Positions 1 through 64,000 of a stretch of 64,000 bases of DNA are shown here, piece by piece. The number at the start of each line of letters is the position of its first letter. Positions within the stretch are counted from its first letter, which is position 1. The notes under the pieces are model-generated. The model worked only from the letters and a program-made list of their open reading frames with translations, did no database searches and was not told the DNA's origin. The DNA comes from Schleiferia thermophila (lineage in GTDB: Bacteria > Bacteroidota > Bacteroidia > Flavobacteriales > Schleiferiaceae): assembly GCF_003337435.1 (NCBI RefSeq), contig NZ_QPJS01000002.1, forward strand, positions 248,001-312,000. The letters run 5' to 3'. The translations under genes were made by a program, and so were the position numbers.

Positions 1-545
1 TTGATACTATATAGAACCTTTGGATCGAAATCTTGGATTCCAACGGAAATTCTCCGAAAGCCAAGGTTATAGAGGGTTTTTAAATGTTTAGTTGTACATA
101 TGTTTGGGTGTACTTCAACGCTAAATTCGTACTCTTCAGCTGTTTTTTGGCCGTTTAATAAGCCAGTGATAAGAATTGTTAATTGCTCAGGAGAAAAGAA
201 TGTAGGTGTACCCCCTCCCAGATGGATATGACTTATTACAGGCTGTGTTGGTAAGAGCATTTTGTAAAGTTTCCATTCCTCGAGTACTGATTGGATGTAA
301 GGGGCCTCTACCTGGTGGTTTCTGGTGATTCGCTTATTGCATCCGCAGAAGGTGCATAAACTCTCACAAAAGGGCAGGTGAATGTATAGGCTCACTCTGG
401 GATCAAGTAATACTTGATTTTTTAGCAATTGAATTGCTTTAGAGGGTTGGAAGTGATTTTGGTCCCAATGTGGAAGAGTTGGAAATGATGTATAGCGAGG
501 CAGGGAAATTTCGTACTTCGCCAACAGTTCGGGAGTGATCGTCAC
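1..545 (-). CDS. hemN: Oxygen-independent coproporphyrinogen III oxidase, N-terminal part (cut by window edge)
   Basis: Reading the minus strand from a GTG at 545 gives about 181 residues with no stop before the window edge. The translation contains the radical-SAM cluster site as CESLCTFCGC around residue 55, then a GGGTP motif and the GFRRISVGIQDF segment, all typical of HemN. HemN decarboxylates coproporphyrinogen III to protoporphyrinogen IX without oxygen, using S-adenosylmethionine and a 4Fe-4S cluster in the cytoplasm. GTG is chosen because an in-frame TGA lies three codons upstream and no ATG lies between. The C-terminal half lies outside the window. The gene fits low-oxygen haem synthesis, in keeping with the ccoI and fnr-type genes at the other end. 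Confidence 0.9.
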   Translation of the reverse strand, partial: MTITPELLAKYEISLPRYTSFPTLPHWDQNHFQPSKAIQLLKNQVLLDPRVSLYIHLPFCESLCTFCGCNKRITRNHQVEAPYIQSVLEEWKLYKMLLPTQPVISHIHLGGGTPTFFSPEQLTILITGLLNGQKTAEEYEFSVEVHPNICTTKHLKTLYNLGFRRISVGIQDFDPKVLYSI

Positions 546-644
546 GCTAAATCAAGAAATTTCTTAGAGGCTACAAAGATTCTATTCTAGCCTGAATGAA
601 AAGATGATTTAAATCAAGATGTGTTAAATGGTTAAGCAAATGTC

Positions 645-1457
645 CTAAAAGCCGGAGAATTTTATGAATGTGTTGTACCGTTCATTAACAAAATGGACCT
701 TTACCAAATCATTACATTGGTCAGAGTCAATGAAGTCTAAAATCACCTCTGATGAGTCATTTTTATGTTGTAGGAAGATGATACCGCTTAAAATTTTGTA
801 ATCACATGACATAGCCACATGGAGGTCGCGATTGGTTACCGTGTTGAACCCTATGGTGTAGGGCACTGAATTTCTGGACGCGGTTCCAGAAAAGCTTATA
901 TGTAGTGTATCATCATCGTTTGTCACGGAGAGGAATCCAGTTTTCCAGAAAATTTCGGATTCAATATTGAATTTCATATCTCTAAAGGTAAAATTTGAAG
1001 AAGTAAGGATAAATGATTCGTTGGTTTGCTTTGTGGATATGCCAATAGTTCCTTCCACGGGATTGTTATTTACTCTGTAGGAGACAAATTCCAGTTGAAA
1101 TGCACTACCTGCAATTCCGTATATTCCTGATAGAGTCACTTCAATTCTTCCTCTGCGGGTTTTTCCATCTTCGCAGAGCTTCTGAATATTGCCGAAATCA
1201 ATGACCAGTACGCTGCCATTGATGGCAATATTCGCCTGATCGATGCTGACTTGTCCACCGGCTATAACTGTGGGATTTCGCAAGGCCTCATCTACCCGCT
1301 TCCAGATGTTGAAAAGTTCACTCATCACTTCAGAATAAAGTTGAGTGTTTTCCACCTTTTCTGGCGATGGCATCAGAAACTCATCTTCACATGATGTGAA
1401 GAGAATGGAAAAAGCAATTAGTAGAGGTATAAAAAATTTTTGAAGTGATAATTTCAT
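645..1457 (-). CDS. Hypothetical lipoprotein, last gene of a three-gene envelope operon
   Basis: This 270-residue protein starts with a lipoprotein signal peptide: a hydrophobic stretch ending in LFTSC, with Cys23 as the expected lipidated residue, followed by acidic residues (EDE), a common surface-export context in Bacteroidota. The rest is rich in alternating polar and hydrophobic segments that look like beta strands. I do not recognise a family. It starts one base after the stop of the outer-membrane barrel gene and is therefore probably co-transcribed with it and with the lipoprotein gene before that. A role as an envelope partner of the barrel is inference from the gene order. Confidence 0.75.
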   Translation of the reverse strand: MKLSLQKFFIPLLIAFSILFTSCEDEFLMPSPEKVENTQLYSEVMSELFNIWKRVDEALRNPTVIAGGQVSIDQANIAINGSVLVIDFGNIQKLCEDGKTRRGRIEVTLSGIYGIAGSAFQLEFVSYRVNNNPVEGTIGISTKQTNESFILTSSNFTFRDMKFNIESEIFWKTGFLSVTNDDDTLHISFSGTASRNSVPYTIGFNTVTNRDLHVAMSCDYKILSGIIFLQHKNDSSEVILDFIDSDQCNDLVKVHFVNERYNTFIKFSGF

Positions 1458-1458
1458 T

Positions 1459-2823
1459 TTATTCAGTATTCAGTTCTTTGTTTTTTATCTTCTTTTTTTT
1501 TGAAGGTAAACCGGATGAGTAATACGAATGATTTGTCAAAGAGTAGTTTATTCCAATTCGTACATTTATTGAATTCAATTTTTCCGGATTAAAGATGGAA
1601 TTTAATTGATCTGTAATTGCAAATATCTGAAAACCTAATAATTTAATTGCAAATCCTGCTCCGAAATTGTAAAAATTCCTGTTGGAAACAGTATAAGATC
1701 CCATGAGATGAAACCATGTAAAGAGTGGAATATGATATTGAGCACCGAAAGCAAAGAATGCGAAATCGTTTGTAAATCTGTAATCTGCAAATGCCATCAA
1801 TCGCTGATTTTTGTAAAATTTGTAATCAACTATAGCAGATAGTCGTACCGGAAGAGCAGTAGAATATGATGTTCCCTCCCTTTTATTGATGTTCAAAGCT
1901 GAATTGATTGAATCTATGACTTCTTGGAAAGAGTCTTGCTGACTATCATCGGCAAGGTTGATGTTCAGACCTTTAAATTCTGCAGTACCTGATGAATAAT
2001 ACTCTGTTAAATTTCGATTCCATCTGATTTTTCCGACATCGGCCATCAGTGCGGAGACTCTTAGTTTAGGACTTACGTCCCATGCAGCTGCAAAATCAAA
2101 AGCAACACCACTGTTGCCGGTGCTACCTGGTACCAGGTGGTTTTGTATGTTGATGAAATCCTTGTCTAAATTATCAAAGCTACCACTGCTTCTGATTAAG
2201 ATGTCTGAAGACAGGGTCCATGCAGTGTCGTAAAATCCGATTTCAGCTCTGGTTTTCTCTGTTTTGAAGGATTGTATGCCATTGAGCAATTTTACTCGGC
2301 TACCAATGGTTAGACGTTTCATCTGTATTTGTGTACCGGCGTGAATTGCTGAATAGGAAATGGATTCAATAGAATTTCCCAAAATGTTTACGGTTTGATT
2401 TTGATACTGTGCATTGCCAAAATACGCCAGTCGAAATAGCTCAACCGGGTATCCAAATAGCAGAGACATTTGATTGTATGCACCTGCAGTAAAGTACAAG
2501 TCTTTAATTTTTATTCCCAGAAATAACAGGTCAGTGCGTACATCCATAGTGAGAAAGTCCCCTTGCTTCATTCCACTGATAGAGTTTCGAAGTACTTGAT
2601 TGATGTTTCCATCTTTGAGAAACAATTCCATTGGTCTAAAGGGAGTATTGTGTAGTTGAAGCCCTGTATTGATAAGTCCAAGGGTAAAGCGTTCATGGAC
2701 TGGAGCTGCAGGATTGAAAATGTGAGATTGTGCTATCGGATAGAATCCGTAAAAAGAGTACGGCACTTGACTGTACAGGCTTTGAAAACTTGCTAAGAGA
2801 AAAAAAGTGTATATCCTTTTCAT
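1459..2823 (-). CDS. DUF5723-like outer-membrane beta-barrel protein
   Basis: The 454-residue product has a signal peptide (cleavage expected near SLYSQ, residue 19) and then long alternating strand-like segments with aromatic ends, as expected for an outer-membrane beta barrel. The N-terminal FYPIAQSHIFNPAAP segment and the overall pattern resemble the DUF5723 family, which is related to PorV/FadL-like barrels of Bacteroidota. The last residues form a lysine-rich tail (KKKKIKNKE), which is unusual after a barrel. The gene overlaps the upstream lipoprotein gene by four bases (ATGA) and is followed after one base by a second lipoprotein gene, so the three products probably form one envelope complex. 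Family name is from recall of sequence pattern; cargo or partner is unknown. Confidence 0.75.
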   Translation of the reverse strand: MKRIYTFFLLASFQSLYSQVPYSFYGFYPIAQSHIFNPAAPVHERFTLGLINTGLQLHNTPFRPMELFLKDGNINQVLRNSISGMKQGDFLTMDVRTDLLFLGIKIKDLYFTAGAYNQMSLLFGYPVELFRLAYFGNAQYQNQTVNILGNSIESISYSAIHAGTQIQMKRLTIGSRVKLLNGIQSFKTEKTRAEIGFYDTAWTLSSDILIRSSGSFDNLDKDFINIQNHLVPGSTGNSGVAFDFAAAWDVSPKLRVSALMADVGKIRWNRNLTEYYSSGTAEFKGLNINLADDSQQDSFQEVIDSINSALNINKREGTSYSTALPVRLSAIVDYKFYKNQRLMAFADYRFTNDFAFFAFGAQYHIPLFTWFHLMGSYTVSNRNFYNFGAGFAIKLLGFQIFAITDQLNSIFNPEKLNSINVRIGINYSLTNHSYYSSGLPSKKKKIKNKELNTE

Positions 2824-4355
2824 TTAAGAGGTTGAATCTTCAGTTTTGCTCTTCCTGAAATCCGGGAAGTGAATCGATACGAGTCATAAATTTTTACAAA
2901 GTCGTTTCCGTTGTTGGGGGTATTTATTCTTACCTGCAGCTTAAGTTTGTTTGCACGATTTACATCATTCAGGTCGTTTTCGCTCAGGGTAAGTCGGGCC
3001 TGATGATTGCTAGGATTGACTACTCTGCCATTGCCATCTATAGGAGCAGCTTTTAATATATCGACCTCATAAGCCCTAATGACATTGGATGTCAGAGAGT
3101 CCTCAAACACTAGAGAAAGTTTTAAATGAAATGGAAATAAATTTTGGCTATTTAATTCAAATTCTACATACTCCGGAGTGCGGTTTTCAGAATTCCAAAA
3201 TTTGAAATTGCTGATTTCATTTTCAAAAAATAAGTTGCTTGCCGAAAATTCCATCGGAATTTCAAGGGTACCATTTACTATCAACAGATTGTTTTGAAAA
3301 AGAAAATTGTTTTGGTTACCTGATGGATTCAAGATAAGAAACCCACTGGCGGTGAGGTAATCGGGTAGATTATTGAGCATATCAGGCAGATTACTGTTGT
3401 TTTTGTCCAATGTGATTTGGGTGGTAAATGCCTGTCCCGGTGATGGTGATTTGGCTACATTGATGATAGGCACCTCCAGACTAATGACTTCTCCTTCTCG
3501 GGGATTGGCTCCATTTATTTTTGGATTGAAAGCTAGTTCAAGACCTGATTGATTAAAAATGTTGAGCTTCAGAGAGGGATTTTTAAATATGATTCCTTGA
3601 GAAAACTTTTCCAGGCCACGTATGTTGAGCTGGTTGTTGAAAATTGGTAAATCGATTGTTGTATTACCTGCATATCCTTCTATTCCTGCGACTTTGAGTT
3701 TAGATACATGTAGGGTAAAGGGTATTGGTGTACCATTTGGAACCCAGGGTGCTGTCTGTAGAAGATTTCCTGATAGTTGTACTACATTGAAAGTAGAGTT
3801 GTTTTTGGATAGGTCGATAAATCCGTTGTAAAAGACACTTGTGTGAAATTCACCTTCCTGGTGCGTGGTATTATCTAATTCAAAATCAAGGTTTCCGTTT
3901 TGGTGTCCAGAGTTAACAAATGAGATGTTGATACGTGTGCCAGGCGGAGTACCTACTGGCAACATCCAGGAAATAACAAGGGTGTCGAAATAAATTTTTT
4001 TGTATTCAGCCTGATTAAACACATTTACACTGACATCGGTCTGAACTGACTGACCCTTGACCACAGCCAAAAAGTTTGTGTCCTGTTCGGGAATTAACAT
4101 GGCTTTCGACAAAGAAGTGCGAATCATGGAGTCTTTTTCAATGATGATGGAAATAAATCCATCCTCATCGACTGAAACAATTGAGGTGTCTTGTTTTATG
4201 TCTTTAAGGCTGAGGCTTACTTCACCAAATGGAATCCAGATTTCCGGTGTAAGTTCGATTTCTTTTAATTTGCCAAAATCAAATTTATCCTTATTGCAGG
4301 AGCTTATTATCAACAGTAAACAGAACAAAGCCCTACCCGACATCTTAAACATCAA
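2820..4355 (-). CDS. Hypothetical lipoprotein, first gene of a three-gene envelope operon
   Basis: The 511-residue product begins with a lipoprotein signal (hydrophobic core, then IISSC, lipidated Cys20). The mature part is rich in asparagine, serine and beta-strand-like segments, and contains repeats of the style 'NQLNIRGLEKFSQG' and 'LNIFNQSGLELAF' that suggest stacked beta-sandwich domains. No enzyme motif is seen and I do not recognise the family. It is the promoter-proximal gene of the operon: it overlaps the DUF5723-like barrel gene by four bases, and a TAnnTTTG element lies just upstream of its start. A second start two codons in (ATG at 4349) is possible. A structural, surface-exposed role with the barrel is inference. 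Confidence 0.75.
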   Translation of the reverse strand: MMFKMSGRALFCLLLIISSCNKDKFDFGKLKEIELTPEIWIPFGEVSLSLKDIKQDTSIVSVDEDGFISIIIEKDSMIRTSLSKAMLIPEQDTNFLAVVKGQSVQTDVSVNVFNQAEYKKIYFDTLVISWMLPVGTPPGTRINISFVNSGHQNGNLDFELDNTTHQEGEFHTSVFYNGFIDLSKNNSTFNVVQLSGNLLQTAPWVPNGTPIPFTLHVSKLKVAGIEGYAGNTTIDLPIFNNQLNIRGLEKFSQGIIFKNPSLKLNIFNQSGLELAFNPKINGANPREGEVISLEVPIINVAKSPSPGQAFTTQITLDKNNSNLPDMLNNLPDYLTASGFLILNPSGNQNNFLFQNNLLIVNGTLEIPMEFSASNLFFENEISNFKFWNSENRTPEYVEFELNSQNLFPFHLKLSLVFEDSLTSNVIRAYEVDILKAAPIDGNGRVVNPSNHQARLTLSENDLNDVNRANKLKLQVRINTPNNGNDFVKIYDSYRFTSRISGRAKLKIQPLK

Positions 4356-4371
4356 CTAAAATTTAATTAAT

Positions 4372-4379
4372 CAAAAGTA
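4372..4379 (-). promoter_or_regulatory. Candidate -7 promoter element of the lipoprotein/barrel operon
   Basis: The minus strand reads TACTTTTG, a match to the Bacteroidota -7 consensus TAnnTTTG. It ends 17 bases before the ATG at 4355. No clear TTTG -33 element is at the usual distance, so this is a partial promoter match. Confidence 0.4.
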
Positions 4380-4522
4380 TATAATTTCGTGACACTATGA
4401 TTGATGATTTTTTAAACGACATTGTTTATTTAGTGTGGTTGCAAAAATGTTTATTTTCATAAAGAATCATGTATACATGCAGTTTCAGCAGCATTATTTT
4501 ACCGGCCTGAAAGTCTCTTGCT

Positions 4523-6862
4523 ATGAACCATATCTTTTCAAACCCATCCGATGCAATTCGTCTGAAGTCCGGAAATTTGAATGTAGTTATCACTTCGCCA
4601 TCTGAAAATGTTCTGCGCATAAGAATTAGTCAACAGGATAAAAAGTACGTTGAAAACCCTTACTCAATCATAAACCTGAAAGAAAATCTATTGAGTTGGA
4701 CACAGAACATTGATGGACAGATTGAGATCAGCTTGCCATTGTTTAAAGCAGTAGTTCACGATAACCCATTTAGAATTTCTTTCTACACACAGGATGGCAG
4801 GCTGATCAACAGAGATTCTGAATTGGGAATTCAAATCCAAGATAATGGAATCTCAGTGCTGAAAGAGCTACAACCCGATGAAAAATTTATCGGTCTAGGA
4901 GAGAAGACCGGTCCAATAAACCGAAGAGGCTGGCAATTTAAAAACTGGAATACGGATGCTTTTGCCTACCATCAGGAATTTGACCCACTTTACAGCAGCA
5001 TACCTTTTTATATCGGCATACACAACAACTTACCTTATGGGATATTTCTCAACAACAGCTCGCAGACGGATTTTAACTTCGGGGCTTCCAACGAACGATT
5101 TTCTTTTTTCAGGTCAGCTGATGGCTATTTAGATTACTTTTTCATCTACACCGGAGATGTTCAAGGTGTAGTAACGGAATATTTGAATCTGACAGGAAGA
5201 CCTGAGCTTCCTCCCCTCTGGGCACTTGGATATCAGCAATGCAGATACAGTTATTATCCTCAGGAAGAGCTGCTGCTTTTGGCCGATACCTTCCGAAAAA
5301 AGCGCATACCGTGCGATGTCCTCTACCTGGATATTCATTACATGGAAGAGTACAAAGTATTTACCTGGAATAAGGACCGCTTTCCGGACCCGGGTAAATT
5401 TGTACAAATGCTGAAGGACAGAGGCTTTCATTTGGTTATAATTCAGGACCCGGGTATAAAAGCAGAGGAAGGCTACTACGCTTCCGATAGTGGCCTAAGG
5501 GAAGACATCTTTGTTAAATACCCCGACGGGAAACCTTACATTGGAGAGGCATGGCCTGGCAAATGTTTTTTTCCCGATTTTACCTCGAGTCGTGCCAGAG
5601 AATGGTGGAAATCTTTTATGAGTCAGCATATTGAAGAGGGGGTTTCTGGCTTTTGGAATGATATGAACGAACCAGCTGTATGGGGGAAACATTTTCCTGA
5701 TTGTACTGTCTTCGAATATGAGGGAAAAACAGCCAGCCATCTGCACGCGCATAATGTGTATGGGATGCAAATGGTAAGAGCTACCTATGAGGCTCAAAAA
5801 CTACATCGCCCGGCAAAAAGGCCTTTTTGCCTGACTAGAGCTGCCTTTTCCGGTACACAGCGATATGCGTGGAAGTGGACCGGCGACAATATTTCCAACG
5901 AAGAGCACTTGTTTCTGGGGCAAAGGCTTATAAATAGTCTGTCTGTAAGTGGCTATTTTTTCTGTGGAAATGATGTAGGAGGTTTTATTGGTGAGTGCTC
6001 TCCTGAACTCTTTATGCGCTGGATAGCTGTAGGAGCCTTTAATCCGTTTTTTCGTGGACACTCCATGATCAATAGCCGAGATCATGAGCCATGGTCGTTT
6101 GGAGAGGAAGCAGAAGAAGTCAGTAGAAACTTTATTTCACTGAGATACAAAATTATGCCTTATTTGTACACTGTTTTTTACAGGGCTGTAACGTACGATG
6201 AACCAGTCAATAGACCAATGTATTTTGATTATTACACTGATGAGAGATCTTTTGCAGGGGATTATGGCCATCAGTTTTTCTGTGGCCGGAGTATTTTGGT
6301 CTGTCCAGTGCCGGCACAGCAGGCTTTTGCAAGGGTTTGGTTACCAGGTGAAGGGTTGTATTACGAAATGTTTACCGGAATGAAATATGAGGCTGGAGAG
6401 CATGTAGTGGAGTTGCATCGTCATCGAATACCGGTTTTTGTAAAAGGTGGTCATGCCTTGTTGAGTATGGTAGCTTCTGATCATTTATCTGACCTGATGA
6501 ACCGGAAATTTCAACTGCATTGTTATAAAGGTACTCAGCCCCAATCGGGAATATTCTACCTCGACAGTGGAGAGGGATATGACCATCTAAATGGCAAGTT
6601 TGCATTGCTTCAATGGGAGTATTACCCGGAAAATGAGCATTGGAAGATACAACAAATCGATGGTGATGAACCTTTTGATATCAAAGCAATAGAAGTCTAT
6701 CTGCATGGATACGGCGATTCTGAAGTTCTTTCTTTTAATGGCAAGCCAATCCAGATGGAGAATGTCGAGTGGATTTGGATTGCGCCGGTATCGTCTTTTG
6801 ACCCATACTTTAAACAATCGGATTTAAGTACAATTATTAAAGCAAAAAAGGCCATCAGCTGA
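4523..6862 (+). CDS. GH31 family alpha-glucosidase
   Basis: The 779-residue protein is a full-length family 31 glycoside hydrolase. An N-terminal beta-sandwich (about residues 1-220) precedes a TIM barrel containing the family signature GFWNDMNEP with the nucleophile Asp380, and WTGDN with the probable acid/base Asp455; a C-terminal beta domain follows. These enzymes cleave terminal alpha-linked glucose (or xylose in some members) with retention. No signal peptide is visible, so it should act in the cytoplasm on imported oligosaccharides or glycogen-derived glucans. The stop codon overlaps the ATG of the alpha/beta hydrolase gene by one base. The substrate cannot be settled from sequence alone. 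Confidence 0.9.
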   Translation: MNHIFSNPSDAIRLKSGNLNVVITSPSENVLRIRISQQDKKYVENPYSIINLKENLLSWTQNIDGQIEISLPLFKAVVHDNPFRISFYTQDGRLINRDSELGIQIQDNGISVLKELQPDEKFIGLGEKTGPINRRGWQFKNWNTDAFAYHQEFDPLYSSIPFYIGIHNNLPYGIFLNNSSQTDFNFGASNERFSFFRSADGYLDYFFIYTGDVQGVVTEYLNLTGRPELPPLWALGYQQCRYSYYPQEELLLLADTFRKKRIPCDVLYLDIHYMEEYKVFTWNKDRFPDPGKFVQMLKDRGFHLVIIQDPGIKAEEGYYASDSGLREDIFVKYPDGKPYIGEAWPGKCFFPDFTSSRAREWWKSFMSQHIEEGVSGFWNDMNEPAVWGKHFPDCTVFEYEGKTASHLHAHNVYGMQMVRATYEAQKLHRPAKRPFCLTRAAFSGTQRYAWKWTGDNISNEEHLFLGQRLINSLSVSGYFFCGNDVGGFIGECSPELFMRWIAVGAFNPFFRGHSMINSRDHEPWSFGEEAEEVSRNFISLRYKIMPYLYTVFYRAVTYDEPVNRPMYFDYYTDERSFAGDYGHQFFCGRSILVCPVPAQQAFARVWLPGEGLYYEMFTGMKYEAGEHVVELHRHRIPVFVKGGHALLSMVASDHLSDLMNRKFQLHCYKGTQPQSGIFYLDSGEGYDHLNGKFALLQWEYYPENEHWKIQQIDGDEPFDIKAIEVYLHGYGDSEVLSFNGKPIQMENVEWIWIAPVSSFDPYFKQSDLSTIIKAKKAIS

Positions 6863-7665
6863 TGGAATTGCTGTATCACAAAGTCTATATAAACCAGAAC
6901 AAAGATGCTGCATGGGTTACGTTTATTCATGGAGCAGGTGGCAGTTCTACGATTTGGTATCGCCAGCTTCGGGACTTTAAAAAAACTTTTCACGTGCTGC
7001 TGGTGGATTTAAGGGGTCATGGCAATTCGCGAAATCTCTTTCAGGATTGGATAAGCTGCAAGGAACACCAGTTCGAAGACATTTGCGACGATGTCATCAA
7101 GGTATTGGACCATTTACAAATTGGAAAGACGCATTTCATCGGGGTTTCCCTTGGTACCATTATCATTCGAGAAATATCGGAAAGATATCCCCAGCGTGTG
7201 CTGAGGATGGTGATGGGTGGTGCGGTTATACGATTTAACCTTAGAAGCCGGATTCTTGTCAGGCTGGCACATATGCTGAAAAAAATTTTGCCATTTATCT
7301 GGATATATAAAATGTATGCATACATTCTGATGCCTAAAAAGAGACATAAAAAGTCAAGGAGTCTCTTTATCAGGGAAGCTCGAAAAATTTATCAGAAAGA
7401 ATTTCTTAAATGGATAAAAATCACCTCTCAACTAAAACCACTTATGAAGCTTTTCAGAGAAAAAGCACCTAAGCATCCTACTTTGTATCTGATGGGAGAT
7501 GAAGATTACATGTTTCTGCCTTCGGTCCAATTGGTAGCCACACAACATGAAAATTCATTTCTTTTAATAGTACCGGATAGTGGTCATGTGTGCAATGTCG
7601 ATCAGCCCGAATTTTTCAATAGTAAGGCTATAGGGTTTCTCTCTGCGGATACACATCTGAACTAG
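6862..7665 (+). CDS. Alpha/beta-fold hydrolase
   Basis: A 267-residue alpha/beta hydrolase. The oxyanion-hole motif HGAGGS is near residue 24, the nucleophile elbow is GVSLGT with Ser96, a GDEDYMF segment carries the likely acid (Asp213 or Asp215), and His242 in SGHVCN completes the triad. A basic cap region (residues about 130-190, rich in Lys and Arg) lies between strands. No signal peptide is seen. The start overlaps the glucosidase stop by one base (TGATG), so the two are translationally coupled. Substrate is unknown; esterase, lactonase or acyl-thioesterase activity are all possible. Confidence 0.85.
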   Translation: MELLYHKVYINQNKDAAWVTFIHGAGGSSTIWYRQLRDFKKTFHVLLVDLRGHGNSRNLFQDWISCKEHQFEDICDDVIKVLDHLQIGKTHFIGVSLGTIIIREISERYPQRVLRMVMGGAVIRFNLRSRILVRLAHMLKKILPFIWIYKMYAYILMPKKRHKKSRSLFIREARKIYQKEFLKWIKITSQLKPLMKLFREKAPKHPTLYLMGDEDYMFLPSVQLVATQHENSFLLIVPDSGHVCNVDQPEFFNSKAIGFLSADTHLN

Positions 7666-7701
7666 TGAAAAACATCCACATCTTTATCAGGTCGTTTGAA
7701 G

Positions 7702-7730
7702 TTGGCGCTGGATAATATTTGATACTTTTG
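7702..7730 (+). promoter_or_regulatory. Promoter of the small PspC gene
   Basis: A TTG at 7702-7704 is followed after 18 bases by TACTTTTG at 7723-7730, matching the Bacteroidota -33/-7 pattern. Transcription would start about 7736, giving a short leader before the ATG at 7759. This supports the 54-codon gene as real. Confidence 0.5.
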
Positions 7731-7758
7731 AAGTGATTCAACATATATCCTCTGCATC

Positions 7759-7923
7759 ATGGAAGATACAGTCATTTTTGGTGTATGCGATTGGTTGTCT
7801 CGAAGGTTTAATCTCGACCGGAGAGGATTGCGTATTGCATTTGTCATCGGCACATTTATATCCTTTGGAACCGTAATAGTAGCGTATCTGATTTTAGCCT
7901 TGGTAAAACCCAAATATGAATAA
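7759..7923 (+). CDS. Small PspC-domain membrane protein
   Basis: This 54-residue reading frame begins MEDTVIFGVCDWLSRRFNLD and continues with one hydrophobic segment (residues about 27-48, ending VAYLILALVKP). The pattern, a GVCDWLSRRF box followed by RGLRIAF and a single membrane helix, matches the PspC domain, here almost alone. PspC proteins are inner-membrane partners in envelope stress responses, although many short Bacteroidota versions have no known role. A promoter-like element lies 29 bases upstream and the RmlD-like gene starts 12 bases after the stop, so the two are likely co-transcribed. Confidence 0.75.
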   Translation: MEDTVIFGVCDWLSRRFNLDRRGLRIAFVIGTFISFGTVIVAYLILALVKPKYE

Positions 7924-7935
7924 TACACGTTGATA

Positions 7936-8838
7936 ATGAAAATACTCGTAACAGGCTGCAATGGTCTTCTTGGAAATAAACTGACCGAGCGTCTTAAAAA
8001 TCACCCTCATCATCAGCTGATAAATACCTCACGGGGAATAGACCGATATATTAGGCCGGGAGGATACATCTATGAAAACCTCGATATAACCAATAAGCAT
8101 GAGGTAGAAAAAGTGATATCCAAATACAAGCCCGAAATCATAATCCATACAGCAGCAATGACCAATGTAGATGCGTGCGAGCAGGACCCGGAAGGGTGCA
8201 GAAGACTCAATGTAGATGCTGTGCAATATCTCACCGATGAATGTAGGGCTTATGACATTCACCTGGTGCATATCAGCACGGATTTTATATTTGATGGTAC
8301 CAATGGTTTGCTATCAGAAGAAGCCATTCCCAATCCTTTGAGCATCTATGGCAAATCAAAACTGGACTCAGAGCAGATTGTCATCAGCAGTGGCATCAGT
8401 GCTTCTATTCTGCGTACGATTCTGGTGTATGGCTATGCTCCGGGCTTATCGCGTACCAACATCGTGCTCTGGGCTAAAGGGGCTCTTGAAAAAGGCCAGC
8501 CCATTAAGGTCGTAAATGACCAGTTCCGCACTCCTACACTGGCCGAAGATCTGGCTGAAGCATGCCTGCTGGCTGCCGAGAGAAAAGCCAATGGCATATT
8601 TCATATATCAGGAAAAGAGTACATGAGCATTGTGGAAATAGTATACGCAGTAGCTGAATTTTGGGGATTGGATGCTTCGATTGTCACCCCTGTGGATTCA
8701 ATTACTCTGGGACAACCTGCTAACAGACCACCAAAAACAGGATTTATCATCGAGAAAGCAAGAAAAGTACTTGGTTACAATCCTCATTCTTTTAAAGAAG
8801 GTCTGGCTATCGTGGACCAGTGCTTAAAAAACGGATAA
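7936..8838 (+). CDS. SDR-family NAD(P)-dependent sugar-nucleotide reductase, RmlD-like
   Basis: A 300-residue extended short-chain dehydrogenase. The nucleotide-binding motif TGCNGLLG is at the N terminus, and the catalytic YGKSK motif is about residue 138, with HISTDFIFDG upstream as in dTDP-4-dehydrorhamnose reductases. RmlD reduces dTDP-4-keto-L-rhamnose to dTDP-L-rhamnose. No other rml genes are nearby, so a different nucleotide-sugar or cofactor substrate is possible. The ATG at 7936 is chosen over a TTG two codons upstream because the family N terminus starts with MKILVTG. No signal peptide: cytoplasmic. Confidence 0.8.
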   Translation: MKILVTGCNGLLGNKLTERLKNHPHHQLINTSRGIDRYIRPGGYIYENLDITNKHEVEKVISKYKPEIIIHTAAMTNVDACEQDPEGCRRLNVDAVQYLTDECRAYDIHLVHISTDFIFDGTNGLLSEEAIPNPLSIYGKSKLDSEQIVISSGISASILRTILVYGYAPGLSRTNIVLWAKGALEKGQPIKVVNDQFRTPTLAEDLAEACLLAAERKANGIFHISGKEYMSIVEIVYAVAEFWGLDASIVTPVDSITLGQPANRPPKTGFIIEKARKVLGYNPHSFKEGLAIVDQCLKNG

Positions 8839-8905
8839 AAAATATTTTTCATTCCGGTAATACTCGTTTTATTTGCTCATGTTTAACCTGTAAGGTGCTC
8901 TGAGC

Positions 8906-10780
8906 ATGAAAATAGAATCGTGGGGGACACGATTGGGTTTGATCCTTGCTATGGCCGGAAACGCAGTTGGGTTGGGAAATTTTCTCCGGTTTCCGGTTCA
9001 AGCCGTGCAAAATGGTGGCGGTGCATTCATAATCCCATACCTGGTCAGTTTTCTCTTAATGGGTATCCCTTTGCTTTGGGTAGAGTGGTCTGTTGGTCGC
9101 TTTGGTGGAAAGAAAGGCATTCATTCAACACCATTTATACTCGACGCCATGGACCGCCGTCGGATATGGAAATACATTGGTGTCTTCGGGATTTTTACTA
9201 ATGTAGCAGTAGCCAGTTACTATTGCTATATCGAAAGCTGGACGCTTTCATATGTTTTTCATTCCATCATAGGAACATTCAGAGGCATGTCGCAGGCAGA
9301 GGTGGCTCAGTTTTTTGTGGATTATACAGAAATTGATAAAACTACTCTTGGTATTCCTTATGAGGCCGTACTATTTTACATTCTTTGTCTTGGGTTGAAT
9401 ACCTGGATTCTTTCCAGGGGACTTGCCGGCATAGAAAAAGTAGCTGTAGTGGGTGTTCCGTTGCTGTTGATATTTGGAGCTTTCCTGGCTTTTCAAGGCC
9501 TTACCATTGGGACATCAGGTGCCACGGCAGAACATCCCGATGCCAACTCATGGGAGGGCATAAATTTTTTGTGGACACCTCAGTTTGACAGTCTGCTAAA
9601 CCCAAAAGTCTGGTTGGCTGCAGCGGGGCAAATCTTTTTTACCCTATCTGTAGGCATGGGCACAATTCAATGTTATGCCAGCTATGTAAGGGCTAAGGAA
9701 GATATAGCGCTAAATGCTACATCTGCAGGCTTCACTAATGAGTTCGTAGAAGTAGTACTTGGTAGCCTTATTGTCATCCCTATAGCAGCCGGCTATCTGG
9801 GTATAGATTGGGTGCGTGAAAATGCCGGATTTGGCATGGCCTTCCAAACGATGCCCTATTTGTTTGACAAATGGGGAGCTCTCCTTGGAGCATTGTCGGG
9901 GGTTTTTTGGTTTGGATTGCTGTTTTTTGCAGGGATTACTTCCTCTTTGGCTATGGGCACTCCATGGGTTGGTTTTATGCAGGATGAATTTCGCTGGACA
10001 CGTGAAAAAGGAGCTTTATCATTTGGATTGATTATACTCGCTTTCGGTTTACCTACAGTTTTGTTCTTTCATCAGGGCGTTTTCGATGAATATGACTACT
10101 GGGGGGGAACTGTTTCGCTGGTGATTTTTGCTTTGATTGAAATAGTACTTTTTGCTTGGATTTTTGGCATTGATAAGGGATGGGCAGAACTTACTGAAGG
10201 ATCCGATATTAAACTGCCAATCATTTACAAATACATCATTAAATACGTTACACCTATCTTGCTCTTTTTTGTATTTTTAGGTTCGTTTATTGCTCCTCCT
10301 GTTGAAAAATTAATTGTATTAAAGTCACCTCAAAGTCAAAATAAAGACTTTTTAGATCTATTGCTGGAAAATGGATTTGAAGTAATAAATACAGGAAATA
10401 AAACCACACTGAAATCAGATGCCCAGACATTTTCAAAAAATTTTAGAAATTCAGTTTATTTTGAGAAATTCATTCAAGACCAATTCAGCATTTCTCCCGA
10501 GGCCTATACATTGACTGATTTTCAAGACTGGAAAGGTAATTTAAAATCGTTAATCAGCGGCAAGGGTTGGAAATTGGACAACAACTCCCTGATCTCAAAA
10601 ATTTCCAACACAGATATCAACGAAAAACTTAGACATACCACAAATCCACAGGAAATTGAATCTTTGAAAGAACAAAAATTTTACATCAATCTAGCTAGAT
10701 CATTGTTGTCTGTTATGTTTCTGGGAATAGCATTTCTGGTACACATTGCCTACAAAAAGCGAAAGATAGCTTTGCTATGA
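8906..10780 (+). CDS. Neurotransmitter:sodium symporter (SNF/NSS family) with a C-terminal soluble insert
   Basis: The 624-residue protein has the NSS signature at its N terminus (RLGLILAMAGNAVGLGNFLRF) including the unwound sodium/substrate segment of TM1, and about a dozen membrane helices. It should import an amino acid or related amine with sodium across the inner membrane. Between residues about 475 and 595 there is a roughly 120-residue polar stretch before the last helix (SLLSVMFLGIAFLVHIAY); this is not part of the compact LeuT fold and is unusual. The stop overlaps the start of a 34-residue single-helix protein by four bases, which matches the small subunits found with bacterial NSS importers. 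Substrate is not predictable here. Confidence 0.9.
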   Translation: MKIESWGTRLGLILAMAGNAVGLGNFLRFPVQAVQNGGGAFIIPYLVSFLLMGIPLLWVEWSVGRFGGKKGIHSTPFILDAMDRRRIWKYIGVFGIFTNVAVASYYCYIESWTLSYVFHSIIGTFRGMSQAEVAQFFVDYTEIDKTTLGIPYEAVLFYILCLGLNTWILSRGLAGIEKVAVVGVPLLLIFGAFLAFQGLTIGTSGATAEHPDANSWEGINFLWTPQFDSLLNPKVWLAAAGQIFFTLSVGMGTIQCYASYVRAKEDIALNATSAGFTNEFVEVVLGSLIVIPIAAGYLGIDWVRENAGFGMAFQTMPYLFDKWGALLGALSGVFWFGLLFFAGITSSLAMGTPWVGFMQDEFRWTREKGALSFGLIILAFGLPTVLFFHQGVFDEYDYWGGTVSLVIFALIEIVLFAWIFGIDKGWAELTEGSDIKLPIIYKYIIKYVTPILLFFVFLGSFIAPPVEKLIVLKSPQSQNKDFLDLLLENGFEVINTGNKTTLKSDAQTFSKNFRNSVYFEKFIQDQFSISPEAYTLTDFQDWKGNLKSLISGKGWKLDNNSLISKISNTDINEKLRHTTNPQEIESLKEQKFYINLARSLLSVMFLGIAFLVHIAYKKRKIALL

Positions 10781-10881
10781 ATATATCCGCCTTGATTTTC
10801 ATGATAGTTACCCAGGCTCTGATTACCGGAGTCACCCTTTATCTCTACATAAAAGTACTAAAAAAGCCTAATGGAAAATAA
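10777..10881 (+). CDS. Small single-helix subunit of the NSS transporter (MetS-like)
   Basis: A 34-residue frame that starts with ATGA overlapping the symporter stop. It reads MNISALIFMIVTQALITG, then YLYIKVLKKPNGK: one membrane helix with a basic C-terminal tail. The length, the early polar-hydrophobic start and the position right after an NSS gene match the small MetS-type subunits (methionine/alanine importer small subunit family). In the studied systems this subunit is needed for full transport. The assignment rests on position and shape, not on a strong motif. Confidence 0.7.
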   Translation: MNISALIFMIVTQALITGVTLYLYIKVLKKPNGK

Positions 10882-10890
10882 TTCCTTAGT

Positions 10891-11982
10891 ATGTGGCAAA
10901 GAATTAAAGAATATTTTGCCATTACCAAATCTGAAAGCAGAGGTTTGGTGGTTCTTTTCTCATTGATTATGTTTCTTTGGGCATTGAATTTTTATTTAAA
11001 ATATTATGCTAAAGCACATCTGGCCAGTTTTGGGTATGAAATACTTAAAACTGAGCAAGTAGACATCCTTCCTAAAACTCAAGATCCGGAAGCAGAAAAG
11101 TCTTATTTTGAAATTGGCAATTTTAATCCAAACGATATCAGCTACGAAGATTTGATCAGGAGTGGATTAAGCGAAAGATTGTCACGTTCGATAGTCAATT
11201 ACCGGAAGAAAGGTGGGAAATTTTTCACCGTCGAAGAGTTGTATAAAATTTATCACATGGATTCAGCCTGGGTCAGATTTCAATCGCCATATCTGATTTT
11301 TGACTCTAAATCTGGCGACTATGCCACTCAACAGAAGGTAAAGCTCAAACCTTTTGACCCCAATCTTGCTGATTCAATGGAATTCTTTAGCTTGGGTTTT
11401 AAACCATGGCAAATCTCAAATTTGCTTAGATATAGAAGCCGAGGTGGAAAGTTTTTTAAGAAAGAAGACTTAAGAAGGTTGTATGGAATTGACTCGATTT
11501 TTTATCGAACTCTTGAGCCTTACATACAAATTGCTTCGGATGGTATTAATAAAGAAAATGATGAAAACACCACGGTAGCTTTGACAGATATCAATTCAGC
11601 CGATAGTGCGACTTTGGTGTCCATCAGAGGAATAGGTCCTACGTTGGCACATCGAATTATAAGATACAGAAATTCATTAGGAGGATTTGTTCGGGAAGAG
11701 CAACTTCTGGAAGTCTATGGAATCGACAGTTCGAGATTTGAATGGATTAAACCACAAATCAGCCTGGATACATCACTGATCAGAAAAATCAATATAAATA
11801 CCACTTCAGAAGAACAACTGATCGTACATCCCTACATAAGCTCTGGCCTTGCAAGAGAGATCGTGGCGTTCAGAAAAAACTTTAGGCTGTTTCAAAGCGT
11901 TTTTGAAATTGAGAAATTAAATTTGGCAAAAAATAAGGATTTAAGTAAACTGTATCCTTATTTAACAACAGGGGAAAACTAA
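10891..11982 (+). CDS. Helix-hairpin-helix repeat protein with N-terminal membrane anchor
   Basis: The 363-residue protein has one N-terminal membrane helix (GLVVLFSLIMFLWALNFYL, residues about 19-37) followed by four tandem helix-hairpin-helix units of the ComEA type, each with a GGKFF or GGFV hairpin and a YGID or YHMD turn; the third contains the classic GIGPTLAHRI. HhH units bind DNA without sequence preference, and ComEA-like proteins act in DNA uptake, but in Bacteroidota the multi-HhH version is common outside competence loci. It sits ten bases after the small NSS subunit gene and thirteen before the acyl-CoA dehydrogenase gene. The function is unproven. Confidence 0.8.
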   Translation: MWQRIKEYFAITKSESRGLVVLFSLIMFLWALNFYLKYYAKAHLASFGYEILKTEQVDILPKTQDPEAEKSYFEIGNFNPNDISYEDLIRSGLSERLSRSIVNYRKKGGKFFTVEELYKIYHMDSAWVRFQSPYLIFDSKSGDYATQQKVKLKPFDPNLADSMEFFSLGFKPWQISNLLRYRSRGGKFFKKEDLRRLYGIDSIFYRTLEPYIQIASDGINKENDENTTVALTDINSADSATLVSIRGIGPTLAHRIIRYRNSLGGFVREEQLLEVYGIDSSRFEWIKPQISLDTSLIRKININTTSEEQLIVHPYISSGLAREIVAFRKNFRLFQSVFEIEKLNLAKNKDLSKLYPYLTTGEN

Positions 11983-11994
11983 AGTACTTACGCT

Positions 11995-13155
11995 ATGATT
12001 GAGACCAAAACTTCATTTGACTTGTCATTTACCGACACTCAAAAAATGATTATTGATGCAGTAAGAGAGTTTGCAGAGAAACACATCAGACCACACGTTA
12101 TGGAATGGGATGAGGCTCAGCATTTTCCTATAGATGTAATGAAAAAACTCGGAGAAATCGGATTGATGGGTGTTTTGGTGCCAGAAGAATACGGAGGAGC
12201 AGGACTCACATATGACGAATATGTAGCTGCCATCATCGAACTGGCAAAAGTGGATCCATCGATCGGGCTGTCGATGGCTGCGCACAATTCTCTCTGTACC
12301 GGTCACATACTTCAGTTTGGCAATGAAGAGCAGAAGCACAAATATCTCCCTCTCCTGGCCACCGGCCAATGGATAGGAGCATGGGGTCTCACAGAAGCTG
12401 GTACCGGTTCTGATGCTGGAGGAATGAATACGACTGCCGTTCGCGATGGAGATTATTGGATAATAAATGGTTCAAAAAACTTTATTACACACGGCAAATC
12501 GGGAGATGTAGCGGTGGTAATAGTAAGAACGGGAAAAAAAGGCGATTCTCATGGCATGTCGACTTTTATCATAGAAAAAGGTACGCCTGGATTCTTTGCC
12601 GGCAAAAAAGAAAATAAGCTCGGAATGAGAGCATCCGAGACGGCTGAGTTGATTTTCGACAATTGTCGAGTACATCACTCTCAGATGATTGGTGAAGAGG
12701 GAGAAGGTTTTATTCAAGCGATGAAAGTATTGGATGGAGGACGAATATCAATAGCTGCACTGTCTGTAGGCATAGCAAAAGGTGCCTATGAAGCCTCCGT
12801 AAAATATGCTAAAGAAAGAGTTCAGTTTGGAAAACCCATTGCTCATTTTCAGGCCATTGCCTTTAAGCTGGCGGATATGGCCACCCAGATTGAAGCCGCC
12901 GAATTGCTTACATATCGGGCAGCTTATTTAAAAAATAACGGGCATAAGGTTACTAAAGAAGGGGCTATGGCAAAACTCTATGCCTCTGAAGTAAGTGTCA
13001 GGATAGCGAATGAAGCTGTTCAAATTTTTGGCGGATATGGCTTTACGAAAGATTTTCCGGTTGAAAAATATTACAGAGATTGTAAATTGTGCACGATAGG
13101 AGAGGGAACGTCTGAAATTCAAAGACTTGTGATTTCAAGAAATGTGTTGAATTAA
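11995..13155 (+). CDS. Acyl-CoA dehydrogenase
   Basis: A complete 386-residue acyl-CoA dehydrogenase. The N-terminal helical domain is followed by the FAD-binding segment [18 protein letters not shown], the middle beta-domain, and the C-terminal helices with [21 protein letters not shown] and the IGEGTSEIQ motif that carries the catalytic Glu position of short/medium-chain enzymes. It oxidises acyl-CoA to trans-2-enoyl-CoA and passes electrons to ETF, in fatty-acid or branched-chain amino-acid breakdown. Chain-length preference cannot be told. Cytoplasmic; no ETF genes in the window. Confidence 0.92.
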
Positions 13156-13178
13156 TTTCAATGAAACGTATGAATGTT

Positions 13179-13186
13179 TATCTTTG
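13179..13186 (+). promoter_or_regulatory. -7 promoter element of rpsU
   Basis: TATCTTTG followed by CA matches TAnnTTTG and the extended TTTGCA form seen at other genes in this window. It ends 33 bases before the rpsU ATG at 13220. It also shows that the longer possible start at 13184 lies inside the promoter and is wrong. A clear -33 box is not seen. Confidence 0.5.
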
Positions 13187-13219
13187 CACCCCAAAATAAA
13201 TCTGAAGAAGTTTAAAAAC

Positions 13220-13414
13220 ATGATTCACGTTACAGTTAAAGAAGGTGAAAGCATCGAGAAAGCGTTAAAACGCTATAAAAAAAAGTTTGATAAAATCGGC
13301 ATAGTCCGTACCCTCCGTGATAAACAACACTTTACCAAGCCATCGGTAAAAAGGAGAAATCAAATCCTGAAAGCCATTTTTACTCAGAAAATCAGAAGTC
13401 AACAAGAGGCCTGA
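13220..13414 (+). CDS. rpsU: 30S ribosomal protein S21
   Basis: The 64-residue protein starts MIHVTVKEGESIEKALKRYK and is rich in Lys and Arg, the usual form of S21. S21 binds the small subunit near the mRNA exit platform; in Bacteroidota it takes part in holding the anti-Shine-Dalgarno end of 16S rRNA. The start at 13220 is preferred to an upstream TTG because the longer frame runs through the promoter element and lacks family similarity. A stem-loop follows the stop, and the XerC-type recombinase gene comes next. Confidence 0.95.
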   Translation: MIHVTVKEGESIEKALKRYKKKFDKIGIVRTLRDKQHFTKPSVKRRNQILKAIFTQKIRSQQEA

Positions 13415-13438
13415 CGTTTTAAAATTGTACATAAATTT

Positions 13439-13465
13439 AGCCGGTCAAAATACTTTTGATCGGCT
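13439..13465 (+). terminator. Stem-loop after rpsU
   Basis: AGCCGGTCAAAA and TTTTGATCGGCT form a 12-pair stem (one G-T pair) with a three-base loop. A short T-rich stretch follows directly, just before the recombinase ATG at 13477. It may end or attenuate rpsU transcripts before the recombinase gene. Confidence 0.6.
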
Positions 13466-13476
13466 ATTTGCTTTTT

Positions 13477-14370
13477 ATGACTAATCAGCTCCTTCTGAAC
13501 GAGTACTTCGCCTACTTGCAATCGCTTAGAAATGCATCGGAGCATACCCTAGCAGCGTATAAAAAAGACTTGTCGGACCTTGGAGAGTATTTTGACCATC
13601 AGGACTTTAGAAAATTAACTGGAAGGCAGTTGAGGCACTATGTTTCTCAATTGTCGGCGCTTAGACTCCGTCCGTCCACTGTCAGAAGAAAGATTTCAGC
13701 CTTCAAATCTTTCTTTAAATTTCTAAAAAAAAGAGGGGTGATACATTCAAATCCAGCTCATCATCTTACTTTTCCGAAGCTGCCAAGAAAGCTTAAAGAT
13801 ATTCCACGGGAAAAGGAACTTAAAAAACTTCAGGATATTGTAGAACAAATAAGCCAGAAAGGGGATTTTGAATCGGTTAGAAATCTCGTCATTGTTGAGC
13901 TTTTGTACTGTACCGGACTGAGGAGACAGGAACTGATTGATTTGACTGTCGAAAGTATTGATTTTTACAGCAATACAATTCGGGTAAGAGGAAAAGGAAA
14001 CAAAGAGCGCATCGTGCCTGTAAACGATTATCTGCGCCAATTATTAGAAAAATATTTGAAAATGAGGCAAGAACTAGACAATTGTGATCACTCTGCGCTT
14101 TTTTTGACCAAAAAGGGCAAAAAAGTGAGCAAAACGCTTGTTTATATAATTGTTAAATCATACCTTGGTGCTGTTTCTGAGGTAAACCAAAAAAGCCCGC
14201 ACATGCTTCGCCATGCTTTTGCTACTCATTTGCTCAACAGGGGGGCGGACCTCATGAGCATAAAAGAGTTGCTTGGGCACAGCAGCCTGGCAGCTACTCA
14301 AGTTTACACTCAGAACGACCTCCAAAAACTCAAATCAGTGTATAACCGCTTCCATCCAAGAAGCACTTAA
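13477..14370 (+). CDS. xerC: Tyrosine recombinase of the XerC/XerD type
   Basis: The 297-residue protein has an N-terminal SAM-like core-binding domain and a C-terminal catalytic domain with all key residues: Arg149 in TGLRRQEL, His242 and Arg245 in HMLRHAF, His268 in LLGHSS and the nucleophile Tyr277 in TQVYTQ. The length fits chromosomal dimer-resolution recombinases acting at dif with FtsK. The rpsU-xer-hpf order is a common housekeeping arrangement in Bacteroidota, which favours a host role over a mobile element. The start at ATG 13477 replaces an upstream TTG that would lie in the stem-loop. XerC versus XerD cannot be separated here. Confidence 0.88.
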   Translation: MTNQLLLNEYFAYLQSLRNASEHTLAAYKKDLSDLGEYFDHQDFRKLTGRQLRHYVSQLSALRLRPSTVRRKISAFKSFFKFLKKRGVIHSNPAHHLTFPKLPRKLKDIPREKELKKLQDIVEQISQKGDFESVRNLVIVELLYCTGLRRQELIDLTVESIDFYSNTIRVRGKGNKERIVPVNDYLRQLLEKYLKMRQELDNCDHSALFLTKKGKKVSKTLVYIIVKSYLGAVSEVNQKSPHMLRHAFATHLLNRGADLMSIKELLGHSSLAATQVYTQNDLQKLKSVYNRFHPRST

Positions 14371-14382
14371 AACCCAAAAGCT

Positions 14383-14682
14383 ATGGTAGTAAGAATTCAA
14401 TCCGTTCACTTCACAGCCGATCAGAAGCTGATCAATTTTATTCAAAAGAAAATGGACAAACTGGACACCTTTTATGACCGCGTTGTAGACGCTGATGTAT
14501 ATCTGAAATTGGAAAACACCAGCACACGGGAAAATAAAATCGTAGAGATAAAAGTCAACATTCCGGGTAATGATATTGTAGTAAAAAAAATTGCCTCTAC
14601 ATTTGAGGAGGCTACAGACATGTGTGCTGATGTGTTATCTAGACAACTTCGAAAAGAGAAAGAAAAAGTAAAAATGGTCTAA
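14383..14682 (+). CDS. hpf: Ribosome hibernation-promoting factor (HPF/RaiA family)
   Basis: A 99-residue short-type HPF. It has the beta-alpha-beta-beta-beta-alpha pattern of the family, starting MVVRIQSVHFTADQKLINFI and ending in a helix with DMCADVLSRQLRKEKEK. It binds in the mRNA/tRNA channel of the 30S subunit and stabilises inactive ribosomes during slow growth. It starts 12 bases after the recombinase stop and is followed by a strong bidirectional terminator. The long-form C-terminal dimerisation domain is absent. Confidence 0.9.
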   Translation: MVVRIQSVHFTADQKLINFIQKKMDKLDTFYDRVVDADVYLKLENTSTRENKIVEIKVNIPGNDIVVKKIASTFEEATDMCADVLSRQLRKEKEKVKMV

Positions 14683-14706
14683 ACTGTAAAGTATAAATTT
14701 GATGAG

Positions 14707-14733
14707 AAAAGGCTGCCCACAAGGCAGCCTTTT
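14707..14733. terminator. Bidirectional terminator between hpf and the TonB-dependent receptor
   Basis: AAAAGGCTGCC and GGCAGCCTTTT form an 11-pair perfect stem with a five-base loop. The A-run on one side and T-run on the other allow termination in both directions, as fits the convergent hpf (plus) and receptor (minus) genes. Confidence 0.85.
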
Positions 14734-14740
14734 CTGTATG

Positions 14741-17107
14741 TTAAAATGCATAGTTAACTGATACAGTGGGTAGTATTGGCAACTGATCCACGCGTGTAGC
14801 TCTACCCCTGTCGTAATAAAAAATGTTATTTCTATTTAACAGATTGGTGGCTCCGGCACTGATTTCGAGTTTTTGATTTTCCTTGATTTTGAAAGACCGC
14901 TTGGCACTGATGTCAAACCGATGATAGTTGGGCAATCTGGCAGAGTTAAGATCACCATAGATGTATCCAACTACACCGTTTTCTTGTACAAAATTGTAAT
15001 TGGCAAAGGGTTGATTGAACTGATTGGTAAAGTTGAGTTGTACAAAATTCCCCTGAGTTGGTGTAAAGGGAAATCCTGTACCAAAATTGTATCGGACCGA
15101 AAAGTCCCATTCCTTGTTTTTACCCGCATTGTAGGTATAGACCATGTTGAGATTATGACGTCGGTCAAAAACCGGGAAGTATTCGATTTGTCCGTCGAAT
15201 CGGGTGATTCTTGCAAGTGAATAGGCAAGCCATAAATAATGATTCTTTTCTTCGTACTTGAGCAGGAAGTCGACACCCGATGCCAGACCGGTTTCAATGA
15301 TAAAGTCTTTGGAGAGCTCCTCAGGCTTTCCTGGGGTTCCTTCTTCGTAAATTTTATTTCTGTTTAAGTTGTAGTTGATAGCAAAATCTTTGATATAACC
15401 TTCAATGGTCAAAGTAGTCTTTCTGGTGATGTCATATTCCAGGCCTGCTATGTAATGGTATGCGGTCTGTGATGAGAGGAAAAAGTTTCTGCCGTTAAAG
15501 GTAGATGGAATACTTGTTGGCCCTCCTAAAAAGCCATAGAACAAATTGACTACATCGCGGTCTGAGTTGGCCCCCACAAGATTCTGAGAATAAACACCGG
15601 CAGAGGCCTTAATCCTAAAGTCTTCGGTCCAGTTGTATTTGGCTCCAATCCTTGGCTCAAAGGACAAGTCACTCAAACTTGCGTAATAGTGCAATCTGAC
15701 TCCTGGTTCGATCAGAAATCTTCCCGTGTTGAGCCGATAGGATAAGTATCCTGCCAATTCTGTGGAATTGTCGTCGTTAAAAATTCTCTGTCCCACTGGG
15801 TTGATAAGGAGCAACTCTGTTCTGTAGCCTATGGCTTGTACTCCGAATTTGAGTTCGTCGCTTTTCCGCATCAAATAGGTAAAATTGATGCCTCCATTGA
15901 ATCCGCCCACTTCGCTGGAACGGGGTTGTCCGTCGCCAAAATCGGCCTCTATGTTGTACCTGGTGTAACCAAAATTCCCATCAATGATGACACTGGTTCC
16001 TTCCGGTACTATGGTAAAGTCCGTACCTCCACCCAGTTGAGTCCAATTGATGGAGTTGGTTCCATCAAAGGTCACGGCATCATCGAAATAAAAGCCAAAA
16101 AGGTTTAATCCTGCACCTGAGCCTGAAGAAACAGATACTTTACCATAGTAGTCATTAAATTGAAATGGCAGGCCGCCAAATTGAGATTCGATATATGGAT
16201 AAAAAATTCTATCCGTGCGATTGAGGAAACTGTTTTTGGCAGATAGAATAAAAGATATATACTCGTTGGTTTCGTCGTTTTTCCACAAAGGTCCTTCGAG
16301 CAAGACTTTGGATGTGAACGTACTAAGGGAAAATTTTCCGGCTAATCTGTCGCTGTTTCCATTCTTGGTTTTAAAATCCATCACCGAGGAGTTTCTACTG
16401 CCGTACTGAGCTCCGAAACCTGCGGTATAAATATCGGCCGAACGAATTATATCGGGATCAAAAACGGAGTAAAAACCAATGCTGTGAAAGGGATTGTAAA
16501 TAATCATATTGTCCAGAAGGACTAGGTTTTGTATAGGAGCGCCACCTCGGATGAAAATCTGCCCCCCCTGGTCACCGGTAGATACTACACCCGGCAACAC
16601 CTGAATAGCACGCATAATATCAGCATCACCACCGGCTGAGAAACTTTCTATTTTCTTGGGGTTTAGTGAAATCACTCCGGTTTGAATTTTAGTTTGGGCT
16701 TCAATTTTCTGTGCACTTATTTCCACCTCCCCTAAAAATTCGGTAGAGGGTTTCAATCCTATTCGCTCGTTTTGGACTCTGTTTGCTACTACTGTCACCT
16801 GTTTGGTAAAGGTTTCGTACCCTATCAGGCTTATGGTCAGTTTATAAGTACCTGGATTTACATTAGGTAAAACAAAAAAACCATCCTCATTGGAGATGGC
16901 TCCAATTTTCCTTTCTGCCTCAAGGATCACATTCACATATGGCAACGGCTCGCGTGTTTGTGCGTCAAACACATATCCTCTCACCCTTCCCTGGGTGGGT
17001 GTTTGACCATTGACCCCAACTGAGAGGAGAAATGTCAAGAGTAGCAGTCCAAATAACCTCATTAGGAATAATTTTAGCAAATTTATCTTATCTGTAAAGA
17101 GCATCAC
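14741..17107 (-). CDS. TonB-dependent receptor with N-terminal carboxypeptidase-like domain
   Basis: The 788-residue protein has a signal peptide, a CarboxypepD_reg-like domain (GRVRGYVFDAQTREPLPYVNV, about residues 39-125), a plug domain with QVLPGVVSTGDQGGQIFIRGG and a beta barrel ending in the outer-membrane terminal pattern VSVNYAF. It should import a substrate across the outer membrane using TonB energy. It has no SusD partner and lacks the SusC-type plug signature, so iron chelator, vitamin or peptide uptake are all possible. The start is uncertain: ATG at 17107 gives 15 extra residues before the clean signal peptide that begins at ATG 17062. Confidence 0.9.
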   Translation of the reverse strand: MMLFTDKINLLKLFLMRLFGLLLLTFLLSVGVNGQTPTQGRVRGYVFDAQTREPLPYVNVILEAERKIGAISNEDGFFVLPNVNPGTYKLTISLIGYETFTKQVTVVANRVQNERIGLKPSTEFLGEVEISAQKIEAQTKIQTGVISLNPKKIESFSAGGDADIMRAIQVLPGVVSTGDQGGQIFIRGGAPIQNLVLLDNMIIYNPFHSIGFYSVFDPDIIRSADIYTAGFGAQYGSRNSSVMDFKTKNGNSDRLAGKFSLSTFTSKVLLEGPLWKNDETNEYISFILSAKNSFLNRTDRIFYPYIESQFGGLPFQFNDYYGKVSVSSGSGAGLNLFGFYFDDAVTFDGTNSINWTQLGGGTDFTIVPEGTSVIIDGNFGYTRYNIEADFGDGQPRSSEVGGFNGGINFTYLMRKSDELKFGVQAIGYRTELLLINPVGQRIFNDDNSTELAGYLSYRLNTGRFLIEPGVRLHYYASLSDLSFEPRIGAKYNWTEDFRIKASAGVYSQNLVGANSDRDVVNLFYGFLGGPTSIPSTFNGRNFFLSSQTAYHYIAGLEYDITRKTTLTIEGYIKDFAINYNLNRNKIYEEGTPGKPEELSKDFIIETGLASGVDFLLKYEEKNHYLWLAYSLARITRFDGQIEYFPVFDRRHNLNMVYTYNAGKNKEWDFSVRYNFGTGFPFTPTQGNFVQLNFTNQFNQPFANYNFVQENGVVGYIYGDLNSARLPNYHRFDISAKRSFKIKENQKLEISAGATNLLNRNNIFYYDRGRATRVDQLPILPTVSVNYAF

Positions 17108-17236
17108 CAGGTAATGAAGTTTTTACAAATCCTTTAGAATAAGGTTAATAATGAAACTATAAGCTCAAATCTTACTGGATGAATTTTTCTTCTTAAAAAA
17201 CATGAAAGTTGTTTTAATGATTTATAAAAGTTTAAT

Positions 17237-17377
17237 TATTTTTGTTCTGAATATGAAGGTATTTTTCTTTCATAACCGACATTTTAAGACCTGCCAAAAG
17301 CTTGGCTTGCAACCTATCTTTAACTGTTGAATACACCATGGCAGGTAGATGCAATCCTCTGACCCTCAGATTGCATC
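17237..17377 (+). ncRNA. Candidate small RNA or structured leader in the 17108-17472 intergenic gap
   Basis: The 365-base gap between the receptor and the sorting-domain protein holds a TATTTTTG promoter-like element (17237-17244) and two nested inverted repeats. ACCTGCCA at 17289-17296 pairs with TGGCAGGT at 17339-17346, and GATGCAAT at 17348 pairs with ATTGCATC ending at 17377 with a CTGA/TCAG inner stem. The second hairpin is followed by CTTAAATTTTTTATT, like a terminator. A transcript of roughly 130 bases is possible. The -33 spacing is not ideal and no known RNA family was recognised. Confidence 0.4.
17348..17377 (+). terminator. Terminator-like hairpin upstream of the sorting-domain gene
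   Basis: Outer stem GATGCAAT/ATTGCATC, three-base bulge, inner stem CTGA/TCAG with a CCC loop, followed within four bases by an AT-rich T-run. It lies 95 bases before the ATG at 17473, so it would act on a transcript begun in the gap. Confidence 0.5.
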
Positions 17378-17472
17378 ATCCTTAAATTTTTTATTAATCC
17401 GTGTACATGTGCTTTTCGTAGGGTCAATTTCCTGATTATTTCCATCAGCAATTCATCTTAAACTCAAATACC

Positions 17473-18357
17473 ATGAAAAAAGTGTATTCACTGGCTACAG
17501 CAGTAGTCATTTGGGCCTCTGTCGGAGCCCAACAAGTATATTTCGAAAATTTCGAAAACGGAATGCCCTCAAACTACATCCTGGTGAATCTGGATGGGCT
17601 CACACCCGATGATCCAGGACTGGCTACGATGAAAGACAGTGCCTGGACAGTGCGTCAAATCACTGCTCAAGGATGGCCACACAATCTCAGCGCCTTTTCG
17701 GTCAGTTGGTATGTCAACGATCAGGGACCTTCTGATGACTGGATGATATTACCCCCGATCGCTATTGGATCAGACGCCATTTTGAAGTGGTCGGCACTGG
17801 CCATCACTTCATCGGGTTTGTATCGCGACAGATATCAGATTTTTATCAGCGAAGACACTTCAATAGCCTCTTTTGCTGCTAATCCTCCAGTATTTGATAC
17901 CTCTGATAGTGGTGAAGTGGCTACTCCTGTAAATCGCCAAATAAGTCTTGCAGCTGCCGGATGGGCTAACAAAACCATACGAATAGCCTTCAGAAATTGG
18001 ACAAAGCCTTACAATCCACCCATCAGTCAAGGTGGCAATGAGCTCGCAATAGATAATATTGAAGTTATCAATTCATCGACCGGACTTTCTGAAATCAGCA
18101 ATCTTAAAGGGTTATCGGTCTATCCAAATCCAGCGAAGGATTTTATAAGACTTTCTTTCAACCTGGACAAAGCGGATGAATTGCAGGTATTTATCCTTGA
18201 TTTGGCAGGAAAAGCTGTCAAAAACTACAAACTTGGTCAGTACCAGCCCGGTGAAAATCAGGTTCAAATTGACGTAAGTGACATCAAATCAGGCGTATAC
18301 TTTTTGAGCATCGAAGGCGTTGGCACTATCGCAAGTCAAAAGTTTTCCAAGTTTTGA
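17473..18357 (+). CDS. Secreted choice-of-anchor J protein with type IX sorting domain
   Basis: The 294-residue protein has a signal peptide (MKKVYSLATAVVIWASVGAQ), a domain starting VYFENFENGMPSNY with DDWMILPPI in its middle that matches the choice-of-anchor J/cleaved-adhesin beta-sandwich, and a C-terminal type A Por sorting domain (LSVYPNPAKDFIRLSF ... SGVYFLSIEG). It should cross the outer membrane by the type IX system and be anchored or released after PorU cleavage. The cleaved-adhesin domain is often found in surface peptidases and adhesins, but no catalytic domain is present here. A terminator-like hairpin follows the stop. Confidence 0.85.
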   Translation: MKKVYSLATAVVIWASVGAQQVYFENFENGMPSNYILVNLDGLTPDDPGLATMKDSAWTVRQITAQGWPHNLSAFSVSWYVNDQGPSDDWMILPPIAIGSDAILKWSALAITSSGLYRDRYQIFISEDTSIASFAANPPVFDTSDSGEVATPVNRQISLAAAGWANKTIRIAFRNWTKPYNPPISQGGNELAIDNIEVINSSTGLSEISNLKGLSVYPNPAKDFIRLSFNLDKADELQVFILDLAGKAVKNYKLGQYQPGENQVQIDVSDIKSGVYFLSIEGVGTIASQKFSKF

Positions 18358-18384
18358 CATCATCCGATTAAAACCCTGATCATC

Positions 18385-18426
18385 CTGCCCGGTTGTAGGG
18401 ATTTTCCAGGCAGATTGTCTTTTTTA
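18385..18426 (+). terminator. Terminator after the sorting-domain gene
   Basis: CTGCC-C-GG and CC-A-GGCAG form a stem with one mismatch and a loop of about 13 bases, followed by TTGTCTTTTTT. It separates the upstream gene from the isoaspartyl peptidase operon. Confidence 0.6.
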
Positions 18427-18464
18427 ACATTTCAAATCAATCTATCCAGACAAAATAAGATTAC

Positions 18465-19391
18465 ATGCGATACACGCTGGCATTGCACGGAGGAGCTGGT
18501 ACGCTGCTACCTGAAGTCATCACTCCGGCTGAGAGGAAGGAATTTACTCAAGCTTTGGACGATGCCCTCAAAACAGGGCTGGAATTGCTGAAAAAAGGTA
18601 GCAGTGCTGTAGAAACTGTAGTACACACTGTAGCAAAACTCGAAGATTGTCCCTTGTTTAATGCAGGAAGAGGTTCGGTTTTCAGCCATGATGGTCGGCA
18701 CGAGATGGATGCAGCTGTAATGAATGGCGCTGACCGAAAGGCCGGTGCGGTAGCTTCTGTTTCCGGTGTAAAAAATCCGGTAATACTGGCCCGGACCATT
18801 ATGGAACATTGCCCTCATGTGTTTTTATCAGGCGCCGGGGCCGAGGAATTTGCACGTCTTCATGAAATTGATTTTGAGTCAGAAAAGTGGTTTTACACCC
18901 GGCACAGATATCGCCAATGGCAAGCAGCCAAAGCCGATAATGCCCTGCTGCTTGACCATACCCCCGATGATGTAAAATACGGTACGGTGGGTGCAGTGGC
19001 CTTGGACGTACATGGCCAACTGGCTGCTGCTACTTCTACCGGAGGACTTACCAACAAGAAGTTTGGAAGAATCGGGGACACCCCATTGATTGGATGCGGT
19101 ACCTATGCGGATGACTTAGTTGCTGTATCGTGTACCGGTTGGGGTGAATTTTTTATACGAACGGTGGCCGCACACCAGGTGGCCATGCGTCACAGGCTTG
19201 GGGAGACCCTTCAATCTGCCTGCCATTCTGTGATAGATGACATAGAAGTCCTTGGAGGTGATGGAGGACTTATTGCCGTCAATGTCAGAGGTGAGATTTC
19301 CATGCCGTTTAATACACCTGGCATGTATCGGGCTGCCGGCGGCAGCCATATTGAAGGTTTTGTCAAAATTTTTAATGAAAAAAAGCCATGA
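18465..19391 (+). CDS. iaaA: Isoaspartyl peptidase/L-asparaginase (Ntn hydrolase)
   Basis: A complete 308-residue plant-type asparaginase. The N terminus LALHGGAG and the self-cleavage site YGTVGAVAL are typical; Thr174 becomes the N-terminal nucleophile after autoproteolysis into alpha and beta subunits. TSTGGLTNKKFGRIGDTPLIG and the CTGWGE segment form the active site. It hydrolyses beta-aspartyl dipeptides and also L-asparagine. It has no signal peptide, so works in the cytoplasm. Its stop overlaps the start of the secreted cyanophycinase-like gene by four bases, which suggests that it finishes the breakdown of beta-Asp-Arg dipeptides released outside. That pathway link is inference. Confidence 0.92.
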   Translation: MRYTLALHGGAGTLLPEVITPAERKEFTQALDDALKTGLELLKKGSSAVETVVHTVAKLEDCPLFNAGRGSVFSHDGRHEMDAAVMNGADRKAGAVASVSGVKNPVILARTIMEHCPHVFLSGAGAEEFARLHEIDFESEKWFYTRHRYRQWQAAKADNALLLDHTPDDVKYGTVGAVALDVHGQLAAATSTGGLTNKKFGRIGDTPLIGCGTYADDLVAVSCTGWGEFFIRTVAAHQVAMRHRLGETLQSACHSVIDDIEVLGGDGGLIAVNVRGEISMPFNTPGMYRAAGGSHIEGFVKIFNEKKP

Positions 19392-20683
19392 AAAAATTGC
19401 TCATACCCTTCGCAATAGCAACTACAACGTTTCAAATCAGTGGTCAATCATACGACCTCTACCACATCGGAAGCATGAACGATACGGTGGTAACCCCTGA
19501 AAGAGGCATTGTACTAATGGGGGGTGGAGGTGAAAACGACCAGGCCATGCGCTGGTTTCTTCAGCGGGCCAATGGCGGTGATGTGGTAGTACTACGAACT
19601 TCCGGAGGAGCTGGTTATCAAAACTATCTCTATCATCAGCTCAATGTGCCGATACATTCAGTACGAACATTGGTTTTAAAATCCCGCCAACATAGTTTCG
19701 ATTCCGTGGTGGTTGATATACTTAGCAAGGCTGAGGCCATTTGGATTGCCGGAGGCAATCAGGCGACTTATGTCAATTTTTGGAAAAACACTCCCGTAGA
19801 CAGCCTTATCAATCATCTCTATCACTCCAAAGGGGGTGTGGTAGGAGGTATCAGTGCTGGTATGGCTGTCCTGACTGGCTATTACTATTCAGCACTCAAT
19901 GCTAGTGCAGAATCAAACGTGGTACTGATGAATCCTTTTCACGCTAGCATCACTCTGGGTGCAAATGACTTTATTCAACTGCCTCATCTTCAAAGGGTGA
20001 TTGGCGATACTCACCTCAACAACCCCGACCGCCGTGGCAGGCTTACCGTATTTATGGCCAGATTGCTTGCAGATCACGGTCATCCGGTTTTGGGTATTGG
20101 AGTGAATGAATATTCAGCTGTCTGCATAAACGACAGCGGTATTGCCCGGGTGTTTGGCGAATATCCGAAATATCCTGATGACCGTGCCACCTTCGTTCGC
20201 CTTGGTTGTGTGCCCCCTTTTGAACCAGAAAACCTTCAGCAAAATACGCCACTTACCTGGAACCGAAGCAATGCTGCCCTGTTTGCATTCGTAGCGCCGG
20301 CTGATACATTAGGCTCCGTTACCTTGGACTTAAATGACTGGAAAACCTCCACTGGTGGTGGTTTTTGGGAAAACTGGTATGTGATAAACGGCTCTTTCAG
20401 CTCAGTGCCCGCATCCCATACCCCTACCTGCAGTGCATACAGTGGACTCGGTTTTCCTGACGAAGGTAGCCATCTGAGAGGAGGCGTTTCTCCTAATCCA
20501 GCTGTCGATAAGTTAACCATCCAAATAAGTCATCCGGGCGATTATACCATCACTGATGTTACCGGCCGCATTATTAGGGTTGGCCATTGGTCTCCGGGGG
20601 AATTTATTTCTGTATCTGAGTTGCATAGCGGCTTGTACATGATTCAAATTCACGGTTACACGTTCAAATTCAATAAAATATGA
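19388..20683 (+). CDS. Secreted cyanophycinase-like S51 peptidase with type IX sorting domain
   Basis: The 431-residue product has a signal peptide, an S51-family core (about residues 37-310) and a C-terminal sorting domain (GGVSPNPAVDKLTIQI ... SGLYMIQIHG). Core motifs are GIVLMGGGGEN, the GGNQATY substrate loop, the nucleophile elbow GGISAGMAV with Ser156, and a DTHLNNPDRRGRL segment that mirrors the DQHF-R-R-GRL region of cyanophycinase, followed by LGIGVNEYSA. Cyanophycinases cut the Asp-Arg polymer cyanophycin to beta-Asp-Arg dipeptides. Extracellular forms are known. It overlaps both neighbours by four bases, between isoaspartyl peptidase and a broken SusC gene. Another acidic-peptide substrate is possible. 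Confidence 0.85.
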   Translation: MKKLLIPFAIATTTFQISGQSYDLYHIGSMNDTVVTPERGIVLMGGGGENDQAMRWFLQRANGGDVVVLRTSGGAGYQNYLYHQLNVPIHSVRTLVLKSRQHSFDSVVVDILSKAEAIWIAGGNQATYVNFWKNTPVDSLINHLYHSKGGVVGGISAGMAVLTGYYYSALNASAESNVVLMNPFHASITLGANDFIQLPHLQRVIGDTHLNNPDRRGRLTVFMARLLADHGHPVLGIGVNEYSAVCINDSGIARVFGEYPKYPDDRATFVRLGCVPPFEPENLQQNTPLTWNRSNAALFAFVAPADTLGSVTLDLNDWKTSTGGGFWENWYVINGSFSSVPASHTPTCSAYSGLGFPDEGSHLRGGVSPNPAVDKLTIQISHPGDYTITDVTGRIIRVGHWSPGEFISVSELHSGLYMIQIHGYTFKFNKI

Positions 20684-21298
20684 AGGCGCTATGTATTGTT
20701 GTTGCTCTGCTGATCACATGTCAAATTCTGTCGGCACAGCATGAGGTTTCCGGCCGGGTCACCGATGCACGAGGCGAGCCCCTTCCCATGGTCAATGTCA
20801 CCTTAAGAGGGACGTCTTTAGGTGTTTCAGCCAATGAGGAGGGCAGGTTCAAAATCTCAATACCGTCCGAAAGGGCAAATGACGGAGTCTTGGTCTTTAG
20901 CTTCGTCGGCTATAAAAGCACATCCATTCCCATACAAGGGCGGAAGAACATCGATGTTGTACTGAAGGAGGATCAACTGATGCTCGAAGAAGTAGTAATC
21001 ACCGCCATTGGCATCAGTCGTGAGCGTAAGCAGATTGGTTATGCTTTGCAAGACGTAAAGGGCGATGAAATCGCCCAAAGCCGTGAACCCAATCTGATCA
21101 ATAGTCTAAATGCCAAAGTAGCGGGTGTACAGATCACCTCTACTTCAGGAACACCGGGCGCTTTGGCAGCCTTTGGGCTGCCTGCTCAGTCACTGACTCC
21201 AGGATCAATCTCTCCGGGCAGGCAACGCAATCGGCCGTGACTACTTCAACAATCCGAACACCCGCTCGATGAATATAAACATCCAACTTAATTTCTAA
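20680..21298 (+). pseudogene. SusC/RagA-type TonB-linked receptor, internally deleted and frameshifted
   Basis: The first 160 or so codons encode a normal SusC start: signal peptide, CarboxypepD_reg domain (HEVSGRVTDARGEPLPMVNV), the LEEVVITAIGISRERKQIGY box and NSLNAKVAGVQITSTSGTPG. The frame then runs into a non-family tail and stops at 21240. In another frame, 21221-21298 reads GNAIGRDYFNNPNTR followed by SMNINIQLNF and a stop, which is the usual SusC C terminus. So about 800 residues of plug and barrel are missing and the two ends are joined out of frame. The remnant starts four bases inside the cyanophycinase-like gene, so it was the importer of that operon. Confidence 0.85.
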
Positions 21299-21304
21299 CG
21301 CACC

Positions 21305-21621
21305 ATGAAGACAAACCTTCTTTTATTCTTGATATTTATCAGTGCTACATCGAGCCGAATGGATAACCTTAATAAAACCCCCAATCGCCCCATTGAAGTA
21401 CCTCTAAATACACTTCTCCCGTCTGCACGGCGAAATACGGCTAACGTAACCGGTCGGGAAGTTTGGCAATACTCCAACCTTCTTGCCAATCAGATGCTTG
21501 GCACCTAACTACAACCTCAGCAAATCAGCCTATATCAGATTGACGAAGTTTCCTTTGGGTATAGCGATATGTACATACGCGATGCACAACCCAGAAATAG
21601 GGTAAGCTCATCAATCCCTTA
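21305..21621 (+). pseudogene. SusD-type lipoprotein remnant, possibly joined to a second SusC fragment
   Basis: The frame from ATG 21305 reads MKTNLLLFLIFISATSSRMD then NLNKTPNRPIEVPLNTLLPSA and NVTGREVWQYSNLLANQM, like the N-terminal part of SusD/RagB nutrient-binding lipoproteins, and stops at 21508. The expected lipobox Cys is replaced (ATSSR). Beyond the stop, two overlapping frames give SKSAYIRLT and EVSFGYS, which together resemble a late SusC barrel segment with a frameshift. No SusD of normal length exists here. The order after SusC is the normal one for a SusCD pair, so this is a decayed partner. Confidence 0.65.
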
Positions 21622-21768
21622 ACCAAATAGCTAAACACTTGCATCCTTTCTGGTGCTTCACCAGATCTGCAAACCTGGTTCTGGTAGGACTAATGAGAAG
21701 ATCTCTCTTCAGGACAAATGGCAACTCTCCAGATAATTCCTGAATTGAAATGACAAAGAATTACCACA
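21622..21768. other. Gap after the SusC/SusD remnants, nothing recognised
   Basis: About 150 bases between the remnants and the convergent Sua5 gene. I see no open frame of note, no clear terminator and no family similarity; it may be further decayed receptor sequence. Confidence 0.4.
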
Positions 21769-22737
21769 TCAAAGTAATTCTGTAGCTGCACGCGTTAGGC
21801 GGTCATTGATGGCAGAGCCAAGTCCGTGGTCAGGTACTCTCTCGGCTATAATGAGCTTAATGTGAGGATTAGAGTCGAGCTCTCTGAGCAATGAAAATAA
21901 ACGTGAGGCTGCTTTGCGATCGTCGTAAGGGTCTGAAGAAAGAAGGTACTGGATTTTATGACCTGTGAAGGGGGTACAAGAGCGCAAAAACGCTATTTCG
22001 GGCTGACCGGCATAATGAGCAAAGACGGATTCATCGGATGTGAGGATCAGCTTTTTCCGAGGAGCATAATGCGTTGTAAGCATTCCCGGCGCGCGGGGAT
22101 TGGAAATAGAATGTGTAAGCGACTCTGGTGTATAACCTAATGCATCGGCTATTTCACGGATCGAAATTCCGCCGAGACGCAGCACTTTACAAGGTGAGGT
22201 GGTGCAGTCTACAATGGTGCTTTCAAGACCGACCTGACATACGCCACCATCGAGAATATAGGGAATTTGCTCGCCAAGTTGGTCTGCGACATGTGCCGCA
22301 TTTACAGGGCTGATGTATCCGAAGGGATTGGCACTGGGTGCAGCCAGAGGAAAGTCTAAAATACTCAGCAACTGGCGAACAATCGGGTGTGCCGGCATGC
22401 GTATTCCTACTGTAGGCAACCCTGCAGTTACAATATCAGGGATTACTTCCGCCTTTGGAAGGACTACGGTAAGCGGGCCAGGCCAAAAGGTTTGAACAAG
22501 TCTGATCGCATCGGTAGTGACCTGACCGGAAGTGAAAGCCCTTAATTGCTCTACAGAATGAATATGTACAATTAGAGGATCAAACGCAGGCCTTTTTTTG
22601 ATCGCAAAGATGAGAGCTACAGCCTCAGCGTCAAGTGCATTGGCAGCAAGACCATAAACAGTCTCCGTGGGAATGGCTACTACCTGGCCTGATTTTAGCA
22701 GAGCAGCTGCGTGTCGGATATCGGTGCCAATCATCAA
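21769..22737 (-). CDS. Threonylcarbamoyl-AMP synthase (Sua5 form)
   Basis: A 322-residue Sua5/YrdC protein. The N-terminal YrdC domain holds the PTETVYGLAANA motif, KKRPAFDPLIVHI and the SANPFGYISP segment; a C-terminal Sua5 domain of about 100 residues follows, starting after the linker RAPGMLTTHYAP. It makes threonylcarbamoyl-AMP from threonine, bicarbonate and ATP, the first step of t6A formation at tRNA position 37. TsaB, which acts in the second step, is also in this window at 59.8 kb. The start overlaps the DUF4293 gene stop by four bases, so the two are co-transcribed. Confidence 0.93.
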   Translation of the reverse strand: MMIGTDIRHAAALLKSGQVVAIPTETVYGLAANALDAEAVALIFAIKKRPAFDPLIVHIHSVEQLRAFTSGQVTTDAIRLVQTFWPGPLTVVLPKAEVIPDIVTAGLPTVGIRMPAHPIVRQLLSILDFPLAAPSANPFGYISPVNAAHVADQLGEQIPYILDGGVCQVGLESTIVDCTTSPCKVLRLGGISIREIADALGYTPESLTHSISNPRAPGMLTTHYAPRKKLILTSDESVFAHYAGQPEIAFLRSCTPFTGHKIQYLLSSDPYDDRKAASRLFSLLRELDSNPHIKLIIAERVPDHGLGSAINDRLTRAATELL

Positions 22738-23141
22738 CGTATGCGGTCAGCTGAGCGGACTTTTTCCTCGTCGCGCATTATGGCTTTGTTGGCCAGAGCA
22801 ACAAGCACAATAAAGGCTAATGGCATCCAAAAACCTATGTCAGTGACATGTGCTTCAGTTTTTTGAATTATAAGAAACTTATACAGAATAAGCCCCATTG
22901 CAACCATAGTGGTAAAAATAGCAATTCGACCCAGAATTATTTGCAATTTGCGAGTTTTATAGAGAAATATTGCAGACAATGCGTCCATGGTGCTTATCAG
23001 TATAAGTGCAAAAAAAATTATATTGTCTCTGGCTAAAATGACGTGGGAATCGGCAGAAGTCATCAGTGGAAGTCCTGCCAACAGAGCTCCATGAAGCAAT
23101 ACAGCAAGGGTAAGATACAGTGTTTGAATACGCTGCCACAT
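22734..23141 (-). CDS. DUF4293 family membrane protein
   Basis: The 135-residue protein begins MWQRIQTLYLTLAVLLHG and has four hydrophobic helices; the C-terminal segment NKAIMRDEEKVRSADRIR is the typical end of DUF4293 proteins of Bacteroidota. Function is unknown. It is the first gene of a pair with Sua5 and is divergent from rho, with 165 bases between them. Confidence 0.8.
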   Translation of the reverse strand: MWQRIQTLYLTLAVLLHGALLAGLPLMTSADSHVILARDNIIFFALILISTMDALSAIFLYKTRKLQIILGRIAIFTTMVAMGLILYKFLIIQKTEAHVTDIGFWMPLAFIVLVALANKAIMRDEEKVRSADRIR

Positions 23142-23306
23142 TAGAAGAAAATTTTGAACAAAAATGCAGCAGAATTTTTGACAATGAAAATGGCACCTTA
23201 ATATTGCAACGTCATTAAGGGTTCTGCTTACAGCTGATCAGCTGAAATTAGCTCCACTAAAAATCTCATACAGTTACTTGGTAGAAACTAAAACTCAAAG
23301 TTATTC

Positions 23307-25013
23307 ATGACTTTTACCGAAGAGCGGCTCGAAGAGCTGAAACTCGTTGAATTACAACAAATAGCTGCTGCTATAGATGTGCCGAAATTCAGATATCTGC
23401 GAAAACCAGAGCTGATCAAGGCCATTTTGAGGAAGCAAATGGAATATTCAGACACCTCTGCCGATGAAGGCAATAAGCAAACAAATGAGCACAAACAAGA
23501 AGTAGGACCTGAAGCAAATGCTGAAAGGAAGAATCAAAAGGAAAAAAGACGCCGAATAGTGCGCGATGAAGATGCCGATAAACTCGTAATGGAGGGAGCT
23601 TTTGAAACTGTACTTGAAGAAGTAGATGAGAACACAAAACGCCCCGAAGATCTCATGTCTGGGGATGTATTGGGTGATAAAACGGTATCAACGTCCGAAT
23701 CCATCGAAGAAAATTTTGCGGAAAACATTAATACCGATGCAGAGCAAACCTATTCTTCTTCCGAAGAACCTATCAGCAATACACCTGAAGAAGTAACTGC
23801 TGAAAAAGCCAACTTTCAGAGCTCGGACAAAAAGATACCGGATAATAAATTTACTCAGAGACATGAGCGGCAAACCCTGGGTTCTTCAGAATATGATTTC
23901 GATGGAGCTGTAATGCACGAAGGAGTGCTGGAAATTATGAGCGACGGTTACGGTTTTCTTCGCTCCAGCGACTTTAACTACCTAAACAGCCCTGATGATG
24001 TATATGTAAGCCAAGCACAGATTCGCAACCATGGACTCAAAACAGGTGATACAATACTGGGGTATGTGAAGCCTCCTAGGGAGGGGGAAAAGTATTTTCC
24101 ACTGGTACGAATTGCCGAAATTAATGGAAGAAAACCAGAATTTGCACGCGACCGCATATCCTTCGAGCACCTGACTCCGTTGTTTCCTACAGAAAAATTT
24201 AATCTGACCGGAAAAAATGCGACGCTAAGTACACGGGTTATCGATCTGTTTTCTCCTATAGGCAAAGGTCAGAGAGGCCTGATCGTTGCCCAACCGAAAA
24301 CCGGTAAAACCACACTTTTGAAAGAAATAGCCAATGTGATCGCTGCCAATCATCCGGAATGCTACCTGATTATACTCCTGATCGATGAGCGGCCTGAAGA
24401 GGTAACTGATATGGCCCGATCTGTCAAAGCAGAAGTGATCTCATCTACCTTCGATGAGCCGGCAGAGCGTCATACTAAGGTAGCCAATATCGTATTGGAA
24501 AAAGCCAAGCGGCTGGTCGAATGTGGACACGACGTAGTCATCTTGCTTGACTCAATTACCAGGCTGGCGCGTGCCTACAATACTGTACAGCCAGCAAGTG
24601 GAAAGGTGCTTTCGGGCGGTGTAGATGCACATGCATTGCACAAACCAAAACGGTTTTTCGGAGCTGCACGCAACATCGAAAATGGGGGTTCACTGACCAT
24701 TATAGCCACTGCTCTGATCGATACCGGGTCCAAGATGGATGAGGTTATCTATGAAGAATTCAAAGGAACGGGAAATATGGAAATGCAGCTCGACCGACGC
24801 ATTGCCAACCGACGTATTTGGCCAGCCATTGACTTGATGGCTAGTGGTACAAGAAGAGAAGACCTGCTCCTGGAAAAAGACGTGCTGCAGCGAATGTGGA
24901 TTCTGCGCCGGCACCTGAGCGACATGACTCCGGTAGAAGCCATGGAATTCCTCCATGACCGCATCAGCCGAACCAAGGACAATGAGGAATTCCTCATCAG
25001 CATGAATGGATGA
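23307..25013 (+). CDS. rho: Transcription termination factor Rho with long N-terminal insert
   Basis: The 568-residue protein has the Rho N-terminal helical domain ([16 protein letters not shown]), then about 140 residues of acidic, low-complexity sequence (residues 45-190) typical of Bacteroidota Rho, then the RNA-binding cold-shock domain with [14 protein letters not shown], and the RecA-like ATPase with Walker [12 protein letters not shown] (Lys334), Walker [17 protein letters not shown] and the Q-loop/R-loop region. Rho is a hexameric RNA helicase that ends transcription. A short inverted repeat lies just after the stop. Confidence 0.96.
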
Positions 25014-25020
25014 TGCCACT

Positions 25021-25049
25021 GAATGCCACATCACTATCGGTTGGCATTC
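25021..25049. terminator. Inverted repeat between convergent rho and peroxidase genes
   Basis: GAATGCCA and TGGCATTC form an eight-pair perfect stem with a 13-base loop, in the 44-base gap between two convergent genes. There is no T-run, so intrinsic termination is only possible. Confidence 0.5.
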
Positions 25050-25057
25050 CATGCAGC

Positions 25058-26962
25058 CTATTCGCCCGAAAGTTTTGGCAATTTGACAACCGGTTTGGTA
25101 AGCCCTGCAGTATCAGTTAATGCTGTGATAAATGATTTAAGAGCTCTTTTTTCCTTTTCCGTAAGATGAAGTTTGTCTGTTGGCAAGGTCTGATTCGGTA
25201 AGCTGATGCCAATTCCATGTCCACCGCCGACATTGTAAAACTCAATGACTTCATCCAGAGATGTATAGATTCCATTGTGCATGTAAGGACCGGTTAAGTG
25301 AGCATTCCTCACGGTTACAGATTTGAATGCATGCAGATGAGGCTCAGCTTTGGCCAGGATGTATCTTCCGGGGTCAGGGTCTATCTGTGCATTCTTCCAG
25401 ACCGGACTTTGGGGAATGCCTAACACCTCATATTCAGTATCTCTGTAAAACGGTGGGACTGTGCCGTTGAAAATCGGCGCAAAGTGGCAGGTGCCACATT
25501 TTGCTTTTCCCATAAAAAGGTTGAAACCAACCACAACCTCCCTGTCCACAGATCCCTTACCAGTCATGTATTGATCAAAAGGACTGTTGAGACTTTGCAA
25601 ACTGATGAGATAAGCTTCCAGAGCGGCTATCACCATGGGAAAGTCTATTTTTTCACTTCCCAGTGCTTTTTTAAACAGCGTTCTGTATTCCTCACTGCTG
25701 TTTAACTGTCGGGTCAGCTCCAGTGCGTCTTTGTTCATTTCGTGACGGTTAAAGGTCACTTCAGTAAATTGCTGGCTTAGTGACAGGAGATGTCCATCCC
25801 ATTGAAAAGCTGTTTGATACACGACATTAAGCAAGGTGGGTGTATTTCTAGACAAAGGCATTCCATCGAGTGAGAGAGCGGTTTTTAATCCGTCCGAAAA
25901 TCCGCGTTGAGGCTGGTGACAACTGGCACAAGAACGCTGATTTCCATCGCTAAGGATGGGGTCATAAAACAATAGTTTCCCGAGTGAAATGAGTTCAGGT
26001 GTAGGGCTTTTATTGATTTTTTGCGGAAAAAATTCATTTATTTTAAGAAAATCATTGTAAAACATTCCTTTGCTGTGTGGATTGATCGCCGAAAGCCCTG
26101 TAATCCGGTCTTCCGGAAATTCAATTCCAAGACTTTCCTGCATGAGGGTGACTCCCCTGAAAATCGGATCAGTCACCTCAAGGATGAAGCGGGCCCGGTC
26201 GAGTGAATTAAAATCTTTGCTTTCGTTCAAAAGTCCATAACCCACCTGTACAGCATATTTTACTAAATTAAAACCCTCGCGATCGTCGTATAGCACTCCA
26301 TCGTACATTGCTGTTATTTCCTCAATTGCGTTGAGGGTTGATTTTGCTTCGTTGAGGGCATCGAGTGTTACCGGACAGTCAAACCCCGTAATTCCCATTG
26401 TTGCCAGTCTCACAGAGGCCATCCGAAGACAGTGAAAAACCATCCAGTCGTAATGATTTTGTTTCATTACATAACTTCTGGTTTCGGAAATAAAATGTTT
26501 GAGTTTACTGATTTTTTTGAGAATAAAATCTCGTTGTTCATGTGGTTCTTCACCAAAGAGCACTTCTTCAAGTACCTGAAAGCCTTCGGGATCGGATACC
26601 GCTGACATAGTTTTTTCATATTCGACTTTGGGAAGATTAGGGCCATTGATCCATACGGCATTGAACGGATCCACTGTAGCAGTAATTACTTCCAGTTTTT
26701 TGTATACATATCTGGATTTTTTGAATTGCTTTCTGGCATACGTCAGAGATTTTTTATTGTTGAGGTTTCGGCAGGCAACTTCCAAATATTCGATTTGTCT
26801 TTCGAGCTGATTGAAATGTTCATTCAGCCAGTCGTTCAGATTCTCGTTTATGTATGAATCCCAGTAGTCCGGGGTCGTATGACGAAAGTGCCCTACTGTG
26901 AAGGCGAGTATACAAATTAAAAAGAGTAGTAGAGTTTTTTTCATCTTCAATAGCATTTTCAT
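25058..26962 (-). CDS. Di-heme cytochrome-c peroxidase fused to an imelysin-like domain
   Basis: With the start at ATG 26962 the product is 634 residues: a signal peptide or anchor, a helical imelysin-like domain (about residues 30-310), and a MauG/CcpA-type domain with two haem sites, CASCH and CGTCH, about 144 residues apart as usual for the family. A conserved YMHNGIYTSLDEVIEFYN segment follows. It should reduce hydrogen peroxide or oxidise another partner in the periplasm. The longest frame would start at 26992, but that start lies inside a terminator hairpin; ATG 26944 (MKKTLLLF) is a further alternative. The imelysin-like part may relate to iron or haem handling; this is inference. Confidence 0.85.
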   Translation of the reverse strand: MKMLLKMKKTLLLFLICILAFTVGHFRHTTPDYWDSYINENLNDWLNEHFNQLERQIEYLEVACRNLNNKKSLTYARKQFKKSRYVYKKLEVITATVDPFNAVWINGPNLPKVEYEKTMSAVSDPEGFQVLEEVLFGEEPHEQRDFILKKISKLKHFISETRSYVMKQNHYDWMVFHCLRMASVRLATMGITGFDCPVTLDALNEAKSTLNAIEEITAMYDGVLYDDREGFNLVKYAVQVGYGLLNESKDFNSLDRARFILEVTDPIFRGVTLMQESLGIEFPEDRITGLSAINPHSKGMFYNDFLKINEFFPQKINKSPTPELISLGKLLFYDPILSDGNQRSCASCHQPQRGFSDGLKTALSLDGMPLSRNTPTLLNVVYQTAFQWDGHLLSLSQQFTEVTFNRHEMNKDALELTRQLNSSEEYRTLFKKALGSEKIDFPMVIAALEAYLISLQSLNSPFDQYMTGKGSVDREVVVGFNLFMGKAKCGTCHFAPIFNGTVPPFYRDTEYEVLGIPQSPVWKNAQIDPDPGRYILAKAEPHLHAFKSVTVRNAHLTGPYMHNGIYTSLDEVIEFYNVGGGHGIGISLPNQTLPTDKLHLTEKEKRALKSFITALTDTAGLTKPVVKLPKLSGE

Positions 26963-26969
26963 GAAAGAA

Positions 26970-26998
26970 AGGCCTTTGACCAAAGGGATCAAAGGCCT
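26970..26998 (-). terminator. Terminator after the PhoX-like gene
   Basis: AGGCCTTTGA and TCAAAGGCCT make a ten-pair perfect stem with a nine-base loop, followed on the minus strand by TTTCTTTC. It lies between the PhoX-like gene stop (27021) and the peroxidase start, and rules out the longest start of the peroxidase gene. Confidence 0.8.
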
Positions 26999-27020
26999 GT
27001 GAATTATTTAAAAAACTTTG

Positions 27021-28925
27021 TTATTGAAGTAACTGAATTTTGTGTGTGGAGCCGTCTTTAAGTCTGAGGATATACATACCTGCCTTAAGACCGTGCAGAT
27101 TGATGGCAGACATATTTTCGCGTTTCATCACCATTCGGCCGGTAGCATCATACAGTTCAAAATCCACAATCTTGTTGAAGTGTACGGCATTAAACGTAGG
27201 ATTGGGATGCAGGCGGAAGGGGGCTTCGTCGCTTTCAATTTCAGGAATGTTGATGGTTCCGGTATTTTTAAATCCTGTAATGGCAATGGTAGTTGCTCTC
27301 TGATAGGGATAAACATTTCCGATCGGAGAGGTTGCCTGATCATTGGCCAGAGAGCCACCGGTACCATCAGGGTGTTGATTGTTGATAAAAAGCGTTGACC
27401 CATCTGGAGTGAAAACGCCTCCGGTGAGCTCAGCATCGCGTGTCCCTGTCATCAGGAAAAGTAGATTTGCCGGAGTGGGATTTGGAATGTCAAGGTCGAG
27501 AAGGAATGCCTTTGGGATTTCATAAGGAAAAGCTCCTACAAAATCCGGCACAATTCTACCCAGGTCGGTAGCAATATTGTCCTCTTGCAAGAGTAAATAG
27601 CGCTTATTGCCAAATTGGACAAATTCGATTCCATCAACGGAGTTAAACACAAATCGGCTTTCAGATGGTTTTCCGGGAACTTCAGGACCTCCGAGCAAGT
27701 GAGGTTTCACAGATGGCTCATTTGTCAAGGCATCCTCCAATACCAACACAGCACCAAATGGGTGATGACAAGTAGAATCAGTGGGGATAAAGAAATTGTT
27801 GTCTATCCAGTGTTTGGGTATAGTGGCTCCATTTTGCATAGGAAGTCGCATGGATTGATAGTTGCGACCTGTTTCTGCGAGATAAACTTTTCCTGTGGTT
27901 GGGTCTACTTCAGTCCATTCAATTCTCTGGAAGGCTGTGGCGCCCATGCGTGTAGCAATTTCGGGAGCTTTAATCAAAGAATCAATATGACGGGGAATTT
28001 GCAGCCATTGACCTTTGTATGAGCCCGGGTTTTGCTTAAACACATACAGATTTCCCTTGGAATAGTCTCCTGCAGAATCGGCTACATATTTCCAGATAAA
28101 GGCTCCGTGAGGCAAAGCAGCAGAGGGGACGAAGTCATTGCCGTGAATCAGTGTTCTATTGTCTGGTAAAGCAATGGTACCTTCAAAGGACATTCTGCCG
28201 GCGTGGTATAGCTTACGAACAGCTTTTCTGGTAGAGGGGTCAATCATGGTAAGCCAGCCAAAGTTTTGCCAGGCTTTAATGGTCTGTCCGCCGAATTCAG
28301 GTACATTAGTAGGAATTACAAAATTTCCTTGTCCGTCGTATCCATTGGTGGTGGCTGCCGTATCATGCCAGTTTCTGATTTGCATGTTGGATCTGTAGTT
28401 TGCAAAAATTTCTTCGCCAGTCAGAACCATTCCATTTGGAAGCAGGGCACCTCCACAGTTGGTGGTAGTCCAGCCAACGGGAGAGAAGTCCACTGCCCAG
28501 CAGGTATCTCCACTCGCTGTACGTGTCTGGTCGATCATCCACCCGTTCTGAGGATCTTTGATGACGGGTACGATGGATACTGCACCACCAAAACCCAACT
28601 GAGGTCTTTCGTCTTTTATCACCCGACGTTCGTGGTTGATGACCAATGTCCCTTTTGTGTTTGGACTTGAAGGATCGGGGATGTAGGCCATAAAGTCGTG
28701 TTCTCTTGGTGCTGGTACTGTGGCTGTCACGCCATCCGCTCGCTCAACTTTTACAAAGTTGGAACCTTCGCGGAATATTACTTTGGCATTCAGACCTGCA
28801 CCTATACGCACCTGCACTGATCCGGCTGTATCAATGCCTTGCAGTGGGGTAAAAGGCTGAAAATTTTGGGCTGTACCCTGCAGCCAGGCCATTGCAACGG
28901 CCGTAATGAATAATGCTTTTTTCAT
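27021..28925 (-). CDS. PhoX-like (DUF839) secreted phosphatase-family protein with type IX sorting domain
   Basis: The 634-residue protein has a signal peptide (ending GTAQ), a body with NCGGALLPNGMVLTGEE that parallels the NC-G-TPWG-T-L-CEE metal-site segment of PhoX, and further conserved parts (EWTEVDPTTGKVYLAETGRN; FNSVDGIEFVQFG). The C terminus FRLHPNPTFNAVHFN ... LKAGMYILRLKDG is a type A Por sorting domain. PhoX enzymes are calcium/iron-dependent alkaline phosphatases. No Pho box was recognised upstream. It is followed by a strong terminator and then the peroxidase gene. Catalysis is not certain because many DUF839 members are uncharacterised. Confidence 0.8.
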   Translation of the reverse strand: MKKALFITAVAMAWLQGTAQNFQPFTPLQGIDTAGSVQVRIGAGLNAKVIFREGSNFVKVERADGVTATVPAPREHDFMAYIPDPSSPNTKGTLVINHERRVIKDERPQLGFGGAVSIVPVIKDPQNGWMIDQTRTASGDTCWAVDFSPVGWTTTNCGGALLPNGMVLTGEEIFANYRSNMQIRNWHDTAATTNGYDGQGNFVIPTNVPEFGGQTIKAWQNFGWLTMIDPSTRKAVRKLYHAGRMSFEGTIALPDNRTLIHGNDFVPSAALPHGAFIWKYVADSAGDYSKGNLYVFKQNPGSYKGQWLQIPRHIDSLIKAPEIATRMGATAFQRIEWTEVDPTTGKVYLAETGRNYQSMRLPMQNGATIPKHWIDNNFFIPTDSTCHHPFGAVLVLEDALTNEPSVKPHLLGGPEVPGKPSESRFVFNSVDGIEFVQFGNKRYLLLQEDNIATDLGRIVPDFVGAFPYEIPKAFLLDLDIPNPTPANLLFLMTGTRDAELTGGVFTPDGSTLFINNQHPDGTGGSLANDQATSPIGNVYPYQRATTIAITGFKNTGTINIPEIESDEAPFRLHPNPTFNAVHFNKIVDFELYDATGRMVMKRENMSAINLHGLKAGMYILRLKDGSTHKIQLLQ

Positions 28926-29261
28926 TTGAGGTAGATTTTACGCTGCAAAGGACCTGAACCGCTATTAAGCAAATTTTAATCGGATTTTAACTTTCATTGA
29001 AAAAATTATTAAGCATCGAAACATTTCATTAAAATCGGGTCCGTTTCAGTATTTACAGTTTCAATTAATTTTTAAAAGGTACAGAAAATCAATGCGTTGT
29101 GTTTTAAAAGCAGCTGGAGATGACATCACATTTTCTTAACTTACAAAAAAATCCATTCTAGCTGATTTAGAGTACCATGAAGGGGTTTTTGGTGGAAATA
29201 GGTGTGATTCAAACGAGTTGAATGTTGGAAAAGCTTAACAGGAGATTATCTATCAGCCATT
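28926..29261. other. AT-rich gap between divergent PhoX-like and lnt genes
   Basis: More than 330 bases without a supported gene. A few very short frames (14 codons or fewer) are present and not convincing. A weak GTCCTTTGCAGC, similar to the -7 boxes elsewhere, lies 21 bases upstream of the PhoX-like start on the minus strand. Confidence 0.4.
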
Positions 29262-29269
29262 TACATTTG
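29262..29269 (+). promoter_or_regulatory. -7 promoter element that decides the lnt start
   Basis: TACATTTG matches TAnnTTTG and ends 21 bases before ATG 29291. It lies inside the 23-codon extension that a start at 29222 would add, so the downstream ATG is favoured. No good -33 box was seen. Confidence 0.45.
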
Positions 29270-29290
29270 GTCGCACAAGGATGCAATGCA

Positions 29291-30907
29291 ATGAATACGG
29301 TAAACAAATACTGGCCCTTGGTGGCTACTCCTGCACTGTTGTGGGCTTCCTGGCCTGACAAGGGGTTCCCGCTGCTGGCTCTTGTGGCATTTGTGCCATT
29401 GTTATCGATGTTTGAACATCTCTCTGATGTTCACATGAAGAAAAGACGCGGGCTGAGAGTTTGGTTTTTTTGCTATTTGACTTTTGCATTGTTTAACCTT
29501 TTTGTGACCAGTTGGATTTGGAATGCTCACTGGAGCGGTGTGTTAGCTGTGTGTACCTTCAATGCTGCACTGATGGCACTGGTTTTCCTGATGGCTCATA
29601 AGGTGAGGGTGGTTTTAGGGCATAAAAGAGGCTGGATTGCTTTGGTGGCGTTCTGGTTGGCCTTTGAAAATTTTCATCAGGACTGGGAGATGAGTTGGCC
29701 ATGGCTCACTCTGGGCAATGCATTTGCTCATTATCCTCAGTGGGTTCAGTGGTATGAATACACTAGTGTATCCGGAGGTACTCTTTGGATTTTAATCGTA
29801 AATATTTTGATATACAACACCTTGAAAAAATACCTTGAAAAATCAGAACCTTTTTCAAAAATGGCTTTCCGGTATATTGGCATAGTGCTCTGGGTGACCC
29901 TGCCAATCGCCTTTAGCCTTTTTCGATACAACAGATATGTTGATAATCCCGCAGACAGTACCGAAGTGGTAATTGTGCAGCCCAATTTTGACGCATATAC
30001 GGAAAAATTTGATATTCCACAAACCTTTCAAATTCAAAAATTCATTTCGCTGGCTGAAACGGTGATGGATATGAACACGGAGCTCGTCATTGGTCCTGAG
30101 ACCATGCTGCCGGAATTGATCGAGGAGTCAGCCGCGGGCTACCATCCTGACTATCAAATGTTGTTTGCCTTCAAAGAAAACTATCCGCGTCTGAATCTTT
30201 TGCTCGGAGCATCTACCTATCAGAGCTATGTAGATCCGGCCAAAGTAACGCCTACCGCAAGAAAATATGCCAATGCCGAGGCATGGTTTGATGTCTACAA
30301 TGCCGCAGCTTATTTCAGTACGGATGCACAACCTGAATTTTATCACAAGTCTAAGTTGGTTGTGGGGGTGGAGCATTTTCCTTTTTCCACGGTACTCAAG
30401 CCACTTTTGGGCAGAGCTGTAGGCGATTTTGGAGGTACTACCGGAACTCATGGGATTCAGAAAGAGCGCACGGTATTTTTTCACTCCGTCACTGGCCACG
30501 GCACCTCTGCAATTATATGTTTTGAATCCGTTTTTCCGGAATTTGTCAGCAAGTTTGTTCGCAATGGGGCTGATTTTCTTTGCATCATTACCAACGATGA
30601 TTGGTGGGGAAATACCGCAGGCCATCGCCAGCACCTTCACTATGCCAGGCTACGAGCAGTGGAAAATCGACGCTGGATAGCCCGAAGTGCCAATACAGGC
30701 ATCTCTGCAGTTATCAATGCAAGGGGGGATATTCTGCAGTCAATACCCTATAAACAAGAAGGAGCCCTTCGTGCCGAAATACCGATATTGAAAGAGAAAA
30801 CTTTTTTCACCTCTTCAGGCGACATTATTTCCAGGCTTGCCTGGTTTATTGGAGTTTTTCTCGCGTTGTATACCGTAGCTTTTCGGCTAAGGAAGAAAAA
30901 ACTTTGA
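29291..30907 (+). CDS. lnt: Apolipoprotein N-acyltransferase
   Basis: From ATG 29291 the product is 538 residues: several N-terminal membrane helices, a nitrilase-like periplasmic domain and a last helix. The catalytic triad is visible as Glu270 in GPETMLPE, Lys353 in YHKSKLV and Cys410 in ICFESVFPE, with WGNTAGHRQH downstream. Lnt transfers an acyl chain to the amino group of the lipid-modified Cys of lipoproteins, the last step of their maturation in the inner membrane. The 5' end is set by a promoter-like element at 29262. Lipoproteins made in this window (1-4.4 kb) would be substrates. Confidence 0.93.
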   Translation: MNTVNKYWPLVATPALLWASWPDKGFPLLALVAFVPLLSMFEHLSDVHMKKRRGLRVWFFCYLTFALFNLFVTSWIWNAHWSGVLAVCTFNAALMALVFLMAHKVRVVLGHKRGWIALVAFWLAFENFHQDWEMSWPWLTLGNAFAHYPQWVQWYEYTSVSGGTLWILIVNILIYNTLKKYLEKSEPFSKMAFRYIGIVLWVTLPIAFSLFRYNRYVDNPADSTEVVIVQPNFDAYTEKFDIPQTFQIQKFISLAETVMDMNTELVIGPETMLPELIEESAAGYHPDYQMLFAFKENYPRLNLLLGASTYQSYVDPAKVTPTARKYANAEAWFDVYNAAAYFSTDAQPEFYHKSKLVVGVEHFPFSTVLKPLLGRAVGDFGGTTGTHGIQKERTVFFHSVTGHGTSAIICFESVFPEFVSKFVRNGADFLCIITNDDWWGNTAGHRQHLHYARLRAVENRRWIARSANTGISAVINARGDILQSIPYKQEGALRAEIPILKEKTFFTSSGDIISRLAWFIGVFLALYTVAFRLRKKKL

Positions 30908-30966
30908 ACGTTCATTTATTGAACCAAGGTAAAGCTCTTTTGTTACTGCAATAAATCGTTGATTTG

Positions 30967-31554
30967 ATGTATCAAAAAATCAGGCTGTTTCCGTTGAGAT
31001 TGTTTCTTCTGCCGGGCGAAACAGCAGAGCTGCACATCTTTGAAGAGCGCTATAAGCAACTGCTAAAAGATGTAATGCGGGAAGAACGTCAGTTTGGGAT
31101 AGTGCTTGCCAGCCCAATAAACACCAGAAATATGGGTTCAATGGTAGAAATCATCGACATTACAAAAGAATATCCCAATGGTGAAGCTGATGTGATCGTC
31201 AAGTGTAAGGAGTTGTTTGTGTTGAAGAAATTTTTTACCGAGTTTGAAGTCGGAAAAAGCTATGCAGGAGCCATTGTTGAAGATTTTTCCTTTAAAGATT
31301 TTTTGTGTCCAGATGTTTTGATTACAGAGTTTATTGAGTATAACTATATTAGGGAAGAGACAAAAATTCTTTCCGATAGATTAACTATTAATCAGTTGGC
31401 TTTGAAATTACCAATGAGCGAAGCCGAAAAGATTGAGTTTCTGAAATGCGAGACTTTTGAACAAAAAGTAGGATTTCTCAAAAGTTTTATTCGGTTTCTT
31501 TCAATATTAGAAGAACAGGAAAAGAGGACATATTTTTCCTTGTACCTCAACTAG
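30967..31554 (+). CDS. LON N-terminal (substrate-binding) domain protein
   Basis: The 195-residue protein is the LON substrate-binding domain alone: LRLFLLPGETAELHIFEERYKQLL, FGIVLASP and the later helical bundle with LPMSEAEKIEFLKCETFEQKVGFL. It lacks the AAA and protease domains of Lon. Such free-standing proteins are widespread but their function is unclear; a role in protein quality control is possible. ATG 30967 is used rather than a TTG one codon upstream. It lies 59 bases after lnt and before a bidirectional terminator. Confidence 0.85.
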   Translation: MYQKIRLFPLRLFLLPGETAELHIFEERYKQLLKDVMREERQFGIVLASPINTRNMGSMVEIIDITKEYPNGEADVIVKCKELFVLKKFFTEFEVGKSYAGAIVEDFSFKDFLCPDVLITEFIEYNYIREETKILSDRLTINQLALKLPMSEAEKIEFLKCETFEQKVGFLKSFIRFLSILEEQEKRTYFSLYLN

Positions 31555-31601
31555 TAGCGTTTGGGATTGCAATACTCTGCCTAAAGAAATGAAATTTGCT
31601 T

Positions 31602-31631
31602 AAAAAAAAAGATTGCCAGTTGGCAATCCTT
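31602..31631. terminator. Bidirectional terminator between the LON-domain gene and tRNA-Asn
   Basis: GATTGCC (31611-31617) and GGCAATC (31622-31628) form a perfect stem with an AGTT loop. Nine A bases precede it on the plus strand (a T-run for the minus-strand tRNA transcript), and a CTTTT run follows it for the plus-strand gene. Confidence 0.85.
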
Positions 31632-31641
31632 TTATCTGTAG

Positions 31642-31715
31642 CTCCCCCTCCAGGGCTTGAACCTGGGACCCCCTGATTAACAGTCAGGTGCTCTAACCAA
31701 CTGAGCTAAGGAGGA
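31642..31715 (-). tRNA. tRNA-Asn (anticodon GTT)
   Basis: The minus strand folds into a cloverleaf of 74 bases: acceptor TCCTCCT/AGGGGGA, D stem GCTC/GAGC with AGTTGGTTA loop, anticodon stem CCTGA/TCAGG with loop CTGTTAA (anticodon GTT), and T stem CCAGG/CCTGG with TTCAAGC loop. The CCA end is not encoded. A matching promoter lies upstream and a terminator downstream, so it is a single-gene unit. Confidence 0.95.
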
Positions 31716-31737
31716 ATGTTTTTTGTTTTTCGGGCTG

Positions 31738-31769
31738 CAAATGTATGTGAGTTTTACATACATTTACAA
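31738..31769 (-). promoter_or_regulatory. Promoter of tRNA-Asn
   Basis: On the minus strand TTG (31769-31767) is followed after 21 bases by TACATTTGCAGC (-7 box at 31745-31738), 22 bases before the tRNA. This is the best -33/-7 match in the window. Confidence 0.7.
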
Positions 31770-31871
31770 GACCTGGGCAAAAAATTTATTCTTCAAAAAA
31801 ATAAAAACAGTCTTTTATCAATTTCCTCTAAGGAATGAAATTGCACTACTCACATTTGTCACAAATATCAG

Positions 31872-32861
31872 ATGGATATGGAAGTTGTGCTTCGAGGGAT
31901 TACCTTTGGTTATCAGCCTGAACGATTACTTTTTGACGGATTAAATGCAGAATTTGAAAGCAATAAGACACATGTGCTTCTTGGTAAAAGCGGCAGTGGA
32001 AAATCCACTTTACTAAAAATACTCTCCGGAGATCTCAACCCACAAGCAGGAACCATCAGCAGTGATGGACAACCCTGGCATCAATCCGAAGACAGCGTTC
32101 TACCTGGATACCGACATGTAGCATTTCTGAATCAGGAATTTGATCTTCTTCCTTTTTGTACCACAAAAGAAAACATACGTAGAAGGTTGAGTGGTTACAG
32201 CCCGGAAGAAGAGGAGGAAATCATCAGGGATGTGTCCATAAAGCTCGATATCAAAAACATTTTGAACCGCCGTGCCACTGATATCTCAGGTGGTCAAAAG
32301 CAACGGGTAGCTTTTGCAGCAGCCCTAGCTAGAAGGCCTAAAATCCTTTTATTGGATGAGCCCCTGAGTAATCAGGATTTTGAAAATGCTGAAAACATAA
32401 AAGATATATTACAATATTTACGTGGTCGTAAAACTTTGATCATTACGGCTCACGAAGAAAGCGAAGCACTGGGAAGGGCAGATGCTATACATATCCTGGA
32501 CAATGGATGTATCCTGCAGAAAGACACCCCGGAAAGATTGTTTGAACATCCAAAAAATGAATTATGTGCTTCTCTGCTGGGATATTACAACAAATTGCCC
32601 AAAGACTGGATTGAAATTAACTTTAAAGTACAAATACCTGAAAACGGAGACGAATACTTGTTTACCCGCCCACATCATTGGGTATTAAACAAGACGTTTG
32701 GCCTGCCTTGCCATATCATGCGTAGTGAGTACCAGGGCATGTATCACATGGTGTTGGTTGAGGTGGATAGTTTTTATCTTTATGTCTTTTATCCAGGCAC
32801 CCGATTTGAACCTCAAGACCGATGGAAGGTAGCTTATCAGGGTTTTAAAAGATCATTGTGA
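31872..32861 (+). CDS. ABC transporter ATP-binding protein without a nearby permease
   Basis: The 329-residue protein is an ABC ATPase: Walker A GKSGSGKST (residues about 38-46), Q-loop, signature DISGGQKQRVAFA, Walker B ILLLDEPLSN, and the H-loop TAHEES. A C-terminal part of about 100 residues follows (YLFTRPHHWVLN ... FYLYVFYPGTRF), resembling the TOBE-like regulatory region of importer ATPases such as those for iron, sulfate or spermidine. No permease or binding protein lies beside it, so it may serve a transporter encoded elsewhere. It ends in a nine-base antisense overlap with the NTF2-like gene. Confidence 0.85.
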   Translation: MDMEVVLRGITFGYQPERLLFDGLNAEFESNKTHVLLGKSGSGKSTLLKILSGDLNPQAGTISSDGQPWHQSEDSVLPGYRHVAFLNQEFDLLPFCTTKENIRRRLSGYSPEEEEEIIRDVSIKLDIKNILNRRATDISGGQKQRVAFAAALARRPKILLLDEPLSNQDFENAENIKDILQYLRGRKTLIITAHEESEALGRADAIHILDNGCILQKDTPERLFEHPKNELCASLLGYYNKLPKDWIEINFKVQIPENGDEYLFTRPHHWVLNKTFGLPCHIMRSEYQGMYHMVLVEVDSFYLYVFYPGTRFEPQDRWKVAYQGFKRSL

Positions 32862-33290
32862 AGGTTGAAATCGCTCTGATTTTCTGTAAATTAAGACCCA
32901 ACCTTTGCTCGTTTTCAGATAGTGCTCCTCATATATAAGCGGGATGCTCAGTTCATTGCCTCTGAGCGTAACATCGAAACTTCCTTTGCCTTTTACAATT
33001 GCATTTCTCCTACTTTTTCGTATGGTGCTGTTTTCTATTGACACATTTCGGTAAATCAATATACCATCTTGGATGTTTTGGAGGATTTCGTCTTTAGTTT
33101 CAATCCAGCCATTGGAGTGAATGTATCGTACATCTTGGTGCAACAGCATGGCCAATGAGTCTGTCTGTCGCTCTTCCATCCACCTAAACTTGGCCAGATG
33201 CAGGTATTCAACCGGGAGGTCGACCTGCGCAAAAGCAGTTACCGGCAAGTAAACAACTATAAGTAGGAATTTAATGCCTGAGCTTTTCAT
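32853..33290 (-). CDS. Secreted NTF2-like (DUF4440-type) protein
   Basis: From ATG 33290 the product is 145 residues with a signal peptide (MKSSGIKFLLIVVYLPVTAFAQ) and an NTF2-like fold of the DUF4440 kind: ERQTDSLAMLLHQDVRYIHSNGWIETKDEILQNI and the final GWVLIYRKSERF. Such domains bind small molecules; some are enzymes, but no catalytic set can be named. The longer start at 33410 would add 40 basic residues that overlap the MazG-like gene out of frame, so the signal-peptide start is preferred. The two genes overlap by 20 bases and are probably co-transcribed. Confidence 0.75.
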   Translation of the reverse strand: MKSSGIKFLLIVVYLPVTAFAQVDLPVEYLHLAKFRWMEERQTDSLAMLLHQDVRYIHSNGWIETKDEILQNIQDGILIYRNVSIENSTIRKSRRNAIVKGKGSFDVTLRGNELSIPLIYEEHYLKTSKGWVLIYRKSERFQPSQ

Positions 33291-33612
33291 TGCTGTGATG
33301 ACGATGGTGGTCTCTTTGTGTTTTTTTGTCCATTCTTCTTTCGAAAGCAGCCTGAAGGTCAGTTTCGGTCTGATTGGCAAGGCACAGCACCACAAAGAGT
33401 ACATCGGCAAGCTCTTCGCCTAAGTCTTTTTGCTTGTCGGATTCTTTTTCGCTTTGCTCGCCATATCTGCGGGCAATGATTCGTGCAACCTCACCTACTT
33501 CCTCGGTCAGCTGAGCCAAATTGGTCAACTCATTAAAATATCGGACTCCGTGAGTCTGAATCCATTGGTCCACAACCTTTTGCAGGTGTGTGATGGGTTT
33601 GTCTTGCTGCAT
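33271..33612 (-). CDS. MazG-like nucleotide pyrophosphohydrolase
   Basis: A 113-residue single-domain MazG protein. It has the EEVGEVARII segment and the GEELADVLFVV segment that supply the EExxE...ExxD magnesium-binding set of the all-alpha NTP pyrophosphatases. These enzymes hydrolyse nucleoside triphosphates (including damaged ones) to monophosphate and pyrophosphate in the cytoplasm. The C terminus is rich in His and Arg (RDHHRHH). It overlaps the start of the NTF2-like gene by 20 bases. Confidence 0.85.
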   Translation of the reverse strand: MQQDKPITHLQKVVDQWIQTHGVRYFNELTNLAQLTEEVGEVARIIARRYGEQSEKESDKQKDLGEELADVLFVVLCLANQTETDLQAAFERRMDKKTQRDHHRHHSNEKLRH

Positions 33613-33713
33613 TTGTATTGAAAAATTTTATTGGACTGCATGCCTTTGGAAACCATCGGTGAGGAGAGCTATTCGATAACCACATTGGTTACCTCCACAC
33701 GAGAATCGCTCAT

Positions 33714-34904
33714 TTATTTCTTTTTTGTATTGAAATTAAACGCCAATGAAAATCTAAGTGTATTTTCAAGCGGGCTTCGTACAATGGCTGATTGCGGAAT
33801 CAGATATGAAAAATCAAAAGAAAGAGCTGAGTATCGGATACCAAGACCGATAGTAAAATACTTTCTCCCTCCCTTTGATTCATGTTCAAACTGGTATCCT
33901 CCTCGTATAGCAAACGTATTGTCGTAGACAAATTCTACTCCAGTATTGAGGATAAATTCTCTCAATTCTTCACTGAATCCTCCAGGTGCGTCGTTAAACG
34001 ATTGGAATATGCCTCTGATTACGCTTACATCGTCGTCTTTGCCAGCGATGATGCTGTCGTTTATATCTCGTATGGGAGGTGTGGGTACAAGTAATTTGTT
34101 AACCTCCAGGTGAAAGCGAAGCTCATTGTACTGGTCCAGACTCCAGAGAAATCCACCTCCCAGGCGCATATTGGTGGGGATAAAATCAGCTCTGCCGGTT
34201 TCGGTGTAGCGTATTTTATTTCCTATGTTGGAAATGTTAAATCCAGCCGTGAAGCGTCCGGATTGTCCTCCTTCCATCGGAATTTCATTGCCGATGTAGT
34301 ACGCTGAAATGTCAGCGGAAAAGGCTTGTCCGGCTTGGGTCTGAATGCCACCTACTAGTTGCTGACCCTGGGTGAGATTGGAATAAATATATCGAAGTGC
34401 TATGGCTCCTGACAGGTTCTCACTGAATTTCAGAGAGTATCCGGCATCGATGGCAAATTCATTGGGCTCTGCAAGAAAGAGGTTGTTGTTTTGGTCGTCT
34501 GTAAATTGGATTTCTCCAAGCGTAAAATATCTGAAACCTATTCCAAATGCCTGGGTCGGGCTGATTTTTTGGTTGTAAGTGACGTAGGTCATGTTGATAT
34601 CGGGTACCAATCTGCTTAGCAACGGATTGTAAGAGACGCTCAGAATCTGGTCGTTGTCTTCCAGAAAAGCGAGTTTAGCCGGGTTCCAGTACATTGAAAA
34701 GGGATCAACAGTGGTGGATACACCCACATCGCCCATAGCTCCGCTGCGCGAATCTGGTGAAATGATCAGAAAGGGTACGCTGGTAGTCACTACTCTGCGG
34801 TCAAAACCCTGGGGGCGCGGTTGCTGAGCTACAGCCTGAAACACCCCTAAAGCAGCGACTAAAAGCGGTAGAGGATTTGAAAAAAATTTAATTGTGTTTT
34901 TCAT
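33714..34904 (-). CDS. porV: Type IX secretion outer-membrane shuttle protein PorV
   Basis: From ATG 34904 the product is 396 residues: signal peptide, the conserved N-terminal SRSGAMGDVGVSTTVDPFSMYWNPAKLAF segment of PorV/PorQ/FadL-like proteins, and a 14-strand-type barrel. PorV carries exported cargo from the translocon to the attachment complex with the sortase PorU. It starts seven bases after porU, so the two form an operon. The longer start at 34958 would run back into porU and is not needed. Confidence 0.93.
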   Translation of the reverse strand: MKNTIKFFSNPLPLLVAALGVFQAVAQQPRPQGFDRRVVTTSVPFLIISPDSRSGAMGDVGVSTTVDPFSMYWNPAKLAFLEDNDQILSVSYNPLLSRLVPDINMTYVTYNQKISPTQAFGIGFRYFTLGEIQFTDDQNNNLFLAEPNEFAIDAGYSLKFSENLSGAIALRYIYSNLTQGQQLVGGIQTQAGQAFSADISAYYIGNEIPMEGGQSGRFTAGFNISNIGNKIRYTETGRADFIPTNMRLGGGFLWSLDQYNELRFHLEVNKLLVPTPPIRDINDSIIAGKDDDVSVIRGIFQSFNDAPGGFSEELREFILNTGVEFVYDNTFAIRGGYQFEHESKGGRKYFTIGLGIRYSALSFDFSYLIPQSAIVRSPLENTLRFSLAFNFNTKKK

Positions 34905-34911
34905 ATTGCCA

Positions 34912-37900
34912 CTAACGGAGAATAACCAGTTTTTCGTATTGTTCGGCCTTGCTATCATCTAATGCTGAACGTACTTTCAGGCGGTAAATATAGACACCTT
35001 TACCGATTTTATCTCCAAAATCGTCTAATCCATCCCAACTAATATCTGTAACTCTGGTACCGGGGGATTGAATGAATTGATGAATGGTTTTGACCAGTCT
35101 GCCGGCCACTGTGTAAATTTGAATGGTGATTTCCAGCGGATGATTAGGTCTGTTGTGTTCAAATTGAAACCGGGTGTTGGTGGTAAAAGGATTGGGATAG
35201 TTGAGAAGATGCCGAATCACCATTTCATTGTCTGAAGCGACTATAAACTCGGTAAATGCTGTATTTGGGTTGTTGTAGGTGTCCCAGGCTCTTAACGATA
35301 GGGTATAATGGCCTTCCTGGAGGTTGAAAAATGGATAGCGCACCACACCGCTCTTAAATGTATTCAGGTCTGCTTTGTAGTATTCGTTCAAGACAATGGG
35401 TTGGTCTTCACGACCATTGAGTATAGCTACTATATCGCGGCCTATGCTGTTGCCTAAGGCATTGATGCCTGATGAATCGGAGAGTTTGGCTATCAAAATC
35501 GGGTTGGGGCCAGTAAGACCGCCCATCACAAAGTTTTCATCGTTTAGGAAAAGCCTGATTTCAGGGCCTTCACGGTCTTCGGGGGCATTCTCGTTCAATC
35601 CACCGATAATGGCCTGATCAAAATAGCCTATTGCTTCGTTGACTTCACTAAACGAATACAAGCTGAAGCGCCCGGTACCGAAACTTAAATTGATGTCTTT
35701 TGGAACGATGAATTCGGCCGAGTACAATCCGTTATGCACACTGGCCCTTCCCCGGTATATCATGGAGTTCTGTGTTTCAAATTCAAAGGGAAGACCCACT
35801 CCGTCATTGACCAGTGTTACTCTTTTGGTAGGTTTGTCAAAGACCCGTATTTCTGATTCTCCATTGAAATGCTGCATCAACTGATGGTTTTCATCAGTGA
35901 TCCGCGCATGTACCTTGACGCGATCCAGTGCTTTAAGGGTGTCTGAAAATTGCTGAATTTCAATGTCGTTGATTTTGGTCAGTTCAGTAGTATTGATGGG
36001 AATAGGTAGGCGCAGTGCCGGATCACCAAGGAAGGAAAATCGGAGTCTATCGCTGTTGCCACTGCCGTTTTTGGCATACATTGTTACCATACCTAATGGT
36101 ATATAGCCACCTGCGTCTTTAGTAAAGATGGTGTCAAATATTTGCTCATTGAGTTGTATTCCGGTAAAAGCTCCCACAGCTCGGGTAGTGGAAATTAAGG
36201 CTATACCAGCACCATTCGGATGTGTGAGTACACGCTCACCGGCTGATACGCGCCAGACTTCATCAAAGCGGGAAAATTCGCAGGTAATAGTGACAAACAG
36301 AGGCATATTGTCCATATTGTTCCAGGCTTCGATGTCTTCGATGCGCAGGTATTGCTCATAGCCCCATCCTACTTCACCTCCATGCCCGATGTAGTTGGTA
36401 ATCAGATTGCCTCTTTGTACACTTCGAAAGATGTCTTCTCTGGCCTCAGGATAGAGTTGGGTGCCACTGGTAGAAATTTGCACATAGGCATCGGCGTAGA
36501 TTTTCTGGTGATTGAAAAAGGGATATTTATTTTTGATTTTACTGGCTATTCTTTCGGATGCTTCCATGAAGGATCTTTCCCAGGCGGCATCCACATCGTC
36601 AGTGACCCATAGCAGGTTGCTCCTCCAGCTGCCTTTTGCATTGGGGGAGGTTTCATAATGGATGATCTTGTTGACGACGGTCATGGCCTCTGCGGGGGAT
36701 CTGACCGTCAGGCGGCCAATGGCTATGTCCAGATTTCCGGCCATCAAATTTCCCCCTTCACCAGCGTCGAGCTGTCCATAGAAATCGTCGGTAACAAACG
36801 AAGTATAAAGATTAAATGAGGCTACGGATTGATAAGCGGGGACAAAGTTGGTATTGTTGCTGAGCACATCTCTGTAGTCGTAGGAGGCTGTTCCCATTAG
36901 GGTTACATATCTCAAGCCCTGTCCGGCAGGGGCTTTTGTGAATTGATGCCGAAGAAAATCCCTGATTGCTGCAATATCTTGAATTCCTGAACTGTATTCA
37001 TTATAGATTTGCTCAGTAGTCACTACCAGTGTAGAATATCCATTTTGATTTTTTCTGTAGTCGGCCAGTTTTTGGGCAGCATTGAGAAAGGTCGGATGAG
37101 TGATGACAATGTATGTGTGAGCCGGTATGGCATGAAGATTCTGATTTTCGACCTGTCCGACAAATTCAGGAGTGGGGAAGTTGGAGCCGGTAAAGGCGAT
37201 AAATTCTCTGAGGGTATCGGTATGCTGTAGTGTTTGCCATGTATTTCCGGAAAGTGTTCCGGAGAGACTGTGATAATTAGCGGGATGGGTGACATCCCAC
37301 ACCTGTAGACTGGATGAGGAGTTTTGTATCTGAAATCGCGTAATAGTACCTGAACCTACAGTTCTGGAGTCTCTGAACAATAGTTGATTACCATCCATAG
37401 TCAAGAGCCTTCGTCCATGTATTCGTATCCAGTCTAGCCATGCTGTAGCACCTGGATTGACGGTGTTGTTGAAAACAAGATTTAGGGAAATAGCACCTGA
37501 ACCAGGTGTAAAACTACCCGATTGGAGTGCAGAGGTATATCTGTCAGAAAAATCACCTTGGGCTACTGGCGGGAAGTTGAGCTGCAGTATAGGCTGATTG
37601 CCTATTCTTGCTTCCATAAAAGTGCCGCCTACAGTAGAGCGAGCAATGGCTCTGACAGTAGCTGTAAAGGGTTCTCCAGGTACCGGATTTGGAAAAGTAA
37701 ACGAATACAAATACGAAAGCCTGAAGTCAAACACATCTCCAAACCACTGACGTCCGGTTCGCAGCATGTTGAACTTGCTTTCCTCCAAAAATGCATAATC
37801 GTCAAATGAAACGCATATGCCCGTCTGAGTGCCAGTGGCTTCGGGTCTTTGGGTTATGCGGAGTGCTCCGGGCTGGTCTAGACGAATGAAATAAACCCCC

Positions 37901-38751
37901 TTATCGGCATACCAATGATGCACATGCTGAAAGGTGCCTGTGGTAGTGTTGAACTCCCACCGGTGTGCATTTCTGGCAAAGAACAGAATGTAATCATTTC
38001 CATTGAAAATACCATCTCCATTGGCATCTACTGCCAGGACGGCATTTTCGATAAGGTCGTCAGTCTTCCGTGCGCCGGCTACTTCCGGAAGTAATCCCTC
38101 GGCATTGCCATATACTGCTATTTCGTTGATTCGTATTTCTCCCTGGATGCCATTAGATGCCAGATACTGGGGCGTGAGTTTGTAGATTCCATCTCTTTCC
38201 ACCCGGACTTTTATCCATCGGCCTGATGATAATACTGAGGAGCTTTTAAACTGAGCTATGCGTTTTCTGTCCAGGTTTTTTGAAATGTTTTTGAGTTGGA
38301 TTTCGCATAAGCCGTTTGTAAGGAGATAGATTTTTCCGTTGTCTTCTCGGAGCAAGGGCAGTTGAATTTCTACAGTGTAGCCGTTTGACTTTTGAATTTT
38401 GGCATATCTGGGTTTGAGTACAAGGTCTTGCTCATTGGGAATGAATGCATCAATTTGCGATGTGACCTCTCTCCAGGTAGTCTGATTTAAAAAGATGGTA
38501 TCAATTTCTTCATCGGCTCCAATGCTTTTGCTGATGTGAAAGTAGGGAACCCTGTATTCATCAAATCGTACTGCCTCATGATCTGCTACCGGAATTCTCA
38601 TCAAAAGACTATCGCCTATATAATCATTTTTGATTGTCCAGTCAGTGGAAATTTCTATTTGAAATCCCCGCTGGGCATGCAATGAAATGCTAACTGCTAT
38701 GAAGAGGTAAAACGCAAGGAACTTACTGACGAGATTCTTCATCAATTTCAC
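34912..38751 (-). CDS. porU: Type IX secretion system sortase PorU
   Basis: The 1279-residue protein has a signal peptide, a long beta-rich N-terminal region, a gingipain-type C25 peptidase domain with VTLMGTASYDYRD, the catalytic His790 in NYIGHGGE and Cys824 in TITCEFSRF (34 residues apart, as in the family), and a C-terminal sorting-like domain ending with GKGVYIYRLKVRS. PorU cleaves the sorting domain of exported proteins and joins them to anionic lipopolysaccharide. Cargo in this window includes the genes at 17.5, 19.4 and 27.0 kb. It is the first gene of the porU-porV pair and has a -7 box about 45 bases upstream. Confidence 0.95.
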   Translation of the reverse strand: MKLMKNLVSKFLAFYLFIAVSISLHAQRGFQIEISTDWTIKNDYIGDSLLMRIPVADHEAVRFDEYRVPYFHISKSIGADEEIDTIFLNQTTWREVTSQIDAFIPNEQDLVLKPRYAKIQKSNGYTVEIQLPLLREDNGKIYLLTNGLCEIQLKNISKNLDRKRIAQFKSSSVLSSGRWIKVRVERDGIYKLTPQYLASNGIQGEIRINEIAVYGNAEGLLPEVAGARKTDDLIENAVLAVDANGDGIFNGNDYILFFARNAHRWEFNTTTGTFQHVHHWYADKGVYFIRLDQPGALRITQRPEATGTQTGICVSFDDYAFLEESKFNMLRTGRQWFGDVFDFRLSYLYSFTFPNPVPGEPFTATVRAIARSTVGGTFMEARIGNQPILQLNFPPVAQGDFSDRYTSALQSGSFTPGSGAISLNLVFNNTVNPGATAWLDWIRIHGRRLLTMDGNQLLFRDSRTVGSGTITRFQIQNSSSSLQVWDVTHPANYHSLSGTLSGNTWQTLQHTDTLREFIAFTGSNFPTPEFVGQVENQNLHAIPAHTYIVITHPTFLNAAQKLADYRKNQNGYSTLVVTTEQIYNEYSSGIQDIAAIRDFLRHQFTKAPAGQGLRYVTLMGTASYDYRDVLSNNTNFVPAYQSVASFNLYTSFVTDDFYGQLDAGEGGNLMAGNLDIAIGRLTVRSPAEAMTVVNKIIHYETSPNAKGSWRSNLLWVTDDVDAAWERSFMEASERIASKIKNKYPFFNHQKIYADAYVQISTSGTQLYPEAREDIFRSVQRGNLITNYIGHGGEVGWGYEQYLRIEDIEAWNNMDNMPLFVTITCEFSRFDEVWRVSAGERVLTHPNGAGIALISTTRAVGAFTGIQLNEQIFDTIFTKDAGGYIPLGMVTMYAKNGSGNSDRLRFSFLGDPALRLPIPINTTELTKINDIEIQQFSDTLKALDRVKVHARITDENHQLMQHFNGESEIRVFDKPTKRVTLVNDGVGLPFEFETQNSMIYRGRASVHNGLYSAEFIVPKDINLSFGTGRFSLYSFSEVNEAIGYFDQAIIGGLNENAPEDREGPEIRLFLNDENFVMGGLTGPNPILIAKLSDSSGINALGNSIGRDIVAILNGREDQPIVLNEYYKADLNTFKSGVVRYPFFNLQEGHYTLSLRAWDTYNNPNTAFTEFIVASDNEMVIRHLLNYPNPFTTNTRFQFEHNRPNHPLEITIQIYTVAGRLVKTIHQFIQSPGTRVTDISWDGLDDFGDKIGKGVYIYRLKVRSALDDSKAEQYEKLVILR

Positions 38752-38794
38752 TTAACGATAAAATGTTTTAAAAAAGTACAAAGTGCATAAAGAG

Positions 38795-38802
38795 CAAAGG
38801 TA
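38795..38802 (-). promoter_or_regulatory. -7 promoter element of porU
   Basis: The minus strand reads TACCTTTGC, matching TAnnTTTG with the following C seen at other genes here. It ends 43 bases before the porU ATG. The -33 box is not clear. Confidence 0.45.
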
Positions 38803-38864
38803 CAGATACGATCCCTTTGGTTTAGCCGCTGGCTTAACAGACTTTAAAAAATTCAAAAAACTGT

Positions 38865-38886
38865 GTTTTACAATCAATTGTAAAAC
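38865..38886. promoter_or_regulatory. Perfect 22-base palindrome between porU and ctaB, candidate operator
   Basis: The half GTTTTACAAT and its exact reverse complement are separated by CA. The centre is about 38 bases upstream of the ctaB -7 box and about 74 upstream of the porU -7 box, in the divergent 166-base gap. No T-run follows, so a dimeric regulator site is more likely than a terminator. Confidence 0.55.
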
Positions 38887-38908
38887 AAGGTAAGCTGGTT
38901 AATTGTAC

Positions 38909-38916
38909 TAATTTTG
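38909..38916 (+). promoter_or_regulatory. -7 promoter element of the ctaB operon
   Basis: TAATTTTGCA matches TAnnTTTGCA. It ends one base before the ATG at 38918, so transcription should start after that ATG, which favours ATG 38933 as the real ctaB start. A -33 box is not evident, which would fit activator control from the palindrome. Confidence 0.5.
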
Positions 38917-38932
38917 CATGGGTTTTTATAGC

Positions 38933-39829
38933 ATGTATTCTTATCTGAGTTCATATTTTACAGTTTCGAAATGGAGGGATTTGTTGGTTTTAGGTAAAGC
39001 AAGACTGTCCTTCAGTGTTGTTTTTTCAGCGGGAGCAGGATATTTGATTGCTACAGAAGCATTTCAACTGACCCAATTTTTATATCTTATCGCTGGGGGC
39101 ATTGCCATCACTATGGCTGCCAATGCTTTTAATCAAATCATCGAAAAAGATATCGATGCCAAAATGTCCCGCACAGCCAATCGTCCATTGCCTGCAGGTC
39201 GGCTTTCTGTATCTGAGTCTTTTATGACAGCCGCAATATTAACATTGATTGGAGCTATCTTGCTCATTAAGGTCAATGCTCTCACAGCGGCTTTTGGCTT
39301 TATATCATTGATTGTATATGTATTGCTGTACACGCCCCTGAAAGCCATTACCCCTTTTTCGGTATTTGTAGGGGCTATACCAGGTGCTATGCCTTTTATG
39401 CTTGGATGGGTGGGCGCTACGGGGCGTTTTGGCATAGAGCCAGGAACTCTGTTTGCTGTTCAATTTCTATGGCAGTTTGCACATTTTTGGGCCATTGCGT
39501 GGATTCTATTTGAGGACTACAAAAAGGTTAATTATCATCTGTTGCCTACCGACCAGCCTAACGAAAAAGCATCCTTTCAAATCGTACTGTATTCTGCTGC
39601 CTCTGTAGTAACAGCGCTTTTACCGGCATTTGGCATTACGGGGTCTCTTCATCTATCGCTCTGGTCAGCACTACTGGTGTTGTTGATTGGTCTTTACTTT
39701 GTCCGTTCAGCTCTTATTTTACATAAGAATCCTTCAGTCTTTCACGCTCGGTTGGTTATGAGAACGAGTATTATTTATCTTACTCTAATTCAGATGATCT
39801 ATGTATTGGACAAATTTTCATTCCAATGA
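38933..39829 (+). CDS. ctaB: Protoheme IX farnesyltransferase (haem O synthase)
   Basis: A UbiA-family enzyme of 298 residues with about eight membrane helices. The first aspartate-rich motif appears as NQIIEKDIDAKMSRTANRPLPAG, and LVYTPLK-type and FLWQFAHFWAIAW segments are typical of CtaB/CyoE. It adds a farnesyl group to haem B for haem-copper oxidases. The ATG at 38918 would add five residues but sits at the promoter; ATG 38933 is used here. The stop overlaps the next gene (subunit III) by four bases, so it heads the oxidase operon. Confidence 0.93.
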   Translation: MYSYLSSYFTVSKWRDLLVLGKARLSFSVVFSAGAGYLIATEAFQLTQFLYLIAGGIAITMAANAFNQIIEKDIDAKMSRTANRPLPAGRLSVSESFMTAAILTLIGAILLIKVNALTAAFGFISLIVYVLLYTPLKAITPFSVFVGAIPGAMPFMLGWVGATGRFGIEPGTLFAVQFLWQFAHFWAIAWILFEDYKKVNYHLLPTDQPNEKASFQIVLYSAASVVTALLPAFGITGSLHLSLWSALLVLLIGLYFVRSALILHKNPSVFHARLVMRTSIIYLTLIQMIYVLDKFSFQ

Positions 39830-40443
39830 ACAGAGAAAATAATTCCATATCCGAAGTAAGGGACGAAAAACAACTTCTCAAAGCTCAAAGAAAGAGAGCA
39901 GCCAAGCCGCTTCTTTGGGTGTCCATGGCCAGTATATTTATGGCTTTTGCTGGACTGGTTAGCGGATACATCGTCAGCCGCGGATTTCTGATTGAAAACA
40001 ACCAATGGGTGGAGTTTGAGCTTCCGGCTCAGTTTATTTACAGCACGTTGATAATACTTGCTTCTTCAGTGGTTTTGGGAATTGGACAATACAAAGCTCA
40101 CAAGGACATCCGTATCGCAGGGTATCTCATGCTGAGTGCTCTTGTGATGGGAGCATTGTTTTGCTATATGCAAGTAGCTGCTTATCAAAATCTGATAAGC
40201 CGTAGTATTTTCTTCACCGGGCCGGGTTCGTTTACTGCCGGCAGTTGGATCTATGCCATTTCTTTTATTCACCTACTGCATATTGTAGGGGGGCTAATAG
40301 CCTTGAGCGTAGCAACAATCAAAGCGGTAAATGCCAAATATTCTGAGACCGACCACCTGGGCTATTCATTAGCAGCTGTTTTTTGGCACTTTTTAGGATT
40401 CGTCTGGATATTTTTGTATGCCTTTCTGACTTTTTATCGCTAA
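39826..40443 (+). CDS. Cytochrome c oxidase subunit III (first copy)
   Basis: The 205-residue protein has five hydrophobic helices after a basic N terminus (KAQRKRAAKP) and the subunit III features SWIYAISFIHLLHIVGG and YSLAAVFWHFLGFVWIFLYAFLTF at the end. Subunit III supports the catalytic subunit of haem-copper oxidases in the inner membrane. It overlaps ctaB by four bases and is followed by a second, larger subunit III gene after 37 bases. Tandem subunit III genes occur in caa3-type clusters of Bacteroidota. Confidence 0.88.
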   Translation: MNRENNSISEVRDEKQLLKAQRKRAAKPLLWVSMASIFMAFAGLVSGYIVSRGFLIENNQWVEFELPAQFIYSTLIILASSVVLGIGQYKAHKDIRIAGYLMLSALVMGALFCYMQVAAYQNLISRSIFFTGPGSFTAGSWIYAISFIHLLHIVGGLIALSVATIKAVNAKYSETDHLGYSLAAVFWHFLGFVWIFLYAFLTFYR

Positions 40444-40480
40444 AATTGCACGCAAAAATTGATCACTGGTAATAACGACT

Positions 40481-41401
40481 ATGGCTACACAAACGATTAC
40501 ATCCGAGCAAAATAAAAATGTATGGGGAGGGGGCAATGAGCCTTTTGGTGCCAGCTATGGAAAATTGATGATGTGGTTTTTCCTCCTTTCTGATGCCTTG
40601 ACTTTCTCGGGATTTCTTACGGCTTATGGATTGATAAGATTCAGATTTTCAGATGTATGGCCGGTTCCGGAAAGTGTTTTTACTCACTTTCCAGGTCTTG
40701 AAGGCGACCATCCATTGCTGTATGTAGCTCTTATGACTTTTATATTGATTATGAGCTCTGTGACCATGGTGCTAGCAGTAAATGCTGGTCATCACATGAA
40801 AAAAGACAAAGTAACCCTGTGGTTGCTTCTGACGATCGTCGGTGGATTCATCTTTCTTGGTTCACAAGCATGGGAATGGTACCATTTTATAAAGGGAGAA
40901 CATGGATCTGTAAAAGTAGAGAACCATGTATACTATATAGCCGATGAAAATGGTCACAGGGTTTCGCTTGCTCAGCTCGTTCACGGCATTGAACACGCAC
41001 ATCACGGAGATCACCATGAAAAATTTACCGATTCTCAGGTAATATCAGCTTTCCTAGCCAATAAAGATATGCGGCTTAAAGATCCGGGTAAGGTTGGAAA
41101 AACATATTCACGGTCAGAGTCTGAATCCCTTATTAAAAAATCCAGTGTAGTACAGGGTGCTAATCTTAAGGAAAATGAATATGGTCATACTCTGTTTGCC
41201 AACTTTTTCTTTTTCATCACTGGATTCCATGGTTTCCACGTTTTTTCTGGAGTAGTGATCAATATTGTCATATTTGCCAATGTGTTATTGGGTACCTATG
41301 AAAGAAGAGGTCACTATGAAATGGTGGAAAAGGTGGGTTTGTACTGGCACTTTGTGGATTTGGTTTGGGTGTTTGTATTTACATTTTTCTATCTTGTTTA
41401 A
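40481..41401 (+). CDS. Cytochrome c oxidase subunit III (second copy, with His-rich insert)
   Basis: A 306-residue subunit III. N-terminal helices include KLMMWFFLLSDALTFSGFL, and the C-terminal half has ANFFFFITGFHGFHVFSG and YWHFVDLVWVFVFTFFYLV, the usual family end. Between them (residues about 140-230) there is a polar insert with several His (HGIEHAHHGDHHEKF) not needed for the core fold. It may bind metal or project from the membrane; this is inference. It lies between the first subunit III and subunit IV genes in the same operon. Confidence 0.9.
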   Translation: MATQTITSEQNKNVWGGGNEPFGASYGKLMMWFFLLSDALTFSGFLTAYGLIRFRFSDVWPVPESVFTHFPGLEGDHPLLYVALMTFILIMSSVTMVLAVNAGHHMKKDKVTLWLLLTIVGGFIFLGSQAWEWYHFIKGEHGSVKVENHVYYIADENGHRVSLAQLVHGIEHAHHGDHHEKFTDSQVISAFLANKDMRLKDPGKVGKTYSRSESESLIKKSSVVQGANLKENEYGHTLFANFFFFITGFHGFHVFSGVVINIVIFANVLLGTYERRGHYEMVEKVGLYWHFVDLVWVFVFTFFYLV

Positions 41402-41423
41402 CATTATAAATTACTATTGATAT

Positions 41424-41753
41424 ATGGCTCACGTGCATGACGAAAAGAAAATGGTAAAAACCATTTGGATAGTATTTTTCATCTTGCTCATAGTTACAGC
41501 AGTAGAAGTAATTCTTGGAATTATTCATCCTGAACCCTTGATGGTAGAGGTAATGGGAACCAGGCTGCTAAACCATATTTTTATCGTACTTACTTTGTTG
41601 AAGGCATATTATATTGTTGCATATTTTATGCATGTGAAATATGAGAGGAAAAATCTGATATGGACGCTGACATTACCTACTCTAATTTTGATTCCCTATC
41701 TGACTTTCATCGTACTGACGGAGGGTTCTTATATGTATAAAATCGGATTTTAA
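41424..41753 (+). CDS. Cytochrome c oxidase subunit IV family protein
   Basis: The 109-residue protein has three membrane helices and the family pattern of prokaryotic subunit IV (CyoD/CtaF type): KTIWIVFFILLIVTAVEVILG, LLKAYYIVAYFMHVKYER and IPYLTFIVLTEGSYMY. It is a small accessory subunit in assembly of the haem-copper oxidase. It follows the subunit III gene by 22 bases and precedes SCO by 43. Confidence 0.88.
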   Translation: MAHVHDEKKMVKTIWIVFFILLIVTAVEVILGIIHPEPLMVEVMGTRLLNHIFIVLTLLKAYYIVAYFMHVKYERKNLIWTLTLPTLILIPYLTFIVLTEGSYMYKIGF

Positions 41754-41796
41754 ACATACGTTTCCAGAATTTGTTCTGTATGCAGGAGATCTGATA

Positions 41797-42558
41797 ATGA
41801 TGAAAAACAATTTAGGACGGGCATTATTGGTATCTATACTTCTAATGCCCGTTTTGATTTATTTAATTTTCGTTTACTCTTCGAGAGAGGTATTTTTTAA
41901 TACCCTTGATTATGTCGGGCCTCCAACCGTATTGGAGCGGACCGACGAGGCTGGTAATGTCCACTATGACACAATTCGCTACGCGGTGCCTCACTTCAGG
42001 GCCATATCCCATACAGGTACGATTGTCACCGACGATTCGCTGAAGGGTAAAATTACAGTCATCAATTTCTTTTTTACGAATTGCCCCAGCATCTGTGGTC
42101 CCATGAATTTCCATGTGAAAGAACGAATTTTCGATAGATTCAACGGATTTGAAAATTTTCAGATACTTTCCTTTACTGTAGACCCTGAGAGAGACTCTGT
42201 CGAAGCGCTCAAAGCATATGCTAAAAGTATCGGTGCAAATACAGTAAACGGAAGAACTGTATGGAATTTTCTGACTGCTGAAAAGGATAGGATCTATAAG
42301 CTAGCCGAAGCCCTGTTTCTCAATGCAAGCGAAGATGAAACTGCTCCTGGAGGATATCTGCATTCAGAATTACTTGTATTGGTAGACTGGGAAGGAAGGC
42401 TACGGTCCAGGCGCGATGACTATGGTAATATTATCGGAGCGTATAGTAGCCTTGACCAGATGGCATTGAAGGATCTACAAGAAGACATCTCTGTTCTGAT
42501 TGCCGAATACGAAAAAAATGAATCTTTAAAGCGCAAGAAAAGCAAAAAATCTAATTAG
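41797..42558 (+). CDS. SCO1/SenC family copper chaperone
   Basis: The 253-residue protein has an N-terminal membrane helix and a thioredoxin-like domain with the copper site FFTNCPSICGPM (two Cys, four apart) and the later His in GYLHSELLVLVDWEGRL. SCO proteins deliver copper to the CuA centre of oxidase subunit II. Its presence implies that subunit II, not in this window, carries CuA. A start at the second ATG (41800) is equally possible. The stop is followed after one base by the DUF420 gene. Confidence 0.9.
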   Translation: MMKNNLGRALLVSILLMPVLIYLIFVYSSREVFFNTLDYVGPPTVLERTDEAGNVHYDTIRYAVPHFRAISHTGTIVTDDSLKGKITVINFFFTNCPSICGPMNFHVKERIFDRFNGFENFQILSFTVDPERDSVEALKAYAKSIGANTVNGRTVWNFLTAEKDRIYKLAEALFLNASEDETAPGGYLHSELLVLVDWEGRLRSRRDDYGNIIGAYSSLDQMALKDLQEDISVLIAEYEKNESLKRKKSKKSN

Positions 42559-42559
42559 A

Positions 42560-43111
42560 ATGGGTGTGGGTATCAAAAAAAACGATAGCGTGATGATTCC
42601 GGTTATTGTCACACTCTCTGTGCTTGTCCCTGTAGCAGTTGCTGTGCTAATGATATATCCAGAAACCTTTAGTCTGGAAAACAGCTTCCCACAGGCAAAA
42701 AAACTTCCTGCTTTTCACGCTTTTTTAAATGGAACTACAGCAGTGTTGTTGATCCTCGGAGGCATATTTATTTCAAGAAAGAAGATACACCTGCACAGGG
42801 CAGTTATGGTGGCGGCATTTGTACTTTCTGCGTTGTTTCTGGTGTCGTACGTGGTTTCTAAAGTCTCAAATCCTCCCACTCCTTTTGGTGGAGAAGGTGC
42901 CACACGGATTATCTACTTTTTTATTCTGATTACGCATATTGCTCTTTCGGTTCCTGTACTCCCATTGGCGATGCTTTCAATTTACAGAGGGAGCACTATG
43001 GAGATCGACAAACACAAAAAACTTGTCAAATATACCTACCCTATCTGGCTTTATGTGGCAATTACGGGTGTATTGGTTTATGTATTTATGTCACCTTATT
43101 ATCCGGTATGA
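42560..43111 (+). CDS. DUF420 family membrane protein
   Basis: The 183-residue protein has about five membrane helices with the family's conserved His positions (FHAFLNGTTAVLLILGGIF, HLHRAVMVAAF, HIALSVPVLPLAM and KHKKLVKYTYPIWLYVAITG). DUF420 (CtaM-like) proteins occur in oxidase operons and are needed for maturation of certain haem-copper oxidases in some bacteria. It starts one base after the SCO stop and overlaps the next small gene by four. Confidence 0.88.
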   Translation: MGVGIKKNDSVMIPVIVTLSVLVPVAVAVLMIYPETFSLENSFPQAKKLPAFHAFLNGTTAVLLILGGIFISRKKIHLHRAVMVAAFVLSALFLVSYVVSKVSNPPTPFGGEGATRIIYFFILITHIALSVPVLPLAMLSIYRGSTMEIDKHKKLVKYTYPIWLYVAITGVLVYVFMSPYYPV

Positions 43112-43356
43112 GAAATATTTTAGTGCTGCTATTAATTTTGACCTTCTCCGTCATTTTGGCTGAGAGCAGCTTTGCACAGTGTGCAATGTGCAAAGCCGTA
43201 GCAGAATCATCCAGCGGTAACATTGGTGCAAAAAATCTGAATACCGGAATTCTTTTTCTAATGAGTATCCCATACTTACTTGCCACAGTGATTGCCATTG
43301 CCATTTGGCGACATAATAGGCAGACAAAAAATACATCTTCTGCTAAAGAACCTTGA
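43108..43356 (+). CDS. Small CxxC membrane protein of the oxidase operon
   Basis: An 82-residue product with a signal peptide (ending SSFAQ), then a CAMC motif at the start of the mature part, a polar stretch and one membrane helix (LFLMSIPYLLATVIAIAIW). It overlaps the DUF420 gene by four bases and so is part of the oxidase operon. I know of no function. The two cysteines facing the periplasm would suit copper or haem handling or thiol exchange; that is inference from place and shape. Confidence 0.75.
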   Translation: MRNILVLLLILTFSVILAESSFAQCAMCKAVAESSSGNIGAKNLNTGILFLMSIPYLLATVIAIAIWRHNRQTKNTSSAKEP

Positions 43357-43368
43357 AAAAACCAGAAT

Positions 43369-44001
43369 TTGGAGAAGAAGAATCGAAGTTTCGGAAAATA
43401 TTTAGAAATTTTACACTATGCCAATAGAAAGCGGGGAGTTTATTCTTTTTTAGGCAAAAACCTCTGGAAACTGCTTCTGACGATTGCCGTTTTTATGGTC
43501 ATTTTTTGGGTTTTAACCCATTATGTTTTTGATTTTAATCACTTTGTTTGTACTCATTTAACCAAATATCCCGCTTGGTTGATCATGGGGTTTCTCTTTT
43601 TGTCAGAGTGTTTCACGGGGATTTTATCGCCCGATATATTCATTGTATGGGCAAAGAGCTTTGAATATCCCTATAGAATAGTATTCATTCTTGCCTCACT
43701 GAGCTATATAGGCGGGATTATTAGCTATAGTTATGGAAGACTTTTTTATAGAATCAAGGTAGTGCGGTATTGGATTGATGATAAGTTCAAAGAACAATTT
43801 GATCTTCTCAAAAAATTCGGAGGCATATTGATTGTGACTTCTGCACTTGCTCCACTGCCATTTTCGCCGGTAAGTGTGGTAACAGGCGCTATAAAATATC
43901 CATTTAAAAAATATGTACTTCTGGCCTCTACAAGATATCTCAGATTTTACGGTTATGCATGGTTTCTCTACATGGTAGTAAAAAATTCAGGACCTTGTTA
44001 A
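43369..44001 (+). CDS. VTT (DedA-like) membrane protein
   Basis: The 210-residue frame has about five hydrophobic segments and the VTT-type pattern: SECFTGILSPDIFIVWAKSF, SYIGGIISYSYGRLFYRI and TSALAPLPFSPVSVVTGAIKYPF. VTT proteins are lipid-scramblase-like or transporter-like membrane proteins; the role is not known here. No suitable ATG exists near the N terminus; an in-frame TGA lies five codons upstream of TTG 43369, so TTG is the likely start. It lies 12 bases after the CxxC gene and overlaps the convergent TPR gene by four bases. Confidence 0.75.
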   Translation: MEKKNRSFGKYLEILHYANRKRGVYSFLGKNLWKLLLTIAVFMVIFWVLTHYVFDFNHFVCTHLTKYPAWLIMGFLFLSECFTGILSPDIFIVWAKSFEYPYRIVFILASLSYIGGIISYSYGRLFYRIKVVRYWIDDKFKEQFDLLKKFGGILIVTSALAPLPFSPVSVVTGAIKYPFKKYVLLASTRYLRFYGYAWFLYMVVKNSGPC

Positions 44002-44516
44002 ATCCGGTTGGCCAGCGTCTTAATCTGCTTTATCTGGTCGGCGAGTAGTTTTTTCTGATCGAGTTGTTTAGCTTTGTTGATCCACATATTGGCTTCAGTT
44101 TTTCTCCTTTTAGCCAAGGCAATTCCAGCCATTTGCAGACAAGCCATTGCCTCATCGGTTTTCATTCGCAGGCCTAACGTCATTGCTTTTTTTATGTTTT
44201 TTTCTGCCTCATTCAGATTTTGTTCCTGCCCTTTAACCAGTCCTTGCAGCAGATAATAATAAGCCGCCTGTGATTTAATAAGTGACTGCTCTGGATTTTT
44301 AATACGGGATAGCCATTTTTTTACTTTGTCAAACTTCTGCGATCGCAAATACCACAATGCCATAATCATATTTTCATTTCTGAAATATGAGAGCAGTATT
44401 AAACTGCTCAATACCAATAGAAAAATTCCATTTCCGATATTGCTTTCTACAAATTGCCAGATAGAAGCACAAAAAATCAATACTGTAAGGGCGATCCGAA
44501 TGATTTTATTCCACAT
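43998..44516 (-). CDS. Membrane protein with TPR-like repeats
   Basis: The 172-residue protein has two N-terminal membrane helices (residues about 5-43) and then helical pairs with TPR-like spacing: AAYYYLLQGLVKGQEQNLNEAEKNIKKAM and AMACLQMAGIALAKRRKTEANMWINKAKQL. TPR units mediate protein contacts. I do not recognise a specific family and partners are unknown. It has its own -7 box upstream and is divergent from the TrmH-like gene. Confidence 0.75.
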   Translation of the reverse strand: MWNKIIRIALTVLIFCASIWQFVESNIGNGIFLLVLSSLILLSYFRNENMIMALWYLRSQKFDKVKKWLSRIKNPEQSLIKSQAAYYYLLQGLVKGQEQNLNEAEKNIKKAMTLGLRMKTDEAMACLQMAGIALAKRRKTEANMWINKAKQLDQKKLLADQIKQIKTLANRI

Positions 44517-44529
44517 TTTTATTTACAAG

Positions 44530-44549
44530 TAATTTTGGCTGCAAAGGTA
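44530..44549. promoter_or_regulatory. Divergent -7 elements for the TrmH-like and TPR genes
   Basis: Plus strand TAATTTTG at 44530-44537 points to the TrmH-like gene; minus strand TACCTTTGCAGC with its box at 44549-44542 points to the TPR gene. The two boxes are four bases apart. -33 boxes are not clear. Confidence 0.45.
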
Positions 44550-44589
44550 GCTGAACAAATTTTGAAAATATCACCAAATCAGTCAAAAT

Positions 44590-45288
44590 ATGGAACAGGT
44601 AACACCGGACTTTAGAATGGCTTTAAAGTATTACGACAGATTGTTTGATTTGCTTACTGAACACAAAAAAAACCTCTTTACGACTTTGATTGAATATCGA
44701 ACCAATCACATAGCGTGGCTGGCAGACAATTTTTACCACGAACAAAACTCGAGTGCCATCATCAGGTCGGCTGATTGTTTTGGCTACAATACTGTATTTG
44801 TAATCGAAGACAAGTACAGATTTAAGGTAAATGAAGAGATTGCTATGGGAGCTCAGAAGTGGGTAAATACAGTGATTTTTCAGGTGGGTAACGTCGACTA
44901 TGGTCAGGCCATTCATGCCATCAAACAGAGCGGATATAAGCTGATAGCTGCTACCCCACACATCGATGGACTTAGTGCAGAAAATCTTGATATTCGCAAG
45001 CCAATCTGCATAGCAATGGGCTCCGAACGTCATGGTCACCACCCTGAAATCCTTGAGGAAGCAGATGGGTTTGTTGCCATTCCTATGGAGGGATTTTCCG
45101 AAAGTCTCAATGTATCTGTGACAGCTGGAGTACTAATGTATACGTTGAAAAAAAGACTAAAAAGCGAAGGGATCGATTGGCAGCTATCGGATGCGGATAA
45201 AAAGCGTCAAATTTTAATCTGGATGCTCAAAACCATCCCATCGGCTCAAAAGATGGTAGAGCGGTGGATACAGGAAGAAGCAAATTAA
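44590..45288 (+). CDS. trmH: TrmH-family tRNA/rRNA 2'-O-methyltransferase
   Basis: The 232-residue SPOUT enzyme has motif 1 (NSSAIIRSADCFGYNTVFVIED), motif 2 (ICIAMGSERHGHHPEILEEAD) and motif 3 (IPMEGFSESLNVSVTAGVLMY) forming the knotted AdoMet site. The NSSAIIRSAD start, where Arg acts in catalysis, and the short N-terminal extension match TrmH, which methylates Gm18 in tRNA, better than RlmB. Cytoplasmic. The C-terminal tail of about 40 residues is helical and basic, as in TrmH. Confidence 0.85.
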   Translation: MEQVTPDFRMALKYYDRLFDLLTEHKKNLFTTLIEYRTNHIAWLADNFYHEQNSSAIIRSADCFGYNTVFVIEDKYRFKVNEEIAMGAQKWVNTVIFQVGNVDYGQAIHAIKQSGYKLIAATPHIDGLSAENLDIRKPICIAMGSERHGHHPEILEEADGFVAIPMEGFSESLNVSVTAGVLMYTLKKRLKSEGIDWQLSDADKKRQILIWMLKTIPSAQKMVERWIQEEAN

Positions 45289-45313
45289 AAATTTATACAA
45301 TATACCTTGAAAT

Positions 45314-46396
45314 TTACTTAGGAGCAATCCGATAAAGGAAAGCACCTATGATGGCAAAGAGCAGGTTAGGAAGCCATAATGCCGCTAGTGGAGAAAGATT
45401 TCCATTGGTGCTGAATACTACTGATACACGCTGAAAAAAAATGTAAGTGACACATAGGGCAAGTCCAAGAGCTATATTAAAGCCCATACCTCCTCTTCGC
45501 TTTTGACTGCTGATGCTCACAGCTATCAATACCAGAATCACGGTCGCAAATGGCCAGGCAGTTCGTTGATGAAGTTCAATGAGGTACATATTCACTTTTT
45601 CAGACCCCCTGATTCGTTCGGCTCTGATAAATTCGAGCAATCGAGGAGTGTTCATCATGGTTACCGAGTAGAGGCTGGGGCTGAGTTCGTCGGGTTTAAA
45701 TTCCAGCAAGGTGTCTTTTTGCCGGCCAATGACTAGTTTATCGCCATCAGTTCCAATCACTCTGATTGTATAATTATCTAATCGCCACGTACCAGTGAGT
45801 GTGTCGTATCGAATAAAATCAGAGGAAAGCTTTGAGAGCAGTTTCTGACCATCAAAAACTTCATAAGTAAATCGGTACCCTGACTTTCGGTCGGGATTGT
45901 AATTTTCGAGATATATCAAATGTCCGGGTTTTATTTGTCTATGAATATCGCTATAGCGCTCTCCGGTATTTTGATTGATGTATAGGTTTTCGAAGTGTAG
46001 TCTTCGCACGTTGCTGATGGGAATGATATAATGAGCAAGTGCCATACTGAGCAAAGCTATTGTAGCAGTGCCAATGAAATAGGGTACCATTAATCTCCGG
46101 AAGCTCATACCACCGGTAAGTATGGCTACTATTTCTGTCCGGTTGGTCAGCATGCTTGTGAAAAAAATGGTAGAAATAAATACAATCATGCTGGTAAACA
46201 TATTGCCATAGTAAACGATGAAGTTGAGGTAATAATCAAAAATGATTTCCCTGGGAGTGGCCCCTCTGGTGATAAAATCTTCAATTTTTTCAGAAATATC
46301 AAAGACTATGGCAATCAATAGGATAAGAATGAGCACCAGAAAATAGGTACCCAGAAAATATCTCAATATATACCGGTCAATAATGCCAGGCCTCAT
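45314..46396 (-). CDS. LptF/LptG family lipopolysaccharide export permease
   Basis: The 360-residue protein has six membrane helices in two groups of three around a periplasmic beta-jellyroll of about 150 residues, the YjgP/YjgQ layout. N-terminal [30 protein letters not shown] and [23 protein letters not shown] are typical. With LptB it lifts LPS from the inner membrane into the Lpt bridge. The start overlaps the prfB stop by four bases (ATGA). Whether it is LptF or LptG cannot be told. Confidence 0.9.
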
Positions 46397-47512
46397 GGCA
46401 TTGATTCAGCATTCATAGCACGGCTGCTGCTTCCGGTTGACATAAGGTAGGACTTTAAAAATTCATCAATTTCACCATCTAATACGGCTTCGGCATTGGA
46501 AGTTTCAGTGCCTGTTCGCACATCTTTGACGAGCTTGTAGGGATGCAGCACATAGTTTCTGATTTGCGAGCCCCACTCAATCTTTTTCTTACCGGCCTCG
46601 ATTTCTGCCCGTTTTTGATTGCGCGCTTCAATCTCTATTTCATAGAGTTGGGATTTCAGTAGCTGCAAAGCCTTTTCTTTGTTTTGAAGCTGTGAACGGG
46701 TTTCGGTGTTTTCGATGATGATGCCTGTAGGCTTATGCCGGAGGCGAACACCGGTTTCTACCTTGTTGACATTCTGACCGCCAGCCCCACTGGAACGAAA
46801 TGTATCCCACTCAATATCTGCCGGATTGATATCTATCTCAATAGAATCGTCTACCAGCGGATATACATACACCGATGCAAAGGATGTGTGTCTTTTGGCA
46901 TTTGCATCAAACGGTGAAATTCGCACCAGCCTGTGCACGCCGTTTTCACCTTTTAGATAACCAAAAGCATATTCCCCATCAATCTGAATGGTGGCGGTTT
47001 TAATTCCTGCCATATCGCCATCTTGGAGGTTGAGTGTGGTTACCCTGTATCCGTATTTTTCGGCCCAGCGGGTATACATGCGTAGCAGCATATAAGCCCA
47101 GTCGCAGCTTTCGGTACCTCCGGCACCCGCTGTGATTTGCAAAACGGCACTTAGGTGGTCTTCTTCGGCCGAGAGCATGTTCCGGAATTCAAGATTTTCG
47201 ATTGCTTCCAGGGCGTCGTTATAGGCTTTGTCAAGTTCTTCCTCCCCGATTACGCCTTCTTTGAAAAATTCAAAAGCCAGTCGGGCTTCTTCCACTAGTT
47301 GGCAGGCATTTTCGAAACCTTCAATCCAGAACTTTAAGTCCTTAATGGTTCTTAGTACTTTCTGAGCATTCTTTGGGTCGTCCCAAAATCCGGGAGCAGC
47401 GGTTCGCTCTTCTTCATTTTGGAGCGCAATTCTCTTACTTTCCGGGTCAAAGATACCCCCTTAGCGCTTCCAGGCGCCCGGCTAATGCACTTACTTCTTC
47501 AAAGGTCTTCAT
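46393..47512 (-). CDS. prfB: Peptide chain release factor 2, read through a programmed +1 frameshift
   Basis: From ATG 47512 a short first frame ([21 protein letters not shown]) ends at TGA; after a +1 shift the frame continues with [20 protein letters not shown] and on into the main body, which holds the SPF recognition motif region ([19 protein letters not shown]) and the catalytic [13 protein letters not shown]2 reads UGA and UAA. The frameshift signal is AGGGGG, TAT, then CTTTGAC, the same layout as in Escherichia coli, where low RF2 promotes the shift. The gene is coupled to the LptF/G gene downstream and has a -7 box just before the start. Confidence 0.96.
47446..47461 (-). promoter_or_regulatory. 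prfB programmed frameshift site
   Basis: Minus strand AGGGGG (Shine-Dalgarno-like), then TAT CTT TGA C. The slip moves from CTT to TTT, passing the in-frame TGA stop, and reads GAC next. It autoregulates RF2 level. Confidence 0.92.
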
Positions 47513-47519
47513 ATCGGTG

Positions 47520-47527
47520 CAAAGGTA
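47520..47527 (-). promoter_or_regulatory. -7 promoter element of prfB
   Basis: The minus strand reads TACCTTTGCACC just upstream of the ATG at 47512, so the transcript would start close to the start codon. The -33 box is not clear. Confidence 0.5.
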
Positions 47528-47547
47528 CAGATCACTTTGAAAACTAG

Positions 47548-48162
47548 TCAGACGATACCTCGCTCCACAGCATAACGTATTAATTCGCTCTGATGACGGA
47601 TTCCGAGCTTGTGGTAGATGTTTTTACGGTGTGTGTCTACTGTGAGAGGACTGATGTACAGCAAGTCAGCTATCTGACTGGTAGAAAGTCCTTTACAAAT
47701 ATGTCTTATGATTTCGATTTCTCTATTTGACAGGTTGTGTACAGATTTTTCTTTGGGATTTTCGGCTAGGCTGCTTACAGAATTGGAAAAATAACGTTCT
47801 CCAGCCGCAACGGCATAAATGGCTTCGAAAAACATATGCATATCATCTGACTTGAGAATATATCCTTCTATGCCCAGGTGAAGCAGTTGATTTACAAGTA
47901 AATCGGAGGAATAGGAGGTCATCACCAGGATGCGTACACCGGGATAGTATTTTTTGACTTCTTCAGCCACTGTGATACCATCCTTACCCGGCATATTGAT
48001 ATCTAGAATCAGCAAATCTGGATTTTTTTCTGAAATTGCGGGCAACACATCCAAGCCATTGTTGCACCAGCCGGCGATTTGCAATTCGGCGTGTTCTCCG
48101 ATTACTATAGAGAAAGCATCGTATAAAAGTTTTTGGTCTTCTGCGATGAGAAGTCTGATCAT
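47548..48162 (-). CDS. LuxR/NarL-type response regulator
   Basis: The 204-residue protein has a receiver domain with acidic pocket (AEDQ), phospho-acceptor Asp54 in LLILDINMPG, Thr/Ser near MTSYS and Lys104, and a C-terminal LuxR helix-turn-helix (NLSNREIEIIRHICKGLSTSQIADLLYISPLTVDTHRKNIYHKLGI). Phosphorylation by the neighbouring kinase should control DNA binding. Its start overlaps the kinase stop by four bases. Targets are not known. Confidence 0.93.
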   Translation of the reverse strand: MIRLLIAEDQKLLYDAFSIVIGEHAELQIAGWCNNGLDVLPAISEKNPDLLILDINMPGKDGITVAEEVKKYYPGVRILVMTSYSSDLLVNQLLHLGIEGYILKSDDMHMFFEAIYAVAAGERYFSNSVSSLAENPKEKSVHNLSNREIEIIRHICKGLSTSQIADLLYISPLTVDTHRKNIYHKLGIRHQSELIRYAVERGIV

Positions 48163-49964
48163 GCTGTTACACTTTTTTGTATAGGTATTTCAATAGAGAA
48201 GGTTGTACCTCTGCCAGGTAGGCTGTCCATAGAAATCTTTCCCTGTAGTTTTTGCACCCTGTTCTCAATGTTGACTAGACCTATTCCCTTATGACTTTTC
48301 TTTCCGAAGCCCTTTCCGTTGTCTTCAAAAAGCAAATGAAATATGCCGTCAAAGTAGCTGATTTGAATGGTTATTGACGATGCTTTGGCATGCTTGAGAG
48401 TATTGGTGGTCAATTCCTGAAGGATACGGTAAATGTTTGTTTCAAAATCGGTGTCAAATCTAGGAAAATCAGTCGGTATGAAGTCAATATCCATTGCTAC
48501 CATATGGCTGGTATTTATTTTTTTGCATAAGTCTTCAAGAGCAGCTTTTAGTCCAAATTTGCTGATGAGTCCTGTAGACAAATTATGGGAGATACGACGT
48601 ATTTCTTCAGCTGCTTCGGTCACCGCATCCGATATTTCATTTATTTCTGTAGTCAATACCTCGTCAAATTTTAATTTTTTCTCTAGCGAATACAGTTTCA
48701 TTTTGATGTATGCAATCAGACTTCCCATGCGGTCGTGTAGTTCTTCAGCGATTGTTTCTCGCTCCATATCCTGCCCTTTCAGGAGCGCATTGGCAGTTTC
48801 AAGCTCATGCTCGCGCAATAGAGTGTTGATATGCTCATTATAAAGCTGTATTTCCTTCTTATTGATTTTTATTTTTTGATAGATTATAGCTGTAAGACCC
48901 ACTAAGAATACAACCACCAATGCAAACATGGCTAGATAAAGGTTTTTTCTTCGCTTCTCCAATGCCAGTTTGTCGAGTGCAGACTGAAGCTCTAAGGTTT
49001 TGATTTTGGATTCGTAGCGGCTTTCCATTTCAGCCAGAGTTTGTGCACGCGTCTGGTCGATTAGTGTGTCGTTGTATAGAGAGGAGAGTTTTATGTATTG
49101 CAAAGCTTTGGATATTTCTCCAATATTTTCATAGGTGACAGACAGCCTTTCGCAGGTCTCTGTCAAGAGCCCAAAGTGGTGTATGCGTTCAGCAATTTCG
49201 AGTTTTTTGTGCTGGTACTCTAAAGATTTTTTGATGTCTCCGGCATCGTAGTGCAGGCGATCCAACACTCCATAGACTTTTGCTAAAACTTCTGACAGTT
49301 GATCTCTTTCGGAAAATTTTGCATACAGCGACAAAAACATATTGGCATACTTTTCAGCGGCCTTATGATTACCGAGTCTGTAGTGCGAATACGCTAGATT
49401 GTAGACATCACCTAAATACATGGCTGTGTCATTGAGCTTAAGAAAAAAATCCAGGTTACGTTCGTAGATGTCTTTGGCCCGATTATAATCTTCAAGCATA
49501 AAGTAAATAGCTGCTTTATTCCCTTCATAAATTCTTTTCAATATAGGTTGCTTTTGGGGATCCAATTGGGCTTCAGCCATTTCTATTGCCTCCAATGCCT
49601 TATCCCAGTTGTGCATGTCTTGGTGGTAAATGGAGAGCAGATTGTAGTTAGTAGATAGCAGGGTCTTATTTTCAATGATTGTATTGACTTCTATGGCTTT
49701 ATACAAATAAGTAAGCATCGACTCTGGCTTTTCTACTTGATAATAATAAGCTGCCAAAGCATTTAGATACAGTGGATAAGCGTCTTCTATGTGATTTTTT
49801 TCAGCTATCTTGAGCAGTTTGTTAAGGGTATCTTTTTGCTCTTGGTCGGTGAGTTCCGGATTAACAGACAGAATAAACCTGGATGTCCATGAATCTTTAT
49901 CTTGGGCAAAAAGGGCTTGACATATGATCATCGTTAAAATTATGTTGATAATGAAGCCCCTCAT
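48159..49964 (-). CDS. Sensor histidine kinase with TPR input domain (HisKA_3 type)
   Basis: The 601-residue protein has a signal peptide, a TPR-rich periplasmic sensor part (about residues 50-330), one membrane helix (NLYLAMFALVVVFLVGLTAIIY), a coiled linker, a HisKA_3 dimerisation helix with His410 in EELHDRMG, and a HATPase with the N box ELTTNTLKHAKA, DNGKGFG and GLVNIENRVQ. It forms a pair with the LuxR-type regulator. The TPR type of input, widespread in Bacteroidota, probably senses peptides or protein partners, but the signal is unknown. Confidence 0.92.
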   Translation of the reverse strand: MRGFIINIILTMIICQALFAQDKDSWTSRFILSVNPELTDQEQKDTLNKLLKIAEKNHIEDAYPLYLNALAAYYYQVEKPESMLTYLYKAIEVNTIIENKTLLSTNYNLLSIYHQDMHNWDKALEAIEMAEAQLDPQKQPILKRIYEGNKAAIYFMLEDYNRAKDIYERNLDFFLKLNDTAMYLGDVYNLAYSHYRLGNHKAAEKYANMFLSLYAKFSERDQLSEVLAKVYGVLDRLHYDAGDIKKSLEYQHKKLEIAERIHHFGLLTETCERLSVTYENIGEISKALQYIKLSSLYNDTLIDQTRAQTLAEMESRYESKIKTLELQSALDKLALEKRRKNLYLAMFALVVVFLVGLTAIIYQKIKINKKEIQLYNEHINTLLREHELETANALLKGQDMERETIAEELHDRMGSLIAYIKMKLYSLEKKLKFDEVLTTEINEISDAVTEAAEEIRRISHNLSTGLISKFGLKAALEDLCKKINTSHMVAMDIDFIPTDFPRFDTDFETNIYRILQELTTNTLKHAKASSITIQISYFDGIFHLLFEDNGKGFGKKSHKGIGLVNIENRVQKLQGKISMDSLPGRGTTFSIEIPIQKSVTA

Positions 49965-50046
49965 TTCCTATTCTTTTAGGATACCCAAAAATAGGGGGAA
50001 AGTGTAATTTTTTTTTAATCAAAAAATTTTTGATTTTTAAAGGACC

Positions 50047-51720
50047 TCATTCGAAATGAACGGTAACTTCAAGTTGCTTTCCGGACCTTATGATTTGGAC
50101 CGGAGTGGAATCGCCTTTGTCGTAGAGGGAGAGGGCTTCCATATAGTCTCTGATGTTTCGGATTTGTCTTTCTCCGATTTTTACGATGATATCGCCCTTA
50201 GTGATACCTGCTTTTTCAGCTGGTTTGCCTTTTGTGACACCTTCGACTTCCAGACCTGAATCATCGTTGTTGTAACCTGGCATGATTCCCATCGTCACAT
50301 TGAATCGCAGGGGTCTTGACTCTTCTGCATCATCCGTAGGGGTAAAAAGGGGTGGACTATCCATAGTGTTCAATTCTTCTACGAGAGTGGCACATAGGGC
50401 TACTATCTCTCGTACGCCTTGAAAATTAATCTTTGCTGCCACATCAGTGGGTTTATGGTAGTCGGCATGTAGTCCGGTAAAAAAATGAAGCACCGGGATG
50501 TTTTGATTATAAAAAGAGGTATGGTCCGAGGGTCCTCTTCCTCCTTTTGAAAACTGGTATCTGAAATCGTAGCATCTGAATTTTCTGAAGAATGCATCCC
50601 ATGTCGGGCTTGTCCCGGTTCCATTGATTTTCAAAGTTTTATCATCACCCAGTCTTCCAATCATGTCCAAATTAAACATGGCCACAATGTTTTCGATTGG
50701 ATAAGTGGGATTGGAAACCCAATATTTCGAACCCAGAAGCCCCTGTTCTTCAGCTCCATACAGCATAATCAGGTAATTAAATTTTCGGGGGCCGTATTCA
50801 TTGAGATATCTTGCCAATGCCAGTGCACCTGCTACGCCGGAAGCATTGTCATCAGCACCATGATGAATGGCTGGCTTTCCGCGATATATTGAATTTTTGT
50901 CTCCCATCCCAAGGTGATCGTAGTGTGCACCTATAGCAATGGTGTAGGGGGATCCTGTTTCAATGAGTCCGACGATATTGTTGGTTGTGACTTCATTTTC
51001 AAAGAGTTCAGTTATTAAACGAATTCTTTTTTTGGTTAATTTTTGAGACAAATCACTTGCTACAAACCAAATGGGAATGCTTTTCTTCCGGAGTGTTTCG
51101 AAGTATCTCTCGGGTACCGGGATTCCTGTCATCTTATTAGTGGTGAAAATAACAGCTTTTACTCCAGCTGATTCAAGTTCAGTAATGAGGTCTTCTGTAG
51201 TAAATTTTTTAAAATCAACCCCGTTACTTTCATATAATTCTTTAACTGAGCTAAGCTCTACAAGAGCAATTTTCCTTTTGATTTGTCTGGGATTTTGTAT
51301 TATAATTCTTTCATCTCTTAAGGAAAATACCGGGGAGATAACTTTTCCTTTGGCGCGTGCATTGGCACTGTAACGGGTGGGATAGGCAAGTTCCGATGGC
51401 TTGTAAGAGCTTTTTCCAAAGCTCAGCCTGGTATCTTCGGAATGCCTGACCTGGAGTTTTATTTTAAATTTCTGAAGATATGTGCCAGCTTGACCCATGG
51501 GTACTGTGCCGGCCTCGGTCAGATTATCGATTATGAAAACAGTTGCCAATGAATCTCCTTCCGTACCGGGGTAACGCCCCTGCATTCTCTCAGATGCTAA
51601 CTCATTGACCAGGTATTCGATCCACTCAACTGAAATTAATTCCGGGCTGACACAATTCTGGCCAAATGTGAAAAATACATAAAACTGAAGTATTGCAAAA
51701 AATGTTGTTTTTGCATTCAT
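50047..51720 (-). CDS. Secreted M28 family metallopeptidase with PA-like and PDZ domains
   Basis: The 557-residue protein has a signal peptide (ending FTFGQ), a central zinc aminopeptidase domain with GAHYDHLGMG, HHGADDNASGVAG, the catalytic Glu pair in YGAEEQGLLGS and NLDMIGRLGD, and the last ligand in the HADYHKPTD segment. A protease-associated-like insert precedes it and a C-terminal PDZ domain (residues about 470-555, GLEVEGVTKGKPAEKAGI) follows. It should cleave amino acids from peptide N termini in the periplasm or outside. No Por sorting domain is seen. It is divergent from the CrtA-like gene with 24 bases between. Confidence 0.9.
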   Translation of the reverse strand: MNAKTTFFAILQFYVFFTFGQNCVSPELISVEWIEYLVNELASERMQGRYPGTEGDSLATVFIIDNLTEAGTVPMGQAGTYLQKFKIKLQVRHSEDTRLSFGKSSYKPSELAYPTRYSANARAKGKVISPVFSLRDERIIIQNPRQIKRKIALVELSSVKELYESNGVDFKKFTTEDLITELESAGVKAVIFTTNKMTGIPVPERYFETLRKKSIPIWFVASDLSQKLTKKRIRLITELFENEVTTNNIVGLIETGSPYTIAIGAHYDHLGMGDKNSIYRGKPAIHHGADDNASGVAGALALARYLNEYGPRKFNYLIMLYGAEEQGLLGSKYWVSNPTYPIENIVAMFNLDMIGRLGDDKTLKINGTGTSPTWDAFFRKFRCYDFRYQFSKGGRGPSDHTSFYNQNIPVLHFFTGLHADYHKPTDVAAKINFQGVREIVALCATLVEELNTMDSPPLFTPTDDAEESRPLRFNVTMGIMPGYNNDDSGLEVEGVTKGKPAEKAGITKGDIIVKIGERQIRNIRDYMEALSLYDKGDSTPVQIIRSGKQLEVTVHFE

Positions 51721-51744
51721 AATACTTTTTTTTACGAATTTACT

Positions 51745-52416
51745 ATGAGAAAGGACTATGAGCCGGCCGTTTATCTGATTATTTTCAAATTTGAAGGTTT
51801 ATTAAATAAATGGTGGGCCTTTAAAAAAATGGGTTTAAGGGGTTGGAAAGATCGTTTGAAACAAAAGCTTAGATTTTTCAAAATGATGGGTACGGGTTCT
51901 GGGAATGGGTTTGGAATTATACCTGACTTCAGCACCTATACCTGGATTTTTACAACCGACAATGCAACGGGCCTTTTTGAATCGGAGGTTTTCAGAGAAT
52001 TTAAACAAAAGTTAGGTATGATCAGGATTTTCCAGATGTATCCCCATAAAACCCATGGCCTTTGGAATGGAATAAACCCATTTAGCGACTTTCCACCGCT
52101 TTCGGATCCAGAGGAATATCCCTGGATTTCGATCGTTACCAGGGGAAGTATTCGCCGGTCGATGTGGTGGAAATTCTGGAACTACGTGCCAAAGGTCTCA
52201 TCTCAGATTTCTGAAAAGGCGATTTTATCAATGGGTATGGGTGAGTTGCCATTGATAGAGCAGGCCACATTTAGTGTGTGGGAGCGCACGGAAGACATGT
52301 ATCAATGGGCTTATGGCAATACATATCATGTGGAAGTAGTAAAACTCACAAAATCACTGGGCTGGTACGAAGAGGAAATGTTCACAAGATTTTATTGCCG
52401 GGAAGTTCAGCTTTGA
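51745..52416 (+). CDS. Spheroidene monooxygenase (CrtA)-like protein
   Basis: The 223-residue protein has the CrtA family pattern: MGTGSGNGFGIIPDFSTYTW near residue 50, HGLWNGINPF, WISIVTRGSIRRSMWWKFW, and the end GELPLIEQATFSVWERTEDMYQWAYGNTYH then TRFYCREVQ. CrtA proteins add keto groups to carotenoids using haem and oxygen; in Bacteroidota the relatives occur without other carotenoid genes nearby, as here. Pigment oxidation is therefore only a guess. It ends with a ten-base overlap with convergent asnB. Confidence 0.75.
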   Translation: MRKDYEPAVYLIIFKFEGLLNKWWAFKKMGLRGWKDRLKQKLRFFKMMGTGSGNGFGIIPDFSTYTWIFTTDNATGLFESEVFREFKQKLGMIRIFQMYPHKTHGLWNGINPFSDFPPLSDPEEYPWISIVTRGSIRRSMWWKFWNYVPKVSSQISEKAILSMGMGELPLIEQATFSVWERTEDMYQWAYGNTYHVEVVKLTKSLGWYEEEMFTRFYCREVQL

Positions 52417-54305
52417 GCATCCACCCACCTGTCAAACCACATCTGAAACATGAGCAGTAGCCAAATCCTTTGAAAATCAGTGTTTTCCCCATATTTTAAA
52501 AAAGATTGAATGGCTTGGGAAATGGTTTTGTGATTAAAAAATCCTTGTTTTTTTATTTTCTCCTCAGAAAAAATCTCCTGTAACATCCAGCTAAGATCTT
52601 TTTGTAACCATCGATGGATCGGTATACCAAAACCCATTTTAGGTCTTTCCATTATTTCCCGGGGAACATATTGGTGGACTATATGCTTCAGAATCGCTTT
52701 CTGCATTCCACTTTTGTCAATTTTAAACTCATCCGGTAATTGAAAGGCAAATTCCACCAACCTGTAATCGAGCAGAGGCTCTCTGCCTTCGAGACTCACA
52801 GCCATCGTAGCTCTGTCGACTTTGGTGAGGATATCGTCGGGTAGGTATGTTGTTAAGTCTGTAAGAAGAATCTGTTTCAAAACCGAATCCAAACGGTCTG
52901 TCATTACATGAAATTCCTGTAAAGGCATTATGGTGGCAGGCTCCCTTAGCAGGGACTGTATCTGATAAGGAGAAAAAATACTCAACTGATTCAAAAACAA
53001 AAGAGGAACTTTTTCATACCTAAGATAATTAGCCAGTTTGGAGATCAGGTCATGCTTCATCACATCCTTTTGCCGGGGTATAGCTTTCAGGATGGAGAGT
53101 ACAGATGTTCTAATACCGGAAGGTATTTTGCTGAGTAGTCCGATTTGTTGTAATCCTTTCAGATGGCGCTGGTAACCGGCAAACAGCTCGTCACCTCCAT
53201 CGGCCGAAAGGCTTACAGTCACGTGACTTTTGGCTAGTCGGCTCACCAGCATCGTCGGAATAGCTGAGGAATCTCCAAAGGGCTCATCGTAGTAATATGC
53301 GAGCTCGGGTATAATGTCTAGTGCCTGTTCCTTAGTACATAGAAGCTCGTGATGCTCCGTTCCGATATGCTGGGCCACCCTTCTTGCAAAAGGGGCTTCA
53401 TTGTAATCTGCTTCATTAAATCCAATGGTGAAAGTCTTCAGCCTGTTGCTGCTCATTGACTGGAGGATGGCGGTCACACAGGTACTGTCATATCCTCCGC
53501 TGAGAAAAATACCTACAGGCACATCAGCGATCATTCTTAGGCTAAAGGCATCTCTCATAAGTTCTTCCAACTCGAGTGCAGCAGATTTCAGGCTTTCAAA
53601 TTGCCTTTGGCCAGGAGTGATCTCCCAGTAACGCTCCAATCTAATGTGTTTACTCATCAATTCATATTCGGCATAGTGTCCGGGAGAAAGTTTGCTGATG
53701 CCGTCAAATATCGAATTAGGCGAGGGTATATATCCTGTAGTAAAATATTGAAAAACAGCAGAATGACTAATCTTTTGATCAGTTTTTTCAAGAGCCAGTA
53801 GTGCCTTTAATTCAGATGCAAAGAGGATATTGCCGGAAGTTGAAAGCTTGTAATACAGTGGTTTTACGCCGATACGGTCTCTGATTAAATAGAGCTTGTG
53901 TTTGGAAAAGTCACAAAGAGCGATGGCAAACATGCCATTGAGCTTGTTGACAAATGAAATTCCAAATTCCTGATAGAGACAAAGAATAACTTCTGTATCC
54001 GAGTTTGATCTAAACGTGTAACCTCGTTCAATCAGTTCATTTCTCAACTGTCGGTAGTTGTAGACCTCTCCGTTGAATACAATTGCCACCCGGCGATCTG
54101 CCGAAAACATTGGCTGGTGACCTGCCTGAGTAAGGTCAATGATGGCAAGCCTCCTAAAACCCAACCAAACGGTATATTCAGAATTTACAATTCCTTCAAT
54201 GCCCTCATCGTCGGGACCTCTGTGGCGGAGCAGGTCAATCGATTTTTTAATCCAGTTGCTGTCATATCTGCCTGAAAAATCAACAAGACCCGAAAAACCG
54301 CACAT
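52407..54305 (-). CDS. asnB: Asparagine synthase (glutamine-hydrolysing)
   Basis: The 632-residue protein has the glutaminase domain with N-terminal Cys2 (MCGFSGL, which fixes the start), HRGPDDEG and SNSDTEVILCLYQE, and the synthetase domain with the ATP-binding loop LSGGYDST and the later YYDEPFGDSS. It makes asparagine from aspartate, glutamine and ATP. In this position, divergent from two methyltransferases and a glycosyltransferase, it may instead amidate a sugar or peptide substrate in a glycan pathway, as several AsnB-like enzymes do; the motifs do not decide. Confidence 0.9.
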   Translation of the reverse strand: MCGFSGLVDFSGRYDSNWIKKSIDLLRHRGPDDEGIEGIVNSEYTVWLGFRRLAIIDLTQAGHQPMFSADRRVAIVFNGEVYNYRQLRNELIERGYTFRSNSDTEVILCLYQEFGISFVNKLNGMFAIALCDFSKHKLYLIRDRIGVKPLYYKLSTSGNILFASELKALLALEKTDQKISHSAVFQYFTTGYIPSPNSIFDGISKLSPGHYAEYELMSKHIRLERYWEITPGQRQFESLKSAALELEELMRDAFSLRMIADVPVGIFLSGGYDSTCVTAILQSMSSNRLKTFTIGFNEADYNEAPFARRVAQHIGTEHHELLCTKEQALDIIPELAYYYDEPFGDSSAIPTMLVSRLAKSHVTVSLSADGGDELFAGYQRHLKGLQQIGLLSKIPSGIRTSVLSILKAIPRQKDVMKHDLISKLANYLRYEKVPLLFLNQLSIFSPYQIQSLLREPATIMPLQEFHVMTDRLDSVLKQILLTDLTTYLPDDILTKVDRATMAVSLEGREPLLDYRLVEFAFQLPDEFKIDKSGMQKAILKHIVHQYVPREIMERPKMGFGIPIHRWLQKDLSWMLQEIFSEEKIKKQGFFNHKTISQAIQSFLKYGENTDFQRIWLLLMFQMWFDRWVDAQS

Positions 54306-54310
54306 GAGCT

Positions 54311-54333
54311 TACATTTGTTGCAGCCAAAAGTA
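54311..54333. promoter_or_regulatory. Divergent overlapping promoters between asnB and the methyltransferase genes
   Basis: In a 44-base gap, plus-strand TACATTTG (54311-54318) faces the methyltransferase genes and minus-strand TACTTTTG (54333-54326) faces asnB. Each -7 region lies in the transcription start area of the other, so the two would interfere. Confidence 0.5.
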
Positions 54334-54349
54334 TCATTTCATTCGGTTG

Positions 54350-55300
54350 ATGTCGATAAATTTCTACGACAAAAAGTCGCATACTCATTTTAAAAAGAAT
54401 ACAGATAGATTGGTAGCAGAGAACACCAGAGAAGTGCCAATCATCAATTACATCCCTCGTTTTGTAAGCGCGGATGGATACTCATCGGCTTTTGGCTTAC
54501 AATGGAAAACTTTTAGCTGCCTTCAGTTAGACAGTTATACAGGGACAGAAATTTCAAAGAAGAGAATCTTGGAAGCCCTGAGCCACTCACTGGAATGGCT
54601 GCATGATAAAACAGTACTTGAAGCCGGAAGCGGAGGAGGCAGATTTACAGAATGGCTTAAAAAGTATTGTAAAGAGCTGTATACTTTTGATTTAAGTCGG
54701 GCCATTGAGGTCAATTATCAATGGAATAAAGCCGATAATGTGGTCTTCTTTCAGGCTGATATTCTCGATATACCATTGCCTGACAAGAGCTTTGATGTGG
54801 TGTTTTGCCTGGGAGTCATTCAGCACACACCTGATTCCAAAAAAGCAATTCAGGAATTGTGGAGAACTGTTAAACCTGGAGGAATTCTTGTGGCCGATCA
54901 CTATCACTTCAGATGGGCATATTACACAACCAGTATTCCTGTATATAGATTTTTTCTCAAAAGGATGAATCCAGAAAGATCTCTAAAAATTATAGAAAAA
55001 CTTGTAACTATATTTTTTCCTCTACATTGGAGATTGAGACATTCCAAAGTAGGTAGGTGGCTCTTGGGACACTTTTCACCTATACTTACCAATATTGATA
55101 CTTTTGAACAAAAAGGATATGCATTTAATAAGCAAACCAGTGTACTGGAAAGTTACGACGCTCTAACCGATTACTACAAAAGACTCATCAAAAAGTCTGA
55201 ACTTATCAAGATATTGAGTTCACTGCCTGACCTTGCTTCCTTTGACATCAAACGAGGAAGTAACGGATGGGTTTTTAAAGTTGTAAAAAGTCATGGATAA
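54350..55300 (+). CDS. Class I SAM-dependent methyltransferase
   Basis: The 316-residue protein has the AdoMet motifs: KTVLEAGSGGGRFTEWL (motif I), the acidic D in FDLSRA, ADILDIPLPDKSFDVVFCLGVIQHTPD and LWRTVKPGGILVADHYHF. The N-terminal 100 residues hold a substrate part with NYIPRFVSADGYSSAFG. ATG 54350 is used rather than the TTG just upstream. It overlaps the next methyltransferase gene by eight bases and starts a four-gene run (two methyltransferases, glycosyltransferase, tolC-like), likely for a surface glycan. Confidence 0.85.
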   Translation: MSINFYDKKSHTHFKKNTDRLVAENTREVPIINYIPRFVSADGYSSAFGLQWKTFSCLQLDSYTGTEISKKRILEALSHSLEWLHDKTVLEAGSGGGRFTEWLKKYCKELYTFDLSRAIEVNYQWNKADNVVFFQADILDIPLPDKSFDVVFCLGVIQHTPDSKKAIQELWRTVKPGGILVADHYHFRWAYYTTSIPVYRFFLKRMNPERSLKIIEKLVTIFFPLHWRLRHSKVGRWLLGHFSPILTNIDTFEQKGYAFNKQTSVLESYDALTDYYKRLIKKSELIKILSSLPDLASFDIKRGSNGWVFKVVKSHG

Positions 55301-56081
55301 AACCTCACCGGAATATTGGGATGAATTTTGGAAAACCAATCGCATTCCTAAGGAAATACAAATACAAAAATTTGACATAAATACATATCTTTACAGAGAA
55401 TTTGATGCATTTTTCAGAAAATTTATTGAGCCAAACAGCGATCTGAGTCTAATTGAACTTGGATGTGGCAACAGTGTGTGGCTTCCCTATTTCAAAAAGG
55501 AATTTTTGTTTAGAATATCAGGTCTGGACTATTCAAGGTTGGGCTGTGAACGTAGTCGGATGATTTTAGATTACTACAATGTAGAGGGAGCAATTTTTGA
55601 AGGAAATTTACTGACCCCACCCACCCATCTGATTTCTAATTTTGACATAGTAGTAAGTTTTGGTGTAATTGAGCATTTTCAAGATATTGTAGAAGTACTT
55701 AAAGCGCATGCGTTATTTCTTAAAAAAAACGGAAAGATTTTCGTGTCTGTACCAAACATGCATGGGTTCCCGGGCTGGTATCAAAAAATCATGAATAAAG
55801 AAGTGTTTGACGCTCATGTGCCGATAGATAAAGATAAGCTGATGGAAGCACTCAGCAAAGCTGGATTTAAAAATACAAAAGCAGAATATCTGCTTCCTGT
55901 CGCTGTATCTGCACAAATTGAAGGAAGTAAACCGGATAAATTTATTCAGGTAAAAAAAGCCCTCACACTCAATTTATCTAGGCTATCAAAAATATTTTGG
56001 GCTATGGAGATTTTTTCTGGTGTAAGACTTCCGCGAACTAAATTATTTAGCCCTGCATTAATTGCCTATGGAGAAAAATAA
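55293..56081 (+). CDS. Class I SAM-dependent methyltransferase (second)
   Basis: The 262-residue protein has LIELGCGNSVWLPYF as motif I, FRISGLDYSRLGCERSR with the acidic residue, VVSFGVIEHFQD, and FLKKNGKIFVSVPNMHGFPGWYQKI, the common pattern in sugar methyltransferases of glycan clusters. It overlaps both neighbours (8 bases before, 14 after). Which substrate it methylates is unknown. Confidence 0.85.
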   Translation: MDKTSPEYWDEFWKTNRIPKEIQIQKFDINTYLYREFDAFFRKFIEPNSDLSLIELGCGNSVWLPYFKKEFLFRISGLDYSRLGCERSRMILDYYNVEGAIFEGNLLTPPTHLISNFDIVVSFGVIEHFQDIVEVLKAHALFLKKNGKIFVSVPNMHGFPGWYQKIMNKEVFDAHVPIDKDKLMEALSKAGFKNTKAEYLLPVAVSAQIEGSKPDKFIQVKKALTLNLSRLSKIFWAMEIFSGVRLPRTKLFSPALIAYGEK

Positions 56082-57120
56082 ACTCATATACATTTATCCT
56101 AAGCAATCTCCATTTATCCAAAAAGATATTGACTTTCTCAGTACGCATTATCTTCTGAAGATAAATGTGTTTCATGTACAAAATAAAGCATTACTTCCCG
56201 TTCGATTGGTTCAGCAGCTGATTTTTCTAATTAAGGAAAGAAAAAATACTAAAATTGTTCTTTGTAGATTTGGGGGGTATCACAATTTGATTCCCTCTGT
56301 TTTATCAAATATATTTAAGTGGAAAATCGTACTAATTTTCGGGGGAGTCGAATGTCATTGTTTCCCTGAAATACAGTATGGTTTTTATTTGAATCCTCTG
56401 CTTAGAAAAATACTTGGATATGCTATTAAAAAGGCCAGTAAAATTCTCGTAGTTCATTGGTCTCTATATGAGGGTAAATATGAGTACTTCCCTACCAGAT
56501 GTAGACAGGGACTAAAGGAGTTGTATTCGCTATCCGATGAAAAAGTCACAGAGCTAAAAAATGGATATGAATCTACTATTTTTTTCAACCAGAAACTGGA
56601 TAGAAAACCGAATAGCTTCATAACGGCTGCTGGGGAGATAAATCGACAAACGTACTATCTTAAAGGTATAGATTTAATCTTAGAACTGGCGAAAAACCTA
56701 CCTGATATACAAATAACAATCGTAGGAAAATATCTGCTAAGTACGACACATCTGCCTGATAACATAACCATTCATCCCTGGTGTGAACAAAGAGAATTGT
56801 CTAATTTGTACAATCAACACCAGTTTTACTTGCAACTGTCGATCGCCGAAGGTTTTCCAAATGCATTATGTGAGGCCATGCTCTGTGGTTGTGTGCCAAT
56901 TGGTTCAGCCGTTTTTGGTATTCCGGAAATCATTGGCGATGCAGGTTTTTTGGTCAAAAGAAAAAGCTCAGATGAATTAGTTAAACTTATATTAAACTGT
57001 AAACAGACGGACCTTCCGGCTCTATCAATAAAGGCAGAAAAAAGAATTAGAAATACTTTTGATTTGCAAAAGCGAAATGAACAATTTTTAACCATCTTAA
57101 ACTCCCTGGGAGAGTCATGA
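56068..57120 (+). CDS. Glycosyltransferase family 4 protein
   Basis: The 350-residue protein has a GT-B fold: N-terminal Rossmann part (YIYPKQSPFIQKDIDFL ... LCRFGGYHNLIPSVLSN) and C-terminal nucleotide-sugar site with NGYESTIFF, ITIVGKYL and the EX7E motif in AEGFPNALCEAMLCGCVPIGSAVFGIPE. It should transfer a sugar from an activated donor in the cytoplasm. ATG 56068 is preferred to a TTG two codons earlier. The stop overlaps the TolC-like gene by four bases. Confidence 0.87.
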   Translation: MEKNKLIYIYPKQSPFIQKDIDFLSTHYLLKINVFHVQNKALLPVRLVQQLIFLIKERKNTKIVLCRFGGYHNLIPSVLSNIFKWKIVLIFGGVECHCFPEIQYGFYLNPLLRKILGYAIKKASKILVVHWSLYEGKYEYFPTRCRQGLKELYSLSDEKVTELKNGYESTIFFNQKLDRKPNSFITAAGEINRQTYYLKGIDLILELAKNLPDIQITIVGKYLLSTTHLPDNITIHPWCEQRELSNLYNQHQFYLQLSIAEGFPNALCEAMLCGCVPIGSAVFGIPEIIGDAGFLVKRKSSDELVKLILNCKQTDLPALSIKAEKRIRNTFDLQKRNEQFLTILNSLGES

Positions 57121-58541
57121 TAAAATTTGCGGTCTGGACTATCGCCTTTTTCCTTTGTCCCCATATGCTATTGGCGCAGCGTCCATTGGATTTTCAAGCA
57201 TGTCTGGAGCTGGCCAATTCGAGAAATCTGAATGTAAAACAAGCTGTTCTCAACAAACAAAGAGCTGAGTCGCAGTTGAACGTAGCCCGTTATGCATTTT
57301 CGCCTTCACTTAACGGACAATTTGGATACACATTCAACTTCGGCTTGAATATAGACCCGGTAAGAAACGTCATCGGACGGGAAACCAGACAAATAGGAAA
57401 CATTGGCTTAAATACACAATGGGTTCTCTTTGATGGCTGGCAAAACTTCAACAATCTGAAACGAACAGAACTGAATCTACAGGCGGAAACAGAAAACATT
57501 GAAAGCATAAAAAACGATTTGACGCTCAATGTGGCCCAGGCATACTTACAGGTGCTCGTAAATGAAGAGCTTAAACGTGTAGCCCAACAGCAACTGTCAC
57601 TTACTGACAAACAAGTCAAACGTACCGAAGAACTTGTAAAATCCGGCATACTACCCGATGTTAACCTGCAGGAAATCCAGGCCCAATACTACAGAGAACA
57701 GCAAAACCTCGTACTTGCTGAAAACAATCTGGACATAGCCCGGGTGCAACTGGCCAACCTGCTCATGCTGAACGATTTCGAAGATCTTCAAATAAAGCCA
57801 TTGCCAGCTGACATCCCTCTCAATGATTACTCAACCTACTCACCATCAGACATTTACAGAGAGGCCGCTGAAAACAACCCGACTCTTAAAACTGCTCAAC
57901 TGAGAGAAGCCGTAAGCGAATACGAAGTTAAACAAGCCATAGGAACAAGATTTCCACTGATAGCTCTGGTGGCAGGGATCTCAACAAACTATGCCAACTC
58001 TGTACCTAATATCAAAGGGAATGAAAATGTGACCATTCCCATTGGAATTACACAAGATGGGGTGCCTGTCTTTACCACCATTTCACAGCCGGTGATTGAT
58101 TCCGAAAGACCTATCAAACCCTTTAATGCGCAGGTAGTTGATAACATCAATGAGTTTCTCGGCATATCAATTCAGATTCCCCTTTGGTCGAGATATCAAA
58201 TTTCGAATACTGTAAACAATGCACGCATCAACCTTGAGTTGAGCAGACTTAACTACACTCAGGCTCAAATCAGCTTTTATCAGAACATTCAGCAGGCACA
58301 CGCACAGTTTCTGGCTTCTAAAGCCGGACTGGACGCGGCTACCAAAGCGGAGAGGGCCGCGAAAACAGCCTATGAAAATGCTGAACAGAGATTCAACAAC
58401 GGATTGCTTGATCAGGTACAGCTTGAAACGTTTAAAATAAACTTTTCAAACGCCCAAAGTCAGCGCATCAGAGCTCAGTATGAATACATCTTGCGTTCAA
58501 AAATTATAGAATTTCTTTTAACCAACAACATTACCCTCTGA
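57117..58541 (+). CDS. TolC-family outer-membrane efflux channel
   Basis: The 474-residue protein has a signal peptide (ending LLAQ) and two repeats of long helices and strands, as in TolC: DFQACLELANSRNLNVKQAVLNKQRAES and YTQAQISFYQNIQQAHAQFLASKAGLDAATKAE, with GLLDQVQLETFKINFSNAQ in the last helix. It forms the outer-membrane duct of a tripartite efflux or export pump. The adaptor gene follows after five bases. No inner-membrane pump gene is nearby. Confidence 0.9.
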   Translation: MIKFAVWTIAFFLCPHMLLAQRPLDFQACLELANSRNLNVKQAVLNKQRAESQLNVARYAFSPSLNGQFGYTFNFGLNIDPVRNVIGRETRQIGNIGLNTQWVLFDGWQNFNNLKRTELNLQAETENIESIKNDLTLNVAQAYLQVLVNEELKRVAQQQLSLTDKQVKRTEELVKSGILPDVNLQEIQAQYYREQQNLVLAENNLDIARVQLANLLMLNDFEDLQIKPLPADIPLNDYSTYSPSDIYREAAENNPTLKTAQLREAVSEYEVKQAIGTRFPLIALVAGISTNYANSVPNIKGNENVTIPIGITQDGVPVFTTISQPVIDSERPIKPFNAQVVDNINEFLGISIQIPLWSRYQISNTVNNARINLELSRLNYTQAQISFYQNIQQAHAQFLASKAGLDAATKAERAAKTAYENAEQRFNNGLLDQVQLETFKINFSNAQSQRIRAQYEYILRSKIIEFLLTNNITL

Positions 58542-58546
58542 AATCC

Positions 58547-59806
58547 ATGAAGAAAAAGACCGTTGTTATTCTGGTGGCTGCAGCAGGCATCATCGCATTG
58601 GTTGCTTTGCGAAAAATGGGATTGCTTGGCAGCGTAGAGCAGACGTTTGAAGTAGAAACAGCAGTGGTGGACAGAGGTGATATTGTAGAGACGGTAACAG
58701 CATCAGGCAAAGTACAGCCGGTAACTATGGTTAAAATCAGTCCTGAAGTTCCTGGGGAGGTCATAGAAGTGCTGGTGAAAGAAGGTCAACAGGTAGAAAA
58801 AGGACAATTGTTGTTGAAAATAAACCCAGATATCTACCTGGCAGCAGTAAAAAGAGCCGAAGCCGCCCTGAACTCTGCCAAAGCCAACTTGCTGACCTCA
58901 AAGGCCACCTTAGCCGAAGCAGAGAAAAATTACAAACGAAATCTTCCACTAAAAACTTCAGGGGTCATATCTGCAGGAGAATTTGACGTGATAGAAAGGG
59001 CCTTTCAGGTTGCCAAATATCAAGCTGAAGCCGCTGAATATCAACTAAAAAGCGCCGAAGCTACGTATATAGAGGCAAATGACAACCTCAGACGCACCAC
59101 CATATATGCTCCCATCAGTGGATTGGTCAGCAAGCTAAGTGTAGAAGTAGGCGAAAGGGTAGTGGGCACTGCCCAAATGGCTGGCACAGAAGTAATGAGA
59201 ATTGTTGATTTATCTGAGCTTGAGGTAGTGACCGAAGTAAATGAAAACGACATCAACAAAGTAAAAATAGGGGACTCGACGTTGATAGAGGTAGATGCCG
59301 TATCAGACAAGCCATTTTGGGGCCAGGTTACGAGAGTTGCCTATTCATCGACTACTGCCATCACAGGACAACAAATATCGGCCGATCAGATTACCAATTT
59401 TGAAGTCAGAATCCGGATAAGCCCTGAATCCTATGCCGAACTACAGAAAATAGTAAAACACCCCTTCAAGCCAGGGATGAGCGCTTCCGTTGAAATATTC
59501 TGCGAAAAAGTAGAAAATGCCATTAGGGTTCCTGTAAGGGCTGTCACAGTGAGGTCAGACTCAGCCACTGCCAAAACAAAGGTCTCCTCTGGTTCTGAAG
59601 ATGAATTATTTGAATGTGTGTTTCTGGCAAATGGCAACAGAGCCGTAATCCGAAAAGTCAGCATCGGAATTCAAGACGAAAATTTTTTCGAAGTAAAAGA
59701 CGGTCTGAAAGAAGGCGATCTCGTCATCTCAGGTCCATTTGAAATAGTTAACCAAAGGTTGAAAAACAATTCGGCCATTAAAATAAAATCAAACAAAAAG
59801 AAATAA
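58547..59806 (+). CDS. Periplasmic adaptor (membrane fusion) protein of a tripartite pump
   Basis: A 419-residue HlyD/MacA-type adaptor: N-terminal membrane anchor (VVILVAAAGIIALVALRKMG), lipoyl halves (GKVQPVTMVKISPEVPGEVIEVLVKEGQQVEKGQLLLKI), a coiled-coil hairpin (about residues 110-180), the second lipoyl half (TTIYAPISGLVSKLSVEVGERV) and beta-barrel plus membrane-proximal domains. It links the TolC-like channel to an inner-membrane ABC or RND pump, absent here. The stop overlaps the tsaB ATG by one base (TAATG). Confidence 0.9.
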   Translation: MKKKTVVILVAAAGIIALVALRKMGLLGSVEQTFEVETAVVDRGDIVETVTASGKVQPVTMVKISPEVPGEVIEVLVKEGQQVEKGQLLLKINPDIYLAAVKRAEAALNSAKANLLTSKATLAEAEKNYKRNLPLKTSGVISAGEFDVIERAFQVAKYQAEAAEYQLKSAEATYIEANDNLRRTTIYAPISGLVSKLSVEVGERVVGTAQMAGTEVMRIVDLSELEVVTEVNENDINKVKIGDSTLIEVDAVSDKPFWGQVTRVAYSSTTAITGQQISADQITNFEVRIRISPESYAELQKIVKHPFKPGMSASVEIFCEKVENAIRVPVRAVTVRSDSATAKTKVSSGSEDELFECVFLANGNRAVIRKVSIGIQDENFFEVKDGLKEGDLVISGPFEIVNQRLKNNSAIKIKSNKKK

Positions 59807-60459
59807 TGGCGTTACTCGCAATCGATACTTCCACATCGCTTTGCAGCATTGCCCTTAAAACAAATCGCGGAATCCAATGCATTGAAAGTGTATTAACCAA
59901 CCATACACACTCAGACAAGATTTTTGAATTTACAGAGCAACTGCTGGAGGAAAATTCATTGAAATTCTCTGATATAAAAGGTATTGTCACTGGCCTCGGA
60001 CCTGGTTCATACACAGGACTCAGGGTCAGTGCTTCTGCTGTGAAAGGCTGGGCTTTTGGGCTTGATATACCTGTGTATGGAGTTAGCAGCCTTGAATTAA
60101 TTTATAAAGCTATAGAGAGTAAAAACTTTCTGACCGAGGATGAGTTGGTAATTGTAGCCATCGATGCAAGAAGAATGGAAGTCTATGCCTCTGCTTTTGA
60201 AAAATGTATGAACCCGGTGTTCACAAACCTTGCGGTTAAAGTTTCAGCGGAAACATGGAAAGATCTGTCTATAAAGTATAAAAAAATCATTGTTGCTGGG
60301 GTGGGAGTTTCTAAACTTCGAAATGTATTGATGTGGCCAAATCTTCAACTAGTCGATGGCGTCTATCCCTCGGCAAAATATGCTTTTGATCTAATAGCCG
60401 ACCCCTTACACCTGGCCTGCTTTGAGCCAATTTATGTGAAACAATTTGGAGAATTGTAG
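59806..60459 (+). CDS. tsaB: tRNA threonylcarbamoyladenosine synthesis protein TsaB
   Basis: The 217-residue protein has the TsaB pattern: LLAIDTSTSLCSIAL at the start, NHTHSDKIFEF, and the VTGLGPGSYTGLRVSASAVKGWAFG segment, the ASKHA-like core that dimerises with TsaD. It works with TsaD and TsaE to put threonylcarbamoyl on A37 of tRNAs. Its C-terminal half is variable, as in the family. It overlaps the adaptor gene by one base and is followed by pepE after 47 bases. Confidence 0.92.
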   Translation: MALLAIDTSTSLCSIALKTNRGIQCIESVLTNHTHSDKIFEFTEQLLEENSLKFSDIKGIVTGLGPGSYTGLRVSASAVKGWAFGLDIPVYGVSSLELIYKAIESKNFLTEDELVIVAIDARRMEVYASAFEKCMNPVFTNLAVKVSAETWKDLSIKYKKIIVAGVGVSKLRNVLMWPNLQLVDGVYPSAKYAFDLIADPLHLACFEPIYVKQFGEL

Positions 60460-60506
60460 ATATATTGCTCATTAAAAAAGTACCTGTATCATCAATATTA
60501 CCTCTC

Positions 60507-61205
60507 ATGAAACTGTTGTTAGCAAGTACATCAAAGCTCTTTGGTCAGAAATATTTAGAATATTTAAGAGAGGAAATAGAGGTCTTTTTCAATCACACAG
60601 ACCAGATTGTATTTGTGCCATATGCCAGGCCCGGAGCCATCAGCTGGGACGATTACACGGCCATAGCCAGAGAAGGGTTTTTACCATTCCGAATCAAGGT
60701 AAAAGGAATTCACGAGCTGGATCATCCTTTTCGACAGTTGAGTGATTTTGGAGGAATTTTTACAGGTGGTGGCAACACATTTCTTTTACTTAAAACGCTT
60801 TATGAAACTGAACACTTTACATTACTGCGTGAAAAAGTAATCAACGGAGCTCCATATATGGGCAGCAGCGCCGGCTCGAATGTCGCTGGTTTAAGTATTG
60901 GCACTACCAACGACATGCCTATCGTGTATCCGCCTGATTTTGCAGCTTTTGGTTTTGTGCCTTTTAACATCAATCCACACTACGTGGATCCTGATCCCAC
61001 CAGCAGGCACATGGGTGAAACGCGTGAGCAGAGAATTCTTGAATTTCACCATTTTAATCCCCAGCCCGTGATAGGTCTGAGAGAAGGTAGTTGGATCCAA
61101 GTGAGTGACAAGCTGTTTGAGTTAAAAGGTCCTTACACAGCACGCTTATTCCGAAGGGACAGCATCCCCATAGAGCTTGAGCCTGGCAGATTTGACCTGA
61201 ACTAG
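60507..61205 (+). CDS. pepE: Dipeptidase E (peptidase S51)
   Basis: From ATG 60507 the product is 232 residues, the usual PepE length. The nucleophile is Ser121 in MGSSAGSN, with the FTGGGNTFLLL loop and GLREGSWIQV downstream. PepE hydrolyses dipeptides with N-terminal aspartate in the cytoplasm. It belongs to the same fold family as the cyanophycinase-like enzyme at 19.4 kb. A start 14 codons upstream (60465) would add residues outside the family and is rejected. The last 60 bases overlap the convergent ccoI gene. Confidence 0.9.
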   Translation: MKLLLASTSKLFGQKYLEYLREEIEVFFNHTDQIVFVPYARPGAISWDDYTAIAREGFLPFRIKVKGIHELDHPFRQLSDFGGIFTGGGNTFLLLKTLYETEHFTLLREKVINGAPYMGSSAGSNVAGLSIGTTNDMPIVYPPDFAAFGFVPFNINPHYVDPDPTSRHMGETREQRILEFHHFNPQPVIGLREGSWIQVSDKLFELKGPYTARLFRRDSIPIELEPGRFDLN

Positions 61206-63608
61206 CGAGTCGTTAGTAGTTTTGTATAAAAGTTTTTGAGCGCCTGAGGTTGTTTTAAGTACGACATATCCGACTACTGTTATTGAGCTGATTGGCATTA
61301 AAATGGCACAAACAATGGGTTCAAGAACTCCGGCTAGTGCAAACCCAAGCCCTGCCAAGTTGTACAAAAGGCTGATTACAAAGCTTTGTTTAATTGTTTT
61401 TACGGTGTAACGCGCTGCATGTATAAAGGAGTGAAGCTGGTGAAGGCTGGAAGCCTGCAAGATGGCATCGCATGCAGGCGAAAATGAATAAATATCCTCA
61501 GCTACACTTATTCCCATATGGCTCACCATCAGGGCACCGGCATCGTTGAGTCCATCACCGGCCATAAGCGTCTTTACACCTTTTTTTTCTAGATTTTCAA
61601 TGTACTTGAGTTTGTCTGTTGGCTTTTGATTAAAGATGATTTCTGCTTTCGGTGGCAACAGTTTTTTTAAGTAAGGCAGTTCTCTGTCATTATCGCCACT
61701 CAATATAGTAATAGGATAATCTTTGATAGCCAGAAAGAGTTTTTCAATATTTGGTCTGTATTTGTTTCTGATTTCAAAATATCCCAGATATCTGCCATCT
61801 ATTTCGACATGAACCTCTGACGAATTGGTATCAGCACCTACAGTCTCAGCATTTTTCACATACGTACTGCTACCAATTTTTACTTTGAGGCCATTTACCA
61901 CACCGGTCATTCCATGTCCTTTGATTTCTTCAAAGTAGTCAATTACTGCTTTGGATGCAGGCAGATTTTTTGACAATATTCTGCTTAGTGGGTGCAGAGA
62001 GTTTTCGGTAATAGCCCTCACCAGACTCGCCTCTTCTCTTGTAATTGTACCTGAAAAAGAAACCTCTCCCTCAGAGGAGATGGTCAGGGTGCCAGTTTTA
62101 TCAAACACAAAATGCTGAATATCAGATAGCTTCTCTACAGTTGGGGCATCTTTCAGGTACAATCCCTTCCTGCCGAGATGCAGCATCATAGTGCTCTCAG
62201 CAAATGGAGCTGCCAGTGCCAAAGCGCATGGACAGGCCACAATAAGCACTGCTGTAAGCACATTCAAGGCAGTAGAAGCATCAAAGGGAAGCCATGCTAA
62301 AAATCCACCTAATGCAACAACCAGCAACCAAAGGGTAAATCGCTTGCTGATTTTATCGGTAAGGTCTTTAATGAGTTTTATGTCTTTTTTGTGCGTGTGT
62401 TGATTCCACACACCGGTCAGATAGCTTTGATCAAGGGGCTTAAGAGACTTTACCAGAATTCGCTCGCCTTTTTGACGGCCACCGGCATAAATTCGATCAC
62501 CGGGATTTTTTACTAATGGAATGGCTTCACCTGTCACAAAGGAATTGTCAATCAATGCTTTGCCCTCTACTAATATAGCGTCAACTGGTACAATTTCATC
62601 GCTGTGAATTCGGAGGAAATCGCCTTGTTCGATTTTGCCAATTGCAACAATCTCCTCACTGCCATCTTCCTTGACACGAGTAACAGCCATCGGAAAATAA
62701 GCCGCATAATCCCTGTCAAACGAAAGTCTTTCATATGTTTTTCTCTGGTAATATTTTCCGATAAGCAGAAAAAAGAGGAGGCCTGCAAGTGAGTCAAAAA
62801 AACCGGGTTCGTTCAAAATAAAAACCTCATAGAGACTTCTAAAGAAAATGATCAGGATACCCAGAACTATTGGAACATCTATGTTGATTACTTTATTTCT
62901 CAGACCTGCCCATGCACTTTTGTAATATTCCTGGGATGAATAAAGCACTACCGGGAGCGACAGAACCATACTTACAAAACGAAAGTACCGAGCATAATTT
63001 TCGTCCCCGATATTGTTCATTCCTAGATATTCCGGTATCGACAGAAGCATGATGTTTCCAAAACAAAAGCCAGCTACAGCCAACTGATAGATCAGCGAAC
63101 GGTCATAAGAGTGGTTTTTCTTGTTTTCCCCTTGCACATCAGCTAAAGAAAGGGACGGTGGATAACCCAGATAACTAAGCAACTCAGCAAGATCTGAAAG
63201 TTTTATATCTGCTTCTCTGTAAGTGATTTGTGCAGTTCTTTTTGGAAAATTTACCACCACTGAAAGGACTCCTTTATGCAGTTTAGGGAGGTTTTCCAAT
63301 AGCCATACGCACGAACTACAGTGAATTTTCGGAAGATTCCAACGTACTACTGCTATTCCGCCGTCTTTAAAAGACAGGATTTTCTCCGCTATTTCCTTAT
63401 TATCTAAGTAATCATATCTGCCCTTTCCACCGGTTTTATGTTTCATGGTAACCCCGGCCGAAGGATTCAGGAGATAAAAATTCTCCAGAGAATTTTCTTT
63501 CAGTATCTGATAAACCTGCTTACATCCATGACAGCAAAAAGCTTTATTATCAAAATCAACCCTTTCGTCTTCAATGGATTCACCGCAATGAAAGCAATAG
63601 TCTCCCAT
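61146..63608 (-). CDS. ccoI: Copper-translocating P-type ATPase of the CcoI/FixI type
   Basis: From ATG 63608 the product is 820 residues: a cysteine-rich N terminus (CFHCGESI ... FCCHGCKQVYQIL), a metal-binding domain with IHCSSCVWL, eight membrane helices with the copper motif CPC at residues 459-461, the phosphorylation site DKTGT at Asp503, GDNDREL and the GDGLNDAGAL hinge. CcoI supplies copper to the cbb3 oxidase. The longer start at 63755 is not used because it would add 49 non-family residues that cross the divergent regulator. The last 19 or so codons overlap pepE on the other strand. Confidence 0.92.
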   Translation of the reverse strand: MGDYCFHCGESIEDERVDFDNKAFCCHGCKQVYQILKENSLENFYLLNPSAGVTMKHKTGGKGRYDYLDNKEIAEKILSFKDGGIAVVRWNLPKIHCSSCVWLLENLPKLHKGVLSVVVNFPKRTAQITYREADIKLSDLAELLSYLGYPPSLSLADVQGENKKNHSYDRSLIYQLAVAGFCFGNIMLLSIPEYLGMNNIGDENYARYFRFVSMVLSLPVVLYSSQEYYKSAWAGLRNKVINIDVPIVLGILIIFFRSLYEVFILNEPGFFDSLAGLLFFLLIGKYYQRKTYERLSFDRDYAAYFPMAVTRVKEDGSEEIVAIGKIEQGDFLRIHSDEIVPVDAILVEGKALIDNSFVTGEAIPLVKNPGDRIYAGGRQKGERILVKSLKPLDQSYLTGVWNQHTHKKDIKLIKDLTDKISKRFTLWLLVVALGGFLAWLPFDASTALNVLTAVLIVACPCALALAAPFAESTMMLHLGRKGLYLKDAPTVEKLSDIQHFVFDKTGTLTISSEGEVSFSGTITREEASLVRAITENSLHPLSRILSKNLPASKAVIDYFEEIKGHGMTGVVNGLKVKIGSSTYVKNAETVGADTNSSEVHVEIDGRYLGYFEIRNKYRPNIEKLFLAIKDYPITILSGDNDRELPYLKKLLPPKAEIIFNQKPTDKLKYIENLEKKGVKTLMAGDGLNDAGALMVSHMGISVAEDIYSFSPACDAILQASSLHQLHSFIHAARYTVKTIKQSFVISLLYNLAGLGFALAGVLEPIVCAILMPISSITVVGYVVLKTTSGAQKLLYKTTNDSLVQVKSARLKLYGDAVPSE

Positions 63609-63698
63609 ATCACCCAATTCTTCACAAAGATTTGAATGTGAGGGACGGTAAACGATGATAAAACTCAATAAAACATCCCAATTATCATAAAAGTTTGC

Positions 63699-63706
63699 TA
63701 TTTTTG
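63699..63706 (+). promoter_or_regulatory. -7 promoter element of the fnr-type gene
   Basis: TATTTTTG matches TAnnTTTG and lies 17 bases before the ATG at 63724. The -33 box is unclear, so an activator or autoregulation is possible. Confidence 0.4.
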
Positions 63707-63723
63707 TCATATCAATAAATGCC

Positions 63724-64000
63724 ATGAAATCAGACATTCCACTGTCATGTAACACATGTGTTACATTTAAAATATCGCAGCTCAGAGCGCTTCACAACGG
63801 TGAGCTGGACTTCATCGAGAGGGAGAAAGGTTGCTCTTTCTTTAAAAAAGGACAGACCCTTCTGGTTGAGGGCAGCAGGAACAACGGAGTCTACTGTATT
63901 CATAAAGGCAAAGTAAAAATTACCCGGATGGGTCCAGAGGGGAAGGAACAAATTATACGGTTTGGGAAAGAAGGAGACTTGATCGGGTACAGATCGCTCC
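63724..64000 (+). CDS. Crp/Fnr family regulator, N-terminal part (cut by window edge)
   Basis: About 92 residues of a cyclic-nucleotide-binding-type sensor domain: a CNTC motif near residue 9, SFFKKGQTLLVEGSRNNGVYCIHKGKVKI, then GKEQIIRFGKEGDLIGYRSL. This is the Fnr branch seen near ccoI in Bacteroidota, where it responds to oxygen and controls cbb3 oxidase genes. The third N-terminal cysteine of typical members is not seen at its usual place. The DNA-binding part lies outside the window. Confidence 0.88.
   Translation, partial: MKSDIPLSCNTCVTFKISQLRALHNGELDFIEREKGCSFFKKGQTLLVEGSRNNGVYCIHKGKVKITRMGPEGKEQIIRFGKEGDLIGYRSL

Follow-up and report, generated by a model that had tools for sequence, protein, structure and literature searches.

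A relic of an iaaA–S51 peptidase–susC–susD operon in Schleiferia thermophila, probably once serving the use of cyanophycin or of a beta-aspartyl polymer much like it

Cyanophycin is a nitrogen store of cyanobacteria. A cyanophycin utilisation locus has been reported in the Bacteroidetes strain L21-Spi-D4 (Ben Hania 2017, as related in the relevant passages of PMC10206079), in which cyanophycin scavenging is assigned to cyanophycinase genes together with a transporter and a gene for an isoaspartyl dipeptidase; the same passages state that the isoaspartyl dipeptidase of Bacteroidota bearing cyanophycin genes is still undiscovered. In Citromicrobium sp. JLT1363, a TonB receptor gene is close to a cyanophycinase gene and cyanophycin is its proposed substrate, with SusD, type IX sorting and iaaA unmentioned in the excerpted description (PMC3400609). 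Secreted S51 enzymes are represented by CphE of P. alcaligenes DIP1 (1260-base gene, Thr replacing Gln173), and CphE of Bacillus megaterium is also named as an extracellular cyanophycinase in the excerpts of that source (PMC3235067). Strain Omega of the Balneolaeota, a cyanobacterial satellite and thus likewise a heterotroph living with cyanobacteria, has two S51 cyanophycinase-type peptidases; it is likened here by description only, and the excerpted text (PMC6243061) describes no such locus. Our literature search returned nothing that pairs a cyanophycinase with the type IX secretion system (T9SS); the excerpted literature on cyanophycinase with SusD describes no such locus, and for cyanophycin with SusC, PMC3400609 is the nearest among the excerpts. 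The original prediction had called the present arrangement a new kind of nutrient locus; this is too strong, because a cyanophycin utilisation locus and TonB receptor/cyanophycinase neighbours have already been published (PMC10206079 and PMC3400609, as excerpted).

Here, we report that the window, i.e., the whole 64,000-nucleotide stretch of Schleiferia thermophila DNA that was analysed, contains a relic of an iaaA–S51–susC–susD operon in which the enzymes look intact (Table 1). Compared by description, L21-Spi-D4 has iadA where the window has iaaA and a type IX sorted S51 gene; SusCD is intact in some relatives and wrecked in the window itself. CphE of strain DIP1, again by description, keeps Arg228 (equivalent to Arg178 of CphB), in contrast to the window protein with its Pro213 and type IX tail. 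The cphA-cphB-iaaA storage clusters share the IaaA type of the window, whereas in the window's genome the profile search found no cyanophycin synthetase (CphA1) over the cut-off (12 part matches). Both enzyme genes are co-directional with the SusCD remnants and their open reading frames are uninterrupted. According to the ORF coordinates, ATGA forms a four-base overlap at both the iaaA/S51 and the S51/susC joints, just as had been predicted from the sequence.

Table 1 Features of the locus, together with the type IX sortase gene (positions within the window)
Feature	Positions	Strand	Basis or remark
iaaA, isoaspartyl peptidase/L-asparaginase, 308 aa	18465..19391	+	Asparaginase_2, PDB relatives
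S51 peptidase, 431 aa, N-terminus signal-like, type IX sorting domain at the C-terminus	19388..20683	+	Peptidase_S51, Por_Secre_tail
GISAGMA nucleophile elbow, residues 154-160 of S51 protein	19847..19867	+	Ser156 = Ser132 of Synechocystis CphB
DTHLNNPDRRGRL pocket segment, residues 207-219 of S51 protein	20006..20044	+	Pro213 at CphB Arg178 place
Type IX secretion C-terminal domain, residues 363-431 of S51 protein	20474..20680	+	Z 10.5 to 8glj_D; TIGR04183
SusC remnant, N-terminal 161 residues	20680..21162	+	47.8% identity to L138 SusC-like; TIGR04056
Unmatched stretch separating the two SusC remnants	21163..21217	+	no further copy found
SusC remnant, C-terminal 24-26 residues with the stop, in another frame	21218..21298	+	likeness to SusC of L137, L145
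SusD remnant, first ~83 residues, stop codon 21506-21508 inside	21305..21556	+	likeness to own-genome SusD in L145
PorU type IX sortase	34918..38235	-	NF033707 1285.2 bits vs 420 cut-off

The predicted SusC gene followed by SusD turned out to be two remnants, both with internal losses, SusC also with a frame shift and SusD with an internal stop. The SusC ORF is 186 aa long and matches the 981-position SusC model at positions 2-139 only (TIGR04056, 141.2 bits vs a cut-off of 368.25). Its N-terminal remnant is closer to a 1029-aa SusC-like protein of another locus, L138 (48% identity), than to the main SusC proteins of those intact loci that were compared (28-34%), and the 8.9 kb of L138 examined show no cyanophycin gene. 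The C-terminal remnant resembles the SusC C-terminus in locus L137 (E 6.7e-6) and an own-genome SusC in L145 (E 6e-4); for the 61-base stretch at 21163-21223 no second copy was found in the window or in the own-genome stretches examined. SusD runs for 67 codons from its start to the stop, and the remnant is 34% identical over 83 residues (E 5.1e-8) to the own-genome SusD at L145:12486-13805, itself a SusD-like_2 protein at 219.3 bits. An intact SusC or SusD in the window is ruled out by the short ORF, the partial model coverage, the frame shift and the SusD stop; the intact pair that marks a SusCD-type utilisation locus is absent here and open in G279, G053, G151 and other genomes. Since neither susC nor susD is intact, the locus is therefore regarded as a relic.

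The S51 protein belongs to its family without difficulty (Pfam Peptidase_S51, 40.1 bits vs a cut-off of 23.9), and both the GISAGMA and the DTHLNNPDRRGRL segments named in the original prediction are present. The predicted model is nearest in fold to cyanophycinase (3en0: Z 27.7, rmsd 2.3, 254 residues), with PepE-type and other S51 peptidases at Z 14-20; the Pseudobacteroides "pseudo-CphB" (7uqv), on which our literature search found no paper, is also a close match. The nucleophile Ser and the Ser-His-Glu triad of cyanophycinases are conserved in 81/81 aligned family members, as are the pocket residues Gln101, Ser132, Asp172, His174, Arg180, Arg183 and the Glu (CphB numbering). The place of Arg178, as assigned from sequence alignments and not from model coordinates, is occupied by Pro in 80/81 members, including Pro213 of the window, and by Arg in the L133 member only; this arginine is critical for substrate binding in CphB, according to the excerpts of PMC3235067 and PMC12661447. 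On the cyanophycinase equivalog TIGR02069 the window protein reaches 62.5 bits, under the cut-off of 126.6, and a P. megaterium plasmid protein annotated as cyanophycinase, 36% identical to it over the S51 part, likewise falls short (75.4 bits). We thus dropped the strict claim that the window S51 is a cyanophycinase, in view of both the TIGR02069 score and the loss of Arg178.

The predicted type IX sorting domain is borne out, by Por_Secre_tail (29.6 bits vs 27), TIGR04183 (30.2 bits vs 23) and the structural match to the C-terminal domain of a type IX substrate (Table 1). A signal peptide had also been claimed; what we see is a signal-like N-terminal stretch, a by-eye judgement. These two features and PorU in the genome are those of a type IX cargo with a type A sorting domain. 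Because the sortase is encoded, a type IX secretion route exists, and the sorting tail suggests that the S51 protein is located on the cell surface. Such tails occur in 35 of the 41 family members scanned (of 81); a single-query test on 80 relatives, with 29 matches, was too weak to be used.

The IaaA protein scores 339.8 bits on Asparaginase_2 (Pfam cut-off 27), with 2zak as its best PDB relative (E 5.1e-82), and 310.4 on the PRK10226 equivalog (NCBIfam), under the cut-off of 567. PDB beta-subunit chains, e.g., 1jn9_B, align from residue 174, a Thr that we take to be the nucleophile; the Asparaginase_2 fold with this Thr at the predicted self-cleavage site points to an IaaA-type enzyme. No signal peptide is seen, the protein starting at the domain. 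In the IaaA tree, the window protein, although on a long branch, groups with IaaA genes adjoining cyanophycin synthetase (support 83/88); 10 of 46 other IaaA genes examined adjoin CphA1 and a CphB, and 8/9 of those in the tree fall in this group. The own genome also has a second, signal-bearing IaaA and a lipoprotein-like CphB just below the curated cut-off. The latter, with no synthetase over the cut-off, is in keeping with scavenging and not with production; the cluster in the window is one of iaaA with an S51 gene under the strict cyanophycinase cut-off, in a genome with no CphA1 over its own.

Intact arrangements are found in relatives. In G279, the order iaaA-cph-susC-susD is entirely open and its cyanophycinase passes the cut-off (136.5 bits > 126.6). 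In genus g21, which is probably Aquimarina given its resemblance to a named Aquimarina locus (L071), the order is SusC-SusD-IaaA-CphB-YfcC-window-type S51, with YfcC standing for a YfcC-like transporter; an arginine-deiminase-like gene and CtlX follow in 2/3 loci read. Window-type S51 genes lie within SusCD loci on several branches of a quick family tree, and two Novosphingobium plasmids carry a related S51 fused to IaaA beside a TonB receptor. The original prediction would have been given up if the genes were never neighbours in relatives; several lineages do have them side by side, although most of the family does not. Direct IaaA–S51 adjacency is confined to the window's genome among 60 genomes (the G053 pair is 2.4 kb apart), IaaA is nearby in 1/80 named S51 family loci and in 3/20 S51-type-bearing genomes of the order sample (two of these being one genus), and in 77/80 named loci the flanks examined yielded no SusC/SusD pair; for this count each protein was searched with a single query and SusD with a profile from four sequences, so that distant SusC/SusD may be missed.

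We consider it reasonably probable that a SusCD-type operon for the use of cyanophycin, or of a beta-aspartyl polymer much like it, once stood here and that the locus is what remains of it. The type IX system would export the S51 enzyme to the surface, where it may clip beta-Asp dipeptides off the polymer outside the cell; a dedicated SusCD uptake, once present at this locus and now lost, would have followed; and cytoplasmic IaaA would split beta-Asp-Arg into Asp and Arg. This three-step scheme (cleavage outside, import through SusCD, hydrolysis inside), already proposed in the original prediction, is supported by the intact loci of relatives and by the S51–IaaA fusions near TonB receptors; its uptake step cannot run from the window locus, where the pair is wrecked, and some other transporter would now be required, unless the signal-bearing second IaaA did the hydrolysis. 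The conserved pocket residues, the cyanophycinase-like fold, the grouping of the window IaaA, the co-occurrence of the S51 type with an L179-like CphB in the order and the lack of a synthetase over the cut-off also speak for the utilisation reading; the TIGR02069 score, the Pro at the Arg178 place, the scarcity of IaaA and SusC/SusD neighbours in the family, the likeness of the SusC remnant to that of L138, the long IaaA branch and the few g21 genomes with both the CphB and the S51 type speak against it. Could the damage be an assembly error, with the operon intact in the organism? The genome is a draft of 23 contigs and no other genome of the genus is among the 60 searched; against this, the remnants lie inside a 517,830-base contig, the window is free of any N, and separate losses in two genes, along with a changed frame and a stop codon in frame, are unlike a single collapse, which makes such an error most improbable.

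It is also unlikely, in our view, that the S51 family are secreted isoaspartyl peptidases acting on aged or damaged protein and not on cyanophycin, partnered by IaaA and, in Flavobacteriaceae, by protein-isoaspartate methyltransferase. Arg178 changed to Pro would suit this, as would the promiscuity of IaaA enzymes for isoaspartyl dipeptides (PMC10206079, in excerpt), and a same-strand gene for a protein-L-isoaspartate methyltransferase-like protein lies no more than 300 bases away in 21/80 named loci (19 upstream, 2 downstream; one of the 21 was tested against NCBIfam). However, the methyltransferase-linked members all belong to one 26-row branch and have a wider conserved gene block in common, and two members of this branch, L133 and L199, adjoin cyanophycinase in SusCD loci, whereas SusCD-located members spread over several branches; the general link between the family and the methyltransferase was accordingly downgraded to that one branch. 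The own-genome PepE aligns Pro-Asp at the Arg178 place, same as the S51 family, so the specificity may have moved towards that of PepE. An exported PepE-like aspartyl dipeptidase, or an MccG-like antibiotic resistance type, set beside iaaA by chance, would be in line with this, and S51 members with such roles are known (PMC9239234, in excerpt). We hold this to be very doubtful, as the own-genome PepE aligns Thr, Asn and Pro where the window protein keeps the pocket Gln, Asp and Arg180, the model comparison favours cyanophycinase, and the four-base overlap with iaaA and the S51–IaaA fusions elsewhere speak against chance. Only tentatively do we suggest that the Bacteroidota-wide, surface-delivered Pro clade represents extracellular beta-aspartyl peptidases of a new class, whose substrate is not plain cyanophycin (e.g., isoaspartyl-damaged protein or another beta-aspartyl polymer); such enzymes would have been recruited repeatedly to the neighbourhood of isoaspartyl enzymes (IaaA, PIMT) and TonB/SusCD uptake genes, related forms being fused to them.

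If the utilisation operon reading is true, Bacteroidota handle a nitrogen-rich amino-acid polymer as they do polysaccharides, i.e., with an enzyme at the surface, import through SusCD and hydrolysis within the cell, and such cyanophycin loci also decay. The SusCD–IaaA–cyanophycinase loci and the S51–IaaA fusion make the missing Bacteroidota isoaspartyl dipeptidase directly testable, and the Pro213 clade is a natural test of Arg178 function.

An L179-like CphB is present in 15/395 genomes of the order, the window's included. Within g21, the S51 type is found in just 2/12 genomes bearing this CphB. Over all 395 genomes, the two co-occur in five (one-sided Fisher P 4e-4) and, by genera counted by hand, in 4/4 (P 1.3e-4); without the window's own genome, the values are P 0.003 for genomes and 0.001 for genera.

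The three open reading frames between 18465 and 21240 overlap at both junctions, each time in ATGA, as had been proposed for iaaA (isoaspartyl peptidase/L-asparaginase), the family S51 peptidase gene and the SusC-like start. The S51 product likewise carries the expected signal-like N-terminus and type IX sorting domain, with an S51 domain of 40.1 bits (cut-off 23.9). The most probable reading is that a SusCD-type utilisation operon, for cyanophycin or a closely similar beta-aspartyl polymer, has decayed here: its enzyme genes are open and its transporter has been lost. IaaA gives 339.8 bits with Pfam Asparaginase_2, its closest PDB relative is 2zak (E 5.1e-82), and its residue 174 is a Thr, at which the alignment of the PDB beta-subunit chains begins; a signal peptide is absent as judged by eye, and its 310.4 bits lie below the 567-bit cut-off of the NCBIfam beta-aspartyl-peptidase equivalog. 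At 17473-18357, 107 bases upstream of iaaA and on its strand, lies a gene for a choice-of-anchor J protein that bears a type IX sorting tail.

Features of the window locus and of related genes
Feature	Position	Strand	Details
iaaA, isoaspartyl peptidase/asparaginase	18465-19391	+	ORF, 308 aa
S51 peptidase gene	19388-20683	+	ORF, 431 aa
SusC-like ORF	20680-21240	+	186 aa
SusC remnant, N-terminal 161 residues	to 21162	+	compared with full-length SusC proteins
SusC remnant, last 24-26 residues, other frame	stop 21296-21298	+	compared with full-length SusC proteins
SusD remnant	start 21305, stop at 21506	+	34% over 83 residues, E 5e-8, to intact SusD of own genome
PorU type IX sortase	34918-38235	-	1285.2 bits vs 420; same window
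PepE-type dipeptidase E, S51 paralogue	60465-61205		in window; 270.7 bits vs 156; Pro-Asp where the other S51 has it
Lipoprotein-like CphB	L160:8606-9484 (contig C1, 508.7 kb)		own genome; 123.9 vs 126.6 bits
Novosphingobium S51-IaaA fusions	L204:4725-6842, L205:3151-5115		one open frame each

Where the original prediction had a SusC gene followed by SusD, both genes turned out to be broken by truncations, a frame change and a stop. The SusC-like frame covers just positions 2-139 of the 981 in the SusC model, and 55 bases without match separate the two SusC remnants. Measured against a 1029-aa SusC (locus L138) and the genome's own 439-aa SusD, the SusC gene lacks about 2.5 kb and the SusD gene about 1 kb; no further SusD was recognised downstream of 21556. 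An assembly error is a very improbable source of this damage, since it would have to account for a separate loss in each of susC and susD, and for a frame change and a stop besides; these same features of the sequence speak for decay. An inverted repeat, GGCAGCC-TTTG-GGCTGCC, is located at 21165-21182, inside the unmatched stretch.

The S51 structural model (mean pLDDT 90.5) aligns with Synechocystis cyanophycinase at Z 27.7 over 254 residues; the corresponding Z for PepE-type peptidases and other S51 members is 14-20. Its residues 363-431 match type IX CTDs with a Z of about 10. When the window protein and 80 named relatives were aligned in CphB numbering, Gln101, Ser132, Asp172, His174, Arg180, Arg183 and the catalytic Glu were kept in 81/81 rows; the significance of these pocket residues is drawn from PMC3235067 and PMC12661447. 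The Gln173 position is Thr or Ser, and Thr is also found there in secreted CphE, as stated in PMC3235067. The Arg178 position is Pro in 80 of the 81; the genome's own PepE has Pro-Asp at 178-179 as well, without the Gln, Asp and Arg180. Because the fold and residues are kept, whereas the score, 62.5 bits, lies below the curated cyanophycinase cut-off of 126.6 and Arg178 is replaced by Pro, sequence and model place the protein in the cyanophycinase neighbourhood of S51, departing from strict membership in these two features. In the S51 part, identity is 74% to the closest named relative, Thermaurantimonas aggregans (the sought neighbours are absent in the stretch compared), 36% to a P. megaterium plasmid protein annotated as cyanophycinase, 37% to a Pseudoalteromonas one and 37-38% to two Novosphingobium proteins; the five CphB proteins compared are further away (20-26%).

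The window's order, iaaA-cphB-susC-susD, occurs with all genes open in genome G279, where the cyanophycinase (136.5 bits, over the cut-off) overlaps iaaA by one base and the window-type S51 gene is on a different contig. Two genomes of genus g21, probably Aquimarina (G053, G151), have SusC-SusD-IaaA-CphB-YfcC-like transporter-window-type S51-arginine-deiminase-like-CtlX, with a lipoprotein-like CphB (167.8 bits in G053), and an Aquimarina locus (L071) follows this order as far as the S51. Aequorivita (L133, G183) has SusC-SusD-two lipoprotein-like genes-CphB-M20-like peptidase-window-type S51, and a Bacteroidales locus (L137) long S51-YfcC-like-window-type S51-two regulator-like genes-SusC-SusD. 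In a quick tree with SH-aLRT only, SusCD-located members fall on several branches (six parsimony changes, second copies counted). On two Novosphingobium plasmids, an S51 domain (36.6-37.5 bits) and a complete isoaspartyl peptidase domain (Asparaginase_2, 342-345 bits) share a single open frame of 705 and 654 codons, an apparent two-step cyanophycin enzyme, adjoined by a divergent TonB receptor and then an AsnC-type regulator (tested in L205). Pseudoalteromonas xiamenensis carries three adjacent genes, for a TonB receptor, a protein annotated as cyanophycinase and an S51 like the window's.

Among the 80 named loci, many of which end at contig ends, IaaA was found in 1, CphB in 2, a YfcC-like gene in 2, SusD in 3 and a SusC-like match in 5; a SusC/SusD pair was not detected in 77. 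Window-type S51 is present in 25 of 395 sampled genomes of the order at E 1e-20 or better (20 at 1e-40); of these 20, three (the window's, G053, G151) have IaaA no more than 10 kb away. CphB like that of locus L179 occurs in 15/395 genomes, and in five of them together with the window's type of S51 (one-sided Fisher P 4e-4, or 0.003 without the own genome; by genus 4/4 vs 13/108, P 1.3e-4, or 0.001 without the window's genus), in tests on related genomes, though these are not independent. Twelve of the 14 other CphB-bearing genomes are g21, only 2/12 g21 genomes having both; in stretches of up to about 10 kb either side, SusC and SusD are present in 11 of the 14 (SusD split in two ORFs in one), and the other 3 do not have them there.

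The S51 family may instead have a role with isoaspartyl proteins: a protein-L-isoaspartate methyltransferase-like gene is found no more than 300 bases away, in the same orientation, at 21/80 named loci (L061, L080, L092 and 18 others), 19 before the S51 gene and 2 after, many with gaps of 0-3 bases, and the one tested gave 224.5 bits vs 188. All 22 labelled rows (the 21 loci plus L200) fall in one 26-row branch, with four parsimony changes; because this single branch has a wider conserved gene block, the association may represent a single event.

For the utilisation operon, we also considered 46 other IaaA genes, hand-chosen mostly from IaaA search matches and including the genome's second copy, which has a signal-like start. 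Ten adjoin cyanophycin synthetase and CphB, each in a genome with a synthetase over the cut-off. In a 46-row tree (the synthetase-linked G030 omitted as a fragment), the window IaaA, itself on a long branch, clusters with 8 of the 9 such rows kept (83/88 support), together with four rows without a synthetase label; this grouping is suggestive, not firm. The S. thermophila genome holds no cyanophycin synthetase over the cut-off and three S51 genes (the window's, PepE and the lipoprotein-like CphB), the last matched in no other same-family genome of the 395 at E 1e-25. A Bacteroidetes cyanophycin utilisation locus (PMC10206079) and a TonB receptor next to cyanophycinase (PMC3400609) are published; searches limited to listings and some passages of open-licence papers turned up neither the Pro213 clade with type IX sorting nor the SusCD form nor the fusion of S51 to IaaA.

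L036:9087-11171 and L137:6463-8445 encode long S51 proteins of another type (660-694 aa), in which Arg178 is retained and Asp stands in place of the catalytic Glu; the L137 gene, with a sorting tail, precedes a YfcC-like gene, and the L036 gene is behind a transporter-like gene.
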